From Anaerolineae bacterium (GTDB lineage Bacteria; Chloroflexota; Anaerolineae; Aggregatilineales; Phototrophicaceae): a DNA stretch of 64,000 nt. Under the pieces are notes generated by a model. The model did no database searches. It had not been told where the DNA came from and worked only from the letters and a program-made list of their open reading frames with translations. The stretch spans positions 34,000-97,999 of the forward strand of contig JAPKMO010000002.1 of assembly GCA_026645945.1 (NCBI GenBank), written 5' to 3'. The position numbers and the translations under genes are program-made. Shown piece by piece: positions 1 to 64,000 of this stretch (the stretch's first letter is position 1; the number at the start of each line of letters is the position of its first letter).

Positions 1-100
1 GCGCGACGCCGATCAGCAGGCCAACCCAGGAAATGTCGCGGCGCGGGCGGCGGTATTTGCTGCGGCGGGGGACGCCGTTTTCGGTTTCGTAATCGCCCAT
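1..100 (-). CDS. Hypothetical membrane-anchored protein, N-terminal fragment
   Basis: The start codon lies directly after the stop of the upstream minus-strand gene, and the gene runs off the left edge, so only about 33 residues are visible. They begin MGDYETENGVPRRSK, continue with a run of Arg and Lys, and then enter a hydrophobic stretch (SWVGLLIGVA) that looks like the start of a transmembrane helix. A positively charged cytoplasmic tail followed by a membrane segment is the only feature that can be seen. The zero-base spacing to the preceding gene suggests translational coupling. Function unknown. Confidence 0.6.
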   Translation of the reverse strand, partial: MGDYETENGVPRRSKYRRPRRDISWVGLLIGVA

Positions 101-478
101 CTAGCCCCCCGTTTCGGTGATGCGCCGGTAAGGCTGCATGATGGGCGTCAGCCGACCCAAGTTTTCGGAAAGCGCTACCAGCACGCTGATGTCATCGGCA
201 TCCTGCGAATTGCTGATGTACCGCTCGGTGACTTCCTGCACAAAAGCCGGGATATTCGCCACCCCCAGCAGGCGCAGGCGCTCGACCGCCCCGCCCAGAT
301 CGCCATCCTTCAGATAACCGGAAGCGACCATGACGATAAAATCGTCTTTATACCGCTGCGACAGGCTGCTGGCAGGGCTGTTTACAAACTCCACCGGGAA
401 ACGCACCCACCCCAGGTACAGGCCGATGCCCAGCCCGACGACCAGGCCGATGATTAAAGAAACCCAAAAACGAAGCAT
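101..478 (-). CDS. Hypothetical single-pass membrane protein
   Basis: This is a 125-residue protein with one N-terminal transmembrane helix (about residues 5-25, rich in Gly, Leu and Val) followed by a soluble, mostly helical part. The segment after the helix (YKDDFIVMVASGYLKDGDL) and the Leu/Ala-rich continuation suggest a helical repeat fold facing the outside of the membrane. No catalytic motif can be seen and I do not recognise the family. It is the upstream member of a tightly coupled pair with the truncated gene at the window edge, also membrane-associated, so the two probably work together in the envelope. Confidence 0.6.
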   Translation of the reverse strand: MLRFWVSLIIGLVVGLGIGLYLGWVRFPVEFVNSPASSLSQRYKDDFIVMVASGYLKDGDLGGAVERLRLLGVANIPAFVQEVTERYISNSQDADDISVLVALSENLGRLTPIMQPYRRITETGG

Positions 479-538
479 AATATCCTTCTGGTACGTTGTA
501 GTTCAGCCCCATTATTATACCGCGCTCTGAATCGGCGC

Positions 539-565
539 GAGTCCCGGCGGGGGGAGCCGGGACTC
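539..565. other. Strong GC-rich intergenic hairpin
   Basis: A perfect 10-bp stem (GAGTCCCGGC / GCCGGGACTC) closes a 7-base G-rich loop. It sits between two divergently read genes and has no T-run after it, so it is not a standard terminator. It may be a cruciform or one of the palindromic repeats common in this genome; no second copy is present in the window. Confidence 0.45.
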
Positions 566-746
566 GCATTGAGGGAAAAACACATCATTATTTGCACATG
601 ATGGTTATTTAGAAAGACCGTTAAAAGCAGCCAAAAGTTCGGCTCTGGCCGGTCGCTTTAATCCAATTCTCACCTAACCTGCCGGGAGCGGCGGTTTGGT
701 GTTAAACTTTCGCCGGTAAAAAGCAGCCGACTCAGGAGAAGATACG

Positions 747-1901
747 ATGATTTTTGAATTCGCTACCGCCGGGCAGATATTATTCGGCGCGGGTGTGATG
801 CGCGAAGCCGGCCCGCTGGCCGCCCGCATGGGCAAACGCCCGCTGGTCGTCACCACCGACACGCCGGAACGCGCCGCCGGGCTGTTCGAGGCGCTCCAGG
901 CCAGCGGCCTGACCTACGACGTGTTCCCGATTCTGGAAGAACCCACCGTCGAGCGCATTCAAGAAGGCGTGGCGCTGGCGCGCGCGGCGGCCTGCGACGT
1001 GGTGCTGGGCATCGGCGGCGGCAGCGTGCTGGACTCCGGCAAAGCCATCGCCGCGCTGGTGACGAATCCCGGCGACCCGCTGGATTATCTGGAAGTGATC
1101 GGCGCCGGCAAAACCCTGGCCGCCCCGCCGCTGCCGTATATCGCCATCCCAACCACCGCCGGAACGGGCGCGGAAGTCACCCGCAACGCGGTGCTGGCCT
1201 CCACTGAACATCGGGTTAAGGTCAGCCTCCGCAGCCCACTGATGCTGCCCCGCGCGGCGCTGGTAGACCCGGAACTGACCTACAGCCTGCCGCCGAATGT
1301 CACCGCCAGCACCGGCATGGACGCGCTCACCCAATGCCTGGAGCCGTTTGTTTCCCACGCCGCCAGCCCGCTGACCGACCCCCTGTGCACGGACGGCCTG
1401 AAACGCGCCGCGCGGTCGCTGCGCCGTGCCTGCGAAAACGGCAGCGATGCCGAAGCCCGCGCCGACATGTCCCTGGTCAGCCTGTTCGGCGGGTTGGCGC
1501 TGGCAAACGCCAAACTGGGCGCAGTGCATGGTTTCGCCGGGCCGCTGGGGGGCATGTTCCCCATTCCACACGGCGTCGCCTGTGCCGCGCTGCTGCCGCA
1601 CGTCATGGCGGCCAACATTAACGCGCTCAAAAAACGCCAGCCGGACAGCCCATCGCTGCGCCGTTATACCGAAGCGGCGCGCCTGCTAACCGGGCGCGCC
1701 GACGCCACCGCCGAAGACGGCGCGGCCTGGGCGCGCGACCTGGGCGCGGCGCTGGCGATTCCGCCGCTGTCCGCTTTTGGCATCCGGGCTGAACATTTTC
1801 CCGAAATCGTGGATAAATCGGCGCGCGCCAGCAGCATGAAGGGCAACCCCATCCCGCTGACGCCAGACGAGCTGGCCGCCATCCTGGATGCGGCGCTGTA
1901 G
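747..1901 (+). CDS. Iron-type (group III) alcohol dehydrogenase
   Basis: The protein has 384 residues, the usual length for NAD(P)-dependent group III dehydrogenases that interconvert alcohols and aldehydes or ketones. The N-terminal Rossmann-like half carries the dinucleotide motif GIGGGSVLD (88-96) followed by KAIAAL, and PTTAGTGAEVT (135-145). In the all-helical metal half, Asp192, His261 and His275 match three of the four metal ligands. The ligand that is His in FucO (GMDALTH) is Gln196 here (GMDALTQ), a change known in some subfamilies, so the metal preference is uncertain. An SD-like AGGAGAAG lies 5-10 bases before the ATG. It stands alone, and its physiological substrate cannot be read from the context. 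Confidence 0.88.
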   Translation: MIFEFATAGQILFGAGVMREAGPLAARMGKRPLVVTTDTPERAAGLFEALQASGLTYDVFPILEEPTVERIQEGVALARAAACDVVLGIGGGSVLDSGKAIAALVTNPGDPLDYLEVIGAGKTLAAPPLPYIAIPTTAGTGAEVTRNAVLASTEHRVKVSLRSPLMLPRAALVDPELTYSLPPNVTASTGMDALTQCLEPFVSHAASPLTDPLCTDGLKRAARSLRRACENGSDAEARADMSLVSLFGGLALANAKLGAVHGFAGPLGGMFPIPHGVACAALLPHVMAANINALKKRQPDSPSLRRYTEAARLLTGRADATAEDGAAWARDLGAALAIPPLSAFGIRAEHFPEIVDKSARASSMKGNPIPLTPDELAAILDAAL

Positions 1902-1923
1902 CCGAACGGGCGCAGAGCAGCTT

Positions 1924-2685
1924 TTATACCGGCGGCCAGGGGTAATTGGGGCCGCTGCCCGGCTGCGGATAACGTTTCGTCCGCAGCAGGTGGCGCACGC
2001 GCGACTGAAACGCCCGAATCTCGGCCTCGGACAGCAGATCATGAAGCGCCCGGCGGTAGGGATAATTGAGGTCATCCAGCTTGCCGCACAGCCGGTCAAC
2101 ATCCGCCAGCAGGTTATCCGGCACCGGCTGGCCGGCAAAATCCCAGATCACCGTCCGCAGTTTGTGCTGGCTGTGAAAGGTGATGCCATGATCTATCCCC
2201 CACAGATGCCCCTGGCCGTCTACCAGGCAGTGGCCGCCTTTGCGGTCGGCGTTGTTGACCAGATAGTCGAAGGCCGCCATAACGCGCAGTTGGGGTATCA
2301 TAATCGGGTCGAAGGAGAAGTAGTTCAATTCCGGGTCGTGTGCGATGAAAAACTGCACCGACCCCAGGCCGCGCGGCCCTTCCCGCAGCACCGTCGGCGG
2401 CACCAACTGCCAGCCCAACTCCTGCGAGGTGAGGAAGGCCGCCACTTCCCGGTAACAGAGCGTGCCTTCCGGGAAATCCCACAGCGGACGCTCGCCCCGC
2501 TGCGGTTTATAAACCGAGGGCAGGATGAGTCCCTCATACGCCACCGAAATAAGGAATGTGTAGTTGGAACTGTAGCGCATGATGCCGTGTTCGGCGTGAA
2601 TGTCGCCTTTTTCCAGCACTTCCACAACCCGTTCCAGCGTGACCGGTTTCGAGGGTGGTTTTTGTGGCGTTTCGTGTTCGCTCAT
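1924..2685 (-). CDS. SCO1664-family protein (PI3/4-kinase-like fold)
   Basis: I place the start at the ATG that overlaps the DUF3090 stop (ATGA), giving 253 residues; a longer reading would run into the upstream gene. The sequence matches the SCO1664 family, which is distantly related to phosphatidylinositol 3/4-kinases. The segment SVYKPQRGERPLWDFPEG contains the kinase-like lysine, AFDYLVNNADRKGGH the catalytic-loop-like N-N-A-D-R-K, and WGIDHGITF the D-H-G metal-binding-like motif. The family is known mainly from Actinobacteria, with some Chloroflexi, and its substrate is undefined. It is the last gene of a three-gene operon with DUF3090 and a phosphomutase-like protein, the same set seen in Actinobacteria. 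Confidence 0.85.
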   Translation of the reverse strand: MSEHETPQKPPSKPVTLERVVEVLEKGDIHAEHGIMRYSSNYTFLISVAYEGLILPSVYKPQRGERPLWDFPEGTLCYREVAAFLTSQELGWQLVPPTVLREGPRGLGSVQFFIAHDPELNYFSFDPIMIPQLRVMAAFDYLVNNADRKGGHCLVDGQGHLWGIDHGITFHSQHKLRTVIWDFAGQPVPDNLLADVDRLCGKLDDLNYPYRRALHDLLSEAEIRAFQSRVRHLLRTKRYPQPGSGPNYPWPPV

Positions 2686-3185
2686 GTCCAGTAGTAAATC
2701 AACCGCCCATTCTGTTTGGGGTCTGGGCGTCCGGCCTTCACCACATCCAGGGCGTGGCGGCTTAACAGGCGCATCTGTCCCCGGCTGCACCACATACGGA
2801 CGACCCCCGGCTCGATCAGGTCGGGGTCCGTTTCTTCGTCCACGACAATCGCCTCCTGGGCTACCAGGACGACCATATCGCGGTCTTCGTCATACCCCAG
2901 CCCCATCTGCGCCACTCGGAAAAGCGGCTCGATAGGCTCGCGCAAATCCATATCCACGCTGGCGGGTTCGACCGACGGCTCGGCAGGCGGATACCGTTTA
3001 TCCAGATCATCAAGCATTTCGCCGATAGCTTCGCTCAAGGCCCAGGCCTGCTCTTTTTCAATGATGAGGGAAACCAGTTGTTTTCCCTGGCCGCCCTGCA
3101 AATGGAAAATGCGCTGACCTTTGGGGCCAATCGTGCCAACGGTAATAAAATCTACAGGATTTAATTCAATTTGTTGACCAGGCAT
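2682..3185 (-). CDS. DUF3090 family protein
   Basis: This 167-residue protein starts MPGQQIELNPVDFITVGTI, and its GPKGQRIFHLQGGQGKQL stretch is typical of the DUF3090 (TIGR03847) family. An acidic central part (DEDRDMVVLVAQEAIVVDE) follows, and a C-terminal CSRGQMRLLSRHALDVV segment resembles the C-X-R-G-Q end of the family. That end may bind a metal, but this is unproven. It is the middle gene of the trio: it overlaps the downstream SCO1664-family gene by four bases and lies 26 bases from the phosphomutase-like gene. The biochemical role is unknown. Confidence 0.82.
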   Translation of the reverse strand: MPGQQIELNPVDFITVGTIGPKGQRIFHLQGGQGKQLVSLIIEKEQAWALSEAIGEMLDDLDKRYPPAEPSVEPASVDMDLREPIEPLFRVAQMGLGYDEDRDMVVLVAQEAIVVDEETDPDLIEPGVVRMWCSRGQMRLLSRHALDVVKAGRPDPKQNGRLIYYWT

Positions 3186-3211
3186 GGTTCGCCTTTATCG
3201 TAAAACGCCGC

Positions 3212-3859
3212 TCAAAGAACTTCCTGCTTCGCCTGCCGGCGCTCGCGCTCCAGTTGCAGCACATGGGCAATATCATTCATGGCCGCCACATACGGACGCC
3301 CATACCCCAACGAAAGCGTGCTGATCGAAGCCGGGGAAACCACAATCCGCTGGAATGCATCCAGATGCATCCCCAGGTAATGCGCCAGAATCATTTTAAT
3401 CAAATCGGCATGAGAAACCACCGCCACCATATCGCGCGGGTGCGCCGCCACCAGTTCCTCAATCGCGTTCACAGCGCGTTCCTGAACGCCGCGCATCGTC
3501 TCGCCGTTGGGGAAGCTGGCGCGCGAGGGATAATGTTGGACGACGTGCCACATCTTACGCTGGCTCAGTTTGCTAATCTCCTGCCCTTCCCAGTCGCCGT
3601 AACGCACCTCGCCGATGCCGGCATGATGCCGGATGGTCAGATGGGGATGGTATTTCTGGATCGCCTGCGCCGTTTCCATCGTGCGCTCCAACGGGCTGGA
3701 ATACAGGTGCTGGATGGGCGCATCGGTCAGCCGCTGCCCCAGAGCTTCGGCCTGCGCCAAACCTTCTTCGTTCAGATGCACACCGGGTGTCCAGCCGGCC
3801 AGTTTGCCCGTCTTTACATAATCGTTTACCGCATGTCGAATGAGCAGGATGTGAGTCAT
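3212..3859 (-). CDS. Histidine-phosphatase superfamily protein (MSMEG_4193-type)
   Basis: This is a 215-residue member of the histidine phosphatase / phosphoglycerate mutase-like superfamily. The catalytic LIRHAVND motif gives His8 as the phospho-acceptor (R7-H8). SSPLERTMETAQ carries the second conserved Arg, GEVRYGDWEGQE is the conserved loop with the acid residue, and VVSHADLIK the second catalytic His. The MSMEG_4193 subfamily is annotated as a putative phosphomutase, but hydrolysis is equally possible. It heads the operon with DUF3090 and the SCO1664-type kinase-like protein. That pairing suggests a phosphorylation/dephosphorylation couple acting on the same small molecule, which is an inference. 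Confidence 0.87.
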   Translation of the reverse strand: MTHILLIRHAVNDYVKTGKLAGWTPGVHLNEEGLAQAEALGQRLTDAPIQHLYSSPLERTMETAQAIQKYHPHLTIRHHAGIGEVRYGDWEGQEISKLSQRKMWHVVQHYPSRASFPNGETMRGVQERAVNAIEELVAAHPRDMVAVVSHADLIKMILAHYLGMHLDAFQRIVVSPASISTLSLGYGRPYVAAMNDIAHVLQLERERRQAKQEVL

Positions 3860-4001
3860 GAATGCCTTTTGTCACCGTCTGCGCTTATGTGCGATAATAG
3901 CATATCCGCCCGTCAATTGCATATCAGAGCTTGATGAGCCGGTCATCCTGCGCGTCAGATGCGCCGCCGGGCAGTGCGGGCAAACGGGAAATACTACACT
4001 C

Positions 4002-4180
4002 ATGGATAAACCTATTAGACTGTGCCTGATCCTGAGTGAACAGTGGGCTAAAGCTAACAGCGGGCTTCAGCTCGTTGCCAATGGGCTAAAGCCAAGACAG
4101 CGGGCTTCAGCCCGCTGCCAGTGGGTTTAAGTGACGACAGTGGTCTTAAGCCCACTGTCTCCATCAACTGGGCTTTTTCT
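4002..4180 (+). repeat. Palindromic interspersed repeat, copy A (degenerate)
   Basis: The element starts with ATGGATAAAC, continues with a CCTGATCCTGAGTG-type segment, and then has several short units of the form CAGTGGGCTAAAGC or CAGCGGGCTTCAGCCCGCTG. It ends near the palindromic CTTAAGCCCACTGTC. Copies B (26191) and C (27350) share the same 5' end and order. This copy lacks the terminal GTTTATCCAT, so it is truncated or diverged. It fills most of the gap of about 350 bases between the phosphomutase-like gene and the epimerase, where no gene can be seen. Confidence 0.75.
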
Positions 4181-4206
4181 GGTCTTGAAAGGATCGGCAG
4201 AATTTT

Positions 4207-5166
4207 ATGACGACATTGATTACGGGTGGAGCAGGGTTTATCGGCAGCCAGCTCGCCGCGCGCCTGCTCCAACAAGGGCAGCCGGTCGTAATTCTGGACA
4301 ACTTCGATGCTTATTACGACCCGGCCATCAAACGCGCCAACGTGGCGGCGCTGGGCAAAACGCCGGTGGTCATCGAGGGCGACATCCGAGATCGGGCGCT
4401 GGTGGAGCGGCTTTTCGACCAGTATGGCATCACCCGCGTCGCGCATATGGCGGCGCTGGCCGGTGTGCGGAACTCGGTCGAACAGGGGCCGCTGTATGCC
4501 GAGGTGAATACAGTCGGCAGCACCACGCTGATGGACATCGCCCGGCGGTACGGCCTGCAAGTGTTCGTCCAGGCTTCCACCTCGTCGGTTTATGGACAGG
4601 CCAAACGGCTACCCTTTTCGGAAGACGACGCGCCGGATTTCCCGCTGGCCCCCTACCCTGCCAGCAAACGCGCCGCCGAACTGTTCGCCTACACCTATCA
4701 CCAACTGTTCGGCCTCAACGTTACCGTGCTGCGCTTTTTTAACGTCTATGGCCCGTCGGGACGCCCGGACATGATGCCGATCAAAGTAATCGAGTCCATC
4801 CTTAACGACCGGGTTATCACCGTCTATGATGAAGGCCGCCTGGAGCGCGACTGGACGTACATTGACGACATCATCAACGGCGTGGCGGCGGCGCTGGAAC
4901 GCCCGATGGGCTACCAGATTATCAACCTGGGCTGCGGCGCGCCCATCCCCCTGACCGAGTTCATCCACATTTACGAACGGTTGATCGGCAAAAAAGCCCT
5001 CACCCGCCCCGCCCCCGCCCCGGTTAGCGAGCCGCGCGTGACCTACTGCGATAATACTCGCGCCCGCGCGCTGCTGGGCTTCGAGCCGAAAACACGTATC
5101 GAAGAAGGGCTGGCGCGCACCTGGGAATGGTATCGGAGCTATCACAGCGTTCTCACCGATCTTTAA
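4207..5166 (+). CDS. NAD-dependent sugar-nucleotide epimerase/dehydratase
   Basis: This is a 319-residue extended-type short-chain dehydrogenase. The N-terminal glycine motif is GGAGFIGS (7-14). The catalytic set is Ser125-127 in ASTSSVYG with Tyr150 and Lys154 (YPASK). NSVEQGPLYAEVNTVGS and RFFNVYGPSGRPDM are typical of the UDP-glucose/UDP-glucuronate 4-epimerase branch, and RDWTYIDDI is the conserved C-terminal signature. It acts in the cytoplasm on an NDP-sugar. The LAGVRNSVE loop favours a UDP-glucuronate 4-epimerase-like role, but the substrate is unproven. It stands alone after repeat copy A, well away from the glycan cluster at 28.7-39.6 kb that it may serve. Confidence 0.88.
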   Translation: MTTLITGGAGFIGSQLAARLLQQGQPVVILDNFDAYYDPAIKRANVAALGKTPVVIEGDIRDRALVERLFDQYGITRVAHMAALAGVRNSVEQGPLYAEVNTVGSTTLMDIARRYGLQVFVQASTSSVYGQAKRLPFSEDDAPDFPLAPYPASKRAAELFAYTYHQLFGLNVTVLRFFNVYGPSGRPDMMPIKVIESILNDRVITVYDEGRLERDWTYIDDIINGVAAALERPMGYQIINLGCGAPIPLTEFIHIYERLIGKKALTRPAPAPVSEPRVTYCDNTRARALLGFEPKTRIEEGLARTWEWYRSYHSVLTDL

Positions 5167-5261
5167 TGTCCAATCCCAAACAGATGCGCTAATCCGCCGC
5201 TGTATCACGGTGATTTTGGCATATAATAGGACGCATATTCTGTCTGTTTTAGGGTTGAGGG

Positions 5262-5846
5262 ATGGATATTGGGATCATCGCGGACATTCATGGAGACTAT
5301 GCCGCGTTAACAACCGCTTTGGATCGCCTGGACAATTTTCATCATGTCGAGCATATCCTGTGCGCCGGAGACCTGATCGGTCGCGGGCCGGAGCAGGATC
5401 AGGTCGTCAGCCTGATTCGACGACGAGGGATTGTCACCGTCAAGGGCAACCATGACGAATGGAGCCACAACCTGTCGCACGATAACGCGATCTTCCTGGA
5501 TGACCTGCCGATCAACTGGCAGGGGAAGTTTATGGGTTATAAGGTGTTCATGTGTCATGGCAAGCCGGGCAATAACATCTGGGGGCTGTACCGCGATCAT
5601 ATCTCGGACACGCTGCTGAATATGATGCTCGGCTCGCTGGAGGCGGATATTCTGATCGTCGGCCATACCCACGTGCCGATGTATATCCGGGTTGCCAACG
5701 GCTGCGTCATCAATCCGGGGTCGCTGTATATGTTCAACAGTATGCGGATTTCGTCGCATACCTACGGCGTGCTGCACCTGCCGGACATGAGTTTCGACCT
5801 GTACGACCTGGCCGCCGAGCCGATTCACCCACTAGAGACGCCATGA
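5262..5846 (+). CDS. Metallophosphoesterase, YfcE/calcineurin-like
   Basis: This is a 194-residue single-domain phosphoesterase. All the metal-binding motifs of the calcineurin-like fold are present: D-I-H at 8-10 (IIADIHGD), CAGDLIGRG, GNHDEW, the His in FMCHGKPG, and VGHTHVPM near the end. The GSLYMFNS tail element is typical of the YfcE/MJ0936 group, which hydrolyses phosphodiesters with Mn or Ni. The gene overlaps the next one by four bases (ATGA), so the two are translationally coupled. The natural substrate is not deducible. Confidence 0.87.
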   Translation: MDIGIIADIHGDYAALTTALDRLDNFHHVEHILCAGDLIGRGPEQDQVVSLIRRRGIVTVKGNHDEWSHNLSHDNAIFLDDLPINWQGKFMGYKVFMCHGKPGNNIWGLYRDHISDTLLNMMLGSLEADILIVGHTHVPMYIRVANGCVINPGSLYMFNSMRISSHTYGVLHLPDMSFDLYDLAAEPIHPLETP

Positions 5847-6640
5847 GCGAAAAACCCGGCGTCCCCGCCGAACACTACACCCGCGAATATTTCCAGAAGT
5901 GGAACTACGCCGACCGGGGGCTGGGCAAATTCAGCATGTACTGGTTTGCCCGGCGCTATTATGCCGCGCTGGTGCGGCGTTACGCCCCCCCGGAACGCCC
6001 GCGCTTGCGGACGGCTGCCGCCGGGGGGAGCAGCGCGCCGCCGGAACGCACCCTGCTGGAGATGGGCTGCGGGCTGGGGCATCTGCTCGGCCTGCTGCAA
6101 GACGACTTTCGCTGCACCGGCATTGACCTGATTGATTACAGCATCGAACAAACCCACCTGAACGCGCCCAAAGTCCAGGCCATCCAGATGAGCGCCGACG
6201 ACCTGAGCGCCTTCGACGACGGCGCGTTCAGCGTGGTGGTGGCGCTGCACCTGGTCGAACACCTGCCCGACCCGGCCCGCACGATACGCGAAGTCAGCCG
6301 CATCCTGGAACCGGGCGGCCTGTGGCTGTTCGCCACGCCGCACCCGGACTACAGCCTGCGCCGCTTCAAAGACCGCGACAGCGACGCCATCGGCAAGGAC
6401 AAAACGCATATCAATGTCCACCCGCCGGCCACCTGGCGGGCATGGTGCGAAGCCGCCGGGCTGAAGATGCTGCGGCACTTCGGTGACGGCCTATGGGATG
6501 TGCCGTACCTGCCGCTCATCCCCAAAGCCGTCCAGTTCGGGCTGTTCGGCCTGCCGGCGCTGGCGCAGGTGGTCACGCGGACGACCTTCACTCCGCTCGC
6601 CCTGGGCGTCAACCAGATCGGCATCGCGCGGAAGTTGTAA
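5843..6640 (+). CDS. Class I SAM-dependent methyltransferase
   Basis: A 265-residue methyltransferase of the Methyltransf_11/25 type. The SAM-binding motif I is LLEMGCGLGHLLG (about 72-84), preceded by a proline-rich insertion. The acidic end of beta-2 is CTGIDLIDYS, and ALHLVEHLPDPARTIREVSR matches motifs II-III. The C-terminus (ALAQVVTRTTFTPLALGVNQ) is hydrophobic and may touch the membrane. ATGA overlap couples it to the phosphoesterase. The acceptor could be a lipid, a glycan or a small molecule; the sequence does not decide. Confidence 0.85.
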   Translation: MSEKPGVPAEHYTREYFQKWNYADRGLGKFSMYWFARRYYAALVRRYAPPERPRLRTAAAGGSSAPPERTLLEMGCGLGHLLGLLQDDFRCTGIDLIDYSIEQTHLNAPKVQAIQMSADDLSAFDDGAFSVVVALHLVEHLPDPARTIREVSRILEPGGLWLFATPHPDYSLRRFKDRDSDAIGKDKTHINVHPPATWRAWCEAAGLKMLRHFGDGLWDVPYLPLIPKAVQFGLFGLPALAQVVTRTTFTPLALGVNQIGIARKL

Positions 6641-6736
6641 ACGAACCCCGTCCCCCCGCACTGCGTATAATAAAGCAGTGCCGTTAACGCGCATTAAAAC
6701 GCGCGTGCCGGCGCTGTTTACCAGGGGGATTCACCC

Positions 6737-7960
6737 ATGAGCATCCGCCAGATGCCGCGTGACCTGCTGCTGCTCACGCTGGCAATGATTATCGCCAATA
6801 CCGCTACGTTTATGTATATGCCGCTGCTGCCGCTGTACTTGGCGTCGCTGGACGCCAGCGTCGAGCAGATCGGCCTGTTTTTTACGCTGCAAGTGATTAT
6901 GTCGGTCTGTTTCCGCATCCTGGGCGGCTGGATTTCCGACCACCTGGGGCGCTTGCAGACCATCGCCATCGGCGGCATGATGGGGATGGCATCGCTGCTG
7001 GGTTTCGCGCTGGCCCCCACCTGGGGCTGGGCGGTGATCGGCGCGCTGTTAAGCGAGATCGGCGGTTCGCTGGTTGGGCCGAGCTTCCAGGCGTTCACCG
7101 CCGAAAAAGCGCCGGAGGGCAGCACCAGCAGCACTTTTGGGCTGGTTAATGCGCTGTTTTTCATCTGCGTCATCATCGGCCCGCTGCTGGGCGGCTTCCT
7201 GGCGCAAAACTACGGCTACCGCCCCATGCTGTGGGTCGCCACCGGCATTTTTGCCATCGCCACCGTCATTCGCATCCTCATGGCGCGCGGCTCGGCTTTC
7301 GCTATGCGGGCGCTCCACCCCGCCGAACTCGTTCGGGACGTGCGCGGCCTGCTGGCGCTGCTGGTTTCCGGCGGCCTGCTGATGTGGCTGTTTGTTGCCG
7401 ACGGCCTAGTGGACGCAGGAACGCAGCTTGCAATCCCGTTTTTGCCGAAGTTCGTGACCGAAGTCGGCGGCGTCAGCACCTTCACCTATACCGCCCTGTA
7501 CGCCTGGACATCTTTCGTCAGTATGCTGGCGATGTGGCCGGGCGGTATGGTTGCCGACCGCTTTGGCGAACGGCGCAGCATCGCTTTTGGCGCACTGCTG
7601 TTCGGAATAATCTGGTGCGTGACCGTTTTAAAACCCAACCTGACCATTTTTGTGATCGTGTTCACGCTGGCCGGCGTGGCGCAGTCGTTCATTGTGCCGG
7701 CATTTTCGTCGCTGGTTAGCAAGGCCGTGCCGCGCCAATCGCTCGGCATGACCTGGGGCGTGTATATGACGGCGCTCGGCCTGCTGGCGGTGCCGGCGCC
7801 GTACATCGGCGGCCTGCTGTACAACAACATCGCCCCGGCAGCGGCTTTTATCCTGGCCGGCGCGTGTATGATCGCCGCTGCGCCGCTGGCGCTGTGGAAG
7901 CTGCGCCTACCCGCGCCGGCGGTGGCAGTCGAGCCGGTGCTGGAGGGGGGTGAGGATTGA
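6737..7960 (+). CDS. MFS transporter (drug/sugar efflux type)
   Basis: The 407-residue protein has about 12 hydrophobic helices and the major-facilitator signature between helices 2 and 3 (GGWISDHLGRLQT); a related motif recurs in the second half (GGMVADRFGERRS). The single-protein H+-antiport architecture fits an exporter, although the substrate is unknown. A G-rich SD (AGGGGG) sits about 9 bases before the ATG. It is monocistronic: a 96-base gap precedes it, and the convergent azlD gene follows. Confidence 0.87.
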   Translation: MSIRQMPRDLLLLTLAMIIANTATFMYMPLLPLYLASLDASVEQIGLFFTLQVIMSVCFRILGGWISDHLGRLQTIAIGGMMGMASLLGFALAPTWGWAVIGALLSEIGGSLVGPSFQAFTAEKAPEGSTSSTFGLVNALFFICVIIGPLLGGFLAQNYGYRPMLWVATGIFAIATVIRILMARGSAFAMRALHPAELVRDVRGLLALLVSGGLLMWLFVADGLVDAGTQLAIPFLPKFVTEVGGVSTFTYTALYAWTSFVSMLAMWPGGMVADRFGERRSIAFGALLFGIIWCVTVLKPNLTIFVIVFTLAGVAQSFIVPAFSSLVSKAVPRQSLGMTWGVYMTALGLLAVPAPYIGGLLYNNIAPAAAFILAGACMIAAAPLALWKLRLPAPAVAVEPVLEGGED

Positions 7961-7971
7961 AAATCAAAATA

Positions 7972-8289
7972 TCACGCGCTTAAAGCGCGCAGCAGCAGGA
8001 AAGCGCCCATGCCGACCACGATGGTCAGCAGCAGGTTTTTGGTGCGCCACGCGACCAGCGCGGCCACGATTGAACCGGACAGATGGGCGTTTTCGAGCCG
8101 CAGATCAGGCGCGCCATCCGGCATCAGCACCACCGGGACGACGATGGCCGTCAGCACTGCCGCCGGCACGTAGCGCAGCGCCCGCAGCACCGTATCCGGC
8201 AGGCGCAGCCGCCCGATCACGGCCAGCATGGGGTAGCGCACACCGAACGTAACCAGCGCCATGCCCAAAATCAACAGCCATTCGTCCAT
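7972..8289 (-). CDS. azlD: AzlD-type small membrane subunit of branched-chain amino-acid exporter
   Basis: This protein of about 105 residues has four hydrophobic helices. It shows the AzlD pattern MALVTFGVRYPMLAV near the start, with LPDTVLRALRYVPAAVLTA in the middle. AzlD pairs with AzlC to export branched-chain amino acids or analogues. The ATG at 8289 overlaps the azlC stop by one base (TGATG); a GTG three bases upstream is an equal alternative. It is the second gene of the azlCD operon and convergent with the MFS gene. Confidence 0.85.
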   Translation of the reverse strand: MDEWLLILGMALVTFGVRYPMLAVIGRLRLPDTVLRALRYVPAAVLTAIVVPVVLMPDGAPDLRLENAHLSGSIVAALVAWRTKNLLLTIVVGMGAFLLLRALSA

Positions 8290-9050
8290 CACGCGCCCTT
8301 TACCTCAACGGCGGCCTGTGTTTCCTGAGCCGGTTCGCGGCGGCCCGCCAGCCGCTCCGCCGCCAGCCCCGCCGCGATGCCCGCCAGCGCGGCGGCCATC
8401 AGCCCCAGTTTGTGCGGCAGATCATTCGCCAGCGCCGCCACCCCGCCCGCCGTGATCGCGCAAACCAGCATCGGGCGCGTGACCACCAGCGGCACGACGA
8501 TGCCGATAAACGTCACCACCATCGCAAAATCCAGGCCCAGGTCGGCCAGCCCTTTAAACTGCTGACCGGCCACCACGCCGACCAGCGTGCTGAGCTGCCA
8601 GTCGCTGTACATCGCCACCGACGATCCCAGATGATACCAGTGTTTGTAGGGCGACTCGTCCGGCTGCTGGTAGCGCCGGATGACGATGGCGTAGGTTTCG
8701 TCGGTTAACCAGAAGCCCAACGGCAGCAGCCAGCGGTGCGACAGCCGGCGCACATAGGGCGCAAGCGACGCGCCATAAAGCGCATGGCGCAGGTTGACGA
8801 CGAAGGTCGTCAGCACGATGACCGCCGTCCCCACCCCCTGCGCGAATAACCCCGCGCCGATGAACTGCGCCGACCCGGCGAACACCAGCAGCGACATTCC
8901 CAGCGTGGCCGCCGGGGACAGCCCCGACGTGACGGCCACCGCGCCGAAAATGATGCCGAACGGAATCCCGCCGACAATCATCGGCAGCGTATCTTTGACG
9001 CCTGACCAGAACTCACCCCGGCGCGTAAACGATGTTCCCATGCCCCGCAT
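8289..9050 (-). CDS. azlC: AzlC family branched-chain amino-acid exporter large subunit
   Basis: A 253-residue membrane protein with the AzlC hallmarks [19 protein letters not shown] near the N-terminus, [16 protein letters not shown], and [17 protein letters not shown]. About seven to eight membrane segments are visible, and the C-terminal tail is hydrophilic. AzlC-AzlD complexes export leucine-family amino acids or azaleucine. It is translationally coupled to azlD. No Lrp/AsnC regulator gene lies alongside, unlike in Bacillus. Confidence 0.88.
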
Positions 9051-9065
9051 CTCATGTATCTATCT

Positions 9066-9095
9066 GTAGAGACAGATTTCTAAACCTGTCCCTAC
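9066..9095. repeat. Imperfect palindromic intergenic repeat
   Basis: GTAGAGACAG and CTGTCCCTAC form a 10-bp inverted repeat with one mismatch, flanking a short AT-rich centre. It lies just upstream of azlC and downstream of the Nudix gene start region. The form resembles the GTAGGGACAGGTTT-type palindromes scattered between genes in many bacteria. No other copy is present in this window. Confidence 0.5.
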
Positions 9096-9168
9096 TACTT
9101 TTACTTTTCAAACAGATACTTCATCTTAGGGAAAATCGGTTCGCCTGTGGATGACCCTTGCGAACCAA

Positions 9169-9675
9169 TCAGAACTCGCCCGCCGCCCAGGCATGGATGA
9201 GCCGTTCGGTCGGCAGGAAGGCCAGCGGCGGAACATCATCCCGCCCGAACCACGCAACCGCTTCGGCATCGTCGGCGGCCAGCGCCGCGCCGCCGGTCAC
9301 ACCGGCGTCGTAAGCGATCACAATGTCCGCCAGGCCGCCGTCGTCTGGCGTGTAAAAAACGTCCAGCAGGCGGTTGATCTGCACCTGGAGCGTGGTTTCT
9401 TCTTCGACTTCGCGGCTGGCGGCGGCGCGCGGGTCTTCGCCGGCGTCCACAAAACCGCCTGGCAGCGTCCAAAAGCCTTTTTTCGGCTCGTTAGCGCGTT
9501 TGACCAGCAGCACCCGATCGGCCTGCATGACCAGCACCACTACCGCCACTTTCGGGTCAAAATATACGGTGTGTCCGCAAGCCGGGCAGACCGGGCGTAA
9601 CGCCCCATCACGCCGGCGCTGTTCCAGGCGCGCGCCGCACAGCGGGCAGAAGTTGGCCGCGCGCGGGGCGCTCAC
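9169..9675 (-). CDS. Nudix hydrolase with N-terminal zinc ribbon
   Basis: The 168-residue protein has a zinc ribbon (CPLCG at 10-14 and CPACG at 35-39) followed by a Nudix domain. The Nudix box begins GGFVDAGEDPRAAASREV and continues EEET; the final glycine is Thr. The REVEEET core that holds the metal-binding glutamates is intact. Such NADH pyrophosphatase/YjaD-like proteins hydrolyse nucleoside diphosphate-X compounds. The start overlaps the anti-sigma gene stop by four bases, so it is the last gene of a sigma/anti-sigma/Nudix operon. Confidence 0.87.
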   Translation of the reverse strand: MSAPRAANFCPLCGARLEQRRRDGALRPVCPACGHTVYFDPKVAVVVLVMQADRVLLVKRANEPKKGFWTLPGGFVDAGEDPRAAASREVEEETTLQVQINRLLDVFYTPDDGGLADIVIAYDAGVTGGAALAADDAEAVAWFGRDDVPPLAFLPTERLIHAWAAGEF

Positions 9676-10622
9676 GACCGCCTCCGTATCACGGTCGTCG
9701 CCAGCGCCAGTGCCAGCAGCAGCCCGCCGGCCAGCAGCAGAACAATACCCAGGCCGTCCGGCGCGGCCAGTGCCGGGGCAGGCGGCGGCAGAGGCGTCGG
9801 CTGCGGTGTGGGCGAAGGTGACGGCCGCGGCGTCCGCGTAAGTGTCGCCGTCGGAAGCGAGGTGGGCGTCATGGTCGCCTGCGCCGCGAGGCTCGCGGCG
9901 CCCGGCGTGAAGGTAAGCGCAGCGGGTTGGGCGAGCAAGGCCGCTGGCGGCGAGGGTGTCCGGGTCAGGCCGGCATCGAACGCTTCTTCGGCTTGCGCGC
10001 CGAACACGCGCCCCAGCGTCCCAGCCGGGGGGGGAGCTTCCGGCAGCGCGCCTGCCGGGGCCGGCGCCAGCATGGCATCCGCCGGGGCAGCCTGATCTTC
10101 CCCCTGAAGCGTGGAATCCTGGGCGGCGCTGGCAGCGGCTTCGGCAAATTCGAGCGCCATCTCGGCAAGCGGCGTGGCGGCAGCCAGCGTGGCCGTCATG
10201 TTCTGCTTGGTGGTTTCCTGCTCAGCGGGCATGGTCATCTGCAAGGCGACCGCCGGTTCGTCCAGCATCGGCGGCGGGGCGGCAGCCGGACTGCCGCTGC
10301 GGGACAGCAGCAACACCAGCCCCAGAGCGACCAACAGCGTGGCGGCGGCGGCGCTGACGGCGCTGAAGGCCGCCGTCGTGGGCAGGAACAGCAGCCGGGG
10401 CGGGCGCGCCATCTGCGCGGTCAGCGTAAAATCGCGCGGGGCTTTGACGGGCGGCAGGCCGTGTATCAAAACCACCGTCGCTCGCAGGGCTTCCAGTTCA
10501 CGGCGCAGATCCGGTTCGTCCAGCAGGCGCGCTTCCAGCGCCCGGCGTTCTGCTTCGCTCAAAACGCCGTCCAGATAGGCGGAAAGCTGTTCGTAGTCGT
10601 GTGGGGTCAAGTCGCGCGCCAT
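9672..10622 (-). CDS. Anti-sigma factor-like transmembrane protein
   Basis: The 316-residue protein starts with an anti-sigma-like helical domain (YEQLSAYLDGVLSEAERRAL; about 10-45) that lacks the His-Cys-Cys zinc set of classic ZAS domains. Two transmembrane helices follow, one near residues 82-105 and one at the C-terminus (DGLGIVLLLAGGLLLALALA). Between them is a long Ala/Pro/Thr-rich low-complexity region, probably extracytoplasmic. It lies directly downstream of the ECF sigma gene (18 bases). The likely role is to hold that sigma factor at the membrane, an inference from order and architecture. Confidence 0.78.
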   Translation of the reverse strand: MARDLTPHDYEQLSAYLDGVLSEAERRALEARLLDEPDLRRELEALRATVVLIHGLPPVKAPRDFTLTAQMARPPRLLFLPTTAAFSAVSAAAATLLVALGLVLLLSRSGSPAAAPPPMLDEPAVALQMTMPAEQETTKQNMTATLAAATPLAEMALEFAEAAASAAQDSTLQGEDQAAPADAMLAPAPAGALPEAPPPAGTLGRVFGAQAEEAFDAGLTRTPSPPAALLAQPAALTFTPGAASLAAQATMTPTSLPTATLTRTPRPSPSPTPQPTPLPPPAPALAAPDGLGIVLLLAGGLLLALALATTVIRRRS

Positions 10623-10640
10623 GATAATCCGAAAATTACG

Positions 10641-11255
10641 TTATTCACGTTCACTGTTAAGACGATAAACCGACGGCAAAAGTTCCTGGACGGCTTGCAG
10701 ACAGGCGCGCACGCCGGCCCGCGCCCGGCTGAGGCGGGATTTGACCGTCCCCAGGTTAAGCCCCGTGCTGTCGGCGATCTCCTGATAGTTCAGGCCCTCG
10801 ATGTCGCTCAACACCAGTACCAGCCGTTGGTCGGATTGCAGCGCCCGGATGCAGCGTTCAATCGCCCGGTTCAGTTCGGCCTGCTGCGCGGCCTGCTCCG
10901 GCGTGGGCGCATCGGCGGCCAGGGCCGGGCCGTCATCGGCCTCTGCGCCAGGCAGATCATCAAACAGGGTGGCCGGTCGGCGCTTGCGGCGGCGCAGTTC
11001 GTCGTAGCAGGCGTTGGTGGCGATGCGAAATACCCAGGCGCGGAAGCTGCCGCCCCGATAGTCGCGCAGGTGACGGTAGGCAATAATGAAGGCGTCCTGC
11101 GCCACGTCGGCGGCAGCAGCCGGCTCGCCCAGGATGCGATAAACCAGCGCGTACACGCCGTCCTGGTAGTGCAGCACCAGGGTATTGAAGGCTTCTAGGT
11201 CGCCGCGCCGCGCGGCCTGAATGAGCGCCGGTTCGTTTTCGAGACGGCTCGCCAT
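10641..11255 (-). CDS. ECF-type RNA polymerase sigma factor
   Basis: This sigma-70 family protein of about 204 residues has only regions 2 and 4. Region 2 is seen as DVAQDAFIIAYRHL with RIATNACYDELRRRKRR; region 4 as LSDIEGLNYQEIADSTGL with GTVKSRLSRARA. A linker of about 50 residues rich in Asp, Ala and Pro separates them. I chose the ATG at 11255 because GGCGGGA lies at a good distance; a TTG six bases upstream would sit on top of that site. It heads the sigma / anti-sigma / Nudix operon. Target promoters are unknown. Confidence 0.88.
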   Translation of the reverse strand: MASRLENEPALIQAARRGDLEAFNTLVLHYQDGVYALVYRILGEPAAAADVAQDAFIIAYRHLRDYRGGSFRAWVFRIATNACYDELRRRKRRPATLFDDLPGAEADDGPALAADAPTPEQAAQQAELNRAIERCIRALQSDQRLVLVLSDIEGLNYQEIADSTGLNLGTVKSRLSRARAGVRACLQAVQELLPSVYRLNSERE

Positions 11256-11283
11256 TGACAATCCCGCCGAAAGATTCTACTAT
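11255..11283 (+). promoter_or_regulatory. Putative sigma-70 promoter for tRNA-Leu
   Basis: TTGACA (11255-11260) is followed after exactly 17 bases by TACTAT (11278-11283). The -35 matches consensus perfectly and the -10 at four of six positions. It points to the tRNA about 50 bases downstream. The -35 overlaps the start codon region of the sigma gene on the other strand. Confidence 0.5.
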
Positions 11284-11336
11284 AAGATAAGGCTGTGCTT
11301 CTTAGTCAGATCAAAACCGAGCAGCAAGTCTGTCAC

Positions 11337-11420
11337 GCCGATGTGGTGGAATGGCTTACACGATCGCCTCAAAAGCGATTGGGCTTCACGCCCATGTGGG
11401 TTCGACTCCCACCATCGGCA
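11337..11420 (+). tRNA. tRNA-Leu (anticodon CAA)
   Basis: The acceptor stem GCCGATG pairs with CATCGGC and is followed by discriminator A; CCA is not encoded. The anticodon stem ATCGC/GCGAT holds the loop CTCAAAA with anticodon CAA, reading UUG. A long variable arm (TGGGC / GCCCA) marks a class II tRNA, and the T arm is GTGGG-TTCGACT-CCCAC. The total of 84 bases fits tRNA-Leu. Confidence 0.95.
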
Positions 11421-11432
11421 CACAGAGAAAGT

Positions 11433-11456
11433 CAGGCCATCGCCTGGCTTTTTCTT
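11433..11456 (+). terminator. Intrinsic terminator after tRNA-Leu
   Basis: CAGGC and GCCTG form a short stem around CATC, followed by GCTTTTTCTTTT. It lies 12 bases after the tRNA end on the same strand. The stem is short but the T-run is convincing. Confidence 0.65.
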
Positions 11457-11597
11457 TTCACAACCCCTACGGGGCAGTTTATCCCTTCCGCCCCGGAAAA
11501 TCAACCGCGCCGCTCAACATAACAGCAGGGCAATCGCATATGAAAGCTTAATGGGTTTTCAAAAGGTCATTGTGGTTCGATAAAGACCGCTTCGCGG

Positions 11598-11625
11598 GTA
11601 GGGGCGCAAGGCCTTGCGCCCCTAC
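11598..11625. repeat. 28-bp perfect palindrome, copy 1
   Basis: The half-site GTAGGGGCGCAAGG is followed immediately by its exact reverse complement. An identical copy lies at 13403-13430, so the pair brackets the class II aldolase and PfkB-kinase genes. The stretch 11457-11767 holds no gene I can support, only this palindrome and short AT-rich sequence. Confidence 0.8.
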
Positions 11626-11767
11626 GAACCACCATAACCCTTTATGGCTCCGAACCTGGCATGATATGCAATTGCCCTGACATAACAGAACAACCCCCTT
11701 CATCTGCCGCAAACCGGCGTTATAATAAAAAGGTTCATCGAAAGCAAGCGAAAGAGAACAAACCATC

Positions 11768-12439
11768 ATGGATCAAGCCGTAAACGATATGCGCGCCCGC
11801 ATCGCCCAGTTAGGCGCGTGGCTGTATGACCGCCACCTGACCGACGCCGCTGGCGGCAACATCAGCGCGCTGGTGGGGGACAAGGTGTGCATCACGCCGC
11901 GTTACAGCGGCAGCAAACGCCAGTGGCAGCTCGCGCCGGAAGATGTGCTGGTGGCCGACCTGGACATGAACATCCTAGACGGCGCAGGGCAGATTTCCCG
12001 CGAGGCTAAAGCGCACTTCAGCCTGTATAAAACCTTCGGTCACATCGGCACCAGCGTCATCCACGCCCACCCGCGCAACCTGCTGGTATTCGCTGCCCTC
12101 TCACAGCCGATGCCGCCAGTGCTGGAAGCCACCCGCAAGTTCGGCGTGACGCCGGTAGTGGAATACGCCCCGGCGCACAGCAAAACGCTGGCCGAAAATA
12201 TCGTCGAATCCATACGCGGGCGGGAAGAACGCATCAAAGTCCAGGCCGTCGGCACGATTGCGCCCTGGCACGGCCTGTTTGTGATGGGCAAAGACCTGGA
12301 CGCCGCTTTCGACGCGGTGGAACGGTTCGACACCAATGCTTATATTATCCTGATGTCGCGGCTGCTGGGCAGCGCGGAAACCCTTGAGTCGCAGCGCCAG
12401 TTGATGGATACCACCATCGCTAACTTTAAAGAAGCCTGA
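11768..12439 (+). CDS. Class II aldolase/adducin family protein (fuculose-phosphate aldolase-like)
   Basis: The protein has 223 residues, the usual size for L-fuculose-1-phosphate or L-ribulose-5-phosphate epimerase-type aldolases. LTDAAGGNISA is the N-terminal phosphate-binding-like motif, GTSVIHAHPRN supplies the paired His metal ligands, and a third His lies in APWHGLFVMG. These Zn-dependent enzymes cleave ketose phosphates to dihydroxyacetone phosphate plus an aldehyde. The gene is one base from a PfkB-type kinase, so the pair may phosphorylate and cleave one sugar. It lies upstream of the rhamnose regulon but outside it. Substrate not determined. Confidence 0.83.
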   Translation: MDQAVNDMRARIAQLGAWLYDRHLTDAAGGNISALVGDKVCITPRYSGSKRQWQLAPEDVLVADLDMNILDGAGQISREAKAHFSLYKTFGHIGTSVIHAHPRNLLVFAALSQPMPPVLEATRKFGVTPVVEYAPAHSKTLAENIVESIRGREERIKVQAVGTIAPWHGLFVMGKDLDAAFDAVERFDTNAYIILMSRLLGSAETLESQRQLMDTTIANFKEA

Positions 12440-12440
12440 G

Positions 12441-13376
12441 ATGATCGTCACCGTTACCGCCAATACAACTCTGGACTATACGCTGTTCGTGCCGAAGTTC
12501 GAGATGAACCGCACCATGCGCGCCACCGGCACGACCTACAGCATGGGCGGCAAACCGACCGACGCTTCGTGGATTCTGGGCGAAATCGGCATACCCAGCC
12601 TGGCACTGGGTTTCGCCGCCGGACACAGCGGCGCGCGCGCCAAAGCTATGTTAGAGGCGCGCGGCGTCACCACCGATTTTATCGAAGTCGGCGGGGAAAC
12701 GCGCATCAACGTCGTCATCATCTCGGAGGATAACAAGGGACATTCCACCATTACCACCTCATCGCTGGAAATCGAGGAACAGCACATCAACGCCCTGCGC
12801 GAAAAATTCCTGGCGGCGCTGGACGGCGCTTCCTGCGTCATCCTCGGCGGCACGCTGCCGCGTATGATGCGGCCTGAGTTTTATACCGAGTTCGTGGCGC
12901 TGGGGCGCGAACGCGGCCTGCCGGTGATCTTCGACGCCGACGAGCCGAACCTGAGCGCCGGTTTAAAATCCCGGCCAACCTACATCAAACCGAACCGGGA
13001 CGAACTCTCCCGGCTGACCGGCCAGCCGGTGCAGTCGGTGGATGATGCTTACCGCGCCGGGCGGGACATTTTCGAGCGCACCGGAACCTGCCCGATCATC
13101 ACCCTGGGCGGCGACGGCGCGCTGGCCGTGCTGCCCAACCGTGCTTACCGCATCCCGCCGCTGGCGGTGGAGGCCGTCAGCCCGGCGGGGGCCGGCGACG
13201 CCGTATTGGCCGGATTAGCCGCCTCCATCGAGCGCGGGCAGCCAGTTGAAGAAGGGCTGCGCCTGGGCATCGCCGCCGCAACTGCCGTCTGCCTGATGCC
13301 CGGCACGGCGGACTGCCGCCGCGCGGACGTGGAGCGTTTTCTGCCACAGGTAGAACTGCTGCCCTATCCAGGGTAA
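12441..13376 (+). CDS. PfkB-family sugar kinase (1-phosphofructokinase/tagatose-6-phosphate kinase type)
   Basis: The 311-residue ribokinase-fold protein begins MIVTVTANTTLDYTLFVPKF, matching the N-P-T-L-D start of FruK/LacC-type kinases (ANTTLD here). YSMGGKPTDASW is the sugar-binding glycine motif, with T-D where many family members have G-N. The catalytic anion-hole motif SPAGAGDAVLAG (about 247-258) carries the Asp base. It starts one base after the aldolase stop, so the two are a coupled pair. The usual product would be a ketose bisphosphate feeding an aldolase, but the substrate is unproven. Confidence 0.83.
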   Translation: MIVTVTANTTLDYTLFVPKFEMNRTMRATGTTYSMGGKPTDASWILGEIGIPSLALGFAAGHSGARAKAMLEARGVTTDFIEVGGETRINVVIISEDNKGHSTITTSSLEIEEQHINALREKFLAALDGASCVILGGTLPRMMRPEFYTEFVALGRERGLPVIFDADEPNLSAGLKSRPTYIKPNRDELSRLTGQPVQSVDDAYRAGRDIFERTGTCPIITLGGDGALAVLPNRAYRIPPLAVEAVSPAGAGDAVLAGLAASIERGQPVEEGLRLGIAAATAVCLMPGTADCRRADVERFLPQVELLPYPG

Positions 13377-13402
13377 GATTCAACTCCAGGGGCATATGTT
13401 AG

Positions 13403-13430
13403 GTAGGGGCGCAAGGCCTTGCGCCCCTAC
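13403..13430. repeat. 28-bp perfect palindrome, copy 2
   Basis: This is identical to the palindrome at 11598-11625 (half-site GTAGGGGCGCAAGG and its reverse complement). It sits between the kinase stop and the HAD hydrolase start. It could act as a hairpin in the transcript, but the identity to copy 1 marks it as a mobile or maintained repeat. Confidence 0.8.
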
Positions 13431-13471
13431 TTTGCGCCTTCGCGTCAGGCTTTTAATTATGGAGCGAGAAC

Positions 13472-14137
13472 ATGCCGATTGAAGCGGTAATTTTTGACAT
13501 GGACGGCGTGCTGGTTGATTCGGAGATCTACTGGCTGCTGTCCCGTGAGGAGTTCGCCCGCGACCAGGGCAAAGTGTGGACGGACGCCGACCAGCGGCTG
13601 GCGATGGGACGCAACACGATTGAATGGGCGCAGGTGATGCGCGAGCGCCTGCACCTGGACTGGCCGGTCGAAACGGTGATGGCGGACGTAATCGCGCGGG
13701 TGAAAGCCCACTATGACGAACGGATGCCGCTGCGCCCCGGCGCGCTGGAGGCCGCGCATCTGGCGGCGGAACACTTCCGCGTGGGGCTGGCGTCGGGGTC
13801 GCCCACCGAAATCATCAACCATGTGCTGCGGCTGACCGGCCTGGACAAAATTTTTGAGACGGTCGTTTATGGCGACGACATGCCCAACGGCAAACCCGCG
13901 CCGGACATCTACCTGGAGACGCTGCGGCGGCTGGGCGTTCCCGCCGAACGCGCCGTCGGCATCGAAGATTCCGGCAACGGCATCCGGTCGCTGCATAATG
14001 CCGGCATGTGGATTATCGCCGCGCCCAGCCCGGCCTTCCCGCTCGCCCCGGAAGTAGCGGTGCTGGCGCACCGGCAGATCGCCTCGCTGGAAGATTTTTC
14101 GGTAGAGCTGGTACAAAACATAACCCAGAGGCTCTAA
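13472..14137 (+). CDS. HAD-superfamily hydrolase (beta-phosphoglucomutase/phosphatase-like)
   Basis: A 221-residue HAD subfamily IA protein. Motif I is FDMDGVLVDSE (nucleophile Asp9 and acid Asp11), motif II is the Ser in GLASGSPT, the Lys is in GKPAPDIY, and motif IV is IEDSGNGI. The cap after motif I resembles 2-deoxyglucose-6-phosphate phosphatase and beta-phosphoglucomutase. A sugar-phosphate phosphatase role suits its position beside carbohydrate genes. It is convergent with rhaI and separated from it by a long hairpin. Confidence 0.85.
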   Translation: MPIEAVIFDMDGVLVDSEIYWLLSREEFARDQGKVWTDADQRLAMGRNTIEWAQVMRERLHLDWPVETVMADVIARVKAHYDERMPLRPGALEAAHLAAEHFRVGLASGSPTEIINHVLRLTGLDKIFETVVYGDDMPNGKPAPDIYLETLRRLGVPAERAVGIEDSGNGIRSLHNAGMWIIAAPSPAFPLAPEVAVLAHRQIASLEDFSVELVQNITQRL

Positions 14138-14143
14138 GACCCA

Positions 14144-14184
14144 GAGACACAGAGAAAGATTTTTGCTCCGTACCTCTGTGTCTC
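14144..14184. terminator. Hairpin between convergent genes
   Basis: An 11-bp perfect stem (GAGACACAGAG / CTCTGTGTCTC) with a 19-base loop lies between the stops of the HAD gene and rhaI. It may end transcription from both sides, although no strong T-run follows. The sequence resembles the ACAGAGACACAGAG-type repeats found between genes in several phyla. Confidence 0.45.
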
Positions 14185-14210
14185 CGAAACTCTGTGTGAC
14201 GCTTTTTCAA

Positions 14211-15425
14211 CTACCCGATTGCGCCGCCGGACGTAACGGCCAGCCCGCGTTCGTCGGCCACTTTTTTGGCATAACCGTCGGCGCGGTAGGCCGCGATGGG
14301 GTCGAGCGGCAGCCCTTTTTCCTCGCGCACCTGCATCAGCAGGGGGCGCACATCGGTTTCAAACGCATCTACCAGCACGCGATGCGCGCCCAGCACATCC
14401 CCGGCCAGCTGGCGCTCGCGCAGCGTTTTAAAGTCCACGATCAGGGCTTTGGCATAGGCCGTCTGGCAGTTCAGCACGCTCACCAGCATGGCCTCCAGTT
14501 TCGGCTCGATGTTGTGGCTCTGGTCAATCATGTAGGCCACGTCGCGCGCGGCGTCGCCCGCCGCCGCCAGTTCGACGTAAATTTCAAACAGTTCAAACGG
14601 GTTGTTCGTCCCCACGATCAGATCATCATCGGCGTACCGCCGCGCGTTGAGGTGGAAGCCGCCCAACCGCCCCTCGTCCAGCAAAAAGGCCACGATGTGC
14701 GCGATGTTCGTCCCCTGGGCGTGGTGGCCGGTGTCCACCAGCACCTGGGCCTGCGGGCCGAGTTTAAGCGCGGTGGCATACGACATGCCCCAATCCGCCA
14801 GATCGGTATGGTAAAAAGCCGGCTCAAAAAATTTGTATTCGATCAACATGCGCGAACCGGCGGGCAGGTGCGCGTAAACCTGCCGGAGCGCGTCCTCCAT
14901 GCGGTGTTTGCGCTCGCGGATGCTGTCCTGTCCGGCATAGTTCGTGCCGTCGGCAAACCATAGGCTTAGCAGGCCGCTGTTCACCTTGCCCATAATCTCG
15001 CAGCATTCGACCATGTGGGCGATAGCTTCCTCCCGCACGCCGGCGGACGGGTGCGTGATGCTGCCCAGTTTATACCGGTCGTCCTGGAACAGATTCGGGT
15101 TGACCGCGCCGATCTTGATGCCGCGCTCGGCAGCGTGCTGCTGCATGGCGTTATAATCGTCCACCTTATCCCAGGGGATATGAATGGCGATGGAGGGGGC
15201 AATGCCGGACAGTTTATGAATGTAAGCAGCGTCATCTATTCGTTCCCAGATGTTGCGCGCTGCCCCCGGCCAGGCGAACACTTTAAAGCGCGTGCCGCTG
15301 TTGCCATATCCCCAGGACGGTGTTTCGATGTGCTGCTGTTTAAGTTTTGTTTTTACCGCCTCGACATCCACGTTATTCTGCGCCAGGCGTTCGGCCAAAC
15401 GCGCATATTCGGCCTTAAAGTCCAT
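14211..15425 (-). CDS. rhaI: L-rhamnose isomerase (rhizobial/Gram-positive RhaI type)
   Basis: I chose the ATG at 15425, which is preceded by AAAGGA at a suitable distance and gives 404 residues. The protein matches the TIM-barrel sugar isomerase family of RhaI, converting L-rhamnose to L-rhamnulose. Likely metal-binding segments include [34 protein letters not shown], and [15 protein letters not shown]. It is transcribed away from the deoR gene. The rhaD-like, rhamnulokinase and ABC transporter genes on the other side confirm the rhamnose context. Confidence 0.88.
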
Positions 15426-15511
15426 GAAAAGTTTATCCTTTGCTGAAAAATCAGTACAATAGAGACAAGTTTTGGTTTCATTATCCTTCAGTTTATGTCT
15501 AAGCGAAAGTG

Positions 15512-16306
15512 ATGTCAAGCATGACGGAACCCCTGTTCCTCGAAGAGCGGCGGCGCAGCATCCTGGAGATGCTGAAACAGCACGGGCGCGTGTCGGTCAA
15601 CGCGCTCAGCGAAAAACTCAACGTCAGTACGGTGACGATTCGCCAGGATTTACGGGCGCTGGAAGAAGAAGGCCTGCTGGAACGCACCTACGGCGGCGCG
15701 GTACTGCGTTCATCCCCACCCCCGGTGGCGGAGCTTTCTTTTGAAACGCGGCGGGAAAAACATCGCGCCGAAAAAGACGCCATCGGCCAGGCGGCGGCGG
15801 CGCTGGTGCAGGATGGTTTTGGCATCGCCCTGGACGCCAGTTCGACCGCCTACGCCATTACGCCCTACCTCAAACGTTTCGACAGCCTGACGGTCGTCAC
15901 CAACAGCCTGATCGTCGCCCAGCAGTTTTTACACACGCCGCGCATCCGGGTGCTGCTGCCCGCCGGGCGGCTGCGGCGCGACTCGATTTCGGTGGTCGGC
16001 AATTCGGCCAGCCTGCCGGACATCAACCTGAATATCGGCTTTTTCGGCGCGCGCGGCCTGTCGCCGGATGCCGGCGCGACCGAGATCAGCCAGGAAGAAG
16101 CCGAGATGAAACGCGCCATCATCGCGCGCTGCATCGCGCCGGTGCTGGTGGTGGACGGCAGCAAGTGGGGACAGATCGCGCCCTATACCTTCATGGAAAC
16201 CGACACCATCACCCACATCATCACCACCGACAACGCCCCCCTGCAAGCGTTCGAGCCGTTCCGCGCCAGAGGCGCGACTGTAGACATGGTGAGCGTGGAG
16301 GAATAA
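15512..16306 (+). CDS. DeoR-family transcriptional regulator of rhamnose genes
   Basis: The protein of about 264 residues has an N-terminal winged HTH ([21 protein letters not shown], then [19 protein letters not shown]), the DeoR signature. A C-terminal sugar-phosphate-sensing domain follows, with [14 protein letters not shown] and [10 protein letters not shown] as expected. ATG at 15512 or 15521 are both possible starts (a GTG lies at 15509). It is divergent from rhaI and directly upstream of the aldolase-dehydrogenase. It probably represses the regulon until a rhamnose-derived phosphate binds. Confidence 0.87.
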
Positions 16307-16335
16307 ACGCTGTGCTTTGCGCTTTTTTTCTAGAG

Positions 16336-16364
16336 TTGACAAAACTCTGGCGGCGCGATATAAA
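16336..16364 (+). promoter_or_regulatory. Sigma-70 promoter for the rhamnose catabolic operon
   Basis: TTGACA (16336-16341) and TATAAA (16359-16364) are separated by exactly 17 bases, one of the best promoter matches in the window. It lies in the 151-base gap between deoR and the aldolase-dehydrogenase gene, reading into the latter. Confidence 0.75.
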
Positions 16365-16377
16365 TCAGATAAACAAT

Positions 16378-16394
16378 GAAAGAAAACGAAACGA
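16378..16394 (+). promoter_or_regulatory. Putative DeoR-type operator
   Basis: GAAAGAAAACGAAACGA is a run of GAAA/CGAAA direct repeats of the type bound by many DeoR-family repressors. It begins 14 bases after the -10 box, where a repressor would block transcription. A similar short CGAAAG sits upstream of deoR. Assignment is by pattern only. Confidence 0.45.
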
Positions 16395-16457
16395 TTTAAC
16401 AATCGGCTGTGCTGAATTTGCGGTTGGTTTTTTTGAAAAGCATGGATTTTTAAGGAA

Positions 16458-18425
16458 ATGCCGCAGAATTTATGGAACCCTGATGAGGCCAACCGCCTGC
16501 CCGATCTGGATGGGTTGGTTTACCGAAGCAGCCTGATGGGTCTTGACCGCGCCATCACCGGCGGTTTTGGCAGCGCCAGCGCCAAACTCAACCGCCGCGA
16601 TCATCTGGGGCGCGAAACCCGCCTGCTGGCGGTTAAGGGTTCCGGTCTGGATGCAGCCGCCATCACCGAAAACGGCTTCGCTCTTTTGCGGCTGGACGAA
16701 ATTGAGCCGCTGTTCGCCCGCGAAACACTGTCCGACGCTGAGATGGACGATTATCTGCCGCGCACGGCTTTCGAGCCGGGACGCCCACGCCCGCACCGCG
16801 AAACGCTGCTGCACGCCTTCATCCCCTATGCCCATGTAGACCACACCTGCCCGGACGCGATCCTCAGCCTGGCCTGCGCGCCGGACGCCGCACGCCTGAC
16901 GAGTGCCATTTACGGCTCGCGGCTGGCTTTCGTGCCGTACCAACGCCCCGGCTTCACCCTCAGCCGGCTGGTCGGGCAGATGGTTCGGGAAAATCCGTCG
17001 CTCGAAGGGGTCATCCTGGGCAAAAACGGCCTGCTGACCTGGGGCGACGATGCCAGAACGTGTTATGAAAAAACCATCGGCATCGTTCAGGAAACCGAGA
17101 TTTACGTTCAGGAGCAGCGCAAGGATAAACAGGTTTTCGGCGTGCCGGCCTTCCCGGCCATAAACGCCGCCAACCGGCAGGAAATCCTGGCGCAAACGCT
17201 GCCGGTTTTGCGGGGCGCGCTGTCCGGCGGCATCCTGTCTTACGACGACAGTGCGGCGGCGCTGGAACTGGCCGGCGGCGCGGCTGCCGGGACGGTCGGC
17301 CAATTGGCCGCGCCCTGCCCCGATTATCTGTTTCGCCTCCAGCGCCTGCCGCTGTATGTGGATTGGCAGCCGGCGGAGGGCGTTCCGGCGCTGTGCCACA
17401 AACTACGCGGCGGCATCGGCGACCCTGCGCCATGTATTGTCCTCATCCCTGGCCTGGGAATCATCAGCGCCGGGGCAAACGCTCACAACGCCGATGAAAA
17501 TCGCCGCCTTTACCGGCAAACCATCAACATCATCGGCGGCAGCCTGGCGCTGGGGGGCTTCGAGGGGCTGACCGAGGCGGAAGCTTTCGACCTGGAATAC
17601 GAAACGCCGCCTGCCGCGACCGGCGAACTGGAAGGCCGTGTAGCGCTGATTACCGGCGGCACGAGCGGCATCGGCCTGGCCGCAGCCGAGCGGCTGGCGC
17701 GTGATGGCGCGCATGTCGTCATCTTGGGCCGCAGCCGCGAAAAGGGCAAAGCCGTCGCCGCTGGCATCAACCAGCGTTATGGCCCCCGCCGCGCCCTGAT
17801 GATTGAGGCCGACGTGCGCGATGAATCCGCCGTAGAAGCGGCCTTCCGGCAGACGGTTCTAACCTACGGCGGGCTGGACATCCTGGTGAACAACGCCGGC
17901 AGCGCCGGGGGCGCGCCGGTCGAGGAAACCACGCTGGAGATGTGGCAGCATAATCTGGATGTGCTGGCTACCGGCTACTTTTTGGCCGCCCGCGCCGCCT
18001 TCCGGGTGATGAAAACGCAGGGAACGGGCGGGGCGATGGTGTTCGTGGCAAGCAAAAACAGCATCGCGCCGGGCAAGGGCGCAGCCGCCTACAGCGCGGC
18101 CAAAGCCGCCGAACTGCATCTGGCGCGCTGCCTGGCCGAAGAAGGCGGCGCTTACGGCATCCGCGTCAACTCGGTGCTGCCGGATGCGGTGATTCGCGGC
18201 AGCGGCATCTGGGACAGCGCCTGGAAGGAAGCCCGCGCCAGGCAGTACGGCGTCGCAGTGGATGATTTGTACGAGTTTTACCGGCAGCGCAATACGCTAA
18301 AGGTGGAAATTCTGCCGGAGGATGTGGCCGAGGCGGTCGCTTTCCTGGCCGGGCCGCGCAGCGCCAAAACGACGGCGGCAGTGCTGACGGTAGACGGCGG
18401 CGTGCCTACAGCTTATGTGCGGTAG
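16458..18425 (+). CDS. rhaD: Bifunctional rhamnulose-1-phosphate aldolase / lactaldehyde-type dehydrogenase
   Basis: The 655-residue fusion has a class II aldolase domain (about 20-370) and a short-chain dehydrogenase domain (about 390-655). In the aldolase part, YAHVDHTCPDAI gives paired His ligands and GKNGLLTWG is conserved. The SDR part has GGTSGIGLAAA, NNAG (LVNNAGSAGG) and the catalytic YSAAK. The enzyme splits L-rhamnulose-1-phosphate to dihydroxyacetone phosphate and L-lactaldehyde, then oxidises the aldehyde. This architecture matches rhizobial and Chloroflexi-type rhamnose operons. AAGGA lies only one to two bases before the ATG, an oddly tight spacing. Confidence 0.9.
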   Translation: MPQNLWNPDEANRLPDLDGLVYRSSLMGLDRAITGGFGSASAKLNRRDHLGRETRLLAVKGSGLDAAAITENGFALLRLDEIEPLFARETLSDAEMDDYLPRTAFEPGRPRPHRETLLHAFIPYAHVDHTCPDAILSLACAPDAARLTSAIYGSRLAFVPYQRPGFTLSRLVGQMVRENPSLEGVILGKNGLLTWGDDARTCYEKTIGIVQETEIYVQEQRKDKQVFGVPAFPAINAANRQEILAQTLPVLRGALSGGILSYDDSAAALELAGGAAAGTVGQLAAPCPDYLFRLQRLPLYVDWQPAEGVPALCHKLRGGIGDPAPCIVLIPGLGIISAGANAHNADENRRLYRQTINIIGGSLALGGFEGLTEAEAFDLEYETPPAATGELEGRVALITGGTSGIGLAAAERLARDGAHVVILGRSREKGKAVAAGINQRYGPRRALMIEADVRDESAVEAAFRQTVLTYGGLDILVNNAGSAGGAPVEETTLEMWQHNLDVLATGYFLAARAAFRVMKTQGTGGAMVFVASKNSIAPGKGAAAYSAAKAAELHLARCLAEEGGAYGIRVNSVLPDAVIRGSGIWDSAWKEARARQYGVAVDDLYEFYRQRNTLKVEILPEDVAEAVAFLAGPRSAKTTAAVLTVDGGVPTAYVR

Positions 18426-18468
18426 AATGGATAACAAAAATCGAAACGTCAAATAAGGTTCATTTTGA

Positions 18469-19908
18469 ATGGCTTCAAAACACGTTATTGCAGTTGACCT
18501 GGGCGCAGAGTCCGGGCGGGTGATGCAGGTCAGCCTGGACGGCGAACGCCTGCACATTGAAGAAATTCACCGTTTTCCCAGCGTGTCCGTCACCATTCAC
18601 GGCACGCTGTACTGGGACGTGCTGCGGATGTGGCACGAAATCACCACCGGCATCAAAATGGTCGCCCCCGGCGCGGCTTCAATTGGCGTGGACACCTGGG
18701 GGGTGGACTTCGGCCTGCTTGACCGGGACGGCAATCTGCTGGCGAATCCGGTTCATTACCGCGATAACCGCACCGACGGCATGATGGAGTGGGTTTTCGA
18801 GCGCGTGCCGCGCCGCGAGATTTTTGAGCGCACCGGCATCCAGTTCCTTCAACTCAATACGCTCTACCAGATCGCCAGCCTGGTGAAAGCCAACAGCCCG
18901 GTGCTGCAAAACGCGGCCACGTTTTTAACCATGCCCGATCTGCTCAACTACTGGTTAAGCGGCGTTAAGGCCAGCGAGTTCACCATCGCCACTACCACCC
19001 AGTTTTACAACCCGCGCAGCGGCGGCTGGGATGCCGACCTGCTGGCGAAAATCGGCGCGCCCACCCACATCCTGCCGGAGATCGTGCCGTCGGGGACGAA
19101 ACTAGGCGTGTATAACGGCATTCCGGTCATCGCGCCGGCCTGCCACGACACCGGCAGCGCCGTCGCCGCCGTACCGACCACCACCACCAACTACGCTTAC
19201 CTCAGCAGCGGCACATGGAGCCTGCTGGGGCTGGAACTGGACAGGCCGGTCATCAACGACGACGCTTACGCGGCCAACGTCACCAATGAAGGCGGGGTCG
19301 GCGGCAAGTTCCGCTTTTTGCGGAACATCACCGGCCTGTGGCTGATACAACAAAGCCGCCGCGTCTGGCAGGAGCAGACCGGCAAGTTATACGAATATGC
19401 AGAACTGGCGGAACTGGCGCAGGCCGCCGCCCCGTTCCGGTCGCTGTTCGACCCCGATCATAAAGACTTCCTGACCCCTGGTGACATCCCCGCCCGCCTG
19501 TGCGCCCTGTGCGCGCGCACCGGCCAGTCCCAGCCGGAAACGCCGGGCCAAATCGTGCGGGCGATTTACGAAAGCCTGGCTTTTAAGTACCGCTATTATC
19601 TCGAAAAGCTGGCGGCAGTATCCGGCCAGCGTGTGGACCGGCTGCATATCATCGGCGGCGGCTCGCGCAATACGCTGCTGTGCCAGATGGTCGCCAACGC
19701 CATCGGTCGCCCGGTAGTGGCCGGGCCGGCGGAGGCGACCGCCCTGGGTAACGCGCTGGTGCAGTTTATCGCCCTGGGCGAGTTCGCCGACCTGTCGCAG
19801 GCGCGCGAACTGATGAGCCGCAGCGCGGAAACCGCCACCTACGAACCTGCCGCTACCGCCGATTGGGACGCGCAGTACGCGCGCTTCCAATCGCTGCTGG
19901 TTGAGTAA
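18469..19908 (+). CDS. rhaB: Rhamnulokinase
   Basis: The 479-residue FGGY-family kinase begins with the ATP-binding VIAVDLGAESGRVMQV, the D-L-G-A-E-S-G-R form typical of rhamnulokinase. GVDTWGVDFGLLD (sugar/phosphate-site segment), ACHDTGSAVAAVP and SSGTWSLLG are also family hallmarks. IIGGGSRNTLLCQM is the C-terminal adenosine motif. It phosphorylates L-rhamnulose at C1. The gene lies 43 bases after the aldolase-dehydrogenase gene in the same direction. Confidence 0.92.
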   Translation: MASKHVIAVDLGAESGRVMQVSLDGERLHIEEIHRFPSVSVTIHGTLYWDVLRMWHEITTGIKMVAPGAASIGVDTWGVDFGLLDRDGNLLANPVHYRDNRTDGMMEWVFERVPRREIFERTGIQFLQLNTLYQIASLVKANSPVLQNAATFLTMPDLLNYWLSGVKASEFTIATTTQFYNPRSGGWDADLLAKIGAPTHILPEIVPSGTKLGVYNGIPVIAPACHDTGSAVAAVPTTTTNYAYLSSGTWSLLGLELDRPVINDDAYAANVTNEGGVGGKFRFLRNITGLWLIQQSRRVWQEQTGKLYEYAELAELAQAAAPFRSLFDPDHKDFLTPGDIPARLCALCARTGQSQPETPGQIVRAIYESLAFKYRYYLEKLAAVSGQRVDRLHIIGGGSRNTLLCQMVANAIGRPVVAGPAEATALGNALVQFIALGEFADLSQARELMSRSAETATYEPAATADWDAQYARFQSLLVE

Positions 19909-19932
19909 AAGAGGGTTTGAAGGGAGTCCATC

Positions 19933-21147
19933 ATGACGCTGCGTTTGCGATGGCCGACCCAATATCCGCTGATCCGGCAGCCGTTCGGCGTCAACTGGAC
20001 GGGCGACCCGGACTTTTATACCCGCGCGAACCTATCCGGCCATGAAGGGCTGGACATCGAAGCGCCGGAAGGCAGCGAGGTTTACGCCTGCGCCGACGGC
20101 GTGGTATCGCGCATTTCGCTGGACGGCGACAGCAGCCCGGACGAAAAACCCTACGGCAATCAGATTCGCATCACCCACGCTGTTGAAGGCGGCGATGTAG
20201 AGTACATCACCACTTACGGCCACTTGCAGCGTGTGCGGGACGGCTTGCAGGTCGGCAGCCGCGTGCTGGCCGGGGAACTCATCGGCTATGCAGGCAGCAC
20301 CGGCAGTTCTCATGGCGGCGCGCACCTGCACCTGATGCTCAAAAAACGCGGCGCCAGCGCCGCCGGCGAAACGCCCTTCCCCAAAGACATCATAGACCCG
20401 ACGCCGTTTCTGGAACCGCTGGCCTTCAGCGCCCAGTTTGCAACCGGCGGCGATAGACCAGACACTCCTGCGCCCGCCCCGCGTAAGCTGGGGCCGCCGC
20501 CCCTGCCGAAAGCCTTTAACGGGCGCTACCGCCTCCAGGCCAACGAGGCACAGTTCCGGGCGCGCTGGGGCTGGGTTTCGCTGGTGGATGGCAAACGCTA
20601 CCTGAACGTGATCGCCACGCCCAACGCGCCGTACAGCAGCCCGCAGCAGCGCAAGGACGCCAGCAGCACGTTGTTGATCGAAAATGCCATTCGTTACCTG
20701 AACCCGAAAAACGAACCCGACGGCACACCGCGCTACTGGCCGATTCCAGGTCGCTTTTACTTCTGCAATATTTTCGTCGGCGATGTAACGCGCCTGCTGC
20801 ACTGCGAAATCCCCAACAACCCCGCCGTGACCACCGTCGGGCAGGTGTTGAACTGGCTGCAAACATCCGGCCCGGCGGCGGGCTGGCGGCGCGCGAAGGA
20901 CGGCAAAGAAGCGCAGGACTGGGCCAACACCGGGCGCGTGGCGGTTATGCTGTGGCAGCAGGGCAAAACCAGCGATCATTCCGCGCTGGTGAGGCCGGGC
21001 AAAGGTTTCGTGGACTCGAAGGGTTTCTTCTGGCCGCGCGTGGCGCAGGCCGGCGCCGTCGTCACCGGCGATGGCGATTCTTATGTGACGTTTCGCGGCA
21101 GCTCAGACAAGCCGCGCGACCGGATATTCTGGTTTTTACACGATTAA
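19933..21147 (+). CDS. M23-type peptidase with an additional C-terminal domain
   Basis: The 404-residue protein has an N-terminal LytM/M23 metallopeptidase domain (about 35-160). HEGLDIEAPEGSEV carries the H-x-x-x-D zinc ligands and GGAHLHLML the H-x-H motif. After a Pro-rich linker, about 220 residues contain FYFCNIFVGDV and a later SDHSALV. The Cys...His spacing is suggestive of a CHAP/NlpC-like amidase, which I infer only weakly. There is no clear signal peptide. It sits inside the rhamnose operon between the kinase and transporter genes, 24 bases after the kinase; its link to rhamnose is not obvious. It may release rhamnose-bearing wall material, a guess. Confidence 0.8.
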   Translation: MTLRLRWPTQYPLIRQPFGVNWTGDPDFYTRANLSGHEGLDIEAPEGSEVYACADGVVSRISLDGDSSPDEKPYGNQIRITHAVEGGDVEYITTYGHLQRVRDGLQVGSRVLAGELIGYAGSTGSSHGGAHLHLMLKKRGASAAGETPFPKDIIDPTPFLEPLAFSAQFATGGDRPDTPAPAPRKLGPPPLPKAFNGRYRLQANEAQFRARWGWVSLVDGKRYLNVIATPNAPYSSPQQRKDASSTLLIENAIRYLNPKNEPDGTPRYWPIPGRFYFCNIFVGDVTRLLHCEIPNNPAVTTVGQVLNWLQTSGPAAGWRRAKDGKEAQDWANTGRVAVMLWQQGKTSDHSALVRPGKGFVDSKGFFWPRVAQAGAVVTGDGDSYVTFRGSSDKPRDRIFWFLHD

Positions 21148-21214
21148 GGCTGGGCGGCCAGCAGCGAGGTCGGCAGCAGACATCAGGCTGTAGGCCGGCA
21201 GAAAGCATCGGTAA

Positions 21215-22771
21215 ATGGGCGCAATTCTTGAACTTGAAAACATCAGCAAGCAGTTCCCCGGCGTCAAGGCGCTCGACGACGTGCGCTTTGATATGGCGGC
21301 GGGCGAAGTCCACGCCCTGTTGGGCGAAAACGGCGCGGGTAAATCCACGCTCATCAAAATCATCTCCGGCGTATACAAACAGGACGGCGGTACGATCAGG
21401 CTGGACGGCGAAACGGTGTCGTTCAACACCCCGCGCGAGGCACAGCAGCGCGGCATCGCCACCATCTACCAGGAACTGAGCCTCTACCCCGAACTGACGG
21501 TGGCGGAAAATATCTTTATGGGCCACGCGCCGCGCCGAAAACTGGGGCCTATCGAAGTGCTGGACTGGGGCGCGGCCAACCGGCGCGCCCAGGAAATTCT
21601 GGCTTCGCTGAATATTCATGATTTGGATGTAACGCGCAAAATCGGCACGCTGACGGTCGGCAATCGCCAGCGGGTCGAAATCGCCAAAGCACTGTCGCTG
21701 AACGCGCGCATCCTCATCATGGACGAGCCGACGGCGGCGCTCACCGAAGCCGACGTGGAACGGCTGTTTAACATCGTGCGGCTGCTGCGCGAACGCGGCG
21801 TGGGCATCATTTACATCAGCCACCGCCTGCACGAAGTATTTGAACTGGCCGACCGCGTGACGGTGCTGCGCGATGGGCAGTACGTCGGCACCAAGCCGGT
21901 CAGCGAAACCAGCGAAGACGACCTGGTGAGCATGATGGTCGGGCGCACGATTGACAACCTCTTCCCGAAGCTGGAAACCGAAGTCGGCAAACCGGTGCTG
22001 GAAATCCGCAGCCTGTGGCGCAAACCCCTGACACGGGGTGTCAGCTTCCAGCTTCGCGCCGGCGAAATCGTCGGGCTGGCCGGCCTGGTCGGTTCGGGGC
22101 GCAGCGAAGTCGCGCAGGTGATTTTTGGCATCAACCCGGCTGAAAGCGGCGAAATCCTGATTGACGGCAAACCGGTGACGATCAAACACCCCGGCCAGGC
22201 CATGAATCACGGCATCGCCTACGTGCCGGAAGATCGCGGCACGCAGGGACTGGTGCGGCAGATGCGTATCCGCGAAAATGTCTCCCTGTCGGTGTTAAAG
22301 GCCATCCGTTCGGGGCTGTTCATCAACCGCAAACAGGAACGCAGTCTGGCAACCAGCATGATTAAACAGCTTAATATCCGCGCCTACAGCACCGAACAGG
22401 TTGTCAACAAACTGTCCGGCGGCAACCAGCAAAAAGTGGTGGTCAGCAAGTGGCTCGCCAGCAAGCCTCGCATTCTGATTATGGACGAGCCGACGCGGGG
22501 CATTGACGTAGGCGCAAAGGCCGAAATTCACCGGCTGATGAGCGAACTGGCGCGCGAAGGGCTGGCCGTCCTGATGATTTCCAGCGAGCTGCCGGAAATC
22601 CTGGGCATGAGCGACCGCATCCTGGTGATGCGCGGCGGCCAGGTGGTGGCGGAATTTTCGCGCCAGGAAGCCACCCAGGAACGCATCGCCGCCGCCATGA
22701 TGAGCGAAACCGCCGGAAACGGCGCTGCGAAGTCGGAAACCATGATGATAGGTGAAAGCGAAACAGCATGA
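21215..22771 (+). CDS. rhaT: Sugar ABC transporter ATPase with two nucleotide-binding domains
   Basis: The 518-residue protein has two ABC domains in tandem. Domain 1: Walker A GENGAGKSTL, signature-like TVGNRQRVEIAKAL, Walker B ILIMDEPTAAL. Domain 2: degenerate Walker A GLVGSGRSEV, full signature LSGGNQQKVVV, Walker B ILIMDEPTRGI. This is the CUT2 (ribose/rhamnose) arrangement, where one site is usually catalytically weak. It energises uptake through the two permeases that follow, and the stop overlaps the next start by four bases. Substrate L-rhamnose is inferred from the operon. Confidence 0.9.
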   Translation: MGAILELENISKQFPGVKALDDVRFDMAAGEVHALLGENGAGKSTLIKIISGVYKQDGGTIRLDGETVSFNTPREAQQRGIATIYQELSLYPELTVAENIFMGHAPRRKLGPIEVLDWGAANRRAQEILASLNIHDLDVTRKIGTLTVGNRQRVEIAKALSLNARILIMDEPTAALTEADVERLFNIVRLLRERGVGIIYISHRLHEVFELADRVTVLRDGQYVGTKPVSETSEDDLVSMMVGRTIDNLFPKLETEVGKPVLEIRSLWRKPLTRGVSFQLRAGEIVGLAGLVGSGRSEVAQVIFGINPAESGEILIDGKPVTIKHPGQAMNHGIAYVPEDRGTQGLVRQMRIRENVSLSVLKAIRSGLFINRKQERSLATSMIKQLNIRAYSTEQVVNKLSGGNQQKVVVSKWLASKPRILIMDEPTRGIDVGAKAEIHRLMSELAREGLAVLMISSELPEILGMSDRILVMRGGQVVAEFSRQEATQERIAAAMMSETAGNGAAKSETMMIGESETA

Positions 22772-23775
22772 CAGCAACAACCGTTTCAGCCGCCCGGCAG
22801 TCCGCCCCAGGCTGGTTCAAAAACCTTCGGATGCTGGTCAGCGGTCAGGAAGGCGCGCTGACGCTGAGTCTGGCGCTGCTGGTGATCGTGGTCGGGACGG
22901 CCAACCCGCGCTTCCTGGCCCAGCAGAACATCTCCGATATTCTGCTCAACAGCTCCTATATCGCCGTCGCCGCCATCGGCATGAGTGCGGTCATTATCTC
23001 CGGCAACATTGATATTTCGGTCGGCGCGATGATCGGTGTACTGGCGACCATCAGCGGGCAGCTCTCCATCGTGCCGGGGATGCCGGTATGGATTTCGTGG
23101 CTCGTGCCGCTGATCGTCGGCCCGATGATCGGCGCGGTGACGGGTTTTCTGGTGGCGTATTTACGCATCCCGGCCATCGTGGTTTCGCTGGGTATGATGA
23201 GCATCCTCAAGGGCGGCCTGATTTTAGCGACCGGCGGGGTGTGGATTTACAACATGCCGCCGGAATATAAGCTGGCGCAGCAAAGTTTCCTCGGCCTGCC
23301 CGTGCCGGTTTATTTTATGCTCGCGCTGACCATCCTGGCGGCGCTGTGGATGCGTTATTCCCCCTCCGGGCGCGCCATTTACGCCGTCGGCGGCAATAAA
23401 GAGGCCGCTTTGCTCTCCGGCATTTCGCCGCGCGTGGTGCTGATGCGAGTGTTTATGTTCAACGGCCTGATGGTCGGCATCTCCAGCGTGCTGTTTGCCA
23501 CCCAGTTCAGTTCAATCCAATCCACCGTTCCAAGCGGGCTGGAGCTGACCATCATCACATCGGCGGTTGTCGGGGGTGTCAGCATCCTGGGCGGTACGGG
23601 TACGGTCATCGGCGCGACACTGGCGACCATTCTGCTGCGGGCCATCGGCAACGGCATGATTTTTATTAACGTTTCGGCCTACTGGCTGCAAGCGGTACAA
23701 GGCACGCTCATCCTGGTGACGGTGCTGATCGACCTGCTGCGCCGTCGCCGCCAGGCCGCGCAAATTCGAGGGTAA
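22768..23775 (+). CDS. rhaP: Sugar ABC transporter permease (first)
   Basis: The 335-residue CUT2 permease has about nine to ten hydrophobic helices after a short cytoplasmic N-terminus. NIDISVGAMIGVLA is the conserved G-G-I-D-L-S-V-G-like element, and YAVGGNKEAALLSGI is the cytoplasmic loop contacting the ATPase. ATGA overlap with the ATPase gene implies coupled translation. It probably pairs with the next permease as a heterodimer, as in RhaPQ systems. Confidence 0.9.
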   Translation: MTATTVSAARQSAPGWFKNLRMLVSGQEGALTLSLALLVIVVGTANPRFLAQQNISDILLNSSYIAVAAIGMSAVIISGNIDISVGAMIGVLATISGQLSIVPGMPVWISWLVPLIVGPMIGAVTGFLVAYLRIPAIVVSLGMMSILKGGLILATGGVWIYNMPPEYKLAQQSFLGLPVPVYFMLALTILAALWMRYSPSGRAIYAVGGNKEAALLSGISPRVVLMRVFMFNGLMVGISSVLFATQFSSIQSTVPSGLELTIITSAVVGGVSILGGTGTVIGATLATILLRAIGNGMIFINVSAYWLQAVQGTLILVTVLIDLLRRRRQAAQIRG

Positions 23776-23780
23776 ACATC

Positions 23781-24785
23781 ATGGCAGTTACCGAAAGACC
23801 ATCCCAACTGACCGAACAGTCCAACCCCATCGTCAGCCGTTTGCGGGCCGTTGTGCTGAGCAAAGAAGGCATCCTGTTTCTAATTATGATCGCGGCGATG
23901 CTTATCCTGTCGCTGCTGACCGACAAGTTCCTGACCACCAACAACCTGCTCAACCAGCTTCGTCTGGTGACGGAAATCGGGCTGATGGCGCTGCCGATGA
24001 CCTTCATTATCATCACCGGCGGCATTGACCTGTCGGTCGGCTCGATCTTCGGCCTCAGCGCCATCGTCATGGGCTTCCTCTGGCAGGATTCGGGCTGGCC
24101 GCTGGAGCTTGCTATCATCATGTGTATGGTGGTGGGGACGACAGCCGGCTTCATGAACGGCCTGTTTATTGTCCGGGTGGGCGTGCCGCCGCTCATCATG
24201 ACGCTGGCGACACTGGCGCTGTACCGGGGCATGGCGCTGGGCGTCAGCGAGGCGCGTTCCGCGCGCGGTTTCCCGGATTGGTTTTTTGACCTGGGACAGC
24301 GGCAGTTCCTCGGCATCCCATCCCAGCTGTGGATTTTGCTGATCGCGGCCATCATCGCCGGCATCGTGCTGGCGCGGACGCCCTTTGGGCGCGGCATTTA
24401 CGCGATGGGCAACAACGAACTGGGCGCACGTTTTTCCGGCATTCCGGTCAGGCTGTACAAACTGGCTATTTACACCTTTTCGGGTTTTATGGCCGGGCTG
24501 GCGGGTTACATCTTCACCTCGCGCATCAGCACCACGCGCGCAGACATGGGTACGGGGCTGGAACTGGACGTAATCGCCGCCGTCGTGCTGGGGGGAACAA
24601 GCATTAACGGCGGCAGCGGCAGCATCGTCGGCACGATGATCGGCCTGATCCTGATTCAACTTCTTAAAAACGGGCTGCTGTTGGGCGGGATCAAAGGCGA
24701 CGCGACCATTGTCATCATCGGCGCGATTCTGATTCTGGCGATCCTCATCAACAACCTGGTGCAGCGCCGCACCGGCGGGGACTGA
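23781..24785 (+). CDS. rhaQ: Sugar ABC transporter permease (second)
   Basis: A 334-residue CUT2 permease paralogous to the previous one. GGIDLSVGSIFGLSAI and YAMGNNELGARFSGI are the conserved motifs of the family, and about ten helices are visible. It starts six bases after the first permease. The two permeases and the double ATPase form the membrane complex, with the binding protein gene next, after a stem-loop. Confidence 0.9.
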   Translation: MAVTERPSQLTEQSNPIVSRLRAVVLSKEGILFLIMIAAMLILSLLTDKFLTTNNLLNQLRLVTEIGLMALPMTFIIITGGIDLSVGSIFGLSAIVMGFLWQDSGWPLELAIIMCMVVGTTAGFMNGLFIVRVGVPPLIMTLATLALYRGMALGVSEARSARGFPDWFFDLGQRQFLGIPSQLWILLIAAIIAGIVLARTPFGRGIYAMGNNELGARFSGIPVRLYKLAIYTFSGFMAGLAGYIFTSRISTTRADMGTGLELDVIAAVVLGGTSINGGSGSIVGTMIGLILIQLLKNGLLLGGIKGDATIVIIGAILILAILINNLVQRRTGGD

Positions 24786-24844
24786 GGCGGCGGCAGGGGC
24801 GCGGACGCCGCGCCTTCTTGCCAAAACCTGGGAAATGAGGTAAG

Positions 24845-24899
24845 CTAAGTACCAACTTTTGGAAATAACATGGTAATTTTTCCATGTTATTCTACTTAG
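24845..24899 (+). promoter_or_regulatory. Nested stem-loop before the binding-protein gene
   Basis: An inner 10-bp stem (AATAACATGG / CCATGTTATT) with an 8-base loop is enclosed by an outer pair CTAAGTA / TACTTAG. The structure sits in the 142-base gap between the second permease and the binding protein. A strong AAGGAGGA SD follows 10 bases later. Intercistronic stem-loops at this position commonly shield a downstream transcript and raise binding-protein output over permease; attenuation is an alternative. Confidence 0.6.
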
Positions 24900-24927
24900 T
24901 GTATCGGAAAGTTAAGGAGGATTTTGC

Positions 24928-26133
24928 ATGTCTAAGAAAGTATTTTCAGCTATCTTAATGGTCGCCCTGGCGCTGTCGGTGGCGTTCGTGCCTGCCGTTG
25001 CGCAGGATGAGGTGCGGTGGGTCGGTGCCGATGACCTGCCGGTTTCGCCGCTGGAATGCCCCGAAGGCGCTCCGGGCGCGGCTATGGCGGAAGAACCGAT
25101 GGAAGAGCCGGAAGCGGCGGCGCTGGAATACAACGGCGGGCAGCCGGTAGGCGCGCCTGACCTGGCCGGCCAGGAAATCGTCCTGGTAGACGTGCCGAAG
25201 CTGATCGGCATCGGTTACTTCAACGCCACGTCGCTGGGTATGCAGCAGGCTGCCGAAGAACTGGGCAACGTCAAGGTGACGACCGACGGCCCGACCCAGG
25301 GTGACATCGTGCAGCAGGTGGCCTTCATCGAGCAGTACATCACCCAGGGCGTGAACGGCATTCTGTTCGCTGCCAACGACCCGGTGGGCATTTCGCCCGT
25401 GCTGCGCCGCGCGCTGGAATCCGGCATTCACGTGGTTGGTTATGACGCCAACAGCGAACCGGATGCTCGCGAGTGGTTCGTGAACCAGGCCGAGTTTAAC
25501 GGCATCGCCAAAGCCAAGATTGACAGCATGGTGGCGGAAATCGGGCCGGAAGGTTCGTTCGCCATCGTCACCAGCTCCTTCACCGCTCCCAACCAGTCGC
25601 GCTGGATTTCGGAAATGTGGGCCTATGCCCAGAAGTGCTACCCCGATCTGAAGTGGCTGGAGACGGTTGAGTCGGCTGAAGATCAGAACCTGGCCTTCCA
25701 GCAGACCCAGACGCTGCTGAACAAATACGGCCCGGACATGGACGGCGTCTTCGGTATGTCGAGCGTGGCGTTCCCCGGCGCAGCTGACGCGGTAGCGCAG
25801 GCCGGCCTGTGTTCGCCCGATGACGCTGCCGCCGATGTGGCCGCGCCCGACGAAGAATCGGCTGTCGCCATTGTCGGCCTCAGCACCCCCAACCAGATGC
25901 GCCCGTTTGTTGAAAACGGCTGCGTCGAGTCGGTTGTGCTGTGGAACCCAGTTGACCTGGGTTATGCCGCCGTGTACGTGATGCGCGCGGTCGTGGACGG
26001 CACGCTGACGCCTGAATCGACCGAGGTCGAGGCAGGGCGACTGGGTAAGCTGCAAGTTGTCAACGGCAGCGAAATCCTGCTTGGGCCGCCCTTCGTCTAC
26101 ACGCAGGATAACATCGCGGACTTCGATTTTTAG
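24928..26133 (+). CDS. rhaS: Sugar ABC transporter substrate-binding protein
   Basis: The 401-residue secreted protein has a signal peptide (MSKKVFSAILMVALALSV, then cleavage near PAVAQ-DE, residues 22-26). No lipobox Cys is seen, unlike many Gram-positive homologues. An acidic Glu/Pro/Ala-rich linker precedes a periplasmic-binding-protein type I fold, with EQYITQGVNGILFAANDPVG and HVVGYDANSEPDARE typical of the CUT2/autoinducer-2/rhamnose-binding branch. AAGGAGG lies at ideal distance. Ligand rhamnose is inferred from the operon. Confidence 0.88.
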   Translation: MSKKVFSAILMVALALSVAFVPAVAQDEVRWVGADDLPVSPLECPEGAPGAAMAEEPMEEPEAAALEYNGGQPVGAPDLAGQEIVLVDVPKLIGIGYFNATSLGMQQAAEELGNVKVTTDGPTQGDIVQQVAFIEQYITQGVNGILFAANDPVGISPVLRRALESGIHVVGYDANSEPDAREWFVNQAEFNGIAKAKIDSMVAEIGPEGSFAIVTSSFTAPNQSRWISEMWAYAQKCYPDLKWLETVESAEDQNLAFQQTQTLLNKYGPDMDGVFGMSSVAFPGAADAVAQAGLCSPDDAAADVAAPDEESAVAIVGLSTPNQMRPFVENGCVESVVLWNPVDLGYAAVYVMRAVVDGTLTPESTEVEAGRLGKLQVVNGSEILLGPPFVYTQDNIADFDF

Positions 26134-26190
26134 TTCTAAGCGAGGCATCGGGGGCGTGGTTCGCCGCGCCCCCAGACCCATCTACATCTA

Positions 26191-26416
26191 ATGGATAAAC
26201 CCAATTAGACGGTGACTGATCCTGAGTAGATAGCGAGCTTCGGCCCGCTGCCAGTGGGCTAAGGCCAGTGAGCTAAGGACAGTGAGCTAAGGACAGTGGG
26301 CTAAGGCCAGTGAGCTAAGGCCAGTGAGCTAAGGACAGTGAGCTAAGGACAGTGGGCTAAGGACAGTGGGCTTAAGCCCACTGTCTCTAGCAGGTTTATT
26401 TTCTCCGTTTATTCAT
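26191..26416 (+). repeat. Palindromic interspersed repeat, copy B, with 14-bp tandem units
   Basis: The element is bounded by ATGGATAAAC and GTTTATTCAT, an inverted pair with one mismatch. Flanking CTA/TAG extends the pair to 13 bases. Inside, eight 14-base units of the form CAGTGRGCTAAGGM (26252-26363) end in a perfect 20-base palindrome (26364-26383) and CTGTC. Length is 226 bases, longer than copy C because of the tandem expansion. It occupies most of the 368-base gap before the class II aldolase gene. No gene is visible in it. Confidence 0.8.
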
Positions 26417-26501
26417 TAGATTGCAGGGATGTGAAGGAGAGGGCCCCAGGCTCCTCCCCTACCAAAACTTGATGCATAAACATAAGCAAGAAAGTAGCAC
26501 C

Positions 26502-27260
26502 ATGAGTGACGCCCCTACCCCTTTGGTTGAACTTACCCGCACTCTGGGACAACCACACCTCGATTACGTAATCATCGGCGAAGGCAACACCTCCTGCCGC
26601 GCCGACGACGAGTCGTTCTGGATTAAAGCCAGCGGCCAGCAGATGCACAACATCTCGCCCGGCGGATTCGTGCAGGTGCGCTTTGATCCCATCCTTGCCA
26701 TGCTGGATAAATCGCCCGGTGACCTGGACGCGCAAAAAGCCGTCATGCAGGCGGCCAAAGTTGACCCCGCTTCGCCCTTGCAGCCTTCGGTGGAAGTGGG
26801 CTTCCACGCCATGCTGCTGCGCGAGTGCAGCGTGTCGTACATCGGCCACACCCATGCAATGGCGGTCAACCGTATCATGTGCAGCCCGCGCGCGGCGGAT
26901 TTTGCCCATCATCGTATGTTCCCGGACGAAGCCGTGTTATGCGGCCCGGAATCGGTCTTTTTGCCTTATGTAGACCCCGGCCTGCCGCTGGCAGTGGTGA
27001 TGCGCGAGCAGGTTCGCCGCTACCTGGACAAATGGGGCGACGCGCCTAAAGTCATCCTGATGGCGAATCACGGCCTAATCGCCCTGGGGCAGACACCGAC
27101 CGAGGTTTTGAACGTCACGGCCATGTGCGTCAAAGCGGCGCATATTTTCATCGGCGCGTGTGCTGCCGGCGGGCCGGTTTTTATGGAGCCGGCTGAAGTG
27201 CTGCACATCTGCCGCAGGCCGGACGAAATCTACCGGCGGCAGCAGTTTGTCGAGCGTTAA
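26502..27260 (+). CDS. Class II aldolase/adducin domain protein
   Basis: I take the ATG at 26502, which starts MSDAPTPLVELTRTLGQPHL, giving 252 residues. GEGNTSCRADDESFWIKASG is the N-terminal G-N-x-S motif, SYIGHTHAMAVNRIM carries paired His ligands, and MANHGLIALGQTP gives the third. It is a separate family member from the 11768 gene and from the RhaD aldolase part. It lies just after the rhamnose transporter but is flanked on both sides by repeat elements, so membership of the regulon is uncertain. Confidence 0.82.
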   Translation: MSDAPTPLVELTRTLGQPHLDYVIIGEGNTSCRADDESFWIKASGQQMHNISPGGFVQVRFDPILAMLDKSPGDLDAQKAVMQAAKVDPASPLQPSVEVGFHAMLLRECSVSYIGHTHAMAVNRIMCSPRAADFAHHRMFPDEAVLCGPESVFLPYVDPGLPLAVVMREQVRRYLDKWGDAPKVILMANHGLIALGQTPTEVLNVTAMCVKAAHIFIGACAAGGPVFMEPAEVLHICRRPDEIYRRQQFVER

Positions 27261-27349
27261 ACTGGTCTTATTCCCCTCTTGACCGCTGCGCGCGGTTGGA
27301 ACAAGATAGTTTCAGGTATCGGTTTCCGACTGCCGGTTTTTGTTAGCTA

Positions 27350-27458
27350 ATGGATAAACCGATTAGACGGTGCTTGATCCTGAGTGGACAGTGGGCTAAA
27401 GCCGAGACAGTGGGCTAAAGCCCACTGTCTATCAGGCTCATTTTTTCCGTTTATCCAT
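27350..27458 (+). repeat. Palindromic interspersed repeat, copy C (109 bp, perfect terminal inverted repeats)
   Basis: This is the most compact copy: ATGGATAAAC at the left and its exact reverse complement GTTTATCCAT at the right. Between them are the shared CCTGAGTGGACAG-type segment and two CAGTGGGCTAAAGC units, ending in CCCACTGTC. The size and inverted ends resemble a MITE-like or REP/BIME-like element. No transposase gene is in the window. It fills the space between the aldolase and pdxT genes. Confidence 0.82.
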
Positions 27459-27547
27459 AAGGACGCCAGAGCTTCCTTATATATATGCTGGCGGCAGACG
27501 ACCGGTGATTCTCGCTGTCTTGTAAGTAGGTATTGGGCGAAAGAACC

Positions 27548-28135
27548 ATGAAAATCGGCGTGCTGGCGCTGCAAGGCGCTTTTATCGAACATATCAAAAC
27601 GCTGCGAACCCTGGGTATTGAGGCCTTAGAGGTTCGCCTGCCGGACGACCTGGAAGGGCTGGACGGCCTTATCATCCCCGGCGGGGAAAGCACCACCATC
27701 GGCAAGCTGGCGGTTGAGTACGGCTTGATCGAACCGCTGCGCCGCTTCGCCCAGGCCAAACCGACCTGGGGAACCTGTGCCGGGATGATCTTCCTGGCGA
27801 AAGACATCGGCCACGACCGGCAGCCAATCCTGGGTCTGATGGACATCACCGTCAGCCGAAACGCCTTCGGGCGGCAGATAGACAGTTTTGAAGTAGACCT
27901 ACCCATCCCTGTGCTGGGCGACGAGCCGTTCCACGCCGTTTTCATCCGCGCCCCGGTGGTAACGGCGGTACGCGGCAGCGCGCAGGTGCTGGCGCGCCTA
28001 GAGGATGGGCGAATCGTGGCCGTCCAGGAAGGCCGCTGGCTGGCGACGGCCTTCCATCCAGAGCTGACCGCCGACAGCCGACTGCACCGATTTTTCGTGC
28101 ATCTGGTGGCCCAACAAGCGGGCAAAAAAGGCTGA
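27548..28135 (+). CDS. pdxT: Pyridoxal 5'-phosphate synthase glutaminase subunit PdxT
   Basis: The 195-residue class I glutamine amidotransferase starts MKIGVLALQGAFIEH, the PdxT start. PGGESTTIGKL, the Cys nucleophile in TWGTCAGMIFLA and the His-x-Glu in TAFHPELTADSR are all present. It releases ammonia from glutamine for PdxS in the DXP-independent vitamin B6 pathway. Its partner pdxS is not adjacent but lies at 47152-48063 on the opposite strand. Confidence 0.93.
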   Translation: MKIGVLALQGAFIEHIKTLRTLGIEALEVRLPDDLEGLDGLIIPGGESTTIGKLAVEYGLIEPLRRFAQAKPTWGTCAGMIFLAKDIGHDRQPILGLMDITVSRNAFGRQIDSFEVDLPIPVLGDEPFHAVFIRAPVVTAVRGSAQVLARLEDGRIVAVQEGRWLATAFHPELTADSRLHRFFVHLVAQQAGKKG

Positions 28136-28216
28136 TTTTGCCGTTCACAATTGCCGATAACGTGCTACAATACGCCCGCGTTAACGGATAACTGCCCAGC
28201 ATGGTGCGAGGTGCGC

Positions 28217-28510
28217 ATGAGCATTTACGATGCGTTGATTTTAAGTCAAAACGGCGGCCCCTACGAAGACGAAGACCTGAACGAAGACGAAGACCTGGAC
28301 TTCGAGGACGAAGAGCTGGAAGATGTCGAATTCGAGGACGAGGAACTGGTCGAGGAAGACATCGAAGAAGATGATGAGGACTTCCTCGACGACGATGGGT
28401 ATGATATTTCCGAGTTCGAGGAAGACGACTACCTGTACGACGATGACGAGGACGACCTGCTCGATGACGAGGAAGACGAAGACTACTACGAAGACGAGGA
28501 CGAGTTTTAG
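28217..28510 (+). CDS. Extremely acidic small protein
   Basis: The ATG at 28217 gives 97 residues, of which 57 are Asp or Glu and none is Lys, Arg or His. The first 16 residues (MSIYDALILSQNGGPY) are ordinary; then D/E runs dominate, broken by Leu, Phe, Tyr and Ile at short intervals. The predicted isoelectric point must be very low. Such a chain could act as a DNA mimic, a histone-like or RNA-polymerase-delta-like polyanion, or a metal/cation buffer, but no family is recognised. It lies between pdxT and the glycan cluster. Confidence 0.7.
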   Translation: MSIYDALILSQNGGPYEDEDLNEDEDLDFEDEELEDVEFEDEELVEEDIEEDDEDFLDDDGYDISEFEEDDYLYDDDEDDLLDDEEDEDYYEDEDEF

Positions 28511-28552
28511 GTCTCGCTAGGCCGCTGACACAAACAACACATTCACTGCTGC

Positions 28553-28640
28553 GGTCGCCGGTTGGGAAGCGATGGAACGTCCTGTTCGGCGGCCCGTCTT
28601 GATTCCCCGCCCAGGCGGGTACTTCCGGCCCGTTTTTGTT
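28553..28640 (+). terminator. Structured intergenic RNA, possible terminator
   Basis: GGTCGCCG (28553-28560) can pair with CGGCGGCC (28587-28594) using one G-U pair. A second short GC stem, CCCGCC/GGCGGG, follows at 28606-28619. A T-run at about 28634-28640 comes 15 bases after it. This looks like a folded 3' region of the acidic-protein transcript, but the T-run spacing is poor, so a small RNA or leader for the downstream gene is possible. Confidence 0.35.
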
Positions 28641-28716
28641 TAGGCATTTGTTAGTTACCCCCTCTAGATTATACAATAGGTTCATCATCGGCTGCGTTTA
28701 GCGAGGTACCGACGCT

Positions 28717-30726
28717 GTGAAGCAAGCATCTTCCCCTGTTACTGCCGTGTTTCGGCTGCTGCTGAAGTGGTGGTGGCTGATCGCACTATCGGTCGCGCTC
28801 GGCGTCGGCGTCGGGTTTTTTATCCGCACCCAGCAGCCGAACATCTATTTTGCCAAAACCACCATTCTCTTTGGTCAGAACTTCGCCAGCAGCACAACGG
28901 GTTCGGCCACTTCGCTAAAACAGCTTACCGACATGATTACGATTTATTCCGGCCTGGTGCGCCGGCCCACGATTCTGGAGCCAGTCATCGAAGAACTGGG
29001 GCTGGGCATCAGCGTGGATACGCTTAACGGCGTGATGGCCGTTACCCAGGTTGAGGACCTGCCGCTGCTGGAAATCACCATCGCCGACATCCGGCCAGAC
29101 CGCGCTGCCGACATCGCCAACCGGGTCGCGCAGGAACTCATCAAACAAAGCCCGACCGAACAGATTTCGCAGGAAGCCGAATTCAAGCGCGAACAGCTCC
29201 GCAGCCTGCAAGCGCAGATCGAAGAACTACAAAGCGCCTACGACACCAATATTGCCGTCGGGGCGAATCTTAACTCCGCCTTCGAGATCGCCCAGAATTT
29301 GCAGGAACGCTCCGGCATCCTCCAGAATTTGCAGCAGCTTCGCGCCCTGTATGCCGAAATGAGCGGCGGGCTGGCCGAGCAAGTCAACCTGATGCGGATT
29401 TTTGAATATGCGAATCCCGAAACCGCGCCGCTCGTCACCAGTTCAATCATCGGGGTGGCGCTGGCGGGCGGCGCCGGCCTGCTGCTTTCGGTGGCGACCA
29501 TCGTGCTGATCGGTTATTTCGATGACCGACTGCTGTGGCAGGAAGGGATGGAAACCATTCAAGGCGTCAAGGTGCTGGGGCCGCTGGGGGTCGTGCCGCG
29601 CAGCAAACTGCCGCTGTACGTGTTAACCATGCCCGACGCCATCGAAAGCGAGGTGCTGCGCCAGCTGCGGGCCAAACTGGTGCTGGCCGCCGGCGGCGAC
29701 GTGCCGAAAATGCTCACCGTCACCAGCTATGACTCCGGCGATGGCAAAACCGTCACGGCTTCCAACCTGGCGCTGGTTTTCGCTCAGTCTGGGCTGCGGA
29801 CGCTGCTGGTAGACGGCGACATCCGCAAGGGCGACCTGCACGAACTGTTCCGCCTGCCCAATGTGATGGGCTTCTCGGACATCCTCGCCAGCCACGAGGA
29901 CATCGGCGTGATGGTTTCGCGCGCTTTGCTCGACAGCACCTACGACAACCTGACTATCCTCCCGTCGGGGCGTTCCAACGCCGACCCGGCAGCCCTCTTG
30001 AGCGCCGCGCGTTTTACCCGGCTGATTACGCTGCTGAAGGCGCAGTTTGATATTGTCGTCATGGACTCGGTCCCCACCATTGGCGGGCCGGATTCGGCCT
30101 TCATGGCGGAAGTCAGCGACGGCGTGTTGGTCATCGTGGATTCGCGCCGCACGACCGAAAAGGCCCTCAAACGCACCCTCCAGGCGCTCCAGCAGGCGCG
30201 CCGGGCGAACATCTTCGGCGTGGCGTTTAACCGGGTGCATTTGCAGGTGACGGCTACGCACAACCAGCCTTACTACCGGCGCACCCTGGCGCTTAGCCCG
30301 GAACGGCTGAACCGTGAGCTAATGACCGCCAACAAACGTAAACTGGGCTTCAACCGCCACGTTATTACCGACAAAAAAGGCGAACGGCTGTACTCCTTGA
30401 AGGCGTGCGCCATTCACCTGGGCGTCACCGTGGAAACCATCCAGAACTGGACAAAAACCGGCTATCTGAACGCAGTGCGGGTGGGGCGCCGCCGCTGGGT
30501 ACGGGAAAGTGAAATTCAAGCCCTGCTGGAACGTCTGCCGCGCAGCGAGGTCAGCCTGGGCGGTAAAAGCGATCATCTGCCGGAAGCCAACGGCTTAAAA
30601 GCCCCTGCCGAACCGTCGCTGCCGGCGCGGCTGCGCGACCAGCGAAACGCTCTGCTGGATTACATGCGCGACCCGCAGGCCATCGAGGAAACCGGCGACG
30701 AAACCGACCTGCCGCCCGGCGATTAG
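28717..30726 (+). CDS. Wzz-type copolymerase/BY-kinase-like ATPase fused to a C-terminal helix-turn-helix
   Basis: The 669-residue protein (GTG start) opens with a Wzz domain: a membrane helix at about 15-33 and a second at about 240-265 flank a periplasmic part with a coiled coil. A CpsD/CapB-like tyrosine-kinase ATPase follows: variant Walker A SYDSGDGKTVTASN, Walker A' LLVDGDIRKGDL, Walker B IVVMDSVPTIG. Instead of the usual Tyr-rich tail, residues 555-607 form an excisionase/MerR-like HTH (LKACAIHLGVTVETIQNW, then VGRRRWVRESEI). It would control polymer length in exopolysaccharide synthesis. The HTH fusion is unusual. Confidence 0.85.
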   Translation: MKQASSPVTAVFRLLLKWWWLIALSVALGVGVGFFIRTQQPNIYFAKTTILFGQNFASSTTGSATSLKQLTDMITIYSGLVRRPTILEPVIEELGLGISVDTLNGVMAVTQVEDLPLLEITIADIRPDRAADIANRVAQELIKQSPTEQISQEAEFKREQLRSLQAQIEELQSAYDTNIAVGANLNSAFEIAQNLQERSGILQNLQQLRALYAEMSGGLAEQVNLMRIFEYANPETAPLVTSSIIGVALAGGAGLLLSVATIVLIGYFDDRLLWQEGMETIQGVKVLGPLGVVPRSKLPLYVLTMPDAIESEVLRQLRAKLVLAAGGDVPKMLTVTSYDSGDGKTVTASNLALVFAQSGLRTLLVDGDIRKGDLHELFRLPNVMGFSDILASHEDIGVMVSRALLDSTYDNLTILPSGRSNADPAALLSAARFTRLITLLKAQFDIVVMDSVPTIGGPDSAFMAEVSDGVLVIVDSRRTTEKALKRTLQALQQARRANIFGVAFNRVHLQVTATHNQPYYRRTLALSPERLNRELMTANKRKLGFNRHVITDKKGERLYSLKACAIHLGVTVETIQNWTKTGYLNAVRVGRRRWVRESEIQALLERLPRSEVSLGGKSDHLPEANGLKAPAEPSLPARLRDQRNALLDYMRDPQAIEETGDETDLPPGD

Positions 30727-30748
30727 GTCAGGATTTAAAACGCCAACT

Positions 30749-32203
30749 ATGCTGGTTCAACTATTTGGCCGAAAAACGCTGATCGGCAAACTGCGCTACT
30801 ACTTTCTGGAGCGTCATTACAGCCAGACTATTCGCTACAGCCTGATTTTCCTGTGTGTGGCGCTGACGCTGGCTTCCACCCTGCTGTTCCGGGGCGTGAT
30901 CTTTTTCGGCATGGATTTTCTGCCGGGATTAATCCCGGTCCTGGCGATGGTGGGGCTGGCGGCAGTGGTCGTCCTGTATGTCCATTTCACCGCAGCCATA
31001 CCGTTGATCGTGGTGATTTCAACCATCATGGCCGAAGGCATAGGCACCGGCACCGGCACTAAAATCACGTTTACATTCATCACGGCCTGGGCGCTGGTCG
31101 GCATCTGGGTATTTAAGATGCTGGTCGTCGAAAAAAACGTGCGCCTGCGCGCCTCCCCGGCCAACCTGCCGGCGCTGATTTTTGTCATCGTGGTGGTCAT
31201 TTCGCTGGTCTGGAGCAGCGGCTTCGCCGACCCCGACACCAAACACATTCTGGACAACAAAATGATGCCCCGGCTGATGACCGCCGCCGTCCTCATTATA
31301 TCGCCGCTCACCTATATGCTGTTCGCCAACAATATCAAATCCACCAGCACCATACGGTTCATCGTCTGGTGGTTCATCGTGGTGGGCGCGGCTTTTATGG
31401 CTTTGCGGCTGGTCACCGGCAGCGTGCCGAACCCGTTCAACGACGAAGGGCAGTTCCCAACCTGGGTGGGCGCTTTTGCGGTCGGCCAGATGCTGCTTAA
31501 CAAAAAACTGCGCCCAATCGTGCGGCTTGGCCTGGGAGGAGTTGCAGCCGGCTGGTTCTACATCACACTGGGGCTGGGTATATCCTGGTTGAGCGGGTGG
31601 TTGCCGTTAGCCGCCGCAGCGGCGATCATCCTGCTGTTTTATTCCCGCCCGCTTTTTATTATCGCCCTCCTCATCGGCGCTGTATTCATCGTTTCCCAGT
31701 GGGATGCCGTCAAAGACATTTTTTCGGCGGAAAGCGAGGAGTCCGGCGAGTCGCGCGTGGGGGCATGGCAGCAAGCCCTGACCGTCGCAAACGACCATTT
31801 AATGTTCGGCACCGGGCCGGCAGGTTACGCTTTTTACTTCCAGGCGCGGCTGCGCGGGTTTTACCAGCTTTCGCACAACAATTATGTGGACATCATCTCG
31901 CAAACCGGTCTGGTGGGGTTCTTTTTTTTCGTCTGGTTCTGGCTGGGGGTTAACTGGGTCAGCCTCAGAACCTACCGTCTGGTGCCAAAAGGGGGCTTCG
32001 AACACGGGCTGGCGACGACGCTGCTGGCCGCCAATTTATCCACCCTGGGCGTTATGATGCTCGGTGATTGGGTCACACCCTTCACCTATACCCAGGGTTT
32101 AGGGGGCATTGACTACACCATCTGGGCGTGGATATGGGCGGGGTTGAGCGTGGCGTATTACCACATCTGTCGTGAGCGAGTTCACGAGGTCGAGAAATCG
32201 TGA
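30749..32203 (+). CDS. O-antigen ligase/polymerase-like membrane protein
   Basis: This is a 484-residue polytopic membrane protein with 10-12 hydrophobic helices. The large periplasmic loop in the second half holds GYAFYFQARLRGFYQ and then LSHNNYVDIISQTG. The conserved H-N-x-x-(L/V) region matches the Wzy_C / O-antigen ligase family. It would join or polymerise polysaccharide repeat units outside the membrane. It lies 22 bases after the Wzz/kinase gene and overlaps the next gene by one base. Confidence 0.83.
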   Translation: MLVQLFGRKTLIGKLRYYFLERHYSQTIRYSLIFLCVALTLASTLLFRGVIFFGMDFLPGLIPVLAMVGLAAVVVLYVHFTAAIPLIVVISTIMAEGIGTGTGTKITFTFITAWALVGIWVFKMLVVEKNVRLRASPANLPALIFVIVVVISLVWSSGFADPDTKHILDNKMMPRLMTAAVLIISPLTYMLFANNIKSTSTIRFIVWWFIVVGAAFMALRLVTGSVPNPFNDEGQFPTWVGAFAVGQMLLNKKLRPIVRLGLGGVAAGWFYITLGLGISWLSGWLPLAAAAAIILLFYSRPLFIIALLIGAVFIVSQWDAVKDIFSAESEESGESRVGAWQQALTVANDHLMFGTGPAGYAFYFQARLRGFYQLSHNNYVDIISQTGLVGFFFFVWFWLGVNWVSLRTYRLVPKGGFEHGLATTLLAANLSTLGVMMLGDWVTPFTYTQGLGGIDYTIWAWIWAGLSVAYYHICRERVHEVEKS

Positions 32204-33762
32204 TGGTATTCAAACGCGCCTGGATAGGCATCCTGTTGATTCTGGTCTTAAGCCTGACCCTGCCATCACCATCCGCCGGGCAGCAGGCCGTTGACAGCGG
32301 TTGGACGCCCCCCAAACTGCTTGGTGGAGGCTGGTGGCAGAGCGTTGCCATAGATCAGGAAGGTCGGCTGCATGTCGGCTGGTTCGGCGGCGTTGAGGTG
32401 AACGACGGCGGTATGCACGACGCTCTGATGTATGCCGTCCGCGAACCCGACGGCACCTGGAAACCCACAAACGATGCCATCTATACCGGGGACGGCGGTT
32501 ACACCGTCCGCAATGCGCTGGCCGTCACCAGCGACGGGATTCTCCATGCCGTTTTTCGCGCCGTAACCCGCCACCAGTACGCCCGCGCGCCCGCACGCGC
32601 CGCCGACTCGGCGGCGAACTGGACGACACCGATAGAGATGAACTCCTTCGGCTACTATGTGGATATGACCAAAGACCGCAACGATGTGCTGCACCTGATG
32701 TACAGCGGCGGCCAGGGTATTATCAGCCGTGGCGGCACAATCACAATGGCGGAACTCAGCCCGTGCGCGTTTTGTAACGATATGTTCTACCGCCGCTCAA
32801 CCGATGGCGGCCGAACCTGGAGTTCCGACGTTCCGATCTCGTTTGAGGCCGAGTCCGGTTCCGACCGCATGGACATTTTTGAGGGCCTCAGCGGACGCCT
32901 GTACACCGTCTGGGATGAGGGACTCGACTGGTATCAGGGGCGCGGCACGGCCCTTGACGTGCGGATAATTTACTCCGAAGACGGCGGCCTGTCCTGGAGC
33001 GATAAAATCATCCTGGACGGGGGCGGCCATGCCGACCGCCGGCCAATCCAGATCGGAGCGGTCGAGATGCTGGACGGCGCGCTGATGGTGGTGTGGCGCT
33101 ATTCGACCGATATAGACCGCAACATCTACTACCAGATTACGGACGATCTCGGCCAGACCTGGACGCCCCCCCAACCCATCCCCGGTTTTGTCGCCCGCAG
33201 CATCAACGACTCGCCACTGGACGACTACGAACTGCTGCTCGACCGCCTGGGTACGGTATGGCTGTTCGCCACCGGGCAGCCGAACTTGCAGCGGCAGGCC
33301 AACGCGGGGCTTTACGCGGTTCAGTACCGCAACGGCAGTTGGTTAACTCCGCAGCGGCTTTTTTACAGCCCGGAGTACCGCCCCGAATGGCCGAAAGCCG
33401 CGTTGGGTATCAACAACGATATTCACCTGACATTTTTCCTGCGCGGGTGGAAAGAGTATGTGACGACCTACCAGGACGCCACCGCCGACCTGACGGTTTA
33501 TTACACCTACTATCCGGGCAATCTGCCCTCAACGGCAGTGGCGTTTAACCCCACGCAAACGCCCCGCCCCACGCCGACGATTGTCCAGGAGCTGCGGCCC
33601 ACCCAGACGCCCTTTATGCTTCAGGAGCCGATGGAACAGCCACCCGGCCTGGTGACTGCCGATACCTATGCTGCCCAGACGATTCTGGGCGGCACGATCG
33701 CGGTCGGGGTCCTTTGCGCCTTCATTTTAAGCCTGGTGCAGTTTATCATCCGGCGGCGTTAA
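32203..33762 (+). CDS. Secreted BNR/sialidase-like beta-propeller protein
   Basis: The protein of about 519 residues has an N-terminal signal peptide (FKRAWIGILLILVLSLTLPS) and a C-terminal transmembrane helix (IAVGVLCAFILSLVQFII) with RRR after it, so it is anchored with its bulk outside. Asp-box (BNR) repeats are visible: STDGGRTWS, YSEDGGLSWS and TDDLGQTWTPP. That marks a sialidase-type beta-propeller, but no full catalytic Arg triad is obvious, so it may bind rather than cleave glycans. The ATG overlaps the ligase stop by one base (TGATG). Confidence 0.78.
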   Translation: MVFKRAWIGILLILVLSLTLPSPSAGQQAVDSGWTPPKLLGGGWWQSVAIDQEGRLHVGWFGGVEVNDGGMHDALMYAVREPDGTWKPTNDAIYTGDGGYTVRNALAVTSDGILHAVFRAVTRHQYARAPARAADSAANWTTPIEMNSFGYYVDMTKDRNDVLHLMYSGGQGIISRGGTITMAELSPCAFCNDMFYRRSTDGGRTWSSDVPISFEAESGSDRMDIFEGLSGRLYTVWDEGLDWYQGRGTALDVRIIYSEDGGLSWSDKIILDGGGHADRRPIQIGAVEMLDGALMVVWRYSTDIDRNIYYQITDDLGQTWTPPQPIPGFVARSINDSPLDDYELLLDRLGTVWLFATGQPNLQRQANAGLYAVQYRNGSWLTPQRLFYSPEYRPEWPKAALGINNDIHLTFFLRGWKEYVTTYQDATADLTVYYTYYPGNLPSTAVAFNPTQTPRPTPTIVQELRPTQTPFMLQEPMEQPPGLVTADTYAAQTILGGTIAVGVLCAFILSLVQFIIRRR

Positions 33763-33877
33763 ACGGTCCGGTTTGATTATCCTGCCGAGCAGCGGGCGAA
33801 CGTTAGGCTTTTGTAAGGCCGGTTCGCTACGCTTTTTTGTAGTTCCCATTTAACGATCAAATACGGATTAATCTATC

Positions 33878-34312
33878 ATGGCTGTCCTGAAAACTGACCA
33901 CCCCTTTACCATCCCGGAAAACCCGAAAACGACCAGTGCCAACCTGCAATCGGTGGGATTGGTGCTGGCAAGCGTGGCCTGCGGCGCGGTCGGGCAGCTT
34001 GTCCTCAAGGCCGCTATGAACGGCCTGGGGCAGCTCCAGCCGTCACTCGAAACGCTGGTGGCGATGGCGACCAGCCCGCTGCTCCTGGTAGGAATCGGCA
34101 TCTTCTGCATCAGCACGCTGCTGTGGCTGCTGGCGCTGACCAAAGCCGACCTCAGCTTCGCTTATCCCTTCCTCAGCCTAACGTATATCGCAGTTCTGAT
34201 CGGCGGGGCGGTGCTGTTCCACGAGCAGGTAACGCTTGACCGCGTTCTGGGTTTTGCGGTGATCGTCACGGGCGTATGGATTGTCGCGCGCAGCGAAAAA
34301 CGGTCGGCCTGA
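33878..34312 (+). CDS. EamA/SMR-like small transporter
   Basis: A 144-residue protein with four hydrophobic helices and a hydrophilic start. ACGAVGQLVLKAAMNG and FAYPFLSLTYIAVLIGGAVL resemble the ArnE/F and SMR group that move undecaprenyl-linked sugars or small cations. In a glycan cluster, flipping of a lipid-linked sugar is the likely role, an inference. It is almost contiguous with the next gene (one base between stop and ATG). Confidence 0.78.
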   Translation: MAVLKTDHPFTIPENPKTTSANLQSVGLVLASVACGAVGQLVLKAAMNGLGQLQPSLETLVAMATSPLLLVGIGIFCISTLLWLLALTKADLSFAYPFLSLTYIAVLIGGAVLFHEQVTLDRVLGFAVIVTGVWIVARSEKRSA

Positions 34313-34313
34313 A

Positions 34314-35630
34314 ATGCGTATCGGTATCATCGGCGGCGGTTTGATGGGCATCGCCCTGGCTTATTTTTTAACCGAAGCCGGGGAGCAGGTGACTGTCCTG
34401 GAACAGAGCGCCGAGTTGGGCGGCCTTAACGGGCGGCTGGCGTTCGGCGAAGGGCTGGCAGTCGCGCGTTATCAGCACGCCATCCTGCCCAATGACGAAA
34501 CTACCCGCCGCCTGTGCGCCCGCATGGGATTGGAAAACGAACTGGTTTTTGACGATGTAAAAACCGGCTTCGTCCACGACAACCGGATTTATCCGATGTC
34601 CACCCTGCAGGACTTTTTATCGTTCGGCCCGCTCAGTTTCGGCAGCCGGCTTCAACTGGGCAGTATGCTGGTGCGGGCGCGCCGCCACCGCGACTGGCAG
34701 GCGCTCGACCGGCTTCCGGTTAAAAACTGGTTAGTGAAGATGAGCGGCCAGGAAACCTTCGAGCGCATCTGGCAGCCGCTGCTGGAAACCAAATTCGACG
34801 GCGCTTACGAAACCATCCCGGCCACTTACGTGTGGGCATGGCTGAACCGAATGCTGGCCGTCCGCCGCATCCCCAACTTCAAAAGCCGTGTAGGCTACCT
34901 GCGGCGCGGGCATTATTCGCTCATTCAAGCCCTGGCGGACGACCTGATCGCGCGCGGCGGGCGGGTGGAAACGCAGGTGCGCGTGCGCGAAATCATCGTG
35001 GCGGACGGGCATTTGCAGCAGGTTCGCACCCACAGCGGCCGGCTGGAATTTGACGCCGTAGTGGCAGCCATCGCCACCCCGGTTTTTGCAAGGCTCATCC
35101 CCGGCGCGGACAAAACTTACCTAGAACGCCTGAGCCGCGAGAAATACCTCGGCCTCATCTGCCCGGTAATGGTGCTGGACAGGCCGCTTTCCGGCTATTG
35201 GACGCTCAACCTGACCGACCCGAACAGTCCGTTTTCCAGTATCATCGAAACGCCGCACCCGGAGTACAACGGGTATTACATCGTTTATCTGCCCCGCTAT
35301 ACCGCGCCGGATAACGATTGGATGGGGGTTTCTGACGACGACATCCGGGAGGCGTGGCTTTCGCATCTGCGGCAGCTTTTCCCACAGATGGCTTTAAAAG
35401 ACCCGCTCCATTTTTCGGTCAGCCGATCGCGTTATGTGGAGCCGGTCTATTCGATTCATGACACCGAAAAGGCCGCCCCCGCGCAAACCCCCTACCAGGG
35501 GTTGTATCTGGCGAACACCGGCCAGGTTTACCCGCAGCTTCCGACCAGCGAGGCCGTCATCGTCCAGGCGCAGCGCGTCAGCCGGCTGGTTCGCCAGCAG
35601 CGGCTGACGCCGGCTGCCGTTTTGAGCTGA
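34314..35630 (+). CDS. FAD-dependent amine-oxidase-like oxidoreductase
   Basis: Start at the ATG at 34314 gives 438 residues. The N-terminal dinucleotide motif is MRIGIIGGGLMGIALAYFL with the following Glu in TVLEQSAELGG, as in UDP-galactopyranose mutase, protoporphyrinogen oxidase and phytoene desaturase-like enzymes. C-terminal GLYLANTGQVYPQLP is the second FAD contact. Such proteins in glycan clusters are often annotated as NAD(P)/FAD-dependent oxidoreductases of unknown substrate. It follows the EamA-type gene with tight spacing. Confidence 0.83.
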   Translation: MRIGIIGGGLMGIALAYFLTEAGEQVTVLEQSAELGGLNGRLAFGEGLAVARYQHAILPNDETTRRLCARMGLENELVFDDVKTGFVHDNRIYPMSTLQDFLSFGPLSFGSRLQLGSMLVRARRHRDWQALDRLPVKNWLVKMSGQETFERIWQPLLETKFDGAYETIPATYVWAWLNRMLAVRRIPNFKSRVGYLRRGHYSLIQALADDLIARGGRVETQVRVREIIVADGHLQQVRTHSGRLEFDAVVAAIATPVFARLIPGADKTYLERLSREKYLGLICPVMVLDRPLSGYWTLNLTDPNSPFSSIIETPHPEYNGYYIVYLPRYTAPDNDWMGVSDDDIREAWLSHLRQLFPQMALKDPLHFSVSRSRYVEPVYSIHDTEKAAPAQTPYQGLYLANTGQVYPQLPTSEAVIVQAQRVSRLVRQQRLTPAAVLS

Positions 35631-35682
35631 ACAGACCCGGAGGGAAACGGTTTTCTCTCCGCCAACGGATGAACAAATAACC

Positions 35683-36888
35683 ATGCGCGTTCTTTTGCTC
35701 ACTCAGGTGCTTCCCTACCCGCCGGACAGCGGGCCGAAGGTTAAGACCTATTATGTCCTCAAATATCTGGCGCGGCAGCACGCCGTGACGCTGGTTTCAT
35801 TCGTGCGGGATGGCGACAGGCCGGAACACGTTCGCCACCTGGAAAGCCTGTGCGAGCGGGTCATCACCGTGCCGATCAGCCGCTCACCCATCCGCGACCT
35901 GGGCTTCCTGTTCAAAAGCCTGGCCGGCGGCCAGCCCTGGATGATGTTACGCGACGAGCGCCCGGAGATGCGCGCCGCCCTGCGCGATCTGGCTGCCACC
36001 GCGCGCTTCGACGTGGTACATGCCGACCAGCTCAACATGGGACAGTACGCCCTGCCCTTCACCGGCAGCCGCAAGGTTCTCGACCTGCACAACGCCTTGT
36101 GGGTGCTGTACAAACGGCTGGCCGAAACCCTGCCGCCGACCAAACCGATGAAATATATCCTGCTGCGGGACTGGCGGCTGCTGAAACATTATGAGGGCGC
36201 GCTGTGCCGCGCTTTCGACGCCGTGACGGCCGTCAGCCAGGAAGACCGCGCCGCCTTGATCGAAGCCGGCGCGCGCGCCGACATCGAGGTAATCCCCATC
36301 GCCATTGATACCGACGAACAGGCTTTCATCGAGCGTCAGCCCGCCGGCCCGCACATCGTCCACATCGGCACCATGTACTGGCCGCCCAATATTGACGGCA
36401 TCACCTGGTTTCTGGACGAAATTTACCCGCTCATCAAACAGCAGGTGCCGGACGTTCGCTGCACGCTGATCGGCGCGCGCCCCCCGGCCAGCATTGTGGA
36501 ACGCGCCCAGAACGATCCATCGCTGACCGTCACCGGCTATGTTGAAGACCCGCTGCCGTATCTGCGCGACTCCAGCATGATGATCGTGCCGCTGCGCGCC
36601 GGCGGCGGGATGCGCGTGAAAATCCTCAACGCGCTTTCGCAGGGCATCCCGATGGTCAGCACCACCGTCGGCTGCGAGGGCATCGCCGTACAGGACGGCC
36701 AGGATATTCTGATCGCCGACGAGCCGCAGCCGTTCGCTGCCGCCTGCGTTCGCCTGCTGGCGGACGCGGAGTTAAATGCGCGCATCACCCGCGCCGGACG
36801 CCAGACCGCCGAGCAGCAGTACGATTACCGGCAGGCCTGCCGCCCGCTGGATGCCATTTACGCGCCGGAAGTCCGGCAGCGGGTGTAA
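35683..36888 (+). CDS. Glycosyltransferase, GT4-like (TIGR03087-like)
   Basis: A 401-residue GT-B fold protein. The N-terminus (MRVLLLTQVLPYPPDSGPKV) is characteristic of glycosyltransferases linked to exopolysaccharide systems. EVIPIAIDTD and the C-terminal MRVKILNALSQGIPMVSTTV region, with the E/G-x-x-x-x-P nucleotide-sugar element, complete the GT4 pattern. It would transfer a sugar on the cytoplasmic side of the membrane. It is one of two consecutive, related glycosyltransferases; substrate unknown. Confidence 0.87.
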   Translation: MRVLLLTQVLPYPPDSGPKVKTYYVLKYLARQHAVTLVSFVRDGDRPEHVRHLESLCERVITVPISRSPIRDLGFLFKSLAGGQPWMMLRDERPEMRAALRDLAATARFDVVHADQLNMGQYALPFTGSRKVLDLHNALWVLYKRLAETLPPTKPMKYILLRDWRLLKHYEGALCRAFDAVTAVSQEDRAALIEAGARADIEVIPIAIDTDEQAFIERQPAGPHIVHIGTMYWPPNIDGITWFLDEIYPLIKQQVPDVRCTLIGARPPASIVERAQNDPSLTVTGYVEDPLPYLRDSSMMIVPLRAGGGMRVKILNALSQGIPMVSTTVGCEGIAVQDGQDILIADEPQPFAAACVRLLADAELNARITRAGRQTAEQQYDYRQACRPLDAIYAPEVRQRV

Positions 36889-36893
36889 AGTTT

Positions 36894-38114
36894 ATGCGCT
36901 TATTATTCGTGTCCCCCTACCTGCCCTCGCTCATCCGCGTGCGCCCCTACAACTTCCTGCGCGCCCTGGTTCGGCGCGGCAATCAGGTTACGCTGATGGC
37001 TTTGCAGCCGCCGGGCGACGAGGGCGAAGCCCTGCCAGAACTGCGCGACTGGTGCGAGGCGGTACACGTCGTCCCGCACAGCCGGGTATTAACGCTGGTC
37101 AATGGGCTGGCGGCGCTGCCGACGCGCTTTCCGGTTCAGGCAGCCTATTCGCGTTCGCCGACCTTCGCGCAGTCAGCCCGCCGCGTGCTGGCGGAAAACC
37201 GTTTTGACGCCGCGCACATCGAACATCTGCGCGGGGCGGTTTTGGCCGAATCGCTGAACGGCCTGCCGACGGTATATGATTCGGTGGACAGCATTTCGCT
37301 GCTGTTCGGCAAAGTGCTGCAAGATGCGCCGGGCTTAAAAAGTCGCCTGATAGCGCTGCTCGACCTGGAGCGCACCCGGCGCTTCGAGGGCGCGCTCACC
37401 TGGCGTTTTGACCAGGTGACTGTCACCAGCGAAGCCGACCGACAGGCGCTCATCGAACTGGGCAGCGACGCAGCGCGTATCACCACTATCCCGAATGGTG
37501 TTGACCTGGACTACTTCCGGCCAACCGCTGCCGAGCGTGACCCGCTGCGGCTGGTTTTTACCGGCAAAATGAGCTACCACGCCAACATCGCCGCTGTCGA
37601 AGACCTGGCGCAGAAGATCATGCCGCTGGTGTGGGCAGAGCAGCCGGACGCGCATCTGATGATCGTCGGCAAAGACCCATCTCCGGCGGTGCAGGCGCTC
37701 GGTCAGCATCCCAACATCACCGTGACCGGCTTCGTGCCGGACATCCGCCCCTATCTGTCCGGGGCCGCCATCGCCGTCAGCACTGTGCGCTACGGGGTGG
37801 GCATTCAAAACAAAGTGCTGGAAGCGATGGCGATGGGTACGCCGGTGGTGTGTTCGGCGCAGGCCAGCTCCGCGCTTAAAACCGAAAATGGCCGCGACCT
37901 GCTGGTCGGCGATACACCGGAAGCCATCGCGCAGCACATTCTGGGACTGCTGGCTTCGCCGGAGCAGCGCGCGTTGATAGGCGCGAACGGGCGGCAATAT
38001 GTGGAAAACCATCATTCGTGGGACAGTGCTGCCGCGCATCTTGAAAACCTGTATATGGCGGCGGTACAGCACCATCGAAACCGTAGGGGGTTTATAAGTA
38101 AGGGGAACGATTGA
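36894..38114 (+). CDS. Glycosyltransferase, GT4-like
   Basis: The 406-residue paralogue of the preceding gene begins MRLLFVSPYLPSLIRVRPYN. TTIPNGVDLDYFRP and LVFTGKMSYHANIAAVEDLA mark the GT-B hinge region, and the nucleotide-sugar site is GVGIQNKVLEAMAMGTPVV with the conserved Glu. It starts five bases after its neighbour and ends just before the sugar transferase, so all three form one operon. Confidence 0.88.
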   Translation: MRLLFVSPYLPSLIRVRPYNFLRALVRRGNQVTLMALQPPGDEGEALPELRDWCEAVHVVPHSRVLTLVNGLAALPTRFPVQAAYSRSPTFAQSARRVLAENRFDAAHIEHLRGAVLAESLNGLPTVYDSVDSISLLFGKVLQDAPGLKSRLIALLDLERTRRFEGALTWRFDQVTVTSEADRQALIELGSDAARITTIPNGVDLDYFRPTAAERDPLRLVFTGKMSYHANIAAVEDLAQKIMPLVWAEQPDAHLMIVGKDPSPAVQALGQHPNITVTGFVPDIRPYLSGAAIAVSTVRYGVGIQNKVLEAMAMGTPVVCSAQASSALKTENGRDLLVGDTPEAIAQHILGLLASPEQRALIGANGRQYVENHHSWDSAAAHLENLYMAAVQHHRNRRGFISKGND

Positions 38115-38116
38115 TT

Positions 38117-39643
38117 ATGGGAACAGGAGTCATCGAGCCAAAATTGGAAACAGGTTATCCGGCATTTAATCCGGCTGATCTGATTAATGCCATTCGCCAG
38201 AACAACACCACCAAACTGCGTACCGTGCGGATCGGCTTGGTCATCGCAGATTTTCTCGCCATCGGTCTGGCTTTTTTGATCGCCTATAACATCCGCTTCA
38301 CCGGGCCAACGGCGGCCTTTTTCGATCCTGCCGGGTTAACTAATTCTGACTATTATTCGGGTTTTGCCTATATTCTGATCCCCCTGTGGCTGATTTTGTT
38401 CGCTTTATTCCGGCTGTACGACCCCAGTATCCTGTTCGGCGGCCACCAGGAATACATGAATGTATTTAATGCCTGTACGGCCGGCATTATGGCCGTCATT
38501 GTCGCCACCTATCTCGACCCAACGCTGCTGGTCGCGCGCGCCTGGCTGCTGATTGCCTGGCTGTCGGCCATCCTCCTGGTGAATACGGAACGGTTCGCCG
38601 TCCGGCGCATCGTGTACGCGCTGCGCCGCCGGGGGCATTTTATGGCCCCGGCTTACGTCGTCGGCGCGAACTCGGAAGGTATCGCCATCACCGAGCAGTT
38701 GATGAGCGCGCCGGTCGCGGGGGTGAATATCATCGGCTTCCTGGACGATAACATCCGCCCCGGCGAGGAAGTGCTGCCGGGCGTGGTGGTTCATGGCCCT
38801 ACCAGCCGCGCCGAGGAGTTGGTGGCGCGGTTCGGCATCGAGCGGCTGATCGTCGCCACCAGCGGCGTCCAGCGCGAAAAACTGCTGGAGCTGTTTGGGC
38901 GTTTTGTCAACTCCGAGGCTGTTTCGGTGTGGCTGTCGTCCGGCATGTACGAAATTTTGACCACCGGCGTGCGTGTGCAGGATGTCGGCTCGGTGCCGAT
39001 GGTCAGCGTCAACCGTGTGCGGCTGACCGGCCTGAACGTGGTGTCCAAAGCCATCCTGGATTACGTGGGCGCGGCACTCGGTTTAATCGCCCTCTCACCG
39101 CTGTTTCTGGTCATCATCATCATCATGAAACTGACCGACCCCGGCCCAATCGTCTACCGCCGCCGCGTGGTGGGCGTGGGCGGCAAGGAGTTCGACGCCT
39201 TCAAGTTCCGCACAATGGTCGTTAATTCCCAGGAAGTGCTGGAAGAACTGCTGGCGCGCGACCCCGAAGCCCGCGCCGAATACGAACAGTATTACAAGCT
39301 GAAAAATGACCCGCGCATCACCAAAATCGGCGCGTTCCTGCGTAAAACCAGCATTGATGAACTGCCGCAGCTCCTCAACGTCCTGCGCGGCGAGATGAGC
39401 CTGGTCGGGCCGCGTATGATTACGATGGCCGAGGTTGAAAAATATGGCAAATGGGGGCTGAACCTACACACCGTCAAACCCGGCATCACCGGGCTGTGGC
39501 AGGTGGCCGGGCGCAGCGACATCACCTATGAAGAACGGGTGCGGCTGGACATGCGTTACATCCGCAACTATTCGATCTGGCTTGACCTGCAAATTTTATT
39601 CCAGACCATCCCGGCAGTATTGATGAGCAAAGGGGCGTACTAA
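38117..39643 (+). CDS. Polyprenyl-phosphate sugar-1-phosphate transferase (WcaJ/WbaP-like)
   Basis: I prefer the ATG at 38117, with AAGGGG upstream, over a TTG six bases earlier; this gives 508 residues. The N-terminal half has several membrane helices and a CoA-binding-like domain ([14 protein letters not shown]). The C-terminal bacterial sugar-transferase domain shows the KFRTM motif and [15 protein letters not shown], then GEMSLVGPR. The enzyme starts glycan assembly by placing a sugar phosphate on undecaprenyl phosphate. It is the last gene of the glycan operon. Confidence 0.9.
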
Positions 39644-39653
39644 GCCGGACAGT

Positions 39654-41288
39654 CTACGCCTGAATTTCCACCACGACGCCTTCTTCCGCCCAGGTGTACA
39701 GCGCCTGGGCGTTTTCGTTGCTCAGCAGGATGCAGCCGTAAGTGACGCGCGTCCCCAGGCTGTTTGTCCACAAAAGCTGGCTGCCCCCGCGCGTGGGGAA
39801 GCCGTGAAAGCCGTTTGTGAAGTCCGCGCCGGGGATGGGCCGGTAAACACCCATAAAATTGGGCATCCACAGGTTCCAGTTGGCGGCGTAGGCGTTGTCC
39901 ACATGCGAGATGATCTGGTAAATGCCCGGCCAGGTGGGGCTGGAGTTGATGCCGGTGCTGACCGGCCATTCCCACTTGAGCGCGGCGTTTTCGTACACCC
40001 AGGCGCGCTGGCGGCTGATGCTGACCACGATGCGTTTGTCCGGGTTGACCGGATACGGCAAAAACGTATCCGGCGATGGGATGGTGATGCTCTGGCCGGG
40101 AGTCAGGCTCTCCACGCCGCCGTTGGCCTGCTGGATGTACGGGTACGGCACGCCGTAATCCCAGGCGATGCTGATGATCGTCTCGCCCGGCCTGACGATA
40201 TGCTGCCGGTCGTGATGGTAAACGCGAATGTACGGGTCGATGCGCTCCTGCCGGATGGCCGCCTGAACGCCGGCGACGGCTTCATCCAGCTTGAGGTAGC
40301 GGCTGCCGTCCAGCGCCGCGCCTGCTTCGGCCTCCAGGTAAGCGCGAACCTGCTGCGCATCGGCAGAAAGCGCCAGCCCGGTCGGGCTGTCCGGGTCCGG
40401 CTCGGCGGCCAGCCATTCGCCCCAGGCGGCTGGCGGTAGCGACCAGTACACCGAATCGCCCGTAATGGGGTCGAACACGCGAATATCGAGAAAGCCAGAC
40501 AGCAGGCGCGCGGCACGCTCCACCATCGGGCTGGCGTCGGTGACGGCGGGCAGTACCGGCTGCATGACCAGTTCCAGCACGCCATCGGCCAGCGCCGCAC
40601 CGGCGTTCTGCCGCAGTCGCGCCAGCGTACCGGCTACATCCAGCGCGCGCCCGGCCACCGGCGCGGTCGGCTGCGCCTGGCCGTTTATCAGCCGCACGCC
40701 CGCGTTAACCGGCGGCTGCTCGAACTGCGCCGCAAATTCGCGCAGGTTGGCCTCGGCGGTCGCCAGATCAACCGCCACCACCGGCGGCACATCCACCCGC
40801 CCGATCAAACCCGGCAGCAGCGCGCCGAACTGCGCCCGCCCCTGGGCATAAGCCGCCCTGGCCGTCGCTTCGGCATCCAGCGAAATGCCGAACATGCCGG
40901 GATGAAAAACCCAGGCACGGTCGCTATCCCGCACTGTGATGGCCTGCCAGCCGGCTTGCAGCGCCGAAACCGCCTCTTTTTCCGACAAACCACCTAACGC
41001 CACCCCGCCGGCGCGGACGCCGGGCAGGATTCCGCCGGCGTACACCAGCCCCAAAACCAGCGTCAGCGCCGCACAGGCCATCGCGGCCATACCCGCCAGC
41101 CCCAGAGCGGCATATACCAGCCATGTTCTGCGCCGGGCCTGAGGGCGCGGCGGGCGGTTTTGCGCGGGTGCATTCCGGCGCGCGGGCTGCGGTCGCGGCG
41201 GCGCGGGGCGATAAGGCATGGCAGCCGCGCGCACGCGCACCGGCTGCGTGATTTGTGAATGGCTGGAAAGTCGGCGGCGAGGCGGCAT
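39654..41288 (-). CDS. Membrane-anchored L,D-transpeptidase with LysM domain
   Basis: The 544-residue protein has a Pro/Arg-rich cytoplasmic start and one membrane helix (about 55-85). A large VanW/YoaR-like (peptidoglycan-binding 4) region follows, then a LysM (HIVRPGETIISIAWDYGVPY) and a C-terminal YkuD domain. In the latter, GFHGFPTRGG provides the His-Gly and TRVTYGCILLSNENA the catalytic Cys; the Arg usual after Cys-x is Leu here. It cross-links peptidoglycan or attaches proteins to it. It is convergent with the glycan operon, 10 bases away. Confidence 0.87.
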   Translation of the reverse strand: MPPRRRLSSHSQITQPVRVRAAAMPYRPAPPRPQPARRNAPAQNRPPRPQARRRTWLVYAALGLAGMAAMACAALTLVLGLVYAGGILPGVRAGGVALGGLSEKEAVSALQAGWQAITVRDSDRAWVFHPGMFGISLDAEATARAAYAQGRAQFGALLPGLIGRVDVPPVVAVDLATAEANLREFAAQFEQPPVNAGVRLINGQAQPTAPVAGRALDVAGTLARLRQNAGAALADGVLELVMQPVLPAVTDASPMVERAARLLSGFLDIRVFDPITGDSVYWSLPPAAWGEWLAAEPDPDSPTGLALSADAQQVRAYLEAEAGAALDGSRYLKLDEAVAGVQAAIRQERIDPYIRVYHHDRQHIVRPGETIISIAWDYGVPYPYIQQANGGVESLTPGQSITIPSPDTFLPYPVNPDKRIVVSISRQRAWVYENAALKWEWPVSTGINSSPTWPGIYQIISHVDNAYAANWNLWMPNFMGVYRPIPGADFTNGFHGFPTRGGSQLLWTNSLGTRVTYGCILLSNENAQALYTWAEEGVVVEIQA

Positions 41289-41477
41289 ATCAACGCTCGA
41301 ACCTGGTTATAACGGTTATTTAATGCTGATCGTTATAATCATTATAGGGCAAAACCGGCGCAGCAAAAGCCGGCACAGACCATTCGTGGGGGAAGCGTCA
41401 GCCCGGCGGCGCAAAAAAGCGAGGCGCGGGTTTAAGCGCGCCTCGGCTGTTCGTCCGGTTGGCCGCAGTGACCTGTT

Positions 41478-41741
41478 TCAGCGAATTTCATACACCAGTA
41501 ACTCACGATTCACGCTGGAAATCACCGCCGGCTGTTTGCCCTGCCTGAGGTAAACTTCCTGCCCGTTTTTTAACACCATGTCCTCACCGTCCAGCGAAAT
41601 CCAGGCCTGCCCTTTAACCACCCGCACCACCTGCGAGATGTGTTTGAGCGTCGCTGCGTTGCCGTTTTCCAGCCGTTTAACCTGAGCGGCGTCCTTAAAA
41701 ACCCCGACCTGATTCATGACTGCGGAGTCGTGCGCGTTCAT
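41478..41741 (-). CDS. Small DUF2917/cupin-like protein
   Basis: The ATG at 41741 is favoured by AGAGGG just upstream; a longer version would start at 41759. The product has 87 residues, with HISQVVRVVKGQAWISLDGE and MVLKNGQEVYLRQGKQ resembling the beta-strand pattern of DUF2917 (cupin-like) proteins. No metal-binding His triad is seen. It is divergent from the large LuxR/TPR regulator across about 225 bases that hold a palindrome. Confidence 0.65.
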   Translation of the reverse strand: MNAHDSAVMNQVGVFKDAAQVKRLENGNAATLKHISQVVRVVKGQAWISLDGEDMVLKNGQEVYLRQGKQPAVISSVNRELLVYEIR

Positions 41742-41804
41742 TCTGTCCCTCTCGACCATGCTCTGTCAGTTCATTCCAGATAAACTTACGATACTCGCCG
41801 AACG

Positions 41805-41822
41805 GTCAGGTTGTCACCTGAC
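41805..41822. promoter_or_regulatory. Putative operator palindrome between divergent genes
   Basis: GTCAGGT and ACCTGAC form a perfect 7-bp inverted repeat around TGTC. A further GAGTCAGG lies about 15 bases downstream. The position between a divergent small gene and a LuxR-type regulator suggests autoregulation. The assignment is by symmetry only. Confidence 0.4.
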
Positions 41823-41966
41823 TAAAGATAGGTTCACGAGTCAGGAAGTGGTCTGTAGGGATATTTCATGACCCGATCTGGATAGCTATGATAGAATCGT
41901 GTGTTAATAATAAAAGTCAATAACAGCGGGCAGCTTCGATCAGGGTTATTGGGGTTAAGGGATTAT

Positions 41967-44879
41967 ATGGACGGTTTTCAGCCTGGCCTGCTTACGGAAC
42001 GTGAGATCGAAATCCTGGGACTCATCGCCGACGGCCTTTCCAACCAGGAAATCGCCGAAAAACTTTTCCTCACCCTGGGTACGGTTAAGTGGTACAACAC
42101 ACAGATTTACGGCAAGCTGGGCGTTAAAAATCGCACTCAGGCGATTGCCCGCACGCGCGAACTCGAACTGACACCCCTGGAAACCCGGCAGCCCGCCCCT
42201 ACCCCGGCAGCCGACGCCAGACGCCGCACCCTCAGCCTGCCGGCGCTGCCGCTGTCGTTCATCGGGCGCGAGGACGAGCTGGCGCGTCTGGCCGATCTGC
42301 TGGCCGCGCCGGACTGCCGCCTGCTCACACTGGTGGGGCCGGGCGGCATCGGCAAAACCAGCCTAGCGATTGAAGCCGCCGAACGCCAGACCGCCCACTT
42401 CCCGGATGGGGTCTATTTCGTCTCGCTGTCGCCGCTCAGCGCGCCAGAGGACATCCTCACCGCCCTGACGGCGGTGGCGAACGCCGTGAATTTCCGGTTC
42501 AAAGAAGGCGAAAACCCCAAACAGCAGCTATTAGCCTCTTTTCGAGACCGGCGGCTGCTGCTGGTGCTGGACAACTTCGACGAACTTTTGAGCGGCGCAG
42601 ACCAACTGGCCGAACTGCTGCACGCCGCGCCCGGCCTCAAGGTGCTGACCACCTCCCGCGAACGGCTTAACCTGCAAGAGGAAGTGGTGTTCCGCGTCGA
42701 AGGGATGCCCCTGCCCCAACAGACCGCGCCGGACGCCGTTCGCCAGAATGCGGCGGTGCGGCTTTTCATCCAGGGCGCGCACCATGCCCGCCCGGATTTT
42801 ACGTTCGATGATGAAAACCTGCTGCACGTGCTTCGCATCTGCCGGCTGGTTGAAGGGATGCCGCTGGGCATCGTGCTGGCGGCGGCCTGGGTGGAAATGC
42901 TTTCCCCGGCGGAAATTGCCGACGAGATCGGCAAAAACCTGGATTTTCTCGAAACCCGGCTGCGGAACATGCCGGAGCGCCACCGCAGCCTGCGCGCCGT
43001 TTTCCGGTCGAGCTGGAACCTGCTGGCCGAGCCAACACGCCGCGCCTTCGCGCGGCTTTCGGTCTTTCGCGGCGGCTTCACGCGGGAGGCTGCCCAGCAG
43101 ATAGCCGGCGCCGACCTGCACACACTGATGGCGCTGGTGAACAAATCGCTGCTGCGCCGCGCCCTGGACGGGCGTTACGAAACCCACGAAATGCTGCGGC
43201 AGTACGCCGCCGAACAACTGCGGCAGTCGGGCGAGGAGGACGCGGTATGTCAGGCACACAGCCGTTATTACCTGGAACTGCTGGGGCAGCTAACGCCGAA
43301 CACCCTGCCATCGCTCGACCGCATCGAGGCGGACTTTGAAAACATCCGCGCCGCCTGGAATCGCGCCGTCGAAAGCGGCGCGTTCGATCTTATCGAGCGG
43401 GCGCTGCCGAATCTGTACAGCTTTTGCGCGCGGCGCAGCCGCTACCAAGATGCCGCTTCCCTGTTCGACCGCGTGCTGGACATGGCCGAAAGCAGCGCCA
43501 TCGCGGCCAGGCCGCTTTTGCTGCGCCTGCGCGAATGTCGCGGTAAAGTGCGCGGGTTAATGGGCGAGTTTAACGGCGCGGTGGCCGACCTGAGCTACGT
43601 CCGCGACGCGGCGCATGAAGCCGGTGATCTGGCCTGGGAGCGCGAACTGCTGGTTAACCTCGGCCAGCTTTACCGCAAGGCCGAACGCCACGACGAAGCT
43701 GCCCATCACCTGGGCAAAGTGCTGCATTTTGCCCAATCCAGCGGCAACCTGCGCGCCGCCGCCGACACGCTGTATCATCTGGGGACGGTCGCCTGGGACG
43801 AAGGCGATAATACCCAGGCCGCCATGTACCACCAGGAGGCCGCCGACATCTGCCGCCGCCTGGGGCTGCAAGATGTCGTGGCCGTCCAGGCGGCGCACGG
43901 CCTGGGCGAAACCACTCTTATGTCCGGCCAGCCGCAGCGTGCGCTGGAACTTTTTGAAGAGTCACTGGCGCTTTCGCGTCTGGTCGGCGACAGCGCCTAC
44001 GAAGCCGAAAATCTGCAAATGATCGGCTGGGCCTGCGCCGGCGCGGTCGGCACGGCGGACTACCCGCGCGCGCTGGAATGTTTCACCCGCGCGCTGGAGA
44101 TGAGCGAAGCCGCGCACCTGGACTGGCACACGGTCTGCTCGCAGATCGGCCTAGGGCTGGCGCAGGGGGCGGTCGGCGAATTTGAGGCCGGTTTTAAGCA
44201 TGTTCACCTGGGGCTGCACACCGCCGAATCGCTGGGGGTCATCCGTTTTGTGTGCATGGCGCTCGACTGCCTGGGGCAGCTGTACCAGGACTTAAACCTG
44301 CTGCCGCAGGCGGAGACTATCCACATGCGCGGCGTCGAACTGATGCTGCGCCACGAATCCACCTACTGGCTGTCCCGGCTGCAAGCCAATCTCGCTATTG
44401 ACCGGATGCGGCAGGGCAACCTGGACGTTGAGCGCGACCTGTTATCCGCGCTGGAAGTGGCACAGGCACGCGGCCAGGAGATGCACGCCACCCGCTGCCT
44501 GGAGGGGCTGGCCGAACTGCACATCGCGCGGCAGCAGCCGGACGCCGCGCTGGATTATGCCAACCGGCTGCTGGCGCTGGCGGACGCCGGCGGACTGCGC
44601 GAAAGCGCCGCCCAGGCGCGCCGGTGGCGCGGCGAAGCCTTTTTGATGGCGGGGAAGCCGGCAGAAGCCGAAGTTGAACTCAAACAGGCGGGCCGGCTGG
44701 CCGGGGAAATCGGCAGGGTGCGGTTGATCTGGGACGTTCACGCCGCGCTGTCCCGTCTGTATCTGACGCAGGGGCATGACGAAGCCGCCCAGACACACCA
44801 GGCCGCCGCGCGAGAAATGGTCGAACGTATAGCCCGCCGCCTGCCCCACGCCGACCTGCGCGCCGAGCTGCCGCGTTAG
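41967..44879 (+). CDS. Large LuxR-HTH / NB-ARC / TPR transcriptional regulator
   Basis: The ATG at 41967, with TAAGGGA upstream, gives 970 residues; a GTG 66 bases earlier is possible. The LuxR-type HTH is at the N-terminus (LTEREIEILGLIADGLSNQE, then LTLGTVKWYNTQIYGKL). A STAND/NB-ARC ATPase follows (FIGREDEL; Walker A VGPGGIGKTSLA; Walker B LLLVLDNFDEL) and then about 450 residues of TPR repeats. In MalT-like regulators the HTH is C-terminal, so the order is reversed. It likely senses a ligand or partner through the TPRs and activates genes on ATP binding. Confidence 0.87.
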   Translation: MDGFQPGLLTEREIEILGLIADGLSNQEIAEKLFLTLGTVKWYNTQIYGKLGVKNRTQAIARTRELELTPLETRQPAPTPAADARRRTLSLPALPLSFIGREDELARLADLLAAPDCRLLTLVGPGGIGKTSLAIEAAERQTAHFPDGVYFVSLSPLSAPEDILTALTAVANAVNFRFKEGENPKQQLLASFRDRRLLLVLDNFDELLSGADQLAELLHAAPGLKVLTTSRERLNLQEEVVFRVEGMPLPQQTAPDAVRQNAAVRLFIQGAHHARPDFTFDDENLLHVLRICRLVEGMPLGIVLAAAWVEMLSPAEIADEIGKNLDFLETRLRNMPERHRSLRAVFRSSWNLLAEPTRRAFARLSVFRGGFTREAAQQIAGADLHTLMALVNKSLLRRALDGRYETHEMLRQYAAEQLRQSGEEDAVCQAHSRYYLELLGQLTPNTLPSLDRIEADFENIRAAWNRAVESGAFDLIERALPNLYSFCARRSRYQDAASLFDRVLDMAESSAIAARPLLLRLRECRGKVRGLMGEFNGAVADLSYVRDAAHEAGDLAWERELLVNLGQLYRKAERHDEAAHHLGKVLHFAQSSGNLRAAADTLYHLGTVAWDEGDNTQAAMYHQEAADICRRLGLQDVVAVQAAHGLGETTLMSGQPQRALELFEESLALSRLVGDSAYEAENLQMIGWACAGAVGTADYPRALECFTRALEMSEAAHLDWHTVCSQIGLGLAQGAVGEFEAGFKHVHLGLHTAESLGVIRFVCMALDCLGQLYQDLNLLPQAETIHMRGVELMLRHESTYWLSRLQANLAIDRMRQGNLDVERDLLSALEVAQARGQEMHATRCLEGLAELHIARQQPDAALDYANRLLALADAGGLRESAAQARRWRGEAFLMAGKPAEAEVELKQAGRLAGEIGRVRLIWDVHAALSRLYLTQGHDEAAQTHQAAAREMVERIARRLPHADLRAELPR

Positions 44880-44895
44880 CCGTAAAACCGCGCGC

Positions 44896-45846
44896 CTACA
44901 GCACCGGGTTGCTGATGAAATACACCGTAAACACCGCCAGCGAAAAAACGGTGTGTACCATCAGCGTATTGTTCACGTACTGGCGTTCTTCCGGCATCCC
45001 GGCTTTCATGTACAGCGGCACGATGAACGGCGGCGGCAGCACCAGCAGCGTGAACAGCGCCGCCTCGAACGGTCGCTCCAGGTTCAGCAGACCGCGAATC
45101 AGCACCGCGTTCAGCAGCAGCGCCAGCGGAATCAGCAGCGCCAGCCGCACCCCGGCCACCAGCAGCGTTTCGCGGATGCCCTGCCGGTCGAACTTGATGC
45201 CGTAGCCGACGATTATCAAAATCAGCGGGATAGTCAGGCTGCTTAAAAACCGGACGGTGGACATCAGCGCGCCCGTCACTGGCGTCTCGTCCAAAAACTG
45301 CTGCGCGTTCAGCAGATTCAAAACGATGCCGGAGATGACGGCAATAATCACCGGCGAGGTGAAAAACGTCCGCGCCAGCTGGCCGGGGTTTTGCACGCCG
45401 TCGCGTTTCATCAGCAGCAGCGCCAGGAAAACGAACCAGATGAACAGTTCGTGGCCCAGATCAACGACGGCGATATACCCGATCTTCTCCAGGCCATACG
45501 CCCCGCCGAACAGGCTGACCCCCAACATGCCGTATTCAAAACCCGTCATCAGGAACGGGAAGTAGGGGTGTTCGATACGCAGCCACTGCTTGAGCAGATG
45601 ACCGAAGCCGTACAGCCCCACGCACAGGGCGAAGATGGCGACAAAAACGACCAGATAGGCCGGCTGGAGTTCGATCTGCAAGAACGAGATGAACAGCACC
45701 GAAGGCATTGCCAGATTGACGACGATCTTCCGCAGGTCTTCGATGGTGTTTTCGGCCAGGAAGCGGCGGCGGCGTATCCAGTAACCCAGGCCGATGAGCA
45801 GGAAAATGGGCAGCACCCGATTGATGATGAGCGTGGTTTGATCCAT
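44896..45846 (-). CDS. AEC-family transporter
   Basis: The ATG at 45846, with AAGAG upstream, gives 316 residues: MDQTTLIINRVLPIFLLIGL begins the membrane part, and about ten hydrophobic helices can be seen. Conserved segments are LRKIVVNLAMPSVLFISFL and EYGMLGVSLFGGAYG, matching the auxin efflux carrier/malonate-type permease family. The substrate is undefined, typically an organic acid. It is convergent with the large LuxR regulator and stands alone upstream of a repeat-rich gap. Confidence 0.85.
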   Translation of the reverse strand: MDQTTLIINRVLPIFLLIGLGYWIRRRRFLAENTIEDLRKIVVNLAMPSVLFISFLQIELQPAYLVVFVAIFALCVGLYGFGHLLKQWLRIEHPYFPFLMTGFEYGMLGVSLFGGAYGLEKIGYIAVVDLGHELFIWFVFLALLLMKRDGVQNPGQLARTFFTSPVIIAVISGIVLNLLNAQQFLDETPVTGALMSTVRFLSSLTIPLILIIVGYGIKFDRQGIRETLLVAGVRLALLIPLALLLNAVLIRGLLNLERPFEAALFTLLVLPPPFIVPLYMKAGMPEERQYVNNTLMVHTVFSLAVFTVYFISNPVL

Positions 45847-45969
45847 GAACTCTTTTACCCTGTGTAAATGGGCTTTCACCCTTGCCCATTCCCCCAACTC
45901 CCTCCCCTCAGGGGACGTTCGTCCCCGTTCGGGTCGCCAAATTCGGAGAAGGGGCTTAAAACGTTTCTT

Positions 45970-46024
45970 ACTCTCCCTTTCTCCGTGTACGGCAATCGGA
46001 GAAAGTCCCTTCAGAAAGGAGAGT
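45970..46024. repeat. Cruciform-forming intergenic repeat
   Basis: CTTTCTCCG (45977-45985) pairs with CGGAGAAAG (45997-46005), and outer ACTCTCC pairs with GGAGAGT (45970-45976 and 46018-46024). A second hairpin, GGGGACG/CGTCCCC, lies at 45911-45926. The 204-base gap between the AEC and FBP-aldolase genes holds these structures and no gene. A similar GGACG-AA-CGTCC occurs near 53446. Confidence 0.5.
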
Positions 46025-46050
46025 GAGACAGGGGATAGGGGTCAAGCGGC

Positions 46051-47001
46051 TTAACTCACCGCTTCACGAACGGCGGCCAGTTCCCCGGCAGACCCCAGTT
46101 TTTCCGACTTGTGGACGATGAACCGGGCGTATTCTTCCATGTAGACAGCCCCCGGCTTGCGGAAGTCGAACTCCGCCGGATGGTCGCGGAAATATTCGCG
46201 GTGTACCCGTGTCCAAACCAGCCGCCCGTCGGTGTCAATGTTTACCTTCGTCACGCCCAGCGACGCCGCGCGCTGGAACTCGTTTTCGTCCACGCCGCGC
46301 GCCGACGGGTCCAGCGCGCCGCCGGCAGCATTGATGCGCTGTACTTCTTCCTGCGGCACAGAACTCGACCCGTGCATCACCAGCGGCAGGCCGGGCAGCT
46401 TCTGCTGAATGGCGGCGATACGGTCAAAATGTAACGACTGCTGCCCTTTAAACTTGTACGCGCCGTGACTGGTCCCGATGGCGACCGCCAAGCTGTCGCA
46501 GCCGGTCTGTTCCACGAACGCTTTCGCTTCATCGGGGTCGGTGAGCATGGCATGTTTTTCGTCCAGCGCGATGTCCTCCTCCACGCCGCCCAGCATCCCC
46601 AGCTCGGCCTCGACCGAGATGCCGCGCGCGTGGGCGCGTTCGACCACCCGCCGCGTGATCGCCACGTTCTGCGCGAACGGCTCGTGCGAGGCATCAATCA
46701 TCACCGACGAATAAAAGCCGGAATCAATGCACGAATAGCAGGTGGCTTCGTCGCCGTGATCGAGATGAACGGCGTAAATCGCATCGGGGTAAAGCTGCTC
46801 GGCGGCGCGGATGATCGCCTCGATCATGGGGATGCCGGCGTATTTGCGCGCGCCTTTGGAAATCTGGATGATGAAAGGCGCCTGCGCCTCCATATGCCCC
46901 TTAAAAAGGCCGAGCGCCTGTTCCATGTTGTTGATGTTATACGCGCCGACGGCGTATTTTCCATAAGCAACGCGGAAAAGCGCATCTGTGGTGACGATCA
47001 T
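46051..47001 (-). CDS. fba: Class II fructose-bisphosphate aldolase
   Basis: The 316-residue protein has the class II features: AVGAYNINNMEQALG at the start, YAVHLDHGDEATC giving the first metal-site His and Asp-His, VEAELGMLGGVEED, and AIGTSHGAYKF with LVMHGSSSVPQEE for the substrate loop. NIDTDGRLVWT is the conserved D-T-D segment. It interconverts fructose 1,6-bisphosphate with two triose phosphates, using Zn. Whether it acts in glycolysis or on a tagatose/ketose analogue cannot be decided. Confidence 0.9.
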   Translation of the reverse strand: MIVTTDALFRVAYGKYAVGAYNINNMEQALGLFKGHMEAQAPFIIQISKGARKYAGIPMIEAIIRAAEQLYPDAIYAVHLDHGDEATCYSCIDSGFYSSVMIDASHEPFAQNVAITRRVVERAHARGISVEAELGMLGGVEEDIALDEKHAMLTDPDEAKAFVEQTGCDSLAVAIGTSHGAYKFKGQQSLHFDRIAAIQQKLPGLPLVMHGSSSVPQEEVQRINAAGGALDPSARGVDENEFQRAASLGVTKVNIDTDGRLVWTRVHREYFRDHPAEFDFRKPGAVYMEEYARFIVHKSEKLGSAGELAAVREAVS

Positions 47002-47096
47002 GGTTTTAACTCCTTAAACCAGGGTAAAGATACGGGGCGATTCAACCACAAAGCCGCACCCCCCGCAAGCAAGATAGGCTCATATGGCCTGAACAT

Positions 47097-47131
47097 AAAA
47101 CGGGCGCGCCGCTTTCGGACACGCCCGTTTT
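47097..47131 (-). terminator. Terminator downstream of pdxS
   Basis: AAAACGGGCG and CGCCCGTTTT form a 10-bp stem with a 15-base loop, with U-rich ends on either strand. It lies about 20 bases after the pdxS stop and before the aldolase start on the minus strand. Confidence 0.8.
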
Positions 47132-47151
47132 AAACCTGCTGCGTTCTGCTG

Positions 47152-48063
47152 CTACCACCCGCGCCCGGCGATTTTGTCGCCTTCCGGCATGGTCGTCACA
47201 TTGATGCCGACCATCGGCTCGCCCAGCGCGCGGCTAACGTTGAGCAGCACCTCCGGGTTGTCAAAATGCGTCACGGCCTCGACAATCGCTTTGGCGCGTT
47301 TGGCCGGGTCGCCGCTCTTGAAAATGCCGGAGCCGACGAACACGCCGTCCATGCCAAGCTGCATCATCAGGGCGGCGTCGGCAGGGGTCGCCACGCCCCC
47401 GGCAGCAAAGTTAACCACCGGCAGGCGGCCAAGCTGCGCCGTTTCCTTCACCAGATCGTAAGGCGCTTGAATGTTTTTGGCATAGGTGAACAGTTCATCT
47501 TCGTCCATGCTGGTCAGGCGGCGGATTTCGCCCTGCACGGCGCGGGCGTGCCGCACCGCTTCAACCACATCACCTGTACCGGCTTCGCCTTTGGTGCGGA
47601 TCATGGCCGCGCCTTCGGCCACGCGGCGCAGGGCTTCGCCCAGGTTGCGGCAGCCGCACACAAACGGCACTTTAAATTTGTGTTTGTTGATGTGGTGTTC
47701 TTCATCGGCGGGGGTCAACACTTCGCTCTCGTCAATATAATCAATGCCCAGCGCCTCTAAAATCTGCGCCTCGACGAAGTGGCCGATGCGCACTTTCGCC
47801 ATCACCGGGATGGTAACGGCCTTCATGATCTGCTCGATCATATCCGGGTCGCTCATCCGCGCCACCCCGCCCTGAGCGCGAATATCCGCCGGGACGCGCT
47901 CCAGCGCCATCACCGCGCACGCGCCGGCGTCCTCCGCGATTTTGGCGTGTTCCGGCGTCACTACATCCATAATCACGCCGCCTTTAAGCATCTGCGCCAG
48001 CCCACGTTTGACGGTTTCGGTGCCGGTTTGTTTTCCATTATCATGCACGCCGTTGGTTGTCAT
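47152..48063 (-). CDS. pdxS: Pyridoxal 5'-phosphate synthase lyase subunit PdxS
   Basis: The 303-residue protein is a clear Pdx[57 protein letters not shown] (first catalytic Lys region), [13 protein letters not shown] and [16 protein letters not shown] (second Lys). It builds pyridoxal 5'-phosphate from ribose 5-phosphate, glyceraldehyde 3-phosphate and ammonia as part of a 12+12 complex with PdxT. pdxT is in this window but 19 kb away. The C-terminal [12 protein letters not shown] is typical. Confidence 0.96.
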
Positions 48064-48285
48064 CGGTTTTTCCTTTCCTTCTCATCGAGGGCAGGCCGCA
48101 TACATGCCCCACCCACAGCCTATGACCGTTTATTTACTGCCAGAATAGCCCCCGCCCCCGGCAGCGAGTATGTCCATTTATGTCCATTATATCCAAGTTA
48201 TGTATAAAGAATCTAACCCTAGCTTCCGTGCGACCCGCGAAAGCCGGGTGTATACTAAAACAATCCTTAAAAGTGTGTAATACCG

Positions 48286-48873
48286 ATGCCCCCAAAACCC
48301 GGTTCGATTGATTGGGAAGCCGTCTGGAAAAGCCTGAACTGGGACGACGCGCAGCGCCAGCAGGCCGCCGAACGCGAACGCCTGCGCCAGCGCGCCCACC
48401 AGTACGCTGCCCCGCCGGCGCAGCCCCCCACACCGGAGGACAGCCGCTCGCTGCTGACCTTCACCCTGGGCCACGAACGCTACGGCGTGGACGTGATGCT
48501 GGTGCGCGGCGTGCGGGCGGTGGCAAAAATCGCGCGCCTTCCAGGCGTGCCGGCTTTTTACCGGGGCGTTACCAACGTGCGCGGGCGCATCATCACCGTC
48601 ATGGACTTGCGATATTTTTTCGACATCAGCATCGAGCCTGAAGCCCTTCCCCCCGGCGAGATGGTAATCGTGCGGTCGAATGACCTGGAAATCGGCCTGC
48701 TGGCTCACCAGGTCAACGGCATCAGCGCCGTTTCGCCGGCGACCATCAGGCCGGTGGAACATATGCCGTATATGGCGGGTTTGACCGACGAGCGGGTGAT
48801 CGTCCTCCAGATGGCCTGGCTGCTGGCGGACGAACGTTTGATAGTGGGGAGCGCAACCAGTAGTGGACAGTAA
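48286..48873 (+). CDS. cheW: CheW-like adaptor protein
   Basis: A 195-residue CheW. After about 50 residues rich in Arg, Gln and Ala (likely helical), the CheW fold begins with SLLTFTLGHERYGVDVMLVR. LPGVPAFYRGVTNVRGRIIT and the end motif EHMPYMAGLTDERVIVLQM match. CheW couples receptors to the CheA kinase at the membrane. It is the first gene of a chemosensory operon; the MCP start is five bases downstream of its stop. Confidence 0.9.
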   Translation: MPPKPGSIDWEAVWKSLNWDDAQRQQAAERERLRQRAHQYAAPPAQPPTPEDSRSLLTFTLGHERYGVDVMLVRGVRAVAKIARLPGVPAFYRGVTNVRGRIITVMDLRYFFDISIEPEALPPGEMVIVRSNDLEIGLLAHQVNGISAVSPATIRPVEHMPYMAGLTDERVIVLQMAWLLADERLIVGSATSSGQ

Positions 48874-48877
48874 AACC

Positions 48878-50098
48878 ATGACCGAAACAATCGAAACCGA
48901 CCGCACGGCCCCGATGATGGCGGCCATGACCAGCGGCTCCAGCCTGGCGATGGCCGCCGCTGCCGCCCTGCCGGTGCTGTTTATGGGGCTGACGATGGAC
49001 ACCGACTCATCCTTCCTGCTTTTATGGTCAGTCGGCTCGCTGCTCGGCGGCTGGGTAGCCGGTATCGCCATTCACATGGTCACGCGCCCGCGCGCCGGCC
49101 ACGTTTTGAACGACTACGTGCAAACCCTGGAGCAGGTCGTCCGGGGGGATTTGCGCCAGCGGTTAAATACGCAGATCGCCGCCCGCAGCAGCGAGGAAAA
49201 AACGCTCATCCGCCTGGGCAACGCCATCAACCGGATGCTCGACCGCTTGCAGGATGTCGTGACCGAAATCAGCGACGCGCTCAAACGGATGGAGGCCGAC
49301 ACGCAGGAAATCCTGGACGCGACCGCCCAGCAGATTTCGATGGCGAACGAACAGGACGACGTGGTGACGGAAACGACCGCCACCGTCAATGAAGTACGCG
49401 CGACCGTCACCGAGACGGCGGAACGCGCCCAGAGCGTGGCCGAGACGGCCCAGGTTTCGGTGGATACCTCGCGCAAAGGCATTGATTCGGTTTCGCAGGC
49501 CATTTCCGGCATGGAACTCATCCGCCGGCGGGTGGAGGACATCGCCGACAATATCCTGGTGCTGTCCGAACACACGCAGCAGATCGGGGAAATTATCGCC
49601 ACCGTCAACAACTTGGCCGACCAGTCGCGGATGCTGGCGCTCAACGCTTCGGTCGAGGCTGCCCGCGCCGGCGAGGAAGGCAAGGGTTTCGCGGTCGTCG
49701 CCCTGGAAGTCCGCAACCTGGCCGACCAGAACCGCGACGCGACGGTGCAGGTGCGCGAAATCCTGGGCGAAATCCAGCGCGCCACCAACGCCGCTGTGAT
49801 GGTGACGGAAGAAGGCAGCAAGGGGGTGGATCACGGCCAGATGCTGGTCAACAGCGCCGGCGACTCGATCCGCAACCTGTCCCACGCCATCGAAGAAGCG
49901 GCGATGGCGGCTATGCAGATCGCCGCCAGCACGCGCCAGCAGACCATCGGCATGGATCAACTGACCCAGGCCATGCGGATGATTAAACACGCCACTACCG
50001 AAACGCTCAACAGCACCATGCAGGTCAAGGCCAGCGTGCAGAATTTGCGCGAGGTCGCCAGCCGCATCAACGCCGTGTTAAGCGGGTTGAAGATTTAA
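48878..50098 (+). CDS. Methyl-accepting chemotaxis protein without a large sensory domain
   Basis: Starting at the ATG at 48878 gives about 406 residues (a GTG at 48863 overlaps cheW). Two membrane helices lie within the first 65 residues, joined by a loop of only a few residues (TMDTDSSF), so there is no extracellular ligand domain. The rest is coiled-coil signalling domain, with the hairpin tip VNNLADQSRMLALNASVEAA and RAGEEGKGFAVVALEVRNLA. It probably senses membrane state or an internal partner. No CheR methylase gene is nearby. Confidence 0.9.
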   Translation: MTETIETDRTAPMMAAMTSGSSLAMAAAAALPVLFMGLTMDTDSSFLLLWSVGSLLGGWVAGIAIHMVTRPRAGHVLNDYVQTLEQVVRGDLRQRLNTQIAARSSEEKTLIRLGNAINRMLDRLQDVVTEISDALKRMEADTQEILDATAQQISMANEQDDVVTETTATVNEVRATVTETAERAQSVAETAQVSVDTSRKGIDSVSQAISGMELIRRRVEDIADNILVLSEHTQQIGEIIATVNNLADQSRMLALNASVEAARAGEEGKGFAVVALEVRNLADQNRDATVQVREILGEIQRATNAAVMVTEEGSKGVDHGQMLVNSAGDSIRNLSHAIEEAAMAAMQIAASTRQQTIGMDQLTQAMRMIKHATTETLNSTMQVKASVQNLREVASRINAVLSGLKI

Positions 50099-50111
50099 AC
50101 CGCGCCTATCC

Positions 50112-52373
50112 ATGACTACCCCCAGCGACGCCGACCTGCTGAATATCTTCTGGGTGGAGGTGGGCGACTACCTCCAAACTCTGAACAACGGCCTGCTGCA
50201 AATCGAAACCGGCGCGGCGGAAAACGAAACTGCCGTCCTGCGCGAGATGAACCGCGTCGCCCACAGCATGAAGGGCGCGGCGCGCGCGGTCGGCATCAGC
50301 GTCATCGAAACCATCGCGCACTACCTGGAAGCCATCTTCGCGGCGGCCTTAAACGACCGGCTGGCACTGACGCCTAACCTGTGCGACCTGCTGTACGACA
50401 GCATAGACCTGATTCAAAACGTCGTCAACGGCGTGGAAAACCCGACTGAAATACTGGCCGCGGCGCTGGCCCGGCTGGAACAAACCGTCGCCGTCCGCGC
50501 CCCGGAAACGCGGCAGCACACCGCCCGGCCCGCAGCCAACCCCAGGCGTACCGCCAGCACAATTGAACTGGCCGAAACCGGTACGCTGCTGCTGCGCCCG
50601 GCGGAGGAGGGCGTGCGCGTGCCGGTTTCCAAACTCGACCGGCTGAGCGGCGAAATCAGCGAGCTGCTGGTTACAAAAATGCATGGTGAGGAACGCCAGC
50701 GCGACCTCCAGCGCCTGCAAAGGCTGCATCACCGCTGGCAGCGGGAATGGCGCAGCGTGCGGACGGCCTATATCCGGCTGGCGCGGCGGCTGCAAAACCA
50801 GGCGCGCGACGAAAACGCCGCCGACCTGGCGGCCCTGCTGGAGTTCCTGGAAACCAATCAGCACTACCTGACCGAAACCAACCGGCACATCGCGCAGCTT
50901 GCCCGCGATGTCGCGCAGTACAACGCCCAGGTCGGCGCGCTGGTGGAGCAGCTTCAGGATGATGTCGGGCGGATGCGCCTCGTGCCGTTTGAGTCCATCC
51001 TGGGCGGCTTTCAGCGTATGGTGCGCGACCTGGCGCGCGATGTCGGCAAAAGCATTTATCTCGATCTGGTCGGCTCGACGGTCGAACTGGACAAAACCAC
51101 GCTGGACGCGCTGCGCGAGCCGATTATGCACCTGCTGCGAAACGCGGTAGATCATGGCATCGAACCCAGCCCGGAGCGCGCCCGCCTGGGCAAGCCGGAA
51201 ACGGGGCGCATTCAACTGGCGGTGGAGCAGCGTGGTAAGGAAATCGTCGTGCGCGTCAGCGATGATGGCCGGGGACTGGATGCCGAAAAAATCAGCCGGG
51301 CCGCCCAGGCCGCCGGGCTGGTCAGCACGCAGGAATCGGTCGTTTTAAGCGAGGAGGAAATCCACAGCCTCATTTATCAGCCCGGCCTGACCACCAGCGA
51401 AAACGTGACCCGCCTCAGCGGGCGCGGCATGGGGCTGGACATCGTGCGGACGCGGGTGGAAAGCCTGCGCGGGCGCGTCAGCGTTCAAAGCGTCCCCGGC
51501 CAGGGGACGACCTTCACGCTGAGCGTCCCCCTGGTACTCAGCCGGTTAAGCTGCGTGGTACTGCAAGTCGGCGACCAGAACTTCGCCGTGCCGTCGGCGC
51601 GTGTTTCCCGGATGCTCAAAATTAGGCGCGATCAGGTGTTCACGGCAGAAGGGCGCGATATGGTGCAGATTCACGGCCAGCCGATGCCCATCCTTTCGCT
51701 GCACGCCCTGTTGGGGATTGCGCCCGCCGCGCCCACCGGCGATGAAATTACCCTGCTGGTGCTGGCGGCGGACGAGCGGCAGATCGCCTTCCAGATTGAC
51801 GCGCTGCACAGCGAGCAGGAGCTGGTGTTGAAGCCGCTGGGGCGCGAGGTGGAAAACGCCCATTACATCTCCGGCGCGGCGCTGCTGGGTTCCGGCGATG
51901 TTATCATCGTCCTGGACGCCAACGACCTCATCCGCAGCACACCGGCAGCCGCCCCGGTTTTCCCTCACGCCGCCGACCCGGACGACCCCGCGCCAAACGC
52001 CCCACCCAGACGCCGGCGCGTGCTGATCGTGGACGATTCCATCACCACCCGAACGCTGGAAAAACACATCCTGGAAACCGCCGGTTTTGATGTCAGCGTG
52101 GCGATTGACGGCGTAGAAGCCTGGACGATGCTGGCCGAAAGCGCCTTCGACGTGGTGATCGCCGACGTGGAGATGCCGAACATGGACGGCTTGGAACTGA
52201 CCCGCCGCATTAAAAACGACGGCCACCTGGGGCAGCTTCCGGTCATCCTGCTGACGTCGCTTTCCAGGCCGGAACAGCGCGAAGCCGGCCTGAAAGCCGG
52301 CGCGGACGCCTACGTGATGAAATCGCAGTTCGACCAGGCCGAACTGCTGCGGATCATTCAGGCTGTGATGTGA
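50112..52373 (+). CDS. cheA: Hybrid chemotaxis histidine kinase CheA with C-terminal receiver
   Basis: The 753-residue protein has an N-terminal HPt domain with phospho-His51 (VAHSMKGAARAVG), a long helical linker/dimerisation region, a HATPase core (HLLRNAVDHGIEP; VSDDGRGLD; SGRGMGLDIV), a CheW-like domain, and a C-terminal receiver with Asp685 (VVIADVEMPNMDG). The kinase passes phosphate from His51 to CheB, the response regulators, or its own receiver. This FrzE-like arrangement often replaces a free CheY as phosphate sink. The stop overlaps cheB. Confidence 0.93.
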   Translation: MTTPSDADLLNIFWVEVGDYLQTLNNGLLQIETGAAENETAVLREMNRVAHSMKGAARAVGISVIETIAHYLEAIFAAALNDRLALTPNLCDLLYDSIDLIQNVVNGVENPTEILAAALARLEQTVAVRAPETRQHTARPAANPRRTASTIELAETGTLLLRPAEEGVRVPVSKLDRLSGEISELLVTKMHGEERQRDLQRLQRLHHRWQREWRSVRTAYIRLARRLQNQARDENAADLAALLEFLETNQHYLTETNRHIAQLARDVAQYNAQVGALVEQLQDDVGRMRLVPFESILGGFQRMVRDLARDVGKSIYLDLVGSTVELDKTTLDALREPIMHLLRNAVDHGIEPSPERARLGKPETGRIQLAVEQRGKEIVVRVSDDGRGLDAEKISRAAQAAGLVSTQESVVLSEEEIHSLIYQPGLTTSENVTRLSGRGMGLDIVRTRVESLRGRVSVQSVPGQGTTFTLSVPLVLSRLSCVVLQVGDQNFAVPSARVSRMLKIRRDQVFTAEGRDMVQIHGQPMPILSLHALLGIAPAAPTGDEITLLVLAADERQIAFQIDALHSEQELVLKPLGREVENAHYISGAALLGSGDVIIVLDANDLIRSTPAAAPVFPHAADPDDPAPNAPPRRRRVLIVDDSITTRTLEKHILETAGFDVSVAIDGVEAWTMLAESAFDVVIADVEMPNMDGLELTRRIKNDGHLGQLPVILLTSLSRPEQREAGLKAGADAYVMKSQFDQAELLRIIQAVM

Positions 52374-53431
52374 TGAACGAGCGTGTGATTCGCGTGCTGG
52401 TGGCCGAGGACAGCCCGACCGTCCGCCACCACCTGGCCGGCATCATCAACGAAACGCCCGGTTTGACGGTGATCGGCGAAGCGCGGGATGGCCGGGAAGT
52501 CATCGAACTGGCACAGGCGCTCCAGCCAGACGTGATTTCGATGGATATTCGGATGCCGGGCATAGACGGCCTGGAGGCGACCCGACAGATCATGATGTTA
52601 TGCCCGATGCCGATTGTGGTGGTCAGCGGCCTGGTGGACGAAGATATTGATCTGGCTTTCCGGGCGCTCCAGGCGGGGGCGCTGGCGGTGGTCGGCAAAC
52701 CCACCGCCCGCAGCGCGCCGGACTTCGCCGCCCGGCAGCGGCAGTTGGCGCATACACTGGCCGCGATGGCCGGGGTGCGCGTCATCCGGCGCTGGGAGCG
52801 CCCGCCCGGACAGAACGGCACCGATACCGGACGGCTGATACCGCCCGCCGCCCCCACTGCCCCCGCGCCGGAGATCATCGCCATCGGGGCCAGCGCCGGG
52901 GGGCCGGGCGCTTTGAGCGTGCTGCTGGCCGGGCTGCCCGCTTTACCCGTCCCGGTGGTCATCGTCCAGCACATGCCGGACGAGTTCATGCCAGGGCTGG
53001 CGCGCTGGCTGGACAAAACCACGCCGCTGACGGTTCAGATCGCCGCAGACGGCGACACGCTGAAGCCGGGAACGGTCTACCTGTCGCCGGGGCGTGCGCA
53101 TCTGGCCGTGCGCCGCCAGGGGTCAACCCTGGCCGCCGCGCTGGTCCACGAGCAGGGTATTTATCGCTACCAGCCGGCGGTGGATGTGCTTTTTCAATCA
53201 GTGGCGGCTGCCTGCGGCGCGGCGGCAGTCGGCGTGGTGTTGACGGGTATGGGCGAGGACGGCGCGGACGGCCTGCTGGCGATGCGCCGGGCGGGGGCGC
53301 GCACCTTTGCCCAGGATCGCGCCAGTTGTACGGTGTTTGGGATGCCCGCTGCCGCCATCCAACGCGGCGCGGCAGAACAGGTGCTGCCGCTCAAACGGCT
53401 GCCGGACGCGCTGCTGCGGCTGGCAAAATAG
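52373..53431 (+). CDS. cheB: CheB protein-glutamate methylesterase
   Basis: The 352-residue protein has a receiver (Asp58 in VISMDIRMPG) and a methylesterase domain. The catalytic set is Ser174 (IIAIGASAGGPGAL), His200 (VVIVQHMPDEF) and Asp297 (LTGMGEDGADG). It removes methyl groups from receptor glutamates. No CheR methyltransferase gene lies in this 64-kb window, so either the gene is elsewhere or CheB acts only as a deamidase. ATG overlaps the cheA stop (TGATG). Confidence 0.92.
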   Translation: MNERVIRVLVAEDSPTVRHHLAGIINETPGLTVIGEARDGREVIELAQALQPDVISMDIRMPGIDGLEATRQIMMLCPMPIVVVSGLVDEDIDLAFRALQAGALAVVGKPTARSAPDFAARQRQLAHTLAAMAGVRVIRRWERPPGQNGTDTGRLIPPAAPTAPAPEIIAIGASAGGPGALSVLLAGLPALPVPVVIVQHMPDEFMPGLARWLDKTTPLTVQIAADGDTLKPGTVYLSPGRAHLAVRRQGSTLAAALVHEQGIYRYQPAVDVLFQSVAAACGAAAVGVVLTGMGEDGADGLLAMRRAGARTFAQDRASCTVFGMPAAAIQRGAAEQVLPLKRLPDALLRLAK

Positions 53432-53550
53432 CCTAACGGTTGGGGGGACGAACGTCCGGGTCTGGGTGTAGAATCACAAAGGCCGAACTATACTATAATG
53501 AGGAAATAAAGGAGGGCAAAGCGGCAGCCAACGCTGCCGTTGACAACCAT

Positions 53551-53925
53551 ATGGCACCAGAAGTGCTGCTGATTGAGGACAGTAAAACTCAGGCGGCGCA
53601 GATTAAAGCGACGCTGGAAAGCCTGGGATTGCAGGTGCGGGTCGCTTATGACGGCCCGGACGGGCTGCGCGCGGCGCTGGAACACCGCCCGTCGCTGATC
53701 GTGCTAGACGTTAAGCTGCCTACAATGGATGGTTTTCAGGTGTGCCGCCGCTTAAAACGCGCGCCGGAAACCCAGTCCATCCCGGTTATCATGCTCACCG
53801 AAAAAGACGGCGCGCAGGCTACCCTGTCGGGCTTGCAGGCCGGGGCGGACGATTATATCCCGAAGGATATTTTCGCCACCGAACACTTGATTAATACCCT
53901 GCAGGAACTCGGTATCGTGGAATAG
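53551..53925 (+). CDS. Single-domain response regulator
   Basis: The ATG at 53551 starts MAPEVLLIEDSKTQAAQIKA and gives 124 residues: a CheY-like receiver with Asp53 (IVLDVKLPTMDG), acidic pair E9-D10 and the switch Lys in DDYIPKDIF. No output domain is attached, so it probably acts by binding a partner. It follows cheB with about 120 bases between; GGAGGG upstream is not well placed for this start, so the 5' end is uncertain. A TATAAT box at about 53494 hints at its own promoter. Confidence 0.85.
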   Translation: MAPEVLLIEDSKTQAAQIKATLESLGLQVRVAYDGPDGLRAALEHRPSLIVLDVKLPTMDGFQVCRRLKRAPETQSIPVIMLTEKDGAQATLSGLQAGADDYIPKDIFATEHLINTLQELGIVE

Positions 53926-53929
53926 ATTC

Positions 53930-54367
53930 ATGTCTCGACCCAAAGGCCCATACAGCCTGCATCCTCCGGTGATGTCCGTGCAGATCGAAAATGCGATGGA
54001 CATCATGATCGTGCGGAATACCGCCCGCCGGGCTGCCGGTTTGCTGGGGTTTACGCCGGCGCACCAGGCCCAGCTTGCCAGCGCCGCCGCCACCCTGGCC
54101 GAACTAGTGCTTAAAACCGGCGATCTGCACGCCGTACATTTCAGCGGCGTGGTGAATAACGAAAAAAAAGGCATCCAGATTTCGATTGCCATGCCCTGGC
54201 TGGCCGGTGTCTCGCAGCCCAACGTGTTGATCGCGCTGCGCTCCAAACTAGGTGACCTGGTGGACGAAATCCTGGTCGAAGGCGACAGCCCGCCCACCGT
54301 CATCATGGTGATGTGGCGCGGCAGTACGGACGCCGGCGATGTTGACGACTCCTCCGGCCTCGGCTGA
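53930..54367 (+). CDS. RsbT-like, degenerate HATPase fold protein
   Basis: The 145-residue protein resembles the serine-protein-kinase/anti-sigma RsbT group at its start (VQIENAMDIMIVRNTARRA, then LLGFTPAHQAQLASAAATLA). In true ATPases this helix continues E-L-x-x-N; here it reads LAELVLKTGD, so the N-box Asn is missing and no glycine-rich ATP lid can be found. It may therefore be a non-catalytic scaffold. It follows the response regulator by four bases and overlaps the second CheW gene by 29 bases. Confidence 0.65.
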   Translation: MSRPKGPYSLHPPVMSVQIENAMDIMIVRNTARRAAGLLGFTPAHQAQLASAAATLAELVLKTGDLHAVHFSGVVNNEKKGIQISIAMPWLAGVSQPNVLIALRSKLGDLVDEILVEGDSPPTVIMVMWRGSTDAGDVDDSSGLG

Positions 54368-54797
54368 CCAGACGGCCATCCTCACTTTCAGGCTCGGCGA
54401 GCAGCTTTACGGGCTGCCGATTGATGAGGTGGTCGAAGTCGCCGCGATGGTTGAACTGACGCAAGTGCCGGGTGCGCCGGACGCGCTGTTAGGCATCGCC
54501 AATCGGCATGGCAGGATGCTGCCCCTGCTGGATTTGCGGCGCGTCTTTAACCACGAAGCTGCCCCGATCACCCCTTCGACCTTTTTTATCGTCGCTGCCC
54601 ACGCAGAGCGGCTGGCCGGGCTGGTCGTGGACGAGGTTCAGCAGGTGGAGTACGTCCATTTTTCAGGAAACCTTCGCACAACCGGCAAAACCATTCGTGG
54701 TATCATAACGCACAAGGAACAATTAATTCAGATTATTGCGCTGTCCGGCATTTGGGAAGCTTACTTCAACGACGCAGGCCTTGAGGAAAACGATTGA
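54339..54797 (+). CDS. cheW2: Second CheW-like adaptor protein
   Basis: The 152-residue CheW-fold protein starts inside the previous gene. LTFRLGEQLYGLPIDEVVEV and LLGIANRHGRMLPLLDLRRV with VVDEVQQVEYV fit the family. Having two CheWs with one CheA and one MCP suggests a second array or a regulatory adaptor. Its stop overlaps the following start (TGATG), so the RsbT-like protein, this CheW and the following receiver are translated together. Confidence 0.85.
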   Translation: MLTTPPASADQTAILTFRLGEQLYGLPIDEVVEVAAMVELTQVPGAPDALLGIANRHGRMLPLLDLRRVFNHEAAPITPSTFFIVAAHAERLAGLVVDEVQQVEYVHFSGNLRTTGKTIRGIITHKEQLIQIIALSGIWEAYFNDAGLEEND

Positions 54798-55711
54798 TGT
54801 CCACACCAGACACACGCCGTCAGGAGCATATCCTGATCGTGGCTAAAGATGAAGAACTTCGCACCAGCCTGACCGATACGCTTGAGTCGGTGGGCGGTTA
54901 TACGGTGAATCAGGCCGGCAGCTTCGAGGACGCCCTGACCGAAATCCTGCTGACCGATTTTGATTTGATCGTTACCGAAGCCGAACTGCCAGATTTGAGC
55001 GGGATGGACCTGCTGGCGGTGGTGGGCGGCCTGCGCCCCAAAGCGCGGGTGATCGTCATTGACGACGATCTTTCCGCCAAAAGCGCGGTGGCCGTTTACC
55101 GCCTGGGCGCGGTGGACTACCTGTACAAACCGCTCAACATGACCTTCGTGCTGATGCAGATCGAGCGGCAGCTTGAAATTCGCCGCGCCGAAACACGGCT
55201 GGTCGAACACATCGAGCCGCCGAAAATTCAGAAAGAAACGATAGACCGCGCCCGCCGCCTGGACCCGCGCACCCGCCCGGCGGCATTGGTGCTGGGGCGG
55301 CAGCAGTTCAAACGTATCAACTGGGAATTAAGCCGCCTGCTGGGGCATGTCAAAGCCCGTTTTGTGGGGCTGGTGGACAGCGATGGTAACATGGTCGGGG
55401 CGGCAGGCACGCTGGAGGACTATGACTTGCAGTTGCTCACCCAGGCGTTAAGCATTGACCACAGCGCCCAACGCTCGCTGGCAAGCATCCTGGAAGAAAC
55501 CAAGTTCCATTCGACCTATTTTGAAGGGGACAACAACGGCGTTTATATCATCGAATTCAGCGCGCCGTACACCGTTTCGCTGGCCGTCATCTGCGATACC
55601 GACGTAAAACCGGGTATGGTCTGGCTGTACAGCAAACGCACGGCCAACCTGATAGACGAAATCCTGAAGTCCATCCCCCTGCCCAAAACCGTGCCGCAAC
55701 TTCATAGTTAA
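54797..55711 (+). CDS. Degenerate receiver fused to a Roadblock/LC7-like domain
   Basis: The 304-residue protein (start at 54797) has an N-terminal receiver fold in which the phospho-acceptor Asp is Glu61 (LIVTEAELPDLSG) and the acidic pair is Ala16-Lys17; only the Lys in YLYKPLN remains. It is therefore not phosphorylated and may mimic an active state. The C-terminal part (VGLVDSDGNMVGAAG, then YIIEFSAPYTVSLAVICDTD) looks like a Roadblock/LC7 (MglB-like) domain. Such domains regulate small GTPases in polarity and motility. The stop lies three bases from the convergent GAF gene. Confidence 0.72.
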   Translation: MSTPDTRRQEHILIVAKDEELRTSLTDTLESVGGYTVNQAGSFEDALTEILLTDFDLIVTEAELPDLSGMDLLAVVGGLRPKARVIVIDDDLSAKSAVAVYRLGAVDYLYKPLNMTFVLMQIERQLEIRRAETRLVEHIEPPKIQKETIDRARRLDPRTRPAALVLGRQQFKRINWELSRLLGHVKARFVGLVDSDGNMVGAAGTLEDYDLQLLTQALSIDHSAQRSLASILEETKFHSTYFEGDNNGVYIIEFSAPYTVSLAVICDTDVKPGMVWLYSKRTANLIDEILKSIPLPKTVPQLHS

Positions 55712-55713
55712 CG

Positions 55714-56160
55714 TTAAAGGTTTTCAACCTGCCGGTAAAGAGCTTCGAGTTCATCCAGACTGATGTCTGTCTGCCGGTTGTTGGCGGCCTGCCCCGCCAC
55801 CATCCACAGGCGGTTGACCACTTCCTTCGGGATCACACCCATGCGGATATGCTGGTCGAGATAAACCGCGCCGTATTCTTCCGCCGGAATCACCACCACT
55901 ACGCGCAGATTGCTGAAACTGGTATTCGTCACCGGCGCGCGTTCGGGGTCCATCACGGCGTTGTTGGTGATGATCGGCTCGCCCTCGTCCAGCGCCTGCC
56001 GGATAACCTCAATGCCCGTGAACTGCGGCGACAGCAGATCGGCCTGTTCCAGATTCATGGTGGCGACGATAGACAGGTTGCCATCGGCGGCCATCGCCCG
56101 TTCCGCGCCCGTTTTTTGCAGCGCGAGCCGCATAAAATTGACCAAAAACGTTGCGCTCAT
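55714..56160 (-). CDS. Small GAF-like domain protein
   Basis: I favour the ATG at 56160, which has AAGGA seven bases upstream, over the longer start at 56190; this gives 148 residues. MSATFLVNFMRLALQKTGAE and SNLRVVVVIPAEEYGAVYLD suggest a single GAF fold, with no attached output domain. The gene is convergent with the chemosensory operon; the two stop codons meet within a TTAACGTTAA palindrome. It may bind a small ligand and report to the chemosensory proteins, a guess from position. Confidence 0.65.
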   Translation of the reverse strand: MSATFLVNFMRLALQKTGAERAMAADGNLSIVATMNLEQADLLSPQFTGIEVIRQALDEGEPIITNNAVMDPERAPVTNTSFSNLRVVVVIPAEEYGAVYLDQHIRMGVIPKEVVNRLWMVAGQAANNRQTDISLDELEALYRQVENL

Positions 56161-56306
56161 CGAAAAATCCTTGACTTCGCCCCACTCCATATATCAGCTC
56201 GGAAACGGGTGCTAAAAAAGAAATTATACTCGCATTATGCCAACTTGCCATGCCTGCCCTTTCACCATTTGTTAGAATAACCGCCTGAACTCGACAAGGA
56301 GGCGCT

Positions 56307-57608
56307 ATGGCTCAAATTCCTGTTTTGATTATCCTGGCCGGCGGGGCGTCGTCGCGGATGTGGCCGCTGCGCGAAAAATCGCTGCTGCGCTTTGGCGCGC
56401 AGCCGCTGCTGACCGGCCAGCTTCAACGCTACCGGGCGCTTGGCTTCCGGCAGGCAATCGTCGTCGCCAACCCCGAAAACCAAGCCGATATAACCGGCCT
56501 AGTGGCGCAGGTGGATGGCATGGATATACAGGTGGTCGTCCAACCAGAGCCGCTTGGCATGGGCGACGCCATCCTGCGCGCCGAGCCGCTGCTGGCCGGG
56601 CAGCCCCAAACGGCGCTGTATATCAACCAGGTGCATGACGTAGTGGACGACAGCCTGCACCGCGCCCTGCTGGACGCCTACCAGACCGACCCGGACGCCA
56701 CTTACCTGGCCGGGTACGAAACCCCCGATTATTTCCCCGGCGGCTACCTGATCGTCGGCGGCGACGGGCACATCACCGGCATGGTGGAAAAACCCGGCGC
56801 GGCCAACCGCCCCAGCAATCTGGTGAGCATCGTCGCCCACATCCATCAGAACGCCGGGCGGCTGTTCGACGCGCTGCACGCCGAATACGCTAAAGAAACC
56901 ACCTCCGACGACCACTACGAACGCGCCATGGACGGCCTGATGAAAACGTCCGTCTACCGGGTCGTGCCTTATACCGGCATGTGGAGCGCCCTCAAATATC
57001 CCTGGCATGTGCTGGACGTGATGAACGTGTTCCTGGCGCAGATCAAAGGGCAGCAGGTGGCGGAAAGCGCCTTCGTCGCCAAAACGGCGGCGCTGGTCGG
57101 GGACGTGTTCATCGGCGAAGGCGCGAAAATTTTCCCCGGCGCGGCGGTGGTCGGCCCCGCTTATGTCGGCGCGCATACCATCGTCGGCAACAACTCGCTG
57201 GTGCGGAATTCGATGGTTCTCGACCACTGCGAGGTGGGCTTTACGACCGAAATCGCCCGCAGCTACGTGGCCGACGGCTGCGCCATGCACGCCTGCCGGG
57301 TGCTGGATTCAGTGTTCGCGCCGGGGGTCAATTTTTCCGCCGGCTGCACCACCGCCAACCTGCGAATTGACCGGGGCCCCGTGCCGAGCATCGTCAAAGG
57401 GCAAAAGCTGGACACCGGGCGCGACAAACTGGGCGCGATCATCGGGCGCGGCGCGTTCCTGGCGGTGGACGTGATGACCATGCCGGGCGTGAAGATCGGG
57501 GAGGGCGCGCAGGTGGGGCCGGGGACGCACGTCCTACGCGACGTGGCCGACGGCGTTCGCATTTATGTCAAACAGGAATTGGGCGTGGTCGGCGGTGACG
57601 AAAGATGA
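56307..57608 (+). CDS. Sugar-nucleotide pyrophosphorylase with left-handed beta-helix (GlmU-like)
   Basis: The 433-residue protein begins with a nucleotidyltransferase domain (VLIILAGGASSRMWPLREKS), the G-x-x-x-R-x-x-P/L-type signature of sugar-nucleotide synthases. PEPLGMGDAILRAE is the substrate loop. From about residue 250 a hexapeptide-repeat region follows (VFIGEGAKIFPGAAVVGPAY, then VGAHTIVGNNSLV). This resembles bifunctional GlmU/GCD1-like proteins; the acyltransferase may be vestigial. The stop overlaps the phosphohexomutase start by four bases, so the pair makes NDP-sugar from hexose 6-phosphate. AAGGAGG is close to the ATG. Confidence 0.88.
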   Translation: MAQIPVLIILAGGASSRMWPLREKSLLRFGAQPLLTGQLQRYRALGFRQAIVVANPENQADITGLVAQVDGMDIQVVVQPEPLGMGDAILRAEPLLAGQPQTALYINQVHDVVDDSLHRALLDAYQTDPDATYLAGYETPDYFPGGYLIVGGDGHITGMVEKPGAANRPSNLVSIVAHIHQNAGRLFDALHAEYAKETTSDDHYERAMDGLMKTSVYRVVPYTGMWSALKYPWHVLDVMNVFLAQIKGQQVAESAFVAKTAALVGDVFIGEGAKIFPGAAVVGPAYVGAHTIVGNNSLVRNSMVLDHCEVGFTTEIARSYVADGCAMHACRVLDSVFAPGVNFSAGCTTANLRIDRGPVPSIVKGQKLDTGRDKLGAIIGRGAFLAVDVMTMPGVKIGEGAQVGPGTHVLRDVADGVRIYVKQELGVVGGDER

Positions 57609-58984
57609 TCGAGCCAAAAATCTTCAAAAAATACGATATTCGAGGCCAAGCCGAAGGCGCGGACGCCGCCATCACGCCGCAGGCCGCGCGGTTGATCGGC
57701 CAGGCGTTTGGCACGTATCTCCAGCGGTTGGAAGGTAAAAAGCTGGCCGTCGTCGGGCGCGACAACCGCAGCACCTCATATGATCTGGCCGAGGCGGCGC
57801 TGGAGGGGCTGGCCGCCAGCGGGTGCAGCGCGGTTCAGATCGGCCTGGTTTCGACGCCGCTGGTGTATTGGGAAGCCATTCAGCGCGGCGCTGCCGGCGG
57901 CTTGATGGTCACAGGCAGCCACCTCGCGCCCGACCAGAACGGCTTTAAACTGAGCATCGGGGCGCGCAGCCTGTATGACGAACAGATTCAACGGCTGCGC
58001 CTGCTGATCGAACACGGGGACCTGGCCTACGGCTCCGCCGAAATCGAACTGGATGAAACCGCCTACAGCCGCTATATCCGCGACCTGGAAAAACGGCTGC
58101 CCCGGATGAGGCCGCTTAAAATCGTGATGGACGCCGGAAACGGCACGGCGGGGCTGTTTGCGCCCAATCTGTTCAAACGCTGGGGGCATACGCTGGCGGC
58201 GTGCCTGTACTGCGAGCCAGATGGCCGCTATCCCAACCACCAGCCCGACCCGCAGCAGCCGCAAAATTTACAGGCGCTCTGTGCGGCAGTGCGCGACGCC
58301 GGGGCGGACATCGGCCTGGCCTTCGATGGCGACGGCGACCGGGTGGGCGTGGTGGATGAAATGGGCAATATCATCGTGGCCGACCGCGTGCTGGCCCTGC
58401 TGGCGCGCGATCTGCTGGCGCGGCGGCCCGGCGCGGCGGTGGTGGCGGACGTATTGAGCAGCCAGGTTTTGTTTGACGAAATAACGCGCTGCGGCGGCCA
58501 GCCGGTGATGTGGATCAGCGGCCATTCCCTGATTAAAGCCAAAATGGCGGAAATCGGCGCGCTGCTGGGCGGCGAAATGAGCGGGCATATCTTCATGGGC
58601 GAGGATTATTACGGCTTCGATGACGCCTATTTTGTGGCCGGTCGGCTGCTGCAGCTGCTGGCAGCGGGCGACAGGCCGCTTTCCCGACTGGATGCGGACC
58701 TTCCCCGCCTGTACAGCACGCCGGAATACCGCCCCCACTGCCCCGATGAGGCCAAATCGCGCGTCATCGCCGGCGTGAAAGACGCGCTGGCCGGACGCGG
58801 CGACATCGTGGATGTAGACGGCATTCGTATTCGCTTCGAGCGTGGTTGGGGGCTGCTGCGCGCCAGCAATACCGAACCGGTATTGAGCCTGCGTTTTGAG
58901 GGGCAAACCGAGGCCGACGCGCAAACCTACCGGGACATATTTTTTGAGGCGCTGGCGGCCTTCCCGGAAGTCGTGTTAACCTGA
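57605..58984 (+). CDS. Phosphomannomutase/phosphoglucomutase family enzyme
   Basis: The 459-residue alpha-D-phosphohexomutase has the active-site Ser in GLMVTGSHLAPDQNGFKL (T-G-S-H in place of the usual T-A-S-H), the metal loop FDGDGDRVGVVDEMG, the sugar loop GGEMSGHIFMGE, and the phosphate site RASNTEPVLSLRFEG. It interconverts hexose 1- and 6-phosphates. Glucose versus mannose versus glucosamine cannot be read directly. Translational coupling to the pyrophosphorylase suggests they feed one NDP-sugar to the glycan cluster. Confidence 0.92.
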   Translation: MIEPKIFKKYDIRGQAEGADAAITPQAARLIGQAFGTYLQRLEGKKLAVVGRDNRSTSYDLAEAALEGLAASGCSAVQIGLVSTPLVYWEAIQRGAAGGLMVTGSHLAPDQNGFKLSIGARSLYDEQIQRLRLLIEHGDLAYGSAEIELDETAYSRYIRDLEKRLPRMRPLKIVMDAGNGTAGLFAPNLFKRWGHTLAACLYCEPDGRYPNHQPDPQQPQNLQALCAAVRDAGADIGLAFDGDGDRVGVVDEMGNIIVADRVLALLARDLLARRPGAAVVADVLSSQVLFDEITRCGGQPVMWISGHSLIKAKMAEIGALLGGEMSGHIFMGEDYYGFDDAYFVAGRLLQLLAAGDRPLSRLDADLPRLYSTPEYRPHCPDEAKSRVIAGVKDALAGRGDIVDVDGIRIRFERGWGLLRASNTEPVLSLRFEGQTEADAQTYRDIFFEALAAFPEVVLT

Positions 58985-59005
58985 AACGCGGGGGCGCGCC
59001 GCCCA

Positions 59006-59770
59006 TCAGTTCCCTAATTTTTCCAGCGCCTCGGTCGCCCGGCGTTTCAAAAAAACGTCGCCTGTCTGCGAAACCGCGTCCAAGACCGGTATGGCGCGCC
59101 GGTCGCCAAGCTGCCCCAGCGCCCAGGCCGCGTTGTAACGCGCCCACAGGCCTTCGCCGGCCAGCACCGCCAGCAGGGCGTCCACCGCTTCGGCGGCCTT
59201 CAGCATTCCCAGGGCGACTGCGGCACTGCCCTGCACCCAGTCTTCCCGGTCGGCCAGCAGTTCAATCAACGGCTGGACGGCCTGCCGCGCGCCGATGCGC
59301 CCCAGCGCGTTGGCGGCGCTGCCCCGCACCCAGGGGTCGTCATCCCACAGGCAGTCCAGCAGCGTTTCCACCGCGCGGATGTCCCCGATGTATCCCAGCG
59401 CCAGCGCCGAATTGCGCCGGACGCCGGCATCCGGGTTCAGCAGCGCCCCGATCAGCGGTTCTACCGCGTCGGGGTCACGGATTTCACCAAGCGCCGAGGC
59501 CGCCCAGTCCTGCACCGTCGGGTTTTCGTCGGTCAGCAGGGTATCAATCAGGGGGTGAACGCTGCGCCGATCGCCGATCATGCCCAGTGCCCAGGCCGCG
59601 TAATAACGCACCCGCCAGCTTTCGTGCTTCAGCGCCGCAATCAGCGGCTCCACCACTGCTTCGCCCATGTCCAGCAGTTCAATCGCCGCCGACTCGCGGG
59701 CATCGGCGCTGGTTTCGTTTAACTGCCCGATCAGTCGGGCGATACGTTCGGCATTTTGTACGTCGGGCAT
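59006..59770 (-). CDS. HEAT-repeat (PBS-lyase-type) protein
   Basis: The 254-residue protein is built of about seven HEAT-like repeats of roughly 31 residues, each with an (A/L)-x-A-L-G-x-I/L-G-D/A-x-R-A-V consensus such as YYAAWALGMIGDRRSV and NSALALGYIGDIRAVE. Such E-Z-type repeats mediate protein binding or act as phycocyanobilin lyase relatives; no catalytic residue is obvious. It is the last gene of a minus-strand run and lies 17 bases after the KARI-like gene. Confidence 0.82.
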   Translation of the reverse strand: MPDVQNAERIARLIGQLNETSADARESAAIELLDMGEAVVEPLIAALKHESWRVRYYAAWALGMIGDRRSVHPLIDTLLTDENPTVQDWAASALGEIRDPDAVEPLIGALLNPDAGVRRNSALALGYIGDIRAVETLLDCLWDDDPWVRGSAANALGRIGARQAVQPLIELLADREDWVQGSAAVALGMLKAAEAVDALLAVLAGEGLWARYNAAWALGQLGDRRAIPVLDAVSQTGDVFLKRRATEALEKLGN

Positions 59771-59787
59771 AAAGTGTCCCTTCCCGG

Positions 59788-60789
59788 TTACAGACTAGAA
59801 TCGCCCGGACGCCCCAGCAAATCAAGCGCCTGCTGTTCGAGTTCAAACAGTTCCAGTTCTTTCTGGTTTTTTAGCAGCCCGTTCAAACGGCGGCAGCCGT
59901 CCGCCACATCTTTGGCCCATTCCTGGGCAAACCGGCCATCGTGGATTTCATCCAGCGTAACTTCCATCAGCCGCTCCAGCTTCAGGTCGTTGAAACGATC
60001 TAAACGGCTGAACATGCCATACTGCCCGGTCAGGGAAGCCCGGTGCAGCGCGGGCAGCAGCCCCGTGCTTTCGGCCTGGTGCAGATAATCGCCCAATTCG
60101 CCGGACAGATACAGTTCCGTCACGACCGCCTCCGGCGGATAGCCCCGGCTGACCAGCAGACTGGCCGCTTTGACCATCACATGCTGCAGCATGGGCAGGA
60201 CAACCTGCTGGGCGAACAGGTCAAGTTCGGCTTCCTGCTCGAAGCTCACCTCCACCGCGCCGCCGCGCAGCGCGCCGCAGGCTTTCGCCAGCGCCAGCAG
60301 AACCGGCCACGCCTGGCCGGTGGCGTCCTGGCCGACGGCCACAAAACTGCAAAATCCCTCGCCGCTTTCAAAACGTTCGCGCAGAGCCGCGCCCAGCATT
60401 CGCGGCGCGACCAGCCCCACGTCCACAAAAGCCGGCGCTTCGATGAAGCCGAAAGCGACGTTGTAGGCGCTGCCAAAAACCAGCATATCGCCGCGTTTGA
60501 GATGCGGCGAAACCAGTTCCAGGTAAAATTCCGGCATCACTTCATCCGGCAGCAGCATAAAGATGATCTGCGAACGCCGAACCGCCTCCTCAATCGAGAC
60601 GGCTTCAAACCCTTCCGCCCGCGCCTGGTCGCGGCTATCTTCGCCCCGCGCGCCGATCACCACCGCCACGCCGCTGTCGCGCAGGTTAAGCGCCATCGCG
60701 CGGCCTAAATCGCCATAACCGATGATACCGACCTGCCTGCCGGACAAATCACCGAGATCGCCATCGTCTTCATGATACACAAAAGGCAT
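59788..60789 (-). CDS. Ketol-acid reductoisomerase homologue with altered active site
   Basis: The 333-residue protein aligns with class I IlvC: GRQVGIIGYGDLGRAMALNL is the Rossmann motif and PEAVVTELYLSGELGDYL the C-terminal domain. However, the conserved Lys region V-A-P-K-G-P-G is VAPRMLG (Arg130), the H-G-F motif is absent (GSAYNVAFG), and the metal-ligand pair D-L-F-G-E is DLFAQ (Asp190, Gln194). Only one of those two acidic ligands remains. It may have another substrate or be a regulatory paralogue. No ilvBN genes are next to it. Confidence 0.75.
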   Translation of the reverse strand: MPFVYHEDDGDLGDLSGRQVGIIGYGDLGRAMALNLRDSGVAVVIGARGEDSRDQARAEGFEAVSIEEAVRRSQIIFMLLPDEVMPEFYLELVSPHLKRGDMLVFGSAYNVAFGFIEAPAFVDVGLVAPRMLGAALRERFESGEGFCSFVAVGQDATGQAWPVLLALAKACGALRGGAVEVSFEQEAELDLFAQQVVLPMLQHVMVKAASLLVSRGYPPEAVVTELYLSGELGDYLHQAESTGLLPALHRASLTGQYGMFSRLDRFNDLKLERLMEVTLDEIHDGRFAQEWAKDVADGCRRLNGLLKNQKELELFELEQQALDLLGRPGDSSL

Positions 60790-60865
60790 ACCAACATCCT
60801 GCCGGCGAACCGGCTAATCCGTAGCAGGTCAGAAAATATCACATCAGAAGCCTGTCACGCAAGCC

Positions 60866-61714
60866 CTACAGGTTTATTACCCAGTACGGCAGGTCATAAC
60901 CGTTGGGGGCAAAGCCGTACCGTTCGTACAGGCGGCGCGAACGCCGGTTGCTGGACTGGGTATTTAAGGTCATGCCGTAAATACCCCGACGGAAAAATCG
61001 CTGAAGCCCATCGGCCAGCAGCGCGCCGCCCAGCCCCAACCCCTGAACCGAGGGAATCACCGCCAGCCGCGCCAGATGCGCCCCATCAAAATACAGCGTG
61101 CTGAGTTGATACCCCACCATCATATCATCCAGCAGGCCGACCGTACAGCTTGCCGAAATACGAACTGCCTGCCGCAGTTCGTCCAGCGAAAGCTGCCAGG
61201 GCGGCTCGAAAGCGGCGTTGTCCACCCGCGCCAGTTCGTCCAGGTCTTCCGGCTGCGCCGCGCGGATGAGCATCCGGTTCGGCAGCGTTTCCGGTAGTTC
61301 GGCTCCGTTGCGCGCCAGGGTGATGATGTCCTCGACATAGCGGAAGCCCAACGCCGGCACGTAACGCACAATCCAGTCGCGCACGGCCAACAGCGCCACC
61401 GTCTGGACGTACCGGCTGCGTAGTTCGATGATAAGGTCTTCCCACAGGGCGCGCAGCACCCGCGAATGATCGGACTGGTTGTGGATGGCCGCCAGCCGCA
61501 GCCAGCAGGTGCGGTTCAAGGGGGATGAAACGCCCATCACGCCGACCAGCCGCCCACGCTGCCAGGCGCACCGCATCGGCACGCTTTGCGTATCCAGCCA
61601 TTGATCGGTTTCCTGCCAATCGAGATGCGAATGCACCAGCTCGCTGTGGAAGATTAAATCGCGCACGCGCTGTAAATACCGGCGCTCGTAGGGGGTGACG
61701 ACAACGGGAATCAA
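60866..61714 (-). CDS. GNAT-family acetyltransferase (double domain)
   Basis: The 282-residue protein shows two GNAT-like halves. The C-terminal one has acetyl-CoA motif A in HLARLAVIPSVQGLGLGGAL and a final YERYGFAPNGYDLPY. The N-terminal half is degenerate and lacks a clear Q/R-x-x-G-x-G/A. It would acetylate an amine on a small molecule or protein; substrate unknown. It lies 28 bases after the DnaC-like gene in the same orientation, an order that may only reflect close packing. Confidence 0.8.
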   Translation of the reverse strand: MIPVVVTPYERRYLQRVRDLIFHSELVHSHLDWQETDQWLDTQSVPMRCAWQRGRLVGVMGVSSPLNRTCWLRLAAIHNQSDHSRVLRALWEDLIIELRSRYVQTVALLAVRDWIVRYVPALGFRYVEDIITLARNGAELPETLPNRMLIRAAQPEDLDELARVDNAAFEPPWQLSLDELRQAVRISASCTVGLLDDMMVGYQLSTLYFDGAHLARLAVIPSVQGLGLGGALLADGLQRFFRRGIYGMTLNTQSSNRRSRRLYERYGFAPNGYDLPYWVINL

Positions 61715-61742
61715 GGTTTATCCTGTCCTGCCCCAGCACATC

Positions 61743-63077
61743 TCAGGCGCGCTTTTTCCGCAAGGGGTAACCCTGCGCGGTAATGGCAAAGGTGGTGCAG
61801 CACTGCTCATCAATCAGCCGGCTCTGGATGCGTTTGTCTATTTCTTCCAGCCGCCGGGCGGTGGTGATGACGGTAGGCAGGCGCGCGACGTAGCGGTAGT
61901 CCATGATCTGGAACAGCTTTTCCCTGGCCCATGCGCTGGAATTTTCCGTCCCCAGGTCGTCCAGCACCAGAAACGCGGCGCTGCGTACCATCTGAAACCG
62001 GCGGTCGAATCGGACGGGCGTATCGGGATAATAAGCATCCCGCAGGTGATCCAGCAAATCCGGCACAGTGATAAAGACGACCTGCGCCCCCTGCTGTTCC
62101 TGAAAATGCGCGATTGCGGCGGCCAGATGCGTTTTGCCGCAGCCATACGGCCCCAGGAACACCAGCCATCCCTGGGGACTCGCAGCGTAGGAGCGGGCGA
62201 TTTGCAGCGCCATATCCAGGTTGCGGTGTTCGTCCGGCGTCACATACTGGCGGGTATCAAAATTTTCAAACGTTTTTTCTTTATACAGGCTCAGGCTGGA
62301 CAGCAGCGTATCGCGCTGGTTTTGAATGGCCGAGCGGTAATCCGGGGCGGCGATTTTGACGCGGTGAACAAAATCCTGGTCAAGCAGGCGGCTGCGAATA
62401 CGCGGGTCGAGGGCATCCAGTTCAGCATTGGTCGTCACCACCATCGGCAGGCGGCGGCTGTAGCGAAAATTAAGCAGTTGGAACAGTTTTTCCTGCGCCC
62501 AACTGCTGGCATTTTCCGCGCCCAAATCATCCAGAATCAACAGCGGCACGTTCCGCACGCGGTCGAACAGCTCGTCGTAGCCGATTTCTGAGGCCGGGCC
62601 GAAGGTATTCCGCAGGTAATCCAATAAATCCGGCACGGTAAGGAACAGCACAATATCCCCCTGGGCCAGCCGCGCATTGCCGACCGCCGCCGCCAGATGC
62701 GTTTTGCCGCAGCCGTAACCGCCTTCCAGCAGCAGCCAGCCCTCCGGTTCGGCGGCGAAGCTTTGCGCCACCCCCAGGGCCATCCTCAGCGAATCCGCTT
62801 CCGGCTGGGTGAGCGTGGACAGGCTGGTGTTAAAGCTCTCGAATACCTTGTCGGCGTAGGCGTCCAGGTTGCTGAACCGGCGCAGCCTGTCCTGCCGCTC
62901 CAGGTCTTTTTCAACCGGGTTGTTGGGGCAACGAAACAGCTTGCCAAAACGCGGGTCGTTTACCGGCACATCGTACCGCACGACGCCTAAGCCCTGGCAG
63001 ATCGGCTCGCCGCCGCAGATTCGGCAGCGGCCTTCGTCATCAATGTTTGATGAATCGGGATAGTTCTCCTGTGACAT
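61743..63077 (-). CDS. DnaC-like helicase loader with two AAA+ domains
   Basis: With start at 63077 (GTG at 63119 and ATG at 63089 possible) the protein has 444 residues. Cys18, Cys21, Cys27 and Cys50 suggest an N-terminal zinc site. Two complete DnaC/IstB-type AAA+ modules follow: Walker A GGYGCGKTHLAA (119-130) and GPYGCGKTHLAA (309-320), Walker B LILDDLGAEN and LVLDDLGTEN, and putative Arg-finger/sensor segments RIRSRLLDQ and RIQSRLIDE. Both modules appear intact, each led by an F-x-x-F-(N/D)-T motif. It overlaps the dnaD-like gene by 38 bases. Its place after dnaB and dnaD supports loading of the replicative helicase. Confidence 0.88.
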   Translation of the reverse strand: MSQENYPDSSNIDDEGRCRICGGEPICQGLGVVRYDVPVNDPRFGKLFRCPNNPVEKDLERQDRLRRFSNLDAYADKVFESFNTSLSTLTQPEADSLRMALGVAQSFAAEPEGWLLLEGGYGCGKTHLAAAVGNARLAQGDIVLFLTVPDLLDYLRNTFGPASEIGYDELFDRVRNVPLLILDDLGAENASSWAQEKLFQLLNFRYSRRLPMVVTTNAELDALDPRIRSRLLDQDFVHRVKIAAPDYRSAIQNQRDTLLSSLSLYKEKTFENFDTRQYVTPDEHRNLDMALQIARSYAASPQGWLVFLGPYGCGKTHLAAAIAHFQEQQGAQVVFITVPDLLDHLRDAYYPDTPVRFDRRFQMVRSAAFLVLDDLGTENSSAWAREKLFQIMDYRYVARLPTVITTARRLEEIDKRIQSRLIDEQCCTTFAITAQGYPLRKKRA

Positions 63078-63750
63078 AACTTTGTCCATCTTGCTCAGGA
63101 TGCTGCCCAGCGATTTCACGGCTCTTCCCTTCCGACTCCCACCGCTTCAGAATGCGCTGGATGTAGCGCCAGCTTCGTTTGTTATTCTCCACCGCTTCCC
63201 GGATGGCTTCCTCAATCCAGTGGGACGGATAGTCTTTTTCGGCATCCTTCAGCGCATCCGCGATCATGGCGGTCAGCGGCCCGATGTTTTCTTCGTACAG
63301 GCGGTAAATGTTCGGGCGCTCCGGCAGGATTTCAACCGGGTTCACAGCATCGAACGACTTCCAGCGCCCCTGCTGCACCTGCTGGACGGCGGTTCTGCCC
63401 AGGGCGGTATTGGCGAAATAGAGGGTTTCGCGCCCGTTTTTGGTCGTCACGTCGGCGCACAGCAGCGCGCCGCGCTCAACCGCCCGCCTCAGCGCCATAT
63501 CCAGCGTATCATCCGGGTCGGCGTCTGGGTCGGCGGCGGCCAGGCCGCGCATCAGGTCGAGGTTATCGGAAAAATCCGGGCGGCGCAGGTAGCGAAACCG
63601 CTCGTCCTTTTGCGGCAGCGCCCAGAAGCAGAACAGGATGACTTTCAGTTCGGCTAGATCATCCACCAGCGGCAGCAGTTCCGCAAAAAACGGCGCGGGC
63701 ATTTCCACCATCCGCACCTTGCCGGGCGGAAAACCGTTAAACTTCTGCAT
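63040..63750 (-). CDS. dnaD: DnaD-domain replication initiation protein
   Basis: The 236-residue protein has an N-terminal winged-helix-like part (about 1-100) and a C-terminal DnaD domain: IYRLYEENIGPLTAMIADAL and NNKRSWRYIQRILKRW, the Y-I-x-x-I-L-x-x-W motif that binds DNA. In Firmicutes DnaD works with DnaB/DnaI to open origins and load helicase. The ATG overlaps the upstream dnaB stop by one base, and the downstream loader overlaps its end, so this is a coupled operon. Confidence 0.88.
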   Translation of the reverse strand: MQKFNGFPPGKVRMVEMPAPFFAELLPLVDDLAELKVILFCFWALPQKDERFRYLRRPDFSDNLDLMRGLAAADPDADPDDTLDMALRRAVERGALLCADVTTKNGRETLYFANTALGRTAVQQVQQGRWKSFDAVNPVEILPERPNIYRLYEENIGPLTAMIADALKDAEKDYPSHWIEEAIREAVENNKRSWRYIQRILKRWESEGKSREIAGQHPEQDGQSYVTGELSRFIKH

Positions 63751-64000
63751 CAGATTCGACTCAAATCCACGCTGCGTTCGGCAGCGTTCATAAACTTGGT
63801 GAGCGTCTTTTCAAAATACAGCGACACCGTGCCGGTCGGACCGTTGCGATGTTTGGAGATGATGAGATCAGCCTGGTTAGGGAACTCGGTCGCCTCGTTA
63901 TAGACTTCATCACGATACAGAAATATCACGATGTCCGAGTCCTGCTCGATACTATTATGAGCAACAATATCGTTTGCCACAAAACATTGATTCCCCGGAA
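63750..64000 (-). CDS. dnaB: Replicative DNA helicase DnaB, C-terminal end with intein junction
   Basis: The gene is cut by the right edge. The visible C-extein, 67 residues starting Ser-Ile-Glu-Gln-Asp-Ser-Asp, is the conserved end of DnaB helicase: SIEQDSDIVIFLYRDEVYN and ADLIISKHRNGPTGTVSLYF. Upstream of that Ser the reading frame continues NQCFVANDIVAHN, not the normal RESG, which is the C-terminal end of a DnaB intein. The stop overlaps the dnaD start. In full form it would be the hexameric replicative helicase. Confidence 0.9.
   Translation of the reverse strand, partial: PGNQCFVANDIVAHNSIEQDSDIVIFLYRDEVYNEATEFPNQADLIISKHRNGPTGTVSLYFEKTLTKFMNAAERSVDLSRI
63954..64000 (-). mobile_element. 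Intein C-terminal segment inside dnaB
   Basis: The residues FVANDIVAHN followed by Ser match the intein C-terminal block (F-V-A-N-D-I-I-V-H-N with +1 Ser) seen in the Ssp DnaB intein, which is inserted before S-I-E-Q-D. The terminal His-Asn and the following Ser are the splicing residues. Only about 15 residues are in the window, so its size and any homing endonuclease domain are not visible. Confidence 0.85.

Follow-up and report, generated by a model that had tools for sequence, protein, structure and literature searches.

The window analysed here is a 64,000-nucleotide stretch of contig JAPKMO010000002.1 from an Anaerolineae bacterium of the phylum Chloroflexota. Near its end lies a gene that likely encodes a DnaC/DnaI-type DnaB loader with two AAA+ modules fused in one chain. 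The genes and features at the locus are as follows.

61743..63119, minus strand: likely gene for a tandem AAA+ helicase loader of 458 aa that starts at a GTG (open reading frame, Pfam/NCBIfam matches, aligned start)
63075..63110, minus strand: predicted N-terminal helix, residues 4-15 (structure prediction, low to middling confidence)
62928..63026, minus strand: Cys cluster C32, C35, C41 and C64, zinc-knuckle-like, putative zinc site (sequence)
62322..62876, minus strand: AAA+ module 1 (half 1), residues 82-266, all catalytic residues kept (module HMM)
61755..62303, minus strand: AAA+ module 2 (half 2), residues 273-455, without its sensor residues (module HMM)
63040..63750, minus strand: gene for a DnaD-domain protein, directly upstream (PF07261, TIGR01446)
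63750..63998, minus strand: 3′ end of dnaB, truncated where the contig stops at 97999 (PF03796)

The first-pass annotation of this DNA had started the gene at the ATG at 63077, but the GTG at 63119 is the likelier start. Across 80 aligned relatives, the position where the longer form begins held M in 41 and V in 20 (61/80), which fits an ATG or GTG start, as read from residues rather than codons, and a purine-rich stretch lies just 5′ of the GTG. A start at the ATG would drop 14 residues and with them most of the predicted helix, a possible helicase-binding element in the predicted model. The N-terminal Cys cluster described earlier is present: C32, C41 and C64 were each found in 80/80 aligned relatives, and in a second alignment, which places gaps differently, C41 and C64 were found in 118/118 and C32 in only 23/80.

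A single minus-strand open reading frame encodes both AAA+ copies, to which Pfam IstB_IS21 (PF01695) matches in two stretches. When the two halves were compared as had been suggested, residues 82-261 aligned to the C-terminal half with 87 identities in 180 positions (48%, E = 8e-62), an identity far beyond chance. Both modules were found in all 80 orthologues on named genome contigs (the best 80 of 524 relatives), ruling out a chimera or assembly error, and they lay within one open frame at these 80 loci as well as at the 70 double loci from the phylum survey described below. All of the viral relatives analyzed (the best 80 of 413) had a single module, which speaks against a phage origin of the tandem itself. 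The earlier statement that known loaders carry one AAA+ domain is true of these viral proteins and of DnaC and DnaI, as described in the available text of PMC8213410. The window protein has the AAA+ of PF01695/DnaC type that marks DnaC/DnaI-type loaders, but instead of an N-terminal binding domain with one AAA+ domain it has two modules, as do its 80 orthologues; it is a variant rather than a plain member of that group, its kind being known and its architecture new.

Downstream of the loader gene lie GNAT, KARI-like and HEAT-repeat genes. To the upstream side, 71 of the 80 named relatives (the best 80 of 524) had at least 2.5 kb of sequence, in which dnaD was found at 70 loci, dnaB at 63 and both at 62. 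At least 0.9 kb was available upstream of 45 of 49 phylum loci, and dnaD was present in 44 of these 45. The 11 single-domain loci all had a same-strand dnaD, 10 of them within the distance limit. By eye, a 638-aa protein (P0199) appears to join a DnaD-like N-terminal part to the tandem loader within a single open frame. The dnaB fragment in the window starts beside VAHNS, which resembles the junction at the C-terminal end of an intein. In a 98%-identical relative (L005:2986-5367), the dnaB frame has 794 aa and contains an intein splicing domain (PF14890); the frame in L006 is equally long, that in L012 has 682 aa, and most other relatives listed have 454-471 aa.

Of 396 genomes from the class, 367 had a relative of the loader; those of one family (f3; for example G031, G142 and G248) gave weak matches with E of about 1e-24 to 1e-38. 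The window's own genome contained no second close copy and one weak match elsewhere (29% identity). A survey of Chloroflexota for the double architecture, proposed in the first-pass annotation, found a relative in 153 of 251 genomes; 88 loci were chosen from these matching genomes in addition to the window's own, not as a random draw, and 70 were double and 18 single. The tandem form occurs both inside and outside the window's class and includes Dehalogenimonas 4OHTPN, Dehalogenimonas THU2 and Candidatus D. loeffleri. A contig titled Pleurocapsa minor (L027) bears a Chloroflexota-type tandem loader and is probably mislabelled or from a mixed assembly.

According to the available text of PMC5109545, DciA is the loader ancestral to bacteria, and dnaC/dnaI-type genes have taken its place on several occasions, one of them in Chloroflexi. 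DciA (DUF721, PF05258) had no match in the window's genome, and PF05258 was not among the families that the window protein matched at E 0.01. Across the 251 Chloroflexota genomes, 153 had a relative of the loader (a number that takes in single-domain forms and perhaps some mobile copies), 91 had DciA, none had both and seven had neither. The family labels were likewise disjoint (57 families with the loader, 14 with DciA), and the exclusion had a Fisher p of 1e-60, a value that ignores shared descent. In the seven genomes that had neither gene at the thresholds used (G006, G017, G034, G064, G090, G098 and G200), another loader or assembly gaps are possible explanations. The mutual exclusion is strong indirect evidence that the tandem protein does the job of DciA. 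The likely replication role proposed earlier from the dnaB-dnaD context is well supported by that context together with near class-wide presence and the exclusion of dciA. With its place conserved (62/71 loci) and dciA replaced (0/251 genomes with both), the tandem protein is very likely the resident helicase loader.

To compare the two halves, we built a module HMM and scored seven catalytic and four DNA-contact positions in every module. The motifs of the window protein, with counts from the 80 named relatives (the best 80 of 524), are listed below.

62697..62723, minus strand: Walker A of module 1, GGYGCGKTH (K139 in 80/80)
62127..62153, minus strand: Walker A of module 2, GPYGCGKTH (K329 in 80/80)
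62526..62543, minus strand: Walker B of module 1, LLILDD (D197 and D198 each in 80/80)
61956..61973, minus strand: Walker B of module 2, FLVLDD (D387 in 80/80, D388 in 72/80)
62427..62429, minus strand: sensor-1 Asn231 of module 1 (Asn in 79/80)
61857..61859, minus strand: sensor-1 position of module 2, Ala421, Asn lost (Asn in 0/80)
62388..62402, minus strand: Arg pair R240/R244 of module 1, Arg-coupler/Arg-finger-like (each in 80/80)
61818..61832, minus strand: Arg pair R430/R434 of module 2 (R430 in 68/80, R434 in 78/80)
62334..62336, minus strand: sensor-2 Arg262 of module 1 (Arg in 80/80)
61764..61766, minus strand: sensor-2 position of module 2, Pro452, Arg lost (Arg in 40/80)

The Walker A, Walker B and Arg-finger-like segments reported for both halves are all there. 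The two domains had also been called intact, which does not hold for half 2: it has A421 at sensor 1 and P452 at sensor 2, where half 1 has Asn and Arg. As judged by sequence, the complete set of Walker A, Walker B, sensor 1, Arg finger and sensor 2 is present in half 1 and not in half 2. Loss of catalytic residues from one half in all orthologues, a possibility raised in the first-pass annotation, was found largely but not throughout, the half-2 sensor-1 Asn being present within the class in 0/80 named relatives and in 3 of 30 further doubles, some of which may be from the same species as members of the 80. In these 30 doubles, half 1 had the sensor-1 Asn, the sensor-2 Arg and the finger Arg in all 30, while half 2 had the sensor-2 Arg in 18 and the finger Arg in 18, with Lys in the other 12. 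The class totals were thus 109/110 (half 1) and 3/110 (half 2) for the sensor-1 Asn, and 110/110 for the sensor-2 Arg of half 1. The first protein search (best 120 within the length limit) returned 120/120 double proteins, all 120 with the half-1 sensor-1 Asn; in half 2 the six commonest letters at this position, covering 117/120, did not include Asn. Ser or Thr is often found there and might still work. Single-domain relatives retained the sensor-1 Asn in 17 of 18 phylum loci and in 79/80 viral proteins (the best 80 of 413). The sensor-2 Arg was aligned in 17/18 phylum singles versus 27 of the same 80 viral proteins, where 44 had gaps; given so few aligned viral cases, it is a weak mark.

The Walker A Lys and Walker B Asp were present in half 2 of all 80 named relatives and all 70 phylum doubles, and the equivalents of the ssDNA-contact residues of DnaC were conserved in the 80 relatives (position 360, R in 78; 363, F/Y in 80; 395, T/S in 79; 397, W in 80). 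Constraint is looser on half 2 than on half 1, with 27 versus 44 positions conserved in at least 78/80 sequences. One alignment puts DnaC R216 on R244, whereas the R-x-x-x-R spacing suggests that R240 and R244 are coupler and finger, respectively, so that which Arg of the pair would be the finger is uncertain from these comparisons. In half 2, residues acting on its own ATP are lost and the Arg that could act on the ATP of a neighbour is kept, as expected of a non-hydrolysing ring neighbour. It is quite probable, judging by these residues, that the protein is an asymmetric tandem with a non-hydrolysing half 2 in the window's class.

In E. coli DnaC, changes in Walker A, Walker B, sensor 1 (N203A), the finger (R220) and sensor 2 (R237) each abolish ATPase activity, and the half-2 Ala of the window protein is the same Asn-to-Ala change as N203A. 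These ATPase-dead variants still load in vitro, from partially to near normally, the sensor-1 change being the worst and the Walker A and sensor-2 changes almost normal (PMC8213410, available text). A lost sensor therefore need not stop loading.

Outside the class the pattern was different. Among the 40 phylum doubles of other classes, the sensor-2 Arg was found in half 1 of 0/40 (37 gaps) and in half 2 of 35/40, the sensor-1 Asn in half 1 of 14 and half 2 of 8, and the finger Arg in half 1 of 35 and half 2 of 39. Taking all 70 phylum doubles, the pair of Asn and Arg was complete only in half 1 in 27, only in half 2 in 6, in both halves in 3 and in neither in 34. Among the matches listed for a Dehalogenimonas-type query, 119/119 doubles had the half-2 sensor-2 Arg; at sensor 1 the commonest letter of half 1 was Ile (54) and that of half 2 was Arg (95). 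Since these counts differ from those in the class, a motor in half 1 and an inert half 2 is no rule for the phylum; sensor decay is lineage-specific, and many out-of-class doubles have the full set in neither half.

To follow the duplication, trees were built from 49 doubles (the window protein, 11 of the 80 named relatives and 37 of 38 phylum doubles, the near-copy L093 being omitted) and 11 singles. In the careful tree, 48 of the 49 half-2 sequences grouped with one single-domain sequence with a support of 88/88, and well-supported branches force at least two label changes per half. Neither half came out as a single clade in any of 200 bootstrap trees. With a quick tree, AU tests did not reject one clade for half 2 (p 0.31) or half 1 (p 0.70), nor did they reject a duplication limited to the class of the window (p 0.68). 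These results are compatible with one duplication or with several. Two of the singles branch in different places, L119 inside half 2 and L132 with half-1 sequences, as if different halves had been lost.

Three protein searches, each limited to the best 120 within the length limit, yielded 359 proteins, of which 355 had two modules, three had four, one had six and none had three or five. With P0136 (four modules) as query we recovered the six-module P0241 (1224 aa) and the four-module P0261 and P0296; all four chains come from metagenomes and were read as protein sequences. P0136 and P0241 are related although they differ in module number, and the first three modules of P0261 and P0296 are mutually 80-85% identical. 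In a separate quick tree the last module of all four chains was nearest half 2 (that of P0261 on a very long branch), while the others were nearest half 1 or each other. The last module of P0136, P0241 and P0261 had no sensor-1 Asn and their earlier modules did, except module 3 of P0241 (Ser); P0296 had the Asn in no module and lies outside the class pattern. No match to P0241 reaching E 1e-150 was obtained in the 396 class genomes, a search that had no positive control and so shows little.

How the two halves are arranged was considered with predicted models. The AAA+ modules were modelled confidently, the link at residues 265-270 fell below pLDDT 50, and pTM was 0.52 with 69 sequences and 0.61 with 145, neither fixing the packing of the halves. 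A fold search placed the modules structurally close to DnaA. The idea, raised in the first-pass annotation, that one chain could supply two neighbouring subunits is the likeliest reading, though the predicted model leaves a weak hinge between the halves (pTM 0.61). We propose that half 1, with its full ATP-hydrolysis set, would have half 2 as its fixed ring neighbour, the latter being predicted to bind ATP and ssDNA without hydrolysis. DnaB would be held by the N-terminal helix and the Cys cluster. Three chains would place six AAA+ modules behind the DnaB hexamer, hydrolysing and non-hydrolysing ones alternating, and the half-2 arginine would complete the half-1 active site. ATP in the half-2 site may lock the junctions, and hydrolysis in half 1 would then release the helicase onto DNA. 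The unfixed packing of the halves, the Lys at the half-2 finger (12/30), the frequent Ser or Thr at its sensor 1, D388 (72/80), the weakness of sensor 2 as a mark, the different pattern outside the class, the loading by ATPase-dead DnaC variants, P0296 and the long branch of P0261 count against this mechanism. The side-by-side alternating ring could equally well hold or fail, and the mechanism as a whole, with a hydrolysing half 1 and a binding-only half 2 as fixed ring neighbour, stands at an even chance.

Loaders bind the helicase at 6:6 in the case of DnaC and DnaI and at 6:5 in the case of lambda P (PMC9912922, available text). The 6:6 ratio of DnaC to DnaB, together with one N-terminal region per chain, would also suit six chains per DnaB hexamer, their twelve modules forming two stacked tiers with half 1 as the active ring and half 2 as a structural ring or the second turn of a DNA-wrapping spiral. 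Two-ring p97 chains were the top Foldseek hits of the first model by E-value, and the weak hinge would allow such stacking, but the whole-chain fits to p97 were poor (TM 0.32-0.33, rmsd 15.3-18.5 Angstrom for the four best rows), half 2 still has its Arg finger and DNA-contact residues, and chains of four or six modules would need four or six tiers. We consider two tiers unlikely, if still credible. Rather less probable is a half 2 repurposed to bind DnaA or DnaD and so recruit the loader to the origin or fork, half 1 alone loading, as the first-pass annotation had suggested in part. The looser constraint on half 2, the nearly constant proximity of dnaD (70/71 and 44/45 loci) and the likeness of the modules to DnaA speak for it; yet the ATP, DNA-contact and Arg-finger residues are among those kept, and single-domain loaders adjoin dnaD too. 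Nothing in the present data favoured a division in which one half would hold DnaB and the other DnaA or DnaD. That half 2 is a decaying duplicate with no distinct function, as its lost sensor residues and the 18 single-module loci among 88, some perhaps derived by loss of a half, might suggest, is very improbable given the invariant Walker A Lys and Walker B Asp, the single open frame at every double locus and the spread of the tandem in and beyond the class. Finally, although the best Pfam family is IstB_IS21 and phage loaders are among the relatives, an istB helper of IS21 or a transient phage loader, the former also raised in the first-pass annotation, can practically be dismissed, because the NCBIfam IS21 helper model scored 149 against a cut-off of 200, the neighbours examined were dnaB, dnaD and GNAT genes and not istA, the site beside dnaD and dnaB is conserved, and the 80 viral relatives analyzed are single-module.

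The alternating ring of fused neighbours would also accommodate the longer chains. In relatives with four or six modules the run would have been lengthened by copying half 1, a half-2-type module being kept last. We tentatively extend this to a loader made of pre-assembled ring segments, in which two-module chains form an alternating ring of three, copying of half 1 gave four or six modules with a half-2-type module last, and the polarity of decay depends on lineage; this broader view is more doubtful than the mechanism itself. If it is true, a six-module chain would be enough for the whole loader ring on one polypeptide, closed by the half-2-type module, and evolution would have tried which half hydrolyses.

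Several known systems resemble the window protein in part. E. coli DnaC (PDB 6QEL/6QEM) has one AAA+ domain with all five motifs, whereas the window protein has two, the second without sensors 1 and 2, and its phmmer match is confined to the AAA+ part. By sequence, the nearest relative with a solved structure (2W58, E 4e-15) is from the group of B. subtilis DnaI and its relatives (PDB 2W58, 4M4W); DnaI again has one AAA+ domain versus two. DnaI has a DnaD-type partner and a zinc site before its AAA+ part. Among the 25 NCBIfam models listed, only NF005992 (PRK08116, 'hypothetical protein') was passed (241.8 bits, cut-off 189), a score that sums two module matches to a model of 269 positions, about one module plus the N-terminal part. 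IstB, the IS21 helper ATPase (PDB 5BQ5, 8Q3W), shares the AAA+ fold and PF01695. It has a single AAA+ domain. Clamp loaders and ORC form rings that mix hydrolysing and non-hydrolysing AAA+ modules; by analogy the window protein may do likewise, except that their modules are separate chains and those of the window protein are fused. DciA likely has the same job as an alternative gene, and its fold is unrelated to that of AAA+ loaders (PMC9912922, available text). The window loader is probably the same resident gene as the dna[CI] gene that Brezellec et al. 2016 (PMC5109545) describe as domesticated in Chloroflexi, where they report one such event; the word 'tandem' does not occur in the available main text of that paper, and the titles and opening parts of abstracts that were searched held no description of a tandem or multi-module bacterial helicase loader.

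A large part of the phylum, with Dehalogenimonas among its members, has a loader type that we did not find described in these searches. The six subunits of DnaC are identical, which makes it hard to ask how many ATPase sites must fire and in what sequence, or how many subunits of the loader work with each hexamer. Here neighbours are fused and some sites appear to be switched off by sequence, and P0241 carries six modules on one chain. Such fused chains would permit single-site changes in a ring of fixed order.
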